22,552 nucleotides of DNA from a virus: IMG/VR virus record IMGVR_UViG_3300044732_001243, positions 1 to 22,552 of that record; one strand, 5' to 3'. Below, one piece after another: positions 1 to 22,552 of the stretch. The position numbers and the translations under genes are program-made. Position 1 is the stretch's first letter; the number at the start of each line of letters is the position of its first letter. Under the pieces are notes generated by a model. The model had not been told where the DNA came from. It saw only the letters and a program-made list of their open reading frames with translations, and did not search any database.

Positions 1-292
1 AAAAGGTAGAGATGTTTATCCGTTAAAATCTTTTGGTACTACATTTGAATATGACCAATCAAAATACTTACCATCTGGTTCAGCATACTATCAATTAGAA
101 GATTACAAAACAGGCGAAGTAATATATCCATTTGGAAATTATACTAAAATAAGTTGTGATTCTACATCAAATTATTTTAATATGAGTTTAAATAGTTTGC
201 CAATTAATAGAACTTATAAGTTAAAAATTAAAATAATCGAAAGTGGTATATCTACTATTGTAGATGACAAATTAATTTTTGAAATAGTATAA
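1..292 (+). CDS. C-terminal part of an unrecognised phage protein, probably structural
   Basis: The reading frame is open from the left edge (first whole codon at position 2) and ends at TAA 290-292, giving the last 96 residues of a protein whose start lies outside the window. The fragment has many Tyr, Ser, Asn and Ile residues and reads as alternating beta strands with no membrane segment or catalytic motif. It ends in a strand-like stretch, KLIFEIV. The style matches the beta-rich virion proteins downstream, and the next gene starts one base after the stop, so the two are probably cotranscribed. I do not recognise the family. A structural role is inferred from position only. Confidence 0.75.
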   Translation, partial: KGRDVYPLKSFGTTFEYDQSKYLPSGSAYYQLEDYKTGEVIYPFGNYTKISCDSTSNYFNMSLNSLPINRTYKLKIKIIESGISTIVDDKLIFEIV

Positions 293-293
293 T

Positions 294-1433
294 ATGACAG
301 GATTAGAAGCAATAGCACAAAAATTAGAAGAAAAAAGACAATCGGATTTAGAATCAATATTAAGTATTTCCGGCTCAACTGCTATTGCGAAAAATGAATA
401 TGGTGTTACCATAATCAATGAAAATAATATAGCATCATCTTTAGTATTTAAGGAATTATCAAAACCAAAATACGATGAAGTAGAATTATTAAAAGCTATT
501 GATTTAAATATTAAGGAACTTAAACCTGATATTCCAAAACCTAATTTAAATTTAGTTCCAAAAGCATTGTATGATGATGAAGTAATAACTAATGAAGATT
601 TAAGAAAGCAAGTTGCTGATTTAACATCTGAAGTTACCAATTTAAATACAACAGTAACCGATTTACAATCTAAAGTACAATCTGAAATAAATGAAAGATT
701 GACTATCGAACAATCTAATGATGCGTTAGTTAATCAGTTAAATACATTAACGCAGACTGTTGATGATTTTGCTTTACAAATACAAAATTCACTACAAAAA
801 TCAGTAGAAGAAGGTATTCTTAGAGCATCGCTTCAATCTCAAAATACGGGATTTAAAGCACAAATTCAGGCATTGATTAAACAAATTGACTCATTGAATT
901 CAATTATTGAAGGTTTACAATCTCAATTAGGAGCAGTTCAGAATCAACAAGCGATTATACAAGGTACACAAGCACAAGCACAAGCGGCAGGTGCAGATGT
1001 TATTAACGATGTTGCTATTGTAAAACTACAACCAATGGAAGATACAAATGCACCTAAAATATATGCTAGATTTAGTGCAACAGGTGCCAAACAATGGAAA
1101 AATGGTAAATCGATATCAATTACAAATAATGATAAGCAACCAATAACTGTAACATTAACACCAACAAATCCGCAAGGAAGAGAGTTTTATAAAATTAAGC
1201 AAAAGAGTTTTAGTGTAAATCCTGGCGAAAACAAAGATATGGAATTTGAATTAAATTTTGATGCAGTTGGAGATTTGGATTCACGTAAAAAAGGTGGATG
1301 GTTTAATGGTAAAACCGGCTCTAAGGATTATAAAGATGGTTCTCTTAAAGTTGTAATCACACGTTCGGATGGTACATCTAAGGATAAAACATACGATGCA
1401 GGTTTTGGAAAATTTCACCCAGATTCATACTAA
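294..1433 (+). CDS. coiled-coil virion protein (379 aa), function unknown
   Basis: The ATG lies one base after the preceding stop and the gene ends six bases before the next ATG, so it sits inside an operon. Residues 1-100 are a mixed segment. Residues about 101-235 are a long coiled coil with Leu/Ile/Val heptads and many Gln, Asn and Ser residues, ending in an Ala/Gln-rich stretch near 220-235. Residues about 240-379 form a beta-rich globular domain with several Lys and Gly residues and a C-terminal Phe-His-Pro. A coiled-coil stalk with a small beta-rich head is common in phage fibres, whiskers (T4 fibritin is one example) and baseplate spokes, but I see no motif that identifies a family. 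It lies directly upstream of large tail genes, so a tail or neck fibre role is plausible but inferred. Confidence 0.85.
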   Translation: MTGLEAIAQKLEEKRQSDLESILSISGSTAIAKNEYGVTIINENNIASSLVFKELSKPKYDEVELLKAIDLNIKELKPDIPKPNLNLVPKALYDDEVITNEDLRKQVADLTSEVTNLNTTVTDLQSKVQSEINERLTIEQSNDALVNQLNTLTQTVDDFALQIQNSLQKSVEEGILRASLQSQNTGFKAQIQALIKQIDSLNSIIEGLQSQLGAVQNQQAIIQGTQAQAQAAGADVINDVAIVKLQPMEDTNAPKIYARFSATGAKQWKNGKSISITNNDKQPITVTLTPTNPQGREFYKIKQKSFSVNPGENKDMEFELNFDAVGDLDSRKKGGWFNGKTGSKDYKDGSLKVVITRSDGTSKDKTYDAGFGKFHPDSY

Positions 1434-1439
1434 TAAATT

Positions 1440-2747
1440 ATGAGTATTAAAAAATATACAAACTTTGAATCAATTGATACAAACGTATCTAATAGAGGCG
1501 AGTTTTTGCAAGAGAATGATAGATTTATAATTAACCAAAATCAAATAGAAGATACCGATTTTGGTGATTGTAGATATGATGTTATGGAGGTATCTGTATA
1601 TGATATCAATAATAATTTATTACCACATAAGAGTGGTAAAAATGTTGCTTATATTAAAACGGGTGATATTAAAAATTATTTGTATAATATTAAAAACAAC
1701 GCTGGTCAAAAAGAATTAGCAATTGATATTGAAAAATTATTAAATAATTTAGGTTTCACAAATGGTATATTAAAGGTTAATATAAATTTTGTTAGAAACA
1801 AAGTTGGTACTGAAAACGAACTTACAAAAGTTTGGATACAAGAGATATCACCATCGAGAGAGGAAATTAGAATATTACCATTAGCAACAACGGATAAATT
1901 AATTAATGATAAGACAATAAGTGAATTTCAAAACATAAATAATCTAAGTAAAGATTTTAAATATTATAAGAAAAATATATTAGATGCATTAGATTTATTT
2001 GAATCTAATTATTTAGAATCTATAACAAATTTAATGGTAAACAAATTTGGAAAAGATTTTGAATCTATTTTGCGTAAAGATTTTGGATTATCAAATTTCA
2101 ACGCTTTTAAAAAGAGAATATTTTCAGATTTTAAAACAAGCGTAACGTATTGGGTAAATAATAGAGAATATAAAATTTCAGAATCCAATTTTGGAAAACA
2201 ATCTTTTGTTAGATTTGAAGATTGTGAACAATACGATTTTCAGTTTTTATTAAATGCAATTCAATCTATTTTAAGAGAATGTATTGAGTTTCATACTAAA
2301 ACTTTAAAAAGAAGAGATATTAGTATTAAAGCTCTACCAAAGGAATTTGAAATTACTACAATTAAGAAACCAATTGAAGATTTGGTAGGTAATATTGCTA
2401 TAAAAGAAGAAAAGATTAGAAACGTATATAATCCTAAGAATGTTGTATTGGAGATTAAAGGTACAAATCCTCCAAAAGAAATTGTAGTTCCAATAGAATT
2501 ACCACCGGCACCAATAGAAGTAGAACCATTACCAATTAAACCATTACCAATAGAAACAACTCCTATTAAAGTAATAGAACCAACACCAGAACCAACACCA
2601 ATTCAGGATGTAATACCAACACCATCATATGGTGGCGGAGGTGGTGGTGGAGGTGGCTACACCGGAGGCGGATATGAAGATGGCCGTGGAGGAATGGGTA
2701 GAGAATTATATCTTGCCGAATCCAATCAGAGAGAAAATATACAATAA
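1440..2747 (+). CDS. structural protein with Pro-rich linker and poly-Gly C-terminus (435 aa)
   Basis: ATG at 1440 follows the previous stop closely. Residues 1-145 form a beta-rich module (strands around MEVSVYDINNN and ILKVNINFVRN). Residues about 150-340 are mixed helical and charged, with many Lys, Phe and Asn. From residue 344 composition changes abruptly: a Pro/Glu/Ile/Thr-rich linker (P-I-E, P-I-K and P-T-P repeats) runs to about 396, then nine glycines at 398-406, then YTGGGYEDGRGGMG and a polar tail. The linker and Gly run look like a flexible tether. The next gene starts in the same reading frame after three in-frame stops and has its own poly-Gly run near its N-terminus. The function is unknown. 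A tail or baseplate component is likely from position. Confidence 0.85.
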   Translation: MSIKKYTNFESIDTNVSNRGEFLQENDRFIINQNQIEDTDFGDCRYDVMEVSVYDINNNLLPHKSGKNVAYIKTGDIKNYLYNIKNNAGQKELAIDIEKLLNNLGFTNGILKVNINFVRNKVGTENELTKVWIQEISPSREEIRILPLATTDKLINDKTISEFQNINNLSKDFKYYKKNILDALDLFESNYLESITNLMVNKFGKDFESILRKDFGLSNFNAFKKRIFSDFKTSVTYWVNNREYKISESNFGKQSFVRFEDCEQYDFQFLLNAIQSILRECIEFHTKTLKRRDISIKALPKEFEITTIKKPIEDLVGNIAIKEEKIRNVYNPKNVVLEIKGTNPPKEIVVPIELPPAPIEVEPLPIKPLPIETTPIKVIEPTPEPTPIQDVIPTPSYGGGGGGGGGYTGGGYEDGRGGMGRELYLAESNQRENIQ

Positions 2748-2749
2748 GA

Positions 2750-2757
2750 TATTTATA
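2750..2757 (+). promoter_or_regulatory. TATTTATA element before the 1750-residue tail gene
   Basis: An exact TATTTATA lies in the 24-bp gap between the stop at 2747 and the GTG start at 2772. The same octamer precedes four other + strand genes and the minus-strand gene, and by eye I did not find it inside coding sequence. It is a candidate phage-type -10 promoter element. No consistent -35 partner is apparent. Confidence 0.5.
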
Positions 2758-2771
2758 ATAAATAATAGAAG

Positions 2772-5700
2772 GTGATAGCAGCTTTAGATAACATTTTTGG
2801 GGGAAGTCCAACGTTAAATCCGTATGATGGTAATGGTGTCTATAACGCCTTTATTGATGCCGGCGCCGGCGGAGGTGGTGGAGGTGGTTATACTCCACCC
2901 GTAGAACCAAACCCAGCATTTATCCCACCAACATATTCAAATGAAATAATAGGAAAATCTATTAAAGTAAATTTGATTTCCGATTCAGGAGAAGTAGAAT
3001 TTTTAGAAAATGGCATATCAAAGGGATATGGTGTAAATACGACTATTAACTTTTCCCCATCAACTACATTTAATGGTTCTAAAAAATACGAAGTAGTTAA
3101 ATCTGGTCAAAAAGCTAGTAAATACTACGAAGTTTCTATTAAAAAAACGTATCAAAGCGATATTAATAATAATGAGCAAGATACTACATCTTCACCATTA
3201 GCACCCGTAAGACGTGGGGTTTTCGGTAGATTACAAGATAGATTAGATGTTCAGCCTGTAAGAAATACACTATTTGGTGGTTTATTTAACAAATCTAAAA
3301 AATTTAAAGTTAAAACTCCATTAAATGTTAAACCGGTTGTTAATGCAGTAGAATATAATTATTCTGAAATGCTTTCTGTGCAAGAATTTGATTTACAATC
3401 AGATGGTACATACACAGCAAGTAATATAAAAACATTTAATTTAGGACCGGTAACTTTAAATTTTGAATTAAAATCTATAAAAGCATCCGATGATATTAAT
3501 CTTGTTACTGAATTAGAATACGAAATAGCATTTTCATCAAACTTTAGACAGGATTTAGCAAATAATGTAATATTAAATTATACAATATTTCAAAATGATG
3601 GTACAATATCAGATAGTGGAAGAGTATCTCTATCTGATAGTAATATTATTAGAAAAATAAATTCAGATGCTTTAAAAGGTAGAGTTGATTTTAGAATAGA
3701 ATATGTTGATAAGCCTACTCAATATAGTTTAGTAAATATATACCAAACTACAAATACATCTAAGTTAGAGGAAACATACAAAAATGAATATGATTTTAGT
3801 AAGTGGAATACACAAAACTCATCATTTTCATTACCCGCTGAACAACTTAAATCGGGTATATCGGTTGTTGTTTTCTTTGAAAAAGAAATAAATGTAGATA
3901 GGCCAATTATTAGTTTAGATAGTACGCAATATAGTGTACAGGTGAAAGATTCGGATGTAGAGAGAGAAGTAACCATTCCTTTCAAAGTATCCAATACTGA
4001 CAACGTAAGAGTATATATAGATGGTAGAGCTGATACATTATTAGTTCCTGCTTCAAATGGATTTATAACATTATATTTCCAAAAAGATTTTTCGGAAGTA
4101 TATGGTACTAAGAAAATAATATTAGTTGCAGAAAGTGCACAATATGGTACAGGCGATTCGGTAACAGCGTTAATTACATTTACGGCAGTTAATGATTTTC
4201 CATCTATTACGGAAATTACATTTACTGATACAATAGATATACCATCGTTTTCGGATTTTAATATAGATTTAAAATACGAATATGTAAGTTTTGCTACATC
4301 TACTATTGATGTTGATTTAAAAGCTAAAGATGGTAGTAGAATACCTTTATTCCAAAGTTTAACACCAAATGGAAATATTTCTATAAACTTAAAAACATTA
4401 AGAGATAGATTTTCAAATTGGGCTGGTAGTGATACTATAACATTAGTATTTAAACCATTTAATAGAAGTGGTGCTGAAGAATTAGTTGGTAACGAATATG
4501 AAATAACAACTAATTTATTAATACCATCTATTCAATTAGATGAGAATATATTTTCATCAGCGATATTTGAATCATTTGCTGGCGCACTACGAATAATTGA
4601 ACCTGAAAAAGAAAGTAAGTATTTAACACATCTTGCCAACTTCGATGATAATGAACAAATATTAATTTCTACTTGGGAAAATGATGGATGGACACTATCT
4701 GAAAAATCAACAGATGATTTAGGTAATACTATATTATTAGATGTAGTAGATTCTATAATATTAAAATTATACTCACCATTACCTGCAAACGTTTCTACAA
4801 ATTCAACATTTTGGATTACAAAATTAATGGCTAACCCATTAATTGAAACAATTGTTTTAAGTGAGCAAAATGAAATTAGTTGTCCTCCAATAAAAGGACC
4901 AAATTTTAGTTTGGATATAGATTATGTAAAAGGACAATCTACTAATTTTGAATCATTGGATAATATGATTCTTAGTGGTTCTACATCATCTAACGAATTA
5001 GTTACAACTTATTTGAGTTCATCTATAATCAATATGGATGATTTAAATATTGAATATGTAAGTGGTTCAACTTATTTATGGCAAAACTTTGTTCATTTCA
5101 GTTCAGCCAAAGAAAGAGTTGATAATTTTGTATATAAAGTTCAATTAATTGAAGTATATGAAAATGCAATAGCAGCTAGTAACGCATCAGTATCGGCATC
5201 TGCTTTGAGTGATGTGCAAGAGAGAGAAAGACAATTAATAAAGAAAAACGAAATTTTAAAAGGATTTGATGGATTTGAGAATTTCTTATATACATCATCT
5301 TCTATATACACAACAAATACAGGTACATCGATTACTTGGCCATATAATGGAAGTGGTAGAGTATCATCTACAAATACAATAGTAAAAGATAATTGGTATC
5401 CAAACTTAATTACTTTAGCTGAATCGTATGATGTGGAAAACTCAAATTGGGTTCAAAATAATATACCACAATACATTGTTAACAGCGCTGAAAACGAAAG
5501 TTTATTGTTGTTTTTATCAATGATTGGACATCACTTTGATAATATTTATTTCTATACAAAATCAATAGAGAATAGTAGAGGATTAGGATACAATAGTAAA
5601 AATATTTCGGATAAATTATTATTTGATGTATTAAAATCATTTAATTGGGATGCTAAGAATTTGGCATCAGATACGAAATTGTGGGAATATGCATTCTCTA

Positions 5701-8024
5701 CCGATACTGTTTCCAAATCTGCTAAAAGTAGAACATCGGAAGTTTGGAGAAGAATTGCAAACAACTTACCTTATTTACTAAAACATAAAGGTACTCGTAG
5801 AGGAGTTTATGCTTTATTAGCATGTTATGGTATTCCATCATCTAATCTTTCAATTTTAGAATTTGGTGGACCGGAAGTAAGTGATACGAGCAAAAGTAAA
5901 TTAGTTTACGATAATATTACCACTGCTCTTAAATTTAATAATGGCGCATCTATTCAATTGGATTGGAAAGATACTAATAAAAATAGAAAACCAAATACGA
6001 TTGAATTATTTATCAAACCAACACAAGAAGCAGATTTTAGAATACTATCTGGTAGTGGTTGGAATGTTGAAGTAAGTTCATCTGTAACATCATCATATGG
6101 TAAGGTTGTATTTAATTTTAGTGGTTCTAATGCTATATCATCATCCGTATTACCATTGTTCAATAATAGATTTTTTGGTATAGCTGTAAGTAAAGGTACT
6201 ACTAATGAAATAAGACTTGCCGTAAGACAATCGGATAAAGAAAAAACAATATTTGAAGAATCTACAACTACAACATCAATTGTAACAAATTGGGAAAATG
6301 ATTCTAAATTAAAAATTGGTGGAAATTTTGTTGGTAGTTTGGATGAATTCCGTTTATGGTCTGATACTTTAGATAATCAAAGATTCTACGAACACGTTTC
6401 GTTCCCTGAAATGATTAATGGTAACCATATTTCATCTTCAACTGATGATTTATATTTCCGTTTAGATTTTGAATATCCTAAAAATTTAGCACAAACATCT
6501 TCATTAATAAATGTTGATACTAACATATATTTTAGTTCAAGTGTAAATAGAAATCAATTAGAAGGAGGAATTGTTCCAATAATTTCGGGCAGTACAATAT
6601 TATCTGAAAACGTAAACGGATTATATTCAGCTAGCGCAAATTTATTTACCGATGTAAACGATTATCCTTATAATTTTGAAGTAATAGATAGAAGCGTTGT
6701 ATTGGAAATACCTGATATGGGTTCAACGAGATATTCAACTAATAAAGTTAGATTTGAATCTCAAACCGATATCAATGGTAATGATGTTTCCAATGGAGTA
6801 GATTTATCATCTAAAAGTAGAGCAACTAAAAAAGCATTTGACCAATCTCCAACGGATTCAAATAGAGTTGGTTTATTCTTTTCTCCTACAAAAGAGTTGA
6901 ATATTGATATTGCAAAATCTTTAGGTGGAATTAATTTAGATAATTACATTGGTGACCCATCGGATGATTACAAACCAAAATATAGCAGATTAGATTCTTT
7001 AAGAAATTATTATTTCCAAAGATTTGATGGTAGAGATATATACTCATACATAAACTTAATCAAACTTTATGAGAAATCGATGTTTGAAGATATTAAGAAT
7101 ATGTTGCCGGCAAGAGTTAAAGCAACTACGGGTTTATTAATTGAACCACATATTTTAGAAAGAAGTAAGATTGCACAAAAGAAACCATCCGGAGATGATT
7201 ATCAAAAAGAGGTTAATATAAAATACTCAAACACTACATTTGTAGAAGCGGATACTAATCAATATGATGCTATCGTTAATGCGGATTTATCTGAAAATTT
7301 TGTAGCAGAAAATAATCAATATGATGCAACTATATATACCGCATCATTAGAACACACATCAGCAGAAAGTTACCAAACTGAAGCCGAATATGATTATTAT
7401 AATGACACGAATTTTGAATCAGATTATTATCAAAAAGAAGTTAATATAAATGCAGGATTAGGAGAACCTACAATATTAAGTGAAGTTGATATATATGGTG
7501 GTAGTACTATTGTAGGACAAACTGAATTCGAAACTATTGGATTTGGTATTTATGCACAAAGTGGTTCTGCGATTAGAACATATTTCGATAAAGATAATAG
7601 AAGAGTTAAAGAAAGAGTTAGAGTTCAATTAGTTACCGAAGAAAAAGAAAGAATTGTAACTAAATTTGCTATAACGGCTTCTGCTAATGGTTTAGGTGAC
7701 CCACGTGGTGGATATATTTCGGATATACAAACTTATACCGAAACTAAATTAAATATACAACCATTTAGTGGTTCGGTGCCTGTTACTGTTGGTGGAAATA
7801 TTATAGATGTTAAAAATGTTAGTGGATATTTATCAACACATTACAGAAACACTTCAGATTTAACGAGAGGATTGCAAAATTCTTTCTATAAAGGTTCAAA
7901 AAATACAGCAGCAACTACATTAGATGGAAGTTCTCCTATTGAAATATTTACATCTAATCCAAATACTCTAAGAGTAAATAAAACGGGTAGAGATGCAAGT
8001 GAACCAATATTGGAAGTAGAATAA
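2772..8024 (+). CDS. giant tail/baseplate-type protein with lectin-like domain and 19-residue repeats (1750 aa)
   Basis: GTG at 2772 is the only reasonable start: TAA TAG lies just upstream in frame, and the first in-frame ATG is about 200 codons downstream. Residues 33-39 are seven glycines followed by YTPPVEP, after which come several beta-sandwich-like regions. Residues about 990-1030 (LLKHKGTRRGVYALLACYGI and the following segment ending in EFGG) match a segment I recognise from large phage tail proteins. Residues about 1040-1240 look like a LamG/concanavalin A-type jelly roll (GSLDEFRLWSDTL), a fold often used for glycan binding or display. Residues 1477-1571 are five gapless 19-residue repeats. 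Residues 1572-1750 are beta-rich and end in EPILEVE. No enzymatic motif was seen. A role in the baseplate or distal tail is inferred from size, domains and neighbours. Confidence 0.9.
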   Translation: MIAALDNIFGGSPTLNPYDGNGVYNAFIDAGAGGGGGGGYTPPVEPNPAFIPPTYSNEIIGKSIKVNLISDSGEVEFLENGISKGYGVNTTINFSPSTTFNGSKKYEVVKSGQKASKYYEVSIKKTYQSDINNNEQDTTSSPLAPVRRGVFGRLQDRLDVQPVRNTLFGGLFNKSKKFKVKTPLNVKPVVNAVEYNYSEMLSVQEFDLQSDGTYTASNIKTFNLGPVTLNFELKSIKASDDINLVTELEYEIAFSSNFRQDLANNVILNYTIFQNDGTISDSGRVSLSDSNIIRKINSDALKGRVDFRIEYVDKPTQYSLVNIYQTTNTSKLEETYKNEYDFSKWNTQNSSFSLPAEQLKSGISVVVFFEKEINVDRPIISLDSTQYSVQVKDSDVEREVTIPFKVSNTDNVRVYIDGRADTLLVPASNGFITLYFQKDFSEVYGTKKIILVAESAQYGTGDSVTALITFTAVNDFPSITEITFTDTIDIPSFSDFNIDLKYEYVSFATSTIDVDLKAKDGSRIPLFQSLTPNGNISINLKTLRDRFSNWAGSDTITLVFKPFNRSGAEELVGNEYEITTNLLIPSIQLDENIFSSAIFESFAGALRIIEPEKESKYLTHLANFDDNEQILISTWENDGWTLSEKSTDDLGNTILLDVVDSIILKLYSPLPANVSTNSTFWITKLMANPLIETIVLSEQNEISCPPIKGPNFSLDIDYVKGQSTNFESLDNMILSGSTSSNELVTTYLSSSIINMDDLNIEYVSGSTYLWQNFVHFSSAKERVDNFVYKVQLIEVYENAIAASNASVSASALSDVQERERQLIKKNEILKGFDGFENFLYTSSSIYTTNTGTSITWPYNGSGRVSSTNTIVKDNWYPNLITLAESYDVENSNWVQNNIPQYIVNSAENESLLLFLSMIGHHFDNIYFYTKSIENSRGLGYNSKNISDKLLFDVLKSFNWDAKNLASDTKLWEYAFSTDTVSKSAKSRTSEVWRRIANNLPYLLKHKGTRRGVYALLACYGIPSSNLSILEFGGPEVSDTSKSKLVYDNITTALKFNNGASIQLDWKDTNKNRKPNTIELFIKPTQEADFRILSGSGWNVEVSSSVTSSYGKVVFNFSGSNAISSSVLPLFNNRFFGIAVSKGTTNEIRLAVRQSDKEKTIFEESTTTTSIVTNWENDSKLKIGGNFVGSLDEFRLWSDTLDNQRFYEHVSFPEMINGNHISSSTDDLYFRLDFEYPKNLAQTSSLINVDTNIYFSSSVNRNQLEGGIVPIISGSTILSENVNGLYSASANLFTDVNDYPYNFEVIDRSVVLEIPDMGSTRYSTNKVRFESQTDINGNDVSNGVDLSSKSRATKKAFDQSPTDSNRVGLFFSPTKELNIDIAKSLGGINLDNYIGDPSDDYKPKYSRLDSLRNYYFQRFDGRDIYSYINLIKLYEKSMFEDIKNMLPARVKATTGLLIEPHILERSKIAQKKPSGDDYQKEVNIKYSNTTFVEADTNQYDAIVNADLSENFVAENNQYDATIYTASLEHTSAESYQTEAEYDYYNDTNFESDYYQKEVNINAGLGEPTILSEVDIYGGSTIVGQTEFETIGFGIYAQSGSAIRTYFDKDNRRVKERVRVQLVTEEKERIVTKFAITASANGLGDPRGGYISDIQTYTETKLNIQPFSGSVPVTVGGNIIDVKNVSGYLSTHYRNTSDLTRGLQNSFYKGSKNTAATTLDGSSPIEIFTSNPNTLRVNKTGRDASEPILEVE
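7200..7484 (+). repeat. five tandem 57-bp (19-codon) repeats inside the 1750-residue tail protein
   Basis: Residues 1477-1571 divide without gaps into five 19-residue units beginning YQKEVNI, NQYDAIV, NQYDATI, YQTEAEY and YQKEVNI. Position 2 is always Gln, position 1 is Tyr or Asn, position 4 is Asp or Glu, and position 5 is Val or Ala. Position 17 is small (Ala or Ser) in four of the five. The first and last units share an identical heptad exactly 76 residues (four units) apart. The DNA copies have diverged, so this is an old, selected protein repeat rather than recent slippage. Confidence 0.75.
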
Positions 8025-8043
8025 CGGATTTTTAAAATAATTA

Positions 8044-8051
8044 TATTTATA
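8044..8051 (+). promoter_or_regulatory. TATTTATA element before the 207-residue structural gene
   Basis: An exact TATTTATA lies in the 48-bp gap between the stop at 8024 and ATG 8073, 21 bases before the start. The rest of the gap is A/T-rich and has no Shine-Dalgarno sequence. It is a candidate phage-type promoter for the two-gene unit 8073-9922, which ends at the terminator at 9945. Confidence 0.5.
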
Positions 8052-8072
8052 ATCAAAGAATAATAAAATATT

Positions 8073-8696
8073 ATGGGATATTTAAGTAATACCGAACTAA
8101 CAGTCGATGCTATTCTTACTAAAAAAGGTAGAGAAAAATTAGCAGCAGGACAAGGATTAAACATCACTCAATTTGCATTGGCAGATGATGAAATCGATTA
8201 CACACTTTACGAACCAGCTCATCCACTTGGTTCAGCTTATTACGATGCGGCAATCAGAAGTATGCCTGTATTGGAAGCTAATCCAGATGAGACTCAAGTA
8301 ATGAAGTATAAATTGGTAACACTTCCTAAGAATACAACTCGTATTCCGGTGGTAGAGTTTGGTGTTCCTAATATTTCGGTTAATCAAAAGAGTGGCGAAG
8401 TTTCATTATCACCAACTACATCTCCTGCCGGAAATAGAAGAATGGGCTATACAATTGTATTGTCTAACAAAAATGCCGGTGATATCGTAGGTGAGGGTGT
8501 AACCGCAGATGTTGGTAGTGTGCCAGTATTCATCGGAGATGATGTATCAGCAACAGCAGCAGTATCTAAAGGATTAACTTTCAAATTCATTCCAAACCCA
8601 TCATTAACTTCGACTATCAGAACAACTATAACTGTTTATGGTAACGAAACGGGTGGTTCACAAACAATTCCAGTAACCGTAACATACGTTCAATAA
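8073..8696 (+). CDS. virion structural protein (207 aa), tail-associated
   Basis: ATG at 8073 follows an A/T-rich leader. The N-terminus (LTVDAILTKKGREKLAAGQG followed by NITQFALADDEIDYTLYEP) is an arrangement I associate with phage structural proteins. The pattern of an LT..G...LA segment, then a strand with FALADDE, is loosely like the N-terminal domain of tail-collar fibre proteins. That resemblance is weak and not proof of homology. Residues about 85-207 are beta-rich, with an Ig-like pattern in the last 80 residues (MGYTIVLSNKNAG to the end). No signal peptide or catalytic motif is visible. It is cotranscribed with the gene eight bases downstream. It is probably a tail or baseplate component, with the exact role unknown. 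Confidence 0.88.
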   Translation: MGYLSNTELTVDAILTKKGREKLAAGQGLNITQFALADDEIDYTLYEPAHPLGSAYYDAAIRSMPVLEANPDETQVMKYKLVTLPKNTTRIPVVEFGVPNISVNQKSGEVSLSPTTSPAGNRRMGYTIVLSNKNAGDIVGEGVTADVGSVPVFIGDDVSATAAVSKGLTFKFIPNPSLTSTIRTTITVYGNETGGSQTIPVTVTYVQ

Positions 8697-8704
8697 TTTA
8701 AACT

Positions 8705-9922
8705 ATGGCATTAATTAGAGATAATAGAGGACAACTCTTAGCAAGCAATCTATCCCAATACTTAGCCGGCGCAGCAAACACCGCAGGTACTCCTGTTGAT
8801 ACTAACGAAATGGTTAGAATCATAAATCAATTTTTGGGAGAGGGAGAACAAATTAGTTCAGACTTAACAACTGTAACTAATGGTATCTACAAAAAATTTG
8901 GTGCTATTGATAAAGTAACAAATAGAACTGAAATCGTAACTTCAGGTATATGGAGTGGTGATACAGGTTCATTAACATTATTTTATACTTCATCTACACA
9001 GCTTAACAGCTCAACGGGTAAATATTACTTAGATGTGTATAATCTACCAACTTCATCAGATGCTTCGGAGGTTCAATTCTCTATTGCTTATGGTGATGCC
9101 AATGGACTTGGTGCACCAACATTGACAGATGATGAAACATCTACAATGCCATCGAAAGCTATATACAATCAGTTTAAAAACGTATTATTGGATTCAGCTG
9201 ACCCTTATTTTACCGATTACGCTGGAAATGATATGACATCATTCTACGCAATAAATGTAAATAGAGCTAGATACAAAGAAAGATTAGACCCAGGTAACAT
9301 ATCATTGAAATTATCGGGTTCAGTTGGAGAAGTTGTATTGATTGATAATAGTGGTGGAACTGATGAAAATGTAACAACGGCAGGTAGAGTTTATTATTTA
9401 GCAAGTGGTTCATTGAATATTGGTTCAGCATTAACTGCATCGATTAATACATATACCGCTTCCAATGGAGCAGGATTTGGATTATTCTATCCTGATATGG
9501 GAGTTATTTTATTAAACCCATCGGCATTAAGTTCATCTTGCGATATTAAATTAGCACCTGCATATGGTTCTACCGCAAACAAATATCACCAATCGGGTTC
9601 GGTATCTGGTTCATTAAAATTATTTGATGCATTGAAAGGTGGAGCTGATTTACAGGGACGTAGAACTGAAAACGTTTCTACATCACACTATTTCGTAAGA
9701 GCAAATAATAGAGAATTTAACTTCTCAAATAACCCAACATTTGTAACGGGTTCAACTGGTCAATTTGTTAATTCATCATTCGAAAGAGACCCTAAGGTGT
9801 ATATCACTTCAGTAGGTTTATATGATGATGCAAATGAATTGCTAGCAGTTGCAAAAACATCTCAACCAATTGCAAAATCATTTGATAAAGAAATAGCAAT
9901 TAAGGTTAAATTAGATTTCTAA
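8705..9922 (+). CDS. virion structural protein (405 aa), paralogue of the 387-residue protein downstream
   Basis: ATG at 8705 lies eight bases after the preceding stop. The protein is Ser/Gly/Thr-rich and mostly beta. Landmarks: residues about 1-60 are alpha-helical; KERLDPGNISLKLSG lies near 195-210; LFYPDMGVILLNPSA near 260-275; VRANNREFNFSNNPTF near 330-345; and YITSVGLYDDANELLAVAKT in the last 40 residues. The last three landmarks and the general order recur in the gene at 9993, so the two are paralogues. Similar proteins occur, to my knowledge, in large marine and Bacteroidota phages as unnamed virion proteins. An intrinsic terminator follows 22 bases after the stop. I infer a tail or baseplate structural role. 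Nothing in the sequence identifies an enzymatic activity. Confidence 0.88.
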   Translation: MALIRDNRGQLLASNLSQYLAGAANTAGTPVDTNEMVRIINQFLGEGEQISSDLTTVTNGIYKKFGAIDKVTNRTEIVTSGIWSGDTGSLTLFYTSSTQLNSSTGKYYLDVYNLPTSSDASEVQFSIAYGDANGLGAPTLTDDETSTMPSKAIYNQFKNVLLDSADPYFTDYAGNDMTSFYAINVNRARYKERLDPGNISLKLSGSVGEVVLIDNSGGTDENVTTAGRVYYLASGSLNIGSALTASINTYTASNGAGFGLFYPDMGVILLNPSALSSSCDIKLAPAYGSTANKYHQSGSVSGSLKLFDALKGGADLQGRRTENVSTSHYFVRANNREFNFSNNPTFVTGSTGQFVNSSFERDPKVYITSVGLYDDANELLAVAKTSQPIAKSFDKEIAIKVKLDF

Positions 9923-9944
9923 TCAGAGAATATAACTAACAACT

Positions 9945-9968
9945 AACCCCCTTCAATGGGGGTTTTTT
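9945..9968 (+). terminator. intrinsic (rho-independent) terminator
   Basis: The stem AACCCCC (9945-9951) pairs with GGGGGTT (9958-9964) around the loop TTCAAT, and six T residues run through 9963-9968. The hairpin is G/C-rich in an otherwise A/T-rich region. It separates two paralogous structural genes and is followed 10 bases later by a TATTTATA element, so one transcription unit ends here and another begins. Confidence 0.9.
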
Positions 9969-9978
9969 GTTAATTCGA

Positions 9979-9986
9979 TATTTATA
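9979..9986 (+). promoter_or_regulatory. TATTTATA element between terminator and the 387-residue structural gene
   Basis: An exact TATTTATA lies just after the intrinsic terminator and only six bases before ATG 9993. The position right after a terminator supports a promoter reading. If it is a -10 element, the transcript would begin at or very near the start codon and could be leaderless. The alternative is a translation-related A/T element. Confidence 0.5.
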
Positions 9987-9992
9987 TGTGAT

Positions 9993-11156
9993 ATGTTAAA
10001 AAGAATACCAAAATCGGATATTAGTATTAGGCCTTTTAAGGCTTATAAAGAATGGAGTTTTGATGAATCATCAAACGATATATCTTTATTTGAAGCTAAT
10101 ATTAGTTCAAGTGAGTTATCAAATGGAATTCCGAAAAACTCTTTATACGGACAATTAAGAGCACAATTCTATAATGGACACGAAGATAATCCTTTTTTAA
10201 GATTTGGAGCTAAAAGTAATATATACACCACAAATCAAGTTGCAAAAGAAAGATATTTAGGAAATGATGTTAAAGTAATATCAATTCCACAAATATATGT
10301 AGGAGAGGGTATTAAGAAAGGGTCTGTATCTTTAATAGATGGAATTGCAACTATACAAGATGATTCCAATGGTAATTTAGTTTTATTAGGAAACGATACC
10401 ATAACTTTTAATGAATTTAATGTAAACGGAGATTTCTACACATTTGAATTAGGTGGTAGTTCATATACTGTTAGAATAACTCACATAAACATTGAAACAG
10501 GTGAGTTACTTTGGTATTATAATAGTAATTTTTATGATGCTAGGATTATATCATTTGATATAATGACTGGCGATATGATTGTGGATAATGTTGATTTTGC
10601 ATCTTCTGCCGATAGTGTTCAAAAAGTTGGTAACGTATTCTATAATGCGGGATTGATTACTATGAATAGAAATCCAAACGATAGATTATTAGGAAATTGG
10701 GATTTATCATACAAATCTACAAAAACAATTTATGAGCATGAATATCTTCTAATAGTTAATGAAGATGAATTTAACGTTTCACAAAACCCATCAGCAATAG
10801 TAGAAGTAGGTAAAGTAGAAGAATATATAACAGGTTCAGATGGTAAGATTTATAAAACTACATCAACGCCGGGAGTTAAATATATTCGTAAAAAATCTAC
10901 ATTGGAAACTGGCAACGAATTGGATTTCAGATTCACAGGTTCATATAGTGCATCTGTAACGGCATCATATGCTGGATTTGAACACTATGATTTAAGTGGT
11001 TCAATGGATTCAACGGGTTCATTCTTAGCACCATTTATTACAACAATTGGTTTATATGATGATAATTGTGATTTAGTGGCAATTGCTAAATTACCACAAC
11101 CAATAAAATCAGAACCGGATATTCCTGTAAACTTTATTATCCGTTTTGATACTTAA
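9993..11156 (+). CDS. virion structural protein (387 aa), paralogue of the 405-residue protein upstream
   Basis: ATG at 9993 follows the terminator and the TATTTATA element. The N-terminus contains SIRPFKAYKEWSFDE, then LYGQLRAQFYNGHEDNPFLR, then a conserved-looking VISIPQIYVGEGIKKGSVSL near residues 95-115. Later landmarks VFYNAGLITMNRNP (about 217-230), LIVNEDEFNVSQNPSA (about 253-268) and ITTIGLYDDNCDLVAIAKLP (last 40 residues) line up in order with the gene at 8705. The N-terminal 90 residues differ clearly from that paralogue. No signal peptide, membrane segment or catalytic motif is present. It is probably a tail or baseplate protein that assembles next to, or in place of, its paralogue in the particle. 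That part is inference. Confidence 0.88.
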   Translation: MLKRIPKSDISIRPFKAYKEWSFDESSNDISLFEANISSSELSNGIPKNSLYGQLRAQFYNGHEDNPFLRFGAKSNIYTTNQVAKERYLGNDVKVISIPQIYVGEGIKKGSVSLIDGIATIQDDSNGNLVLLGNDTITFNEFNVNGDFYTFELGGSSYTVRITHINIETGELLWYYNSNFYDARIISFDIMTGDMIVDNVDFASSADSVQKVGNVFYNAGLITMNRNPNDRLLGNWDLSYKSTKTIYEHEYLLIVNEDEFNVSQNPSAIVEVGKVEEYITGSDGKIYKTTSTPGVKYIRKKSTLETGNELDFRFTGSYSASVTASYAGFEHYDLSGSMDSTGSFLAPFITTIGLYDDNCDLVAIAKLPQPIKSEPDIPVNFIIRFDT

Positions 11157-11160
11157 TTTA

Positions 11161-11168
11161 TATTTATA
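11161..11168 (+). promoter_or_regulatory. TATTTATA element before the small gene and endonuclease
   Basis: An exact TATTTATA lies in the 28-bp gap between the stop at 11156 and ATG 11185, 16 bases before the start. It would drive the 69-residue gene and the resolvase gene three bases behind it, placing both in the same class as the structural genes. Confidence 0.5.
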
Positions 11169-11184
11169 CTAAACAATAGAAAAT

Positions 11185-11394
11185 ATGTCAAAGATTTTAG
11201 AATTATACAAAGCACAGCAATCAGCATTAGGCGTTGATAAAATATCATTTGAAGCCGGAGTTAATGCAAAAACTCCATATACTACAAATGATTTGAAAAA
11301 AGTAGATGACCAAATATTAACTGCCGATAAATTCAAAACAGGTAGAGGTGGAGAAGTTAGCGATAAGAAATACTCCGATTCGGTAAAAAAATAA
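11185..11394 (+). CDS. small hydrophilic phage protein (69 aa), unknown
   Basis: ATG at 11185 follows an A-rich leader. The protein begins MSKILELYKAQQSALG, has a central segment GVNAKTPYTTNDLKK, and ends in a charged, flexible RGGEVSDKKYSDSVKK tail. It has no Cys, membrane segment or known binding motif. Its stop is three bases before the ATG of the endonuclease gene, so the two are almost certainly cotranscribed from the TATTTATA element upstream. It could be a minor virion protein or an accessory factor of the endonuclease. I do not recognise the family and the sequence does not decide between these. Its tight spacing and codon use like its neighbours support it as a real gene. Confidence 0.8.
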   Translation: MSKILELYKAQQSALGVDKISFEAGVNAKTPYTTNDLKKVDDQILTADKFKTGRGGEVSDKKYSDSVKK

Positions 11395-11397
11395 TTA

Positions 11398-11817
11398 ATG
11401 GCTAAGAAAAAAGTTACAAAAAAGACCAACTCTAAATGGGTTGCGAGACAGTATGGGTTTAAATCCGGCCTTGAAGAAAATATTTCAACTCAAATTGAAA
11501 GTAGGGGAATTGATGTACAATATGAATCCGAAAAGATTCCTTATATTGTACCTGCTTCTCAACATACTTACAATCCTGATTTTAGGTTACCTAATGGTAT
11601 CATAGTTGAAACAAAAGGTAGGTTTGTTGCCGCAGACCGTAAAAAACATCAATTAGTAAAGGAACAACATCCAAATTTGGATATCCGTTTCGTATTTTCC
11701 AATTCAAAGAACAAAATCAGTAAAAATTCTAAAACAACCTACGCAATGTGGTGTGAAAAGAATGGATACAAATACGCAGATAAAGAAATACCGGAAGAGT
11801 GGTTTTTAGAACCATAA
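11398..11817 (+). CDS. T7 endonuclease I-like Holliday junction resolvase (139 aa)
   Basis: The product closely resembles phage T7 gp3 (endonuclease I, 149 aa). Recognisable blocks are SGLEENI, VPASQHTYNPDFRLPNGI, VETKGRF, DRKKHQLVKEQHPNLDIRFV and a final EEWFLEP. The PD-(D/E)XK-like catalytic residues correspond to Glu26, Asp61, Glu71 and Lys73 (Glu20, Asp55, Glu65 and Lys67 in T7). These enzymes act as dimers that cut four-way junctions and other branched DNA. In phages they remove branches from replicating DNA before packaging and, in T7, help degrade host DNA. The N-terminal tail is Lys-rich. The gene follows the 69-residue gene by three bases and would be read from the same TATTTATA element as the virion genes. 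This fits a late debranching role. The family call is firm, while the timing is inferred. Confidence 0.95.
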   Translation: MAKKKVTKKTNSKWVARQYGFKSGLEENISTQIESRGIDVQYESEKIPYIVPASQHTYNPDFRLPNGIIVETKGRFVAADRKKHQLVKEQHPNLDIRFVFSNSKNKISKNSKTTYAMWCEKNGYKYADKEIPEEWFLEP

Positions 11818-11820
11818 AAA

Positions 11821-11852
11821 TTTGGTAATTTCAAATATTTGTCGTATATTTG
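11821..11852 (+). promoter_or_regulatory. Bacteroidota-type housekeeping promoter before the primase gene
   Basis: TTTG at 11821-11824 and TATATTTG at 11845-11852 are separated by 20 bp and match the known Bacteroidota primary-sigma pattern TTTG-N19-21-TAnnTTTG. The expected transcription start is a few bases past 11852, at about 11856-11859, which overlaps the GTG at 11857. This implies host RNA polymerase can read primase and the SbcCD-like gene without phage factors. Confidence 0.6.
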
Positions 11853-11856
11853 GTTT

Positions 11857-12798
11857 GTGTTAAGTAGCAATGATAAAAATAAGGTAATTACTGCCCTTAC
11901 TAATGTATTGGGTAGCGGTCTTACTCTAAAAGGTAATGAATTAGCATTTCACTGCCCTTTTTGTAATCACCACAAACCAAAACTACAAGTTAATACTGAA
12001 ACTCAAAAATGGCATTGTTGGACTTGTAATAGTGGTGGTAAGAAATTAACATCCTTACTTCGTAAATTAGATGTAGATAGAAAAACTATATCTCTCATTA
12101 GAGAAATCTATGGTGATAGTAATTGGACACCACAACAAGAAGATGCTGAAACAAAAGTATTCATTCAACTTCCAAAAGAATTTATTAGTTTAGCAGAACA
12201 ACCAAAAGGATTTAATCCTGAATATAAACATGCTATGTTCTATCTTACTCAAAGAGGAATTGGTATGAAGGAGATTATTAAATATAATATTGGTTATTGT
12301 AAAGAAGGATTATATTCCCGTAGAGTTATTATACCATCTTATGATTCAAATGGACAATTAAATTACTTCGTTTCTCGTTCATATTATTCAGAAGAGAAAA
12401 TGAAATATAAAAATCCACCAATTAGTAAAAATATAATAGGATTTGAATCGCAAGTTAATTGGAACGAACCAATTATATTATGTGAGGGTGTATTTGATGC
12501 AATTACAATTAAAAGAAATGCAATTCCACTATTGGGTAAATTTCCATCAAAACAATTAGTTGAAAAAATCTTTATGAGTGGAGTTACCGATATTGTTATT
12601 TCATTGGATAATGATGCGATTAACGAAGCACTTAAAGCAGCAGAGTATTTTAGAAAGCAGGGAATAAACGTTAAGATGATGTATCTTAGAGATAAAGATG
12701 CATCTGATATGGGATATGTAAAATTTTATGAAGAACTAAAGAAAACTAAAGAGTTTTCAAGCGAAGAATTACTATTAAACAAAATAAATAGTTTATGA
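11857..12798 (+). CDS. DnaG-type DNA primase (zinc-binding and Toprim domains, no helicase; 313 aa)
   Basis: The protein makes RNA primers at the replication fork. Numbering from GTG 11857, a zinc-binding domain has cysteines 33, 36, 54 and 57 (HCPFC and HCWTC). A Toprim domain follows at about 205-260, with LCEGVFDAI (catalytic Glu) and SLDNDA (metal-binding Asp pair). The length is close to stand-alone phage primases such as T4 gp61, and no helicase follows as it does in T7 gp4. The start is uncertain. TTG 11839 (319 aa) lies inside the promoter, and GTG 11857 falls at the predicted transcript start. TTG 11908 (296 aa) still keeps the zinc motif. An ATG at 11870 is out of frame. I chose 11857 as the better start codon. 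The stop overlaps the next gene's ATG (ATGA), indicating translational coupling. Confidence 0.93.
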   Translation: MLSSNDKNKVITALTNVLGSGLTLKGNELAFHCPFCNHHKPKLQVNTETQKWHCWTCNSGGKKLTSLLRKLDVDRKTISLIREIYGDSNWTPQQEDAETKVFIQLPKEFISLAEQPKGFNPEYKHAMFYLTQRGIGMKEIIKYNIGYCKEGLYSRRVIIPSYDSNGQLNYFVSRSYYSEEKMKYKNPPISKNIIGFESQVNWNEPIILCEGVFDAITIKRNAIPLLGKFPSKQLVEKIFMSGVTDIVISLDNDAINEALKAAEYFRKQGINVKMMYLRDKDASDMGYVKFYEELKKTKEFSSEELLLNKINSL

Positions 12799-15700
12799 AA
12801 AGATTAAAAACAATCTATCATATTGCGGATGTACACATTCGTAACGTACAAAGACACAAAGAGTATAGACAAGTGTTTGAAAAGATGTTTGAAGAAATTC
12901 GTAAAAGAGGTACGGAAAATTCACTCATCTATTTAGCAGGTGATATTGCCCATGCTAAATTGGAATTATCTCCTGAATTAGTTAGAGAGATAAGTTGGTT
13001 ATTTACGGAATGTTCTAAACATTGTGAAACTATTCTTATTACGGGTAACCACGATTGTAATATGAACAACTCCGATAGATTAGATGTACTTACTCCAATT
13101 GTAGAAGCATTGAATCTTCCCAACTTTACATACCTAAGAGATACGCAAGTATATTCTATTGGTGATGTTGACTTTGGGGTGTTCAGTATCTTCGATGACA
13201 AAGCAAATTGGCCAAAAGCCAATACGATGTTTGGAAATAAAAAGGTAGCATTATTCCACGGACCAGTTGATAATTCGCAAACCGATGTTGGATATGTAGT
13301 ATCATCTCGCCATTTCACCACCGATATGTTTGATGGATACGATTTAGCATTGTTGGGAGATATTCATAAAAGACAAACTATGATTTCGCCAAGCGGATGT
13401 AAAGTAGTTTATGCTGGTTCATTAGTACAACAAAACTTTGGTGAAAGTTTAACCGGACACGGATTCTTAGCTTGGGATATGGATTCATTTAAATATGAAG
13501 CAATCGATATTCCGAATGAATATGGTTATTATACATTAGATGTTGATAATGGTGTAGTTCCGATTGTAACGGATATGCCAAAGAAACCTCGTTTGAGAGT
13601 TCGTTTATCTAATACTGATACGGCTGATACAAAGAAAGTTATTACTGAAATTAAAATGAGATATGGTGTTGAAGATTTTACAATCATCAGAACCGATTCA
13701 TTTAATAAACAAAAGACCGGAAATAGATTAAGTAAATTAGATTTTGAAGATGTAACCGATATCAATCATCAAAATACATTGATACGAGATTACGTTCAGA
13801 GAATGATGCCATTTACAACTCAAACGGATTTGGATGGATTGGAAGTAATTAATAGAGATATCAATAGTAGAATAACGCAAGAAGAAATACATAGAAACAT
13901 TCATTGGAAACCAATTAAATTCACATTCAGTAATATGTTTTCATATGGTGAGAATAATAAAATTGATTTCCAAAAGATTGGTGGATTAATGGGATTGTTT
14001 GCACCAAACGCAGCGGGTAAATCATCACTATTCGATGCCATTTCATTTTGTTTATACGATAAAAGTAGTAGAGCATTCAAAGCTCAAAACATTATGAATA
14101 ATCGTAAATCCGATTTTGAATGCGAATTACACTTCCAAGTAAATGGGATGGATTTCTATATTAAGAGAACTGCTAAAACCATTAACAAAGGTAAGAATGT
14201 TAAAGTAGATGTACACTTTTGGAAAGAAGAAGGTGGTGTTGTAACTTCTTTAAATGGAACGGAACGTAGAGATACAAATGCGGTGATTGAACAATACGTT
14301 GGTAAGTATGAAGATTTCGTATTAACTGCTTTATCTTTGCAAGGTAACAATTCTATATTCATTGATAAATCTCAAAGCGAAAGAAAAGATTTATTAGCAC
14401 AATTTATGGGATTAAATGTATTCGATAAATTATACGAAACCGCAACCGAAGATATCAAAGAAGTTGCAGTTCTTATTAAAAACTTTAAGAAAACCGATTT
14501 TACAACTGAATTGGCTGAAAAAGGATTAGAAAAGCAAACTAAGAAATCCGAATTAAGAGGTTTAGAGAAAACTTTAGAAAGTAGGTCAATTGATGTAACT
14601 GATTTATCCAATAGAATATTGGGATTAACAAAAGAGTTGGTGCCAGTAGATGGTAATTTAGATTTAGAAAAATTAGAAAAGAAGAAAAACGATATTGGTA
14701 GAGATATCTTACACGTACTTTCAGAAGAGAAGCATAAGAAAACTAAATTAGAAGAATATGTCGATGCAATTTCGGAAATATCTAAATCAATTGAAGATAA
14801 GAAATTAATCAATGGACAACCAATTGAAGAAGCTAAGAAAGAATGGGATGTACTTAAAGGTGAAATAAATAATACCGAACGTTATATTGGATTAGTGGAA
14901 CAATCGTTGGAATCTAATAGAGAAAAACTTTCACATTTAGCTCAACACGAATATGACCCTAATTGTAATTTTTGTACGAATAATGTATTTGTAAAAGATG
15001 CAAAGGAAACGGAAAAGAGAGTAGAAGAGCAACTTATTGATTTAGAAGAAGTTCAAACTAAATTAAATGGATTAATATCGCAAGCTAGTAAATTAGCAGA
15101 TGTAGATGAACAATGGGATGAGTTAGTGGATTTAAAAGCCAAATATCAAAAAGCAATTGTAATCAAAGAGAAAACAATTGCGGAATTGCATGGATTCGAA
15201 ACTCAACAACAATTATATGATAATCAGTTAGAGCAAGTAGTAGCAGATATTCAGCGATATCACGATAATGAAGATACTATCAAACGCAATAAGCAAATTG
15301 AAACCATCATCAATGGATTAAATCAAACCAAAGGTGAAATTGAAACGGAGATTAAATCTATTAACAAAGAGATAGCAACATTGAATGGCTCTATTTCTTC
15401 ATTAGAATCGTTTATAGAGAGAGTAAAGTTGCAGATAGATGAAGTTAAGGAATTGGAAGAAAAGAATCGACTATACACTTATTATTTAGATGCGGTGAAG
15501 CGTGATGGAGTTCCTTATGAACTGATTTCCAAAGCTATGCCTGTTATTGAAAATGAAATCAATAATATCTTAGGACAAGTTGTTGATTTTGGAATTATAA
15601 TGGATATCGATGGAAAAAACATCAATGCAAAGATTGTGTACGAAGACCAAGAATGGCCTTTAGAGATGTGTAGTGGAATGGAGAAATTTGTAAGTGGATT

Positions 15701-15941
15701 AGCAATTAGAGTAGCTCTAATTAACATATGTAACTTACCTCGTCCAAACTTCTTAGTAATCGATGAAGGATTTGGTACATTGGATGCAAATAACTTATCA
15801 TCTTTATTTATGATGATGCAGTATTTAAAAACTCAATTCGATTTCATTTGGATGATTTCTCACTTAGAACAAATGAGAGATATCGTAGATGGATTGATAG
15901 AGATAAAGAAAATAGATGGGTTTAGTAAGATTGATTTCTAA
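12795..15941 (+). CDS. SbcD/Mre11-SbcC/Rad50 fusion (T4 gp47-gp46-like) recombination nuclease-ATPase (1048 aa)
   Basis: Residues 1-345 are an Mre11/SbcD calcineurin-type nuclease with DVH (Asp12, His14), AGDIAH (Asp50), GNHD (84-87), a FHGPVD motif and GDIH (188-191). Residues about 370-1048 are a Rad50/SbcC ATPase: Walker A APNAAGKSS (403-411), a long coiled coil, a CNFC zinc hook (Cys724, Cys727), signature CSGMEKF (959-965), Walker B FLVIDE (986-991), D-loop GTLD and His1023. The two halves are separate proteins in T4 (gp47 and gp46) and in E. coli (SbcD and SbcC), where they resect DNA ends and open hairpins. Here both are complete in one chain. Walker A has Ala where Rad50 proteins usually have Gly twice (GPNGAGKS), but the invariant GK[ST] is intact. 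Translation is coupled to primase by ATGA. Its 3' end overlaps the minus-strand gene by 20 bp. Confidence 0.95.
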   Translation: MKRLKTIYHIADVHIRNVQRHKEYRQVFEKMFEEIRKRGTENSLIYLAGDIAHAKLELSPELVREISWLFTECSKHCETILITGNHDCNMNNSDRLDVLTPIVEALNLPNFTYLRDTQVYSIGDVDFGVFSIFDDKANWPKANTMFGNKKVALFHGPVDNSQTDVGYVVSSRHFTTDMFDGYDLALLGDIHKRQTMISPSGCKVVYAGSLVQQNFGESLTGHGFLAWDMDSFKYEAIDIPNEYGYYTLDVDNGVVPIVTDMPKKPRLRVRLSNTDTADTKKVITEIKMRYGVEDFTIIRTDSFNKQKTGNRLSKLDFEDVTDINHQNTLIRDYVQRMMPFTTQTDLDGLEVINRDINSRITQEEIHRNIHWKPIKFTFSNMFSYGENNKIDFQKIGGLMGLFAPNAAGKSSLFDAISFCLYDKSSRAFKAQNIMNNRKSDFECELHFQVNGMDFYIKRTAKTINKGKNVKVDVHFWKEEGGVVTSLNGTERRDTNAVIEQYVGKYEDFVLTALSLQGNNSIFIDKSQSERKDLLAQFMGLNVFDKLYETATEDIKEVAVLIKNFKKTDFTTELAEKGLEKQTKKSELRGLEKTLESRSIDVTDLSNRILGLTKELVPVDGNLDLEKLEKKKNDIGRDILHVLSEEKHKKTKLEEYVDAISEISKSIEDKKLINGQPIEEAKKEWDVLKGEINNTERYIGLVEQSLESNREKLSHLAQHEYDPNCNFCTNNVFVKDAKETEKRVEEQLIDLEEVQTKLNGLISQASKLADVDEQWDELVDLKAKYQKAIVIKEKTIAELHGFETQQQLYDNQLEQVVADIQRYHDNEDTIKRNKQIETIINGLNQTKGEIETEIKSINKEIATLNGSISSLESFIERVKLQIDEVKELEEKNRLYTYYLDAVKRDGVPYELISKAMPVIENEINNILGQVVDFGIIMDIDGKNINAKIVYEDQEWPLEMCSGMEKFVSGLAIRVALINICNLPRPNFLVIDEGFGTLDANNLSSLFMMMQYLKTQFDFIWMISHLEQMRDIVDGLIEIKKIDGFSKIDF

Positions 15942-16101
15942 CCTTATCAGCTCTTAACACACCCGCTTGAGGTTTAGTAACACCAACGTGTTTCTTAATT
16001 AGATTTTCAACCAAGCTACCCATCTTAAACCCATGTTCTTCACAATATTGTTTGAGAAGTTCGTGGGTTTCTTTTTTTATTTGCAACATAGCGTATTTCA
16101 T
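15922..16101 (-). CDS. ribbon-helix-helix DNA-binding protein, likely repressor (59 aa)
   Basis: Read on the minus strand, ATG at 16101-16099 opens a 59-codon frame ending at TAA 15924-15922. It begins MKYAMLQIKKETHELLKQYC and continues EEHGFKMGSLVENLIKKHV, then a basic tail (KPQAGVLRADKVRNQSY). The pattern fits an Arc/MetJ/CopG-type ribbon-helix-helix dimer: a short beta strand at about 3-9, helix A at about 11-23, a Gly turn at 24, and helix B at about 28-39. Such proteins bind repeated operators with the paired strand. It is the only minus-strand gene I find. An ATG at 16106 meets a stop after one codon, so 16101 is the start. The 10-bp triple repeat lies six bases upstream and a TATTTATA element 39 bases upstream. 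I infer that it controls itself and perhaps the fibre gene. Confidence 0.85.
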   Translation of the reverse strand: MKYAMLQIKKETHELLKQYCEEHGFKMGSLVENLIKKHVGVTKPQAGVLRADKVRNQSY

Positions 16102-16106
16102 AACAT

Positions 16107-16136
16107 TTAGTTTTCTTTAGTTTTTATTAGTTTTCT
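16107..16136. repeat. three phased 10-bp repeats (TTAGTTTTYW), candidate operator
   Basis: Three consecutive 10-mers, TTAGTTTTCT, TTAGTTTTTA and TTAGTTTTCT, fill positions 16107-16136. The outer two are identical. Read on the minus strand, AAAACTAA recurs every 10 bases just before the ribbon-helix-helix gene. One-turn spacing fits cooperative binding of ribbon-helix-helix dimers on one face of DNA. Alternatives are intrinsically bent DNA from phased T tracts or an A-rich translation leader. Confidence 0.6.
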
Positions 16137-16139
16137 TTA

Positions 16140-16147
16140 TATAAATA
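16140..16147 (-). promoter_or_regulatory. minus-strand TATTTATA element before the ribbon-helix-helix gene
   Basis: The + strand reads TATAAATA here, so the minus strand reads TATTTATA, the same octamer and orientation relative to its gene as at five + strand genes. It lies 38 bases before the ATG at 16101. If it acts as a -10 element, transcription would start within the 10-bp repeat array. Read on the + strand it also equals the T4 late promoter core, but I favour the minus-strand reading because the other five sites have that polarity. Confidence 0.45.
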
Positions 16148-16170
16148 TGAGATAAATAATTTTTTGTGAA

Positions 16171-16178
16171 TATTTATA
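16171..16178 (+). promoter_or_regulatory. TATTTATA element before the tail fibre gene
   Basis: An exact TATTTATA lies 17 bases before ATG 16196. It diverges from the minus-strand copy at 16140-16147, so the 94 bp between the two start codons hold back-to-back candidate promoters plus the 10-bp repeats. A GAGAG just before the ATG is the nearest thing to a Shine-Dalgarno sequence in the window. Confidence 0.5.
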
Positions 16179-16195
16179 ATAAAGAAATTTGAGAG

Positions 16196-19100
16196 ATGGC
16201 TGTAATCAAAAAAACATTATTCGCAGAAAATTTAGATAGATACAATACCTTTGTACAAGATACCAATCCAAACAGTACATATTTCAATGTAACGGAATTA
16301 CCTCAATCATTTACAGGAGGTAAAAACGCATTTTTAATAGCAGGTTCGCCAGAATTGGTAGTCGATACTCTGATTAAAATAGAAATCAAAGATGCATCGG
16401 GTAATATTATATACCACGAGCCGGGTGAAGGTAATTCGGTTACAACTATAAATGGTGAGCAATTTACAAACGAATATTATGAAGGAGTTTCAAAAGTTGT
16501 AGCTGTTTATGTTTACCCCGATACAACCGCATACGGGCCTTGTACAATTACTATATTAGGTGAGTTAAGTTCTTACTACGATGATAATGGATTATTAAGT
16601 CCAATGCCCGTAAATTGGCAAGGTACTTATAATGTAAAATGGCAAAGAAAAGTTAATGTAAATCCTACATTAGCTAATACTACGAAAATTCGTTTTTACA
16701 AAAGACCTACTGCAACCATTTCAGAAATAATATCACCTGTATATAGAATTGATTCAAATACCGGATTAAAAATAAATAGCGGTATTAACCAATCTTTTGC
16801 TAATATACGAGTTTCCAATTTGGAAACATTTGCCGGAGATGTAAAACGAATTAAAGTATTCCGAACATCTTTAGGAGATATTTCTGATTATGATATGATT
16901 CAGGATATATTAGTTGAATCAAAAGAACTATTAACTACATATGGTTTAACGGGAAGCGTTGTAGGAAACACCGGTATTTTTACATCGGAAACTCTTAATA
17001 AATATTGGGTAACGGGTTCACTAAGAGCTACATTGACTGATGATAGAATAGAGAGTGGATTGAAATTAAGTGGTAGTGGGAATTTTATACATTCATCATC
17101 GTTAGATTTAAAAAGTACAAATACATACGAATTAAATTTAGATGCGTTTTATTCATCATCTACTGCAAGTAATTTAGGAATTTATTTAAATTATGTTTCG
17201 CAATCTACAACATATAGTAGTAGTATTGGTACATTGGTTGGCATTAATCCAACAAAAAATCTATTAGATACAACTATACCTTTTACAATAGATAGAGATT
17301 ACCCATCTGCTAGTTTATATTTTTCACAATCGCAGGGAGAATGGCATTTAGGAAATGTTAGTTTAAAATTATCAGAAGATACTGCTTTTTCACCGGATGA
17401 GGTTTCATTTGTTACAACAATGCCTACGGTAGTTGGTAATGAGGATTTTAATTTTAAATTTGAATTTTACGATGTAAATAATAACTATGTTCCTGTTTCG
17501 GTAACGGGTAGTGCTAACTTTACAGGAGGTTCAAATGCTATTTCAAAAATATTAACATTTGAAACTGACAGAACGGCATTCAGATTTTCTTCTGGTTCAG
17601 TTGGTAACCCACCATTTCAACAAGTAAGATTTAAAACACAAAGAACAAACTTTACCGGCTCAATAACATATTCGAGTTCATCGTTTGATATCAATGGTAA
17701 TTATATAGTACCATCATCGTATGCTGGGCAATACCCCGGCGCACTTTCAAACCCATCCGATTCGGGAGCATTATTGAGTATTGCAAATTTTAGTGGTAGT
17801 GTTAGAAGTGTAATAGTTGGTTCGATTACATATACTGCATCGTGTGAAGGTGTTGAAGAATATGAAACAATTTATAGATTTGAAGATGGAGATAATGCCC
17901 CTGGTGTCTTTGTAACATCTAATACAAATCAATTTATATATAAAGCAACCGATTTATCATTAAATCCATCGGGCCAAACAATAACAATTGAAGCTAAGCG
18001 TAAAAACTTAGCATCGGCAACAACACCATTGACTGTAAATTCGGGAAGTGGAAAACCACCATTAACATTTATATCTACAAACGCAACAAATGGAGTAGAT
18101 ACTTATACATTAGCCGGAAATGTGTATCCATATGGAACGGGTGAAACGACATACTTCGTTTCAGGTTCAGACCAATTTGGAAATGAATTTTCAGATGCAA
18201 TAAAAATAACTCCTGTAAAAATATTAGATGGATTATCTGCAACTCTTACAAATGATAACGCATCGCTTCCTGCACTTTCTAATGGATTTGTAGCAAGTGG
18301 TTCGTTCTTATTCACATCAGGTTCAATTAGTGTAAAAGTTGGTAATGAAACTATTATTTTTGATGATGATAATGATGGTAATAGAGCAAATAATACTTTT
18401 GCTATAACAAATGTAAGTGGTGTTGGGTGTACTCCAAATAGTTCTAACCCTGCTGAAAATTCTTATAGTATAACAACCCTATCGGCTGATAGTGGTTCAT
18501 TAGATATAACAATTGATTACAAAGATGGTGGAGGTGATAGTACAAACCTTATTAAAACTGTTACTTATACAAAGAATAAAAAAGCAGCCCCCGTTTTAGC
18601 AATTTCATCTACAAACAAAGTACAATCCGTTTCAGCTAAATCTACTGGTGCACAAATTGATGCATTTTCAAATGTAACTATAAGTGTAAATGAAACATAT
18701 AATGGTTCGACTACATCAAAAAGTTTAACATCATTAACAGCTACATCTTCCGATATTTCATCTATTGTAACCGATTATACTACCGGTGTAATTACTTTAA
18801 ATGGTAGAACTTTAGCGGATGGAACTAATTCAACTACGATATCGGTAACGGCAGTAGTAACGGATTCGGAAGGTGTTAGTAGAACTTTAACTGATACAAT
18901 ATCATTATCTAAAGTTAAAAAAGCACCACCAACTATTACTTTTGCAATTACTCCATCATCGCAAACAGTAGCTGCAAGTAGTGTTGGAGTGTTGACTGGT
19001 ACAATTGTAGACCCGGTATTAAGTGCGTTTGAAGGTTCATCTACATTAACATATAATCAGGGAACACTAAGTACTTCTCAATATAAAATAACAAATGTAA

Positions 19101-21781
19101 CGGGTGTAACTGTTGGAAGTACTACACCATCAACATCTACAATAGATGTTACAGCCGTATCGGCTACTGATAATACGGGAATAGTTACAATCGCATATAT
19201 TGATTCGGAAGGAACTTCTGGAACATCTACTATTAAATTTACAATTTCAAAAGCATTAGCGGGTGTACAAGGTATAGATGGTGATGATGGTGCACCTGGC
19301 GCAGATGGTAGAAGAACCGCAACGGGTATGATATTCTATCAAGTTACCGCCGCATCTCAACCATCAACTCCAACGGCAGCTTCTTATACATTTTCAACAA
19401 ATTCGTTTGGCTCACTTACATCCAATTGGGCAGTAGGTGCCCCTACTTATACCGCAGGAAATAGTAACAAATATTGGTATTCAACTTATACAGCAGTAGA
19501 AACTACCGCTGGAGGTGGAACAGCAGTACCAACATTTAGTGCTCCCGCACAAGCGATTAACTTTACGGGATTAGTAACATTTACATCAGCTAATAATATT
19601 AGTGATGGAACTAATACTTCAAATATAGTAACACCTGGAGCAGTAGCAAATCATATTGGTGGAGCAAACGTAACTACAATTGAAGGTGGTAAAATATCAA
19701 CAGGTGTAATAACATCGACCGGATATACATTACCATCAGGAGAGACGTTAGCATCGGGAACATTTACAAGCGCAGGAACTATTTTTAATTTAGATAATGG
19801 TTCATTACGAAGTAAAAACTTTTATATAGCATCAAATGGTGATGCAGTATTTAAAGGAACAATGCAAATTGGTGGTACTGATTTAACTGCGGCTAATACT
19901 TTAAATGCAAATACAACTAAATCACAGGTTGGTTTATCGAATGTAGAAAATTTAACTGCACAAAACCAAGCTCAAACGGGATTGATTGCCGGAACTACGA
20001 TTACGGGGGGTGGTATAACATTAAGTGGTGGCGGTAACATTAAAGGTGGACAAACCGATTACAATTCAGGAACAGGTTTCTTTTTAGGATATAGTGGTTC
20101 AAAATATAAATTTTCAATAGGTAACGCATCATCTAAAGGAATTACTTGGGATGGCGATACTTTATCAATCGGGGGTGATGTTAATATTGGTGCTAATTTA
20201 GCATCTGCATTAACAACATCCACAGCACTAACCAATGGATTGAATACCAAAATTACTACGGGAGCAGCTGCTACCGATGTTAATAACAATACTACAAACA
20301 TTAGTGGTAACAAAATTAGAACAGGTGTAATTCAATCAACCAACCACACAGGAACTGCCGATGGTAGTGGATTCGCTGATGCAGGAATGTCGATAGATTT
20401 GGCAGTTGGTGGTATATCCGCTAAAAAGTTTAGAATTACCGCAGCCGGAGATGCATATTTTAAAGGAGATGTAACGGGTGCTAGTGGTACATTTAGTGGT
20501 AATCTTAGTGGTGCTACTATTAGTGGGGGTAGTATTTCAATTGGTAGTAGTTTTTCGGTAAATAGTTCAGGAGTATTGAGTGCTTCTGGTGCAACTATTA
20601 GTGGTAACTTAACGGCTACGGGGGGTACATTCGGTGGTTGGACTATTGATGGCAATACATTAAGGTCAAATTCAAGCGCTATTATATTGGATGGTGGTAG
20701 TAATGCCATAAGTATGACTGTTAGTGGATTGACTCGTTTTAATTTAAATACAAATAGTTCATTACCAGAACCAAACGTTTCGGGTGGTGGTAGTATTTCA
20801 ATAGGAGCAATTTATGAAATAAAGCAAGGTAATGGTACGGCACAATATGATTCGAACACATTTACAGCTCCAAATTCAGTTATTACAAACTTTGAAATTT
20901 TCTTTACAAATACTTCCTACGCTGTAGAATATGGTGGTGGAGGTACATCGAATGTAAACGCATATTATAGAATTAGAAATACAACAACGGGCAATGTAGC
21001 AGCTTCGGTATTATTGGGTAGTGCGGCTGCACAGGGTGGAGATAACTCCTACACATATGGTAGTATATCGGGAGGTGGTGTTTATCAGGCTCTTTCAAAT
21101 TTAGCAAACGCAAATGCAATATTGGAAGTACAGGTAACAGCCGGTCATTCATATAGAGCCGAACTTTATTTTGAATATGATACCCCAGTTGAAGGTACAC
21201 CAACGGATGGTGATTCAAGTTATATTAAATTAGAATGGTCTACGGTAACAATAAATGTAGCGGTTCAAGTAGCTACAGTTGTTATTAATGGTGGTGGATT
21301 CCTTTCAGCAGTAAATGCCGGTAAATATTTAAGAATGTCAAACGTTACTACCGATGCAGTAAATATTGAAGGTGGTATAAAATGGGATAAAGTAGATGGT
21401 AGACCTGGGTATGTAGCTAGAGGTTGGTGTATAGCAACTTGGTCAAATAGAACCAACAACTATGCATCTGCTACAATTCAAGCATCAGGAAATATATTAG
21501 CAGTTGGTAGAACTAATGTAGGATGGCACAATGTATCATTTGTAAACTCATTACCAAAAGGTAATATTGGTGGATTTGGAGATTATGATACCAAAGCAGC
21601 AATTTTTGCAAGTGGATTAAGAAGATATACCGGTACGGGTGCAAGTAGTGGAGAATACCAAATTGATATAGCTACAAACCCAAATTGGGGTGGTGGTAGT
21701 TCTGTTATGGTTTATACATATGATAACGATAGAAACGCACCTGAAAATGTCAATTTATTAAATGTAGTAGTATTTGCTTAA
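16196..21781 (+). CDS. giant tail fibre / host-recognition protein (1861 aa)
   Basis: ATG at 16196. Residues 1-185 form an N-terminal, probably virion-attaching beta module. Residues about 190-680 are further beta-sandwich regions, Ser/Gly/Thr-rich. Three Ig-like units of about 113 residues follow at 680-795, 795-908 and 908-1022, two joined by a VKKAP/NKKAP hinge. Six collagen-like Gly-X-Y triplets occupy 1023-1040. Next is a module with TGMIFYQVTAA and YWYSTYTAVE of a type seen in phage central tail and fibre proteins. Two related units read SLRSKNFYIASNGDAVFKG (about 1200) and GISAKKFRITAAGDAYFKG (about 1403), and residues about 1425-1485 are a Gly/Ser/Thr-rich beta-helix-like stretch. The end (from about 1741, ARGWCIATW) resembles common fibre C-terminal domains. 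It probably trimerises and binds the host surface. No lyase, sialidase or peptidase motif was recognised. Confidence 0.92.
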   Translation: MAVIKKTLFAENLDRYNTFVQDTNPNSTYFNVTELPQSFTGGKNAFLIAGSPELVVDTLIKIEIKDASGNIIYHEPGEGNSVTTINGEQFTNEYYEGVSKVVAVYVYPDTTAYGPCTITILGELSSYYDDNGLLSPMPVNWQGTYNVKWQRKVNVNPTLANTTKIRFYKRPTATISEIISPVYRIDSNTGLKINSGINQSFANIRVSNLETFAGDVKRIKVFRTSLGDISDYDMIQDILVESKELLTTYGLTGSVVGNTGIFTSETLNKYWVTGSLRATLTDDRIESGLKLSGSGNFIHSSSLDLKSTNTYELNLDAFYSSSTASNLGIYLNYVSQSTTYSSSIGTLVGINPTKNLLDTTIPFTIDRDYPSASLYFSQSQGEWHLGNVSLKLSEDTAFSPDEVSFVTTMPTVVGNEDFNFKFEFYDVNNNYVPVSVTGSANFTGGSNAISKILTFETDRTAFRFSSGSVGNPPFQQVRFKTQRTNFTGSITYSSSSFDINGNYIVPSSYAGQYPGALSNPSDSGALLSIANFSGSVRSVIVGSITYTASCEGVEEYETIYRFEDGDNAPGVFVTSNTNQFIYKATDLSLNPSGQTITIEAKRKNLASATTPLTVNSGSGKPPLTFISTNATNGVDTYTLAGNVYPYGTGETTYFVSGSDQFGNEFSDAIKITPVKILDGLSATLTNDNASLPALSNGFVASGSFLFTSGSISVKVGNETIIFDDDNDGNRANNTFAITNVSGVGCTPNSSNPAENSYSITTLSADSGSLDITIDYKDGGGDSTNLIKTVTYTKNKKAAPVLAISSTNKVQSVSAKSTGAQIDAFSNVTISVNETYNGSTTSKSLTSLTATSSDISSIVTDYTTGVITLNGRTLADGTNSTTISVTAVVTDSEGVSRTLTDTISLSKVKKAPPTITFAITPSSQTVAASSVGVLTGTIVDPVLSAFEGSSTLTYNQGTLSTSQYKITNVTGVTVGSTTPSTSTIDVTAVSATDNTGIVTIAYIDSEGTSGTSTIKFTISKALAGVQGIDGDDGAPGADGRRTATGMIFYQVTAASQPSTPTAASYTFSTNSFGSLTSNWAVGAPTYTAGNSNKYWYSTYTAVETTAGGGTAVPTFSAPAQAINFTGLVTFTSANNISDGTNTSNIVTPGAVANHIGGANVTTIEGGKISTGVITSTGYTLPSGETLASGTFTSAGTIFNLDNGSLRSKNFYIASNGDAVFKGTMQIGGTDLTAANTLNANTTKSQVGLSNVENLTAQNQAQTGLIAGTTITGGGITLSGGGNIKGGQTDYNSGTGFFLGYSGSKYKFSIGNASSKGITWDGDTLSIGGDVNIGANLASALTTSTALTNGLNTKITTGAAATDVNNNTTNISGNKIRTGVIQSTNHTGTADGSGFADAGMSIDLAVGGISAKKFRITAAGDAYFKGDVTGASGTFSGNLSGATISGGSISIGSSFSVNSSGVLSASGATISGNLTATGGTFGGWTIDGNTLRSNSSAIILDGGSNAISMTVSGLTRFNLNTNSSLPEPNVSGGGSISIGAIYEIKQGNGTAQYDSNTFTAPNSVITNFEIFFTNTSYAVEYGGGGTSNVNAYYRIRNTTTGNVAASVLLGSAAAQGGDNSYTYGSISGGGVYQALSNLANANAILEVQVTAGHSYRAELYFEYDTPVEGTPTDGDSSYIKLEWSTVTINVAVQVATVVINGGGFLSAVNAGKYLRMSNVTTDAVNIEGGIKWDKVDGRPGYVARGWCIATWSNRTNNYASATIQASGNILAVGRTNVGWHNVSFVNSLPKGNIGGFGDYDTKAAIFASGLRRYTGTGASSGEYQIDIATNPNWGGGSSVMVYTYDNDRNAPENVNLLNVVVFA

Positions 21782-21791
21782 AATTAAAAAT

Positions 21792-22088
21792 ATGGAAGAA
21801 TTAATAAACAACGATGTAATAATTTATAAAGACCCAACTACAAATATTGTATGCGTATTTTGGAGAGTAGATGAAAGATTTACTTTGGATGAAACGGCTA
21901 AATGTATAACTCCGGAGGGGATTAAATATAAATTATTAAAAGAATTAGATTTACCAACTACCGATATATTCCAAGAAACTTGGGAATACGATTTTGAAAG
22001 TTCATACGATGGAATAGGAATAGGAGATGAAGAAAGACAGGAAATCGTAGATAGAGTATTAAATAATGTAATAGAAATGATAATTTAA
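21792..22088 (+). CDS. small fibre-adjacent protein, tail fibre assembly-type (98 aa)
   Basis: I use ATG 21792. An in-frame TTG at 21774 would add six residues and overlap the fibre gene's end, which is less likely. The order VIIYKD..TNIVCVFW, then TLDETAKCITPEGIKYKLLK, then DLPTTDIFQETWEYDF resembles a small protein or domain found just behind tail fibre genes in many phages and prophages, often beside a tail assembly chaperone-like protein. The same neighbour follows here at 22093, which strengthens the call. The C-terminal 25 residues are acidic and helical (GDEERQEIVDRVLNNVIEMI). Its probable role is folding or assembly of the fibre. This rests on pattern and position, not on a known catalytic or binding residue. 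Confidence 0.8.
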   Translation: MEELINNDVIIYKDPTTNIVCVFWRVDERFTLDETAKCITPEGIKYKLLKELDLPTTDIFQETWEYDFESSYDGIGIGDEERQEIVDRVLNNVIEMII

Positions 22089-22092
22089 ATTT

Positions 22093-22356
22093 ATGTTTAC
22101 ACTTAATTTAGAAAAAGCAAAAGAAATTTGGTTAAACAAATACCGAATAGCAAGAACTCCATTATTAGAAAAGCTTGATACTCAATTTATGAGAGCATTC
22201 GAGCAAAATGATACGGAGTTAATGGAAAGTATTAAAATTCAAAAACAATCCCTAAGAGATATAACTTTGATAGATTTATCATCTATTCAAACTCCAGATG
22301 ATTTAAGAAGCATTTGGCCTGATATTTTGGGAGAAAATCCACATTCAAATGCGTAA
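22093..22356 (+). CDS. phage tail assembly chaperone-like protein (87 aa)
   Basis: ATG at 22093 is four bases after the previous stop. The sequence follows a pattern I recognise from small tail assembly chaperone-like proteins encoded near fibre genes: a helix with KAKEIWLNKYRIARTPLL, then LDTQFMRAFEQND, then IKIQKQSLRDIT, and finally TPDDLRSIWPDILGE. It is fully helical and hydrophilic, with no membrane segment. Proteins of this type are thought to help tail or fibre assembly and are not known to be enzymes. The stop lies inside the first codons of the next gene (ATG 22349), an 8-bp overlap suggesting coupled translation. The family call is moderately firm. Its exact client, presumably the fibre upstream, is inferred. 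Confidence 0.82.
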   Translation: MFTLNLEKAKEIWLNKYRIARTPLLEKLDTQFMRAFEQNDTELMESIKIQKQSLRDITLIDLSSIQTPDDLRSIWPDILGENPHSNA

Positions 22357-22552
22357 AGTTGGTAATTTCGATATTTTAAAAGAATATGATATCTTTGAGG
22401 TTGAGATGTTCGATGTGATTATTACAAAAAATTGTATAAACCCAACAGAAGATAACGTAAGAAAAATGTTAGAATATTCGCTAATTAATAATAGTGAATT
22501 ATTTAATATGTTTCATGTAGAACTATATGGTAGTTTTAACTCAAATAGGAGA
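22349..22552 (+). CDS. N-terminal part of an unrecognised protein, cut by the window edge
   Basis: ATG at 22349 overlaps the end of the chaperone-like gene by 8 bp and is open for 68 codons to the right edge. It begins MRKVGNFDILKEYDIFEVEM and continues with mixed charged and hydrophobic residues, including DNVRKMLEYSLINN and LFNMFHVELYG. There is no signal peptide, Cys motif or repeat. Codon use and A/T content match the neighbours, and the overlap with the previous stop supports a coupled gene in the same operon. I do not recognise a family from this fragment. It is in the +1 frame relative to the gene upstream, but nothing in the overlap looks like a slippery site, so I call it a separate gene. 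Confidence 0.7.
   Translation, partial: MRKVGNFDILKEYDIFEVEMFDVIITKNCINPTEDNVRKMLEYSLINNSELFNMFHVELYGSFNSNRR

Follow-up and report, generated by a model that had tools for sequence, protein, structure and literature searches.

A putative ribbon-helix-helix regulator gene of large uncultured phages with a helically phased, operator-like array at its own promoter-like box

Introduction

Arc, a small ribbon-helix-helix (RHH) protein of phage P22, binds paired half-sites, and MetJ and omega are repressors whose RHH dimers assemble cooperatively into arrays along tandem sites. MotA, a non-RHH protein, supports activation at the middle promoters of T4. ParR, an autoregulated RHH protein, recognizes direct repeats of 10 bp next to its own promoter (PMC4911067, PMC5016525).

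Here, we analysed a 22,552-nt stretch of viral DNA (IMG/VR record IMGVR_UViG_3300044732_001243, positions 1 to 22,552), hereafter called the window, in which a 59-codon minus-strand gene is preceded by three 10-bp repeats. This gene most probably encodes an autoregulated RHH regulator that would load the 10-bp units at its own TATTTATA promoter and act also at a gene of the head region.

Results

The minus-strand gene and its product

The locus comprises the following features, in plus-strand order.
12734..12752 (+), candidate operator AACTAAAGAAAACTAAAGA, 43-61 bp upstream of sbcDC, in the 3' end of the primase gene
12795..15941 (+), fused SbcD-SbcC (gp47-gp46-like) gene, sbcDC, convergent with the RHH gene
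15922..16101 (-), 59-aa RHH (Arc-like) gene with an ATG start, from its open reading frame, profiles and conservation
16107..16116 (-), putative operator unit O3 (AGAAAACTAA), a helical turn away from O2
16117..16126 (-), putative operator unit O2 (TAAAAACTAA), a helical turn away from O1
16127..16136 (-), putative operator unit O1 (AGAAAACTAA on the minus strand), whose AAACTAA core begins 14 bp past the TATTTAT box start
16140..16147 (-), promoter-like octamer TATTTATA ahead of the RHH gene
16171..16178 (+), promoter-like octamer TATTTATA ahead of the divergent fibre gene
16196..21781 (+), gene of the 1861-aa fibre protein, divergent from the RHH gene in almost every relative

The minus-strand ORF (16101-15922) encodes the protein MKYAMLQIKKETHELLKQYCEEHGFKMGSLVENLIKKHVGVTKPQAGVLRADKVRNQSY, and its 3' end overlaps that of the convergent sbcDC by 20 bp. 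A scan of viral contigs with this protein returned 127 encoded relatives, from uncultured phages, the best 80 of which share 85-98% identity. An SbcCD-anchored search, which exerts no selection on the RHH gene, located it next to SbcCD in most of the loci whose flank was long enough; the offset is often identical (163 bp), and elsewhere the gene follows an inserted one. Across 42 distinct RHH proteins, a set chosen by similarity, 41 of the 59 residues are invariant, and in 75 distinct genes codons 1-38 give a pN of 0.028 and a pS of 0.50 (ratio 0.056); since the loci were collected by sequence similarity, these figures hold for the sampled relatives. With more than 120 relatives and a pN/pS of about 0.06 over codons 1-38, the 59-codon gene called in an earlier sequence-only reading of the window is, as judged from comparative evidence, a real gene under selection.

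That reading had also described it as the sole minus-strand gene, which is true of the window and of relatives of 180-245 kb. In four of these (G001-G004), with >200 genes on one strand, the RHH gene is the sole recurring credible gene on the opposite strand, and the other minor-strand ORFs look spurious. Among five relatives of 180-274 kb, it is the only credible counter-oriented gene common to all; the 274-kb genome G012 carries a few further credible minor-strand genes. The RHH protein has no match among 50,697 phage records, and the 901-bp locus has no relative in the deposited phage records. The gene is monocistronic in the window and no toxin-like ORF adjoins it; a type II toxin-antitoxin system with an RHH antitoxin would have a toxin gene beside it in one operon.

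The assignment of the 59-residue protein as an RHH protein rests on profile matches and on its sequence pattern. The RHH-family profiles matched are PHROG 3180, 'Arc-like repressor' (E 1.3e-6), PHROG 582 (5.8e-4) and Pfam RepB-RCR_reg (PF10723; 3.3e-4, exactly at its threshold, with 42/42 members matching). The 'Arc-like repressor' and RepB-RCR_reg matches bear out the earlier proposal of a likely RHH protein. A RepB/CopB-type plasmid replication regulator was rejected, since the PF10723 match spans just 33 residues at threshold and no rep gene lies beside the RHH gene. The AlphaFold monomer, of weak confidence (pLDDT 67.6), has two helices and draws the N-terminal strand as a helix; a Foldseek search with this model found nothing, and a PDB profile search gave no relative and one spurious match only. 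Comparison by hhalign with Arc and CopG was not significant because the alignment used (A1) is low in diversity. Two distant RHH homologues (L356, L322) have the same residue at 22 of 39 core positions (~55%) and keep both the strand YAM(L/I)QI and 10-bp-phased AAACTAA-like units.

Promoter-like boxes

The octamer TATTTATA is found on the plus strand at 16171-16178 and on the minus strand at 16147-16140; the two copies therefore face outward, as the sequence-only reading had it. Other plus-strand copies in the window are at 2750, 8044, 9979 and 11161, in addition to the one at 16171. With 6 copies found against 7.7 expected, the octamer is not enriched in the window, but each of the six, in the TATTTATA sense, stands immediately before a gene start and is correctly oriented for it. 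In the relative G003, the coding strand has 39 copies (20 intergenic) and the other strand 15 (1 intergenic); the motif precedes the tail sheath, tail tube, head-tail adaptor and fibre genes. Among 78 gapped upstreams, TATTTATA is seen in 19 and the opposite reading in 1, which led us to reject a promoter of the T4 late type (TATAAATA in the direction of transcription). Position and orientation across G003 and the window thus agree with the earlier view of the octamers as promoter elements, and TATTTATA is, on this evidence, a real, orientation-specific promoter-like motif of this phage. It is probably phage-specific and late, its lateness being suggested by the genes downstream of it. If the box lies at -13 to -6, as the T4 late box does (PMC1524935), the array would begin at about +1. 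In 51 of 58 parsed relatives, 28-31 bp separate the divergent boxes of the RHH and fibre genes.

A second promoter class of G003, AATTTGGAAAT followed by GTATATTTG, precedes groEL, exonuclease and portal genes and matches the Bacteroidota TTTG/TAnnTTTG promoter (PMC6847099). A scan for sigma-70 promoters and terminators gave shuffle-level results only, with no terminator past the RHH gene. TATTTAT boxes are also found above two minus-strand ORFs at other loci: a 755-aa ORF (L172:15164-17431) that matches Hint/intein splicing domains, and a 196-aa DNA/RNA non-specific endonuclease (L163:12937-13527; PF01223, 2e-19) with a signal-peptide-like N-terminus.

The phased array

On the plus strand, the repeats read TTAGTTTTCT (16107-16116), TTAGTTTTTA (16117-16126) and TTAGTTTTCT (16127-16136). 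This trio is the top-scoring TRF array in the non-coding DNA of the window and is unique there. A single 10-bp unit is common by chance (25 one-mismatch matches in the window against 27.8 expected), whereas the tandem phasing and the conservation in relatives are, by these comparisons, not a matter of chance. In the direction of the RHH gene, the layout is TATTTAT, the O1 core AAACTAA at 14 bp from the box start, 10-bp steps to O3, 1-7 nt and the ATG. Of 56 distinct upstreams, 55 have O1 at 14 bp from the box, and the O1-O3 distance was scored by script as a multiple of 10 in 55/56; the lone exception, L049, was a calling error, and the unit at -14 gives a distance of 40 there. In 68 loci with distinct SbcCD, the first-to-last spacing is 20 bp (24 loci), 30 bp (31) or 40 bp (13), and none is off phase. 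On the SbcCD tree of these loci, this spacing has changed at least 16 times and the O3-ATG gap (1, 4, 5, 6 or 7) at least 18 times, counts that recombination could raise. The fixed phase of the array, set against the varying O3-ATG gap, therefore indicates that indels are tolerated beside the ATG, and only as whole turns within the array. Slippage in a tandem array could partly give such 10-bp steps; the spacer units are, however, degenerate.

The three repeats at one-turn phase noticed at the outset are thus the window's copy of a conserved array. They had been placed between the divergent promoters; they do fall in that interval, but not centrally, lying between the minus-strand box and the minus-strand ATG. 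Tandem sites of constant pitch at the protein's own promoter, as found here, are what autoregulated RHH repressors have, and in five large relatives no other site scores as high as this array. In three loci with 40-bp arrays (L055, L041, L047), the outer units are direct, unlike the middle pair, which makes an inverted repeat (CTATAAT-GT-ATTATAG in L055).

Gene insertions and losses separate the array from its neighbours in different ways. In L021, L077, L079 and L082, a gene that looks hydrolase-like by eye is inserted between the array and the RHH gene, and the array remains at the promoter of the new operon. In L085, L128 and L145, a gene lies between SbcCD and RHH, and the array remains with RHH; in L099, the fibre gene is replaced by a different divergent gene, and the array again remains. 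A lack of conservation of the array in relatives that keep the gene, which the sequence-only reading had named as refuting evidence, was not seen: in the SbcCD-anchored loci gene and array occur together, and L120, L131 and L135 are without both. The fibre TATTTATA box is still present in L131 and L135. A search for further RHH-less relatives through the L131 fibre yielded five loci only.

The convergent gene at 12795-15941 encodes SbcD and SbcC fused in one 1048-aa protein. They are also fused in Microcystis phage Mel-JY01, whose SbcCD is the closest among the matches listed (40% identity) and has no RHH gene beside it.

Further candidate sites

A single unit, TTTCTTTAGTTTTCTAAAA, also precedes the promoter box of a 406-aa gene whose product begins MANSKLLKEAIADAKAVKETALANAKLALEEAFTPRL (MANSK family). 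By position and resemblance, this is a structural gene of the head/scaffold region; its product has no naming match in PHROG or Pfam. Of 79 distinct upstreams, 74 carry the site with ≤2 mismatches over 19 bp; it stands 21-22 bp away from the box, and the five exceptions amount to at most four losses on a tree. One exception, L288, comes from metagenome 3300032285, which is also the source of the RHH-less contig L131. Among metagenomes in which a member of this clade was sampled, RHH and the head-region site are both present in three related samples (3300032282, 3300034198 and 3300008107) and both absent in 3300032285, an agreement in which the two are paired by sample only. The distant genome G012 has no clear head-region site.

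The candidate operator before sbcDC is the second-best site in G001-G003, with 21.8 bits against a maximum of 18.8 in three shuffles of G003. It falls within the primase codons ELKKTKE, many relatives have lost it, and its conservation may reflect coding constraint only.

The leader of the MANSK gene (L218:1387-1452 and equivalents) is a near-invariant sequence, GTTGATTAATGAATACCCTTCTCTATAAGGTGTGACCGAACAATCAAC. Its fold has two helices, in which a single pair shows compensation on both sides (A-U to G-C in 4/30). It has no Rfam match and may be a new structured RNA in the leader of late head genes.

The host

The phage is a large, uncultured one of myovirus type. In G012, a minor-strand ORF of 1086 aa (28749-32009; L415) has by eye the look of a TonB-dependent (SusC-like) receptor with a signal peptide, and is flanked by two neighbouring minor-strand ORFs. 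Together with the TAnnTTTG-type promoters and the occurrence of relatives in contigs binned as Pedobacter and Chitinophaga, this receptor-like ORF points to a host that is probably a member of the Bacteroidota.

Discussion

We propose that the RHH gene is transcribed leftward from its phage-specific, probably late TATTTATA promoter. RHH dimers would bind the 10-bp units (consensus AGAAAACTAA), one per helical turn and on one face of the DNA. The units run from the predicted transcription start to just short of the start codon, so that the array probably sits at and downstream of that start, and cooperative RHH loading would block initiation and cap RHH synthesis. Since no terminator was found past the RHH gene, repression would also limit antisense transcription into sbcDC. 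RHH probably acts too at the single unit 21-22 bp upstream of the head-region (MANSK) box. That unit could support activation, as MotA does in T4, or repression; its orientation and distance alone do not settle between the two. Perhaps RHH acts also at the weaker site before sbcDC.

According to the sequence-only reading, the locus is a local divergent switch in which RHH binding sets fibre transcription against its own, by occlusion or from upstream of the fibre promoter. Indeed, the array is always upstream of the fibre operon, the divergent boxes would be near enough for mutual exclusion of polymerases, and O1 of the window lies 44 bp upstream of the fibre box, oriented like the head-region unit and about two turns further away. 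On the other hand, the array is placed over the predicted transcription start of RHH and not that of the fibre, and a gene other than the fibre is divergent in L099. Because the fibre keeps its promoter without RHH or array in L131 and L135, the switch is unproven. Control of the fibre is compatible with the 28-31 bp between the boxes, yet unneeded to explain the array, and we retain such a switch as a tentative possibility. A broader role, in which RHH would be a phage-wide late regulator that represses its own counter-oriented promoter through units downstream of the box and activates the late promoters of the head-region and fibre genes from co-oriented upstream units, seems doubtful; if true, it would couple the timing of structural genes to the RHH level.

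The 10-bp unit could instead be a site for another factor, such as a late sigma accessory or a host protein, with RHH not being its ligand, and the presence of a unit upstream of a head-region promoter would suit this. Such a reading is unlikely, given that gene and array are co-present or co-absent and that RHH and the head-region site agree across four metagenomes, by sample matching only. It is very unlikely that the repeats serve translation, as an A-rich 5' leader for RHH in a Shine-Dalgarno-poor host. The units do stand in the predicted leader just before the ATG, and translation initiation in Bacteroidota favours A-rich upstream sequence (PMC6847099), but the unit-ATG distance varies while the unit-unit and unit-promoter distances are fixed, the array stays with the promoter upon gene insertion, and the head-region unit lies outside the predicted transcript, upstream of the promoter box. 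A ParR/parC-like centromere with its binding protein, serving partition or DNA organization, would account for an RHH protein on 10-bp repeats beside its own promoter; it is nevertheless highly improbable here, since there are only 3-5 units, the unit would serve another promoter too, and the immediate neighbours (sbcDC, fibre and inserted genes) include no actin-like motor gene, the partner that a type II parC operon would have.

An autoregulated RHH protein acting also at the head region would provide a candidate regulator, an operator code and a target list for abundant large uncultured phages, probably on Bacteroidota, of whose transcription programme we found no earlier description. The second site would link a 59-residue protein to a head-region gene, and the phase-locked spacing offers a clean natural test of helical-face cooperativity.

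Comparison with known systems

ParR/parC of pSK41-type plasmids likewise combines an RHH protein with direct 10-bp repeats in tandem close to the promoter of that protein and, as proposed for the locus here, with autorepression (PMC4911067, PMC5016525); the locus differs in having no adjoining actin-like partner, far fewer units, a lytic-type phage as carrier and a second promoter-associated site. Arc and Mnt of P22, with further small RHH repressors of phages (PHROG 3180, 582), resemble it in their small size and profile match, whereas here the array is direct and phased at 10 bp, the promoter is of late type and no lysogeny switch is adjacent. MetJ and omega would have in common with it the cooperative loading of RHH dimers on tandem sites, but their units are of 8 or 7 bp and not of 10 bp, and no sequence relation to them was detected. 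The T4 late promoter TATAAATA is likewise an eight-base AT box at structural genes, but TATTTATA, read along transcription, is the reverse complement of the T4 motif. Finally, the head-region site is reminiscent of the MotA box of T4 middle promoters, in that a factor would sit ahead of the box by one to two turns.
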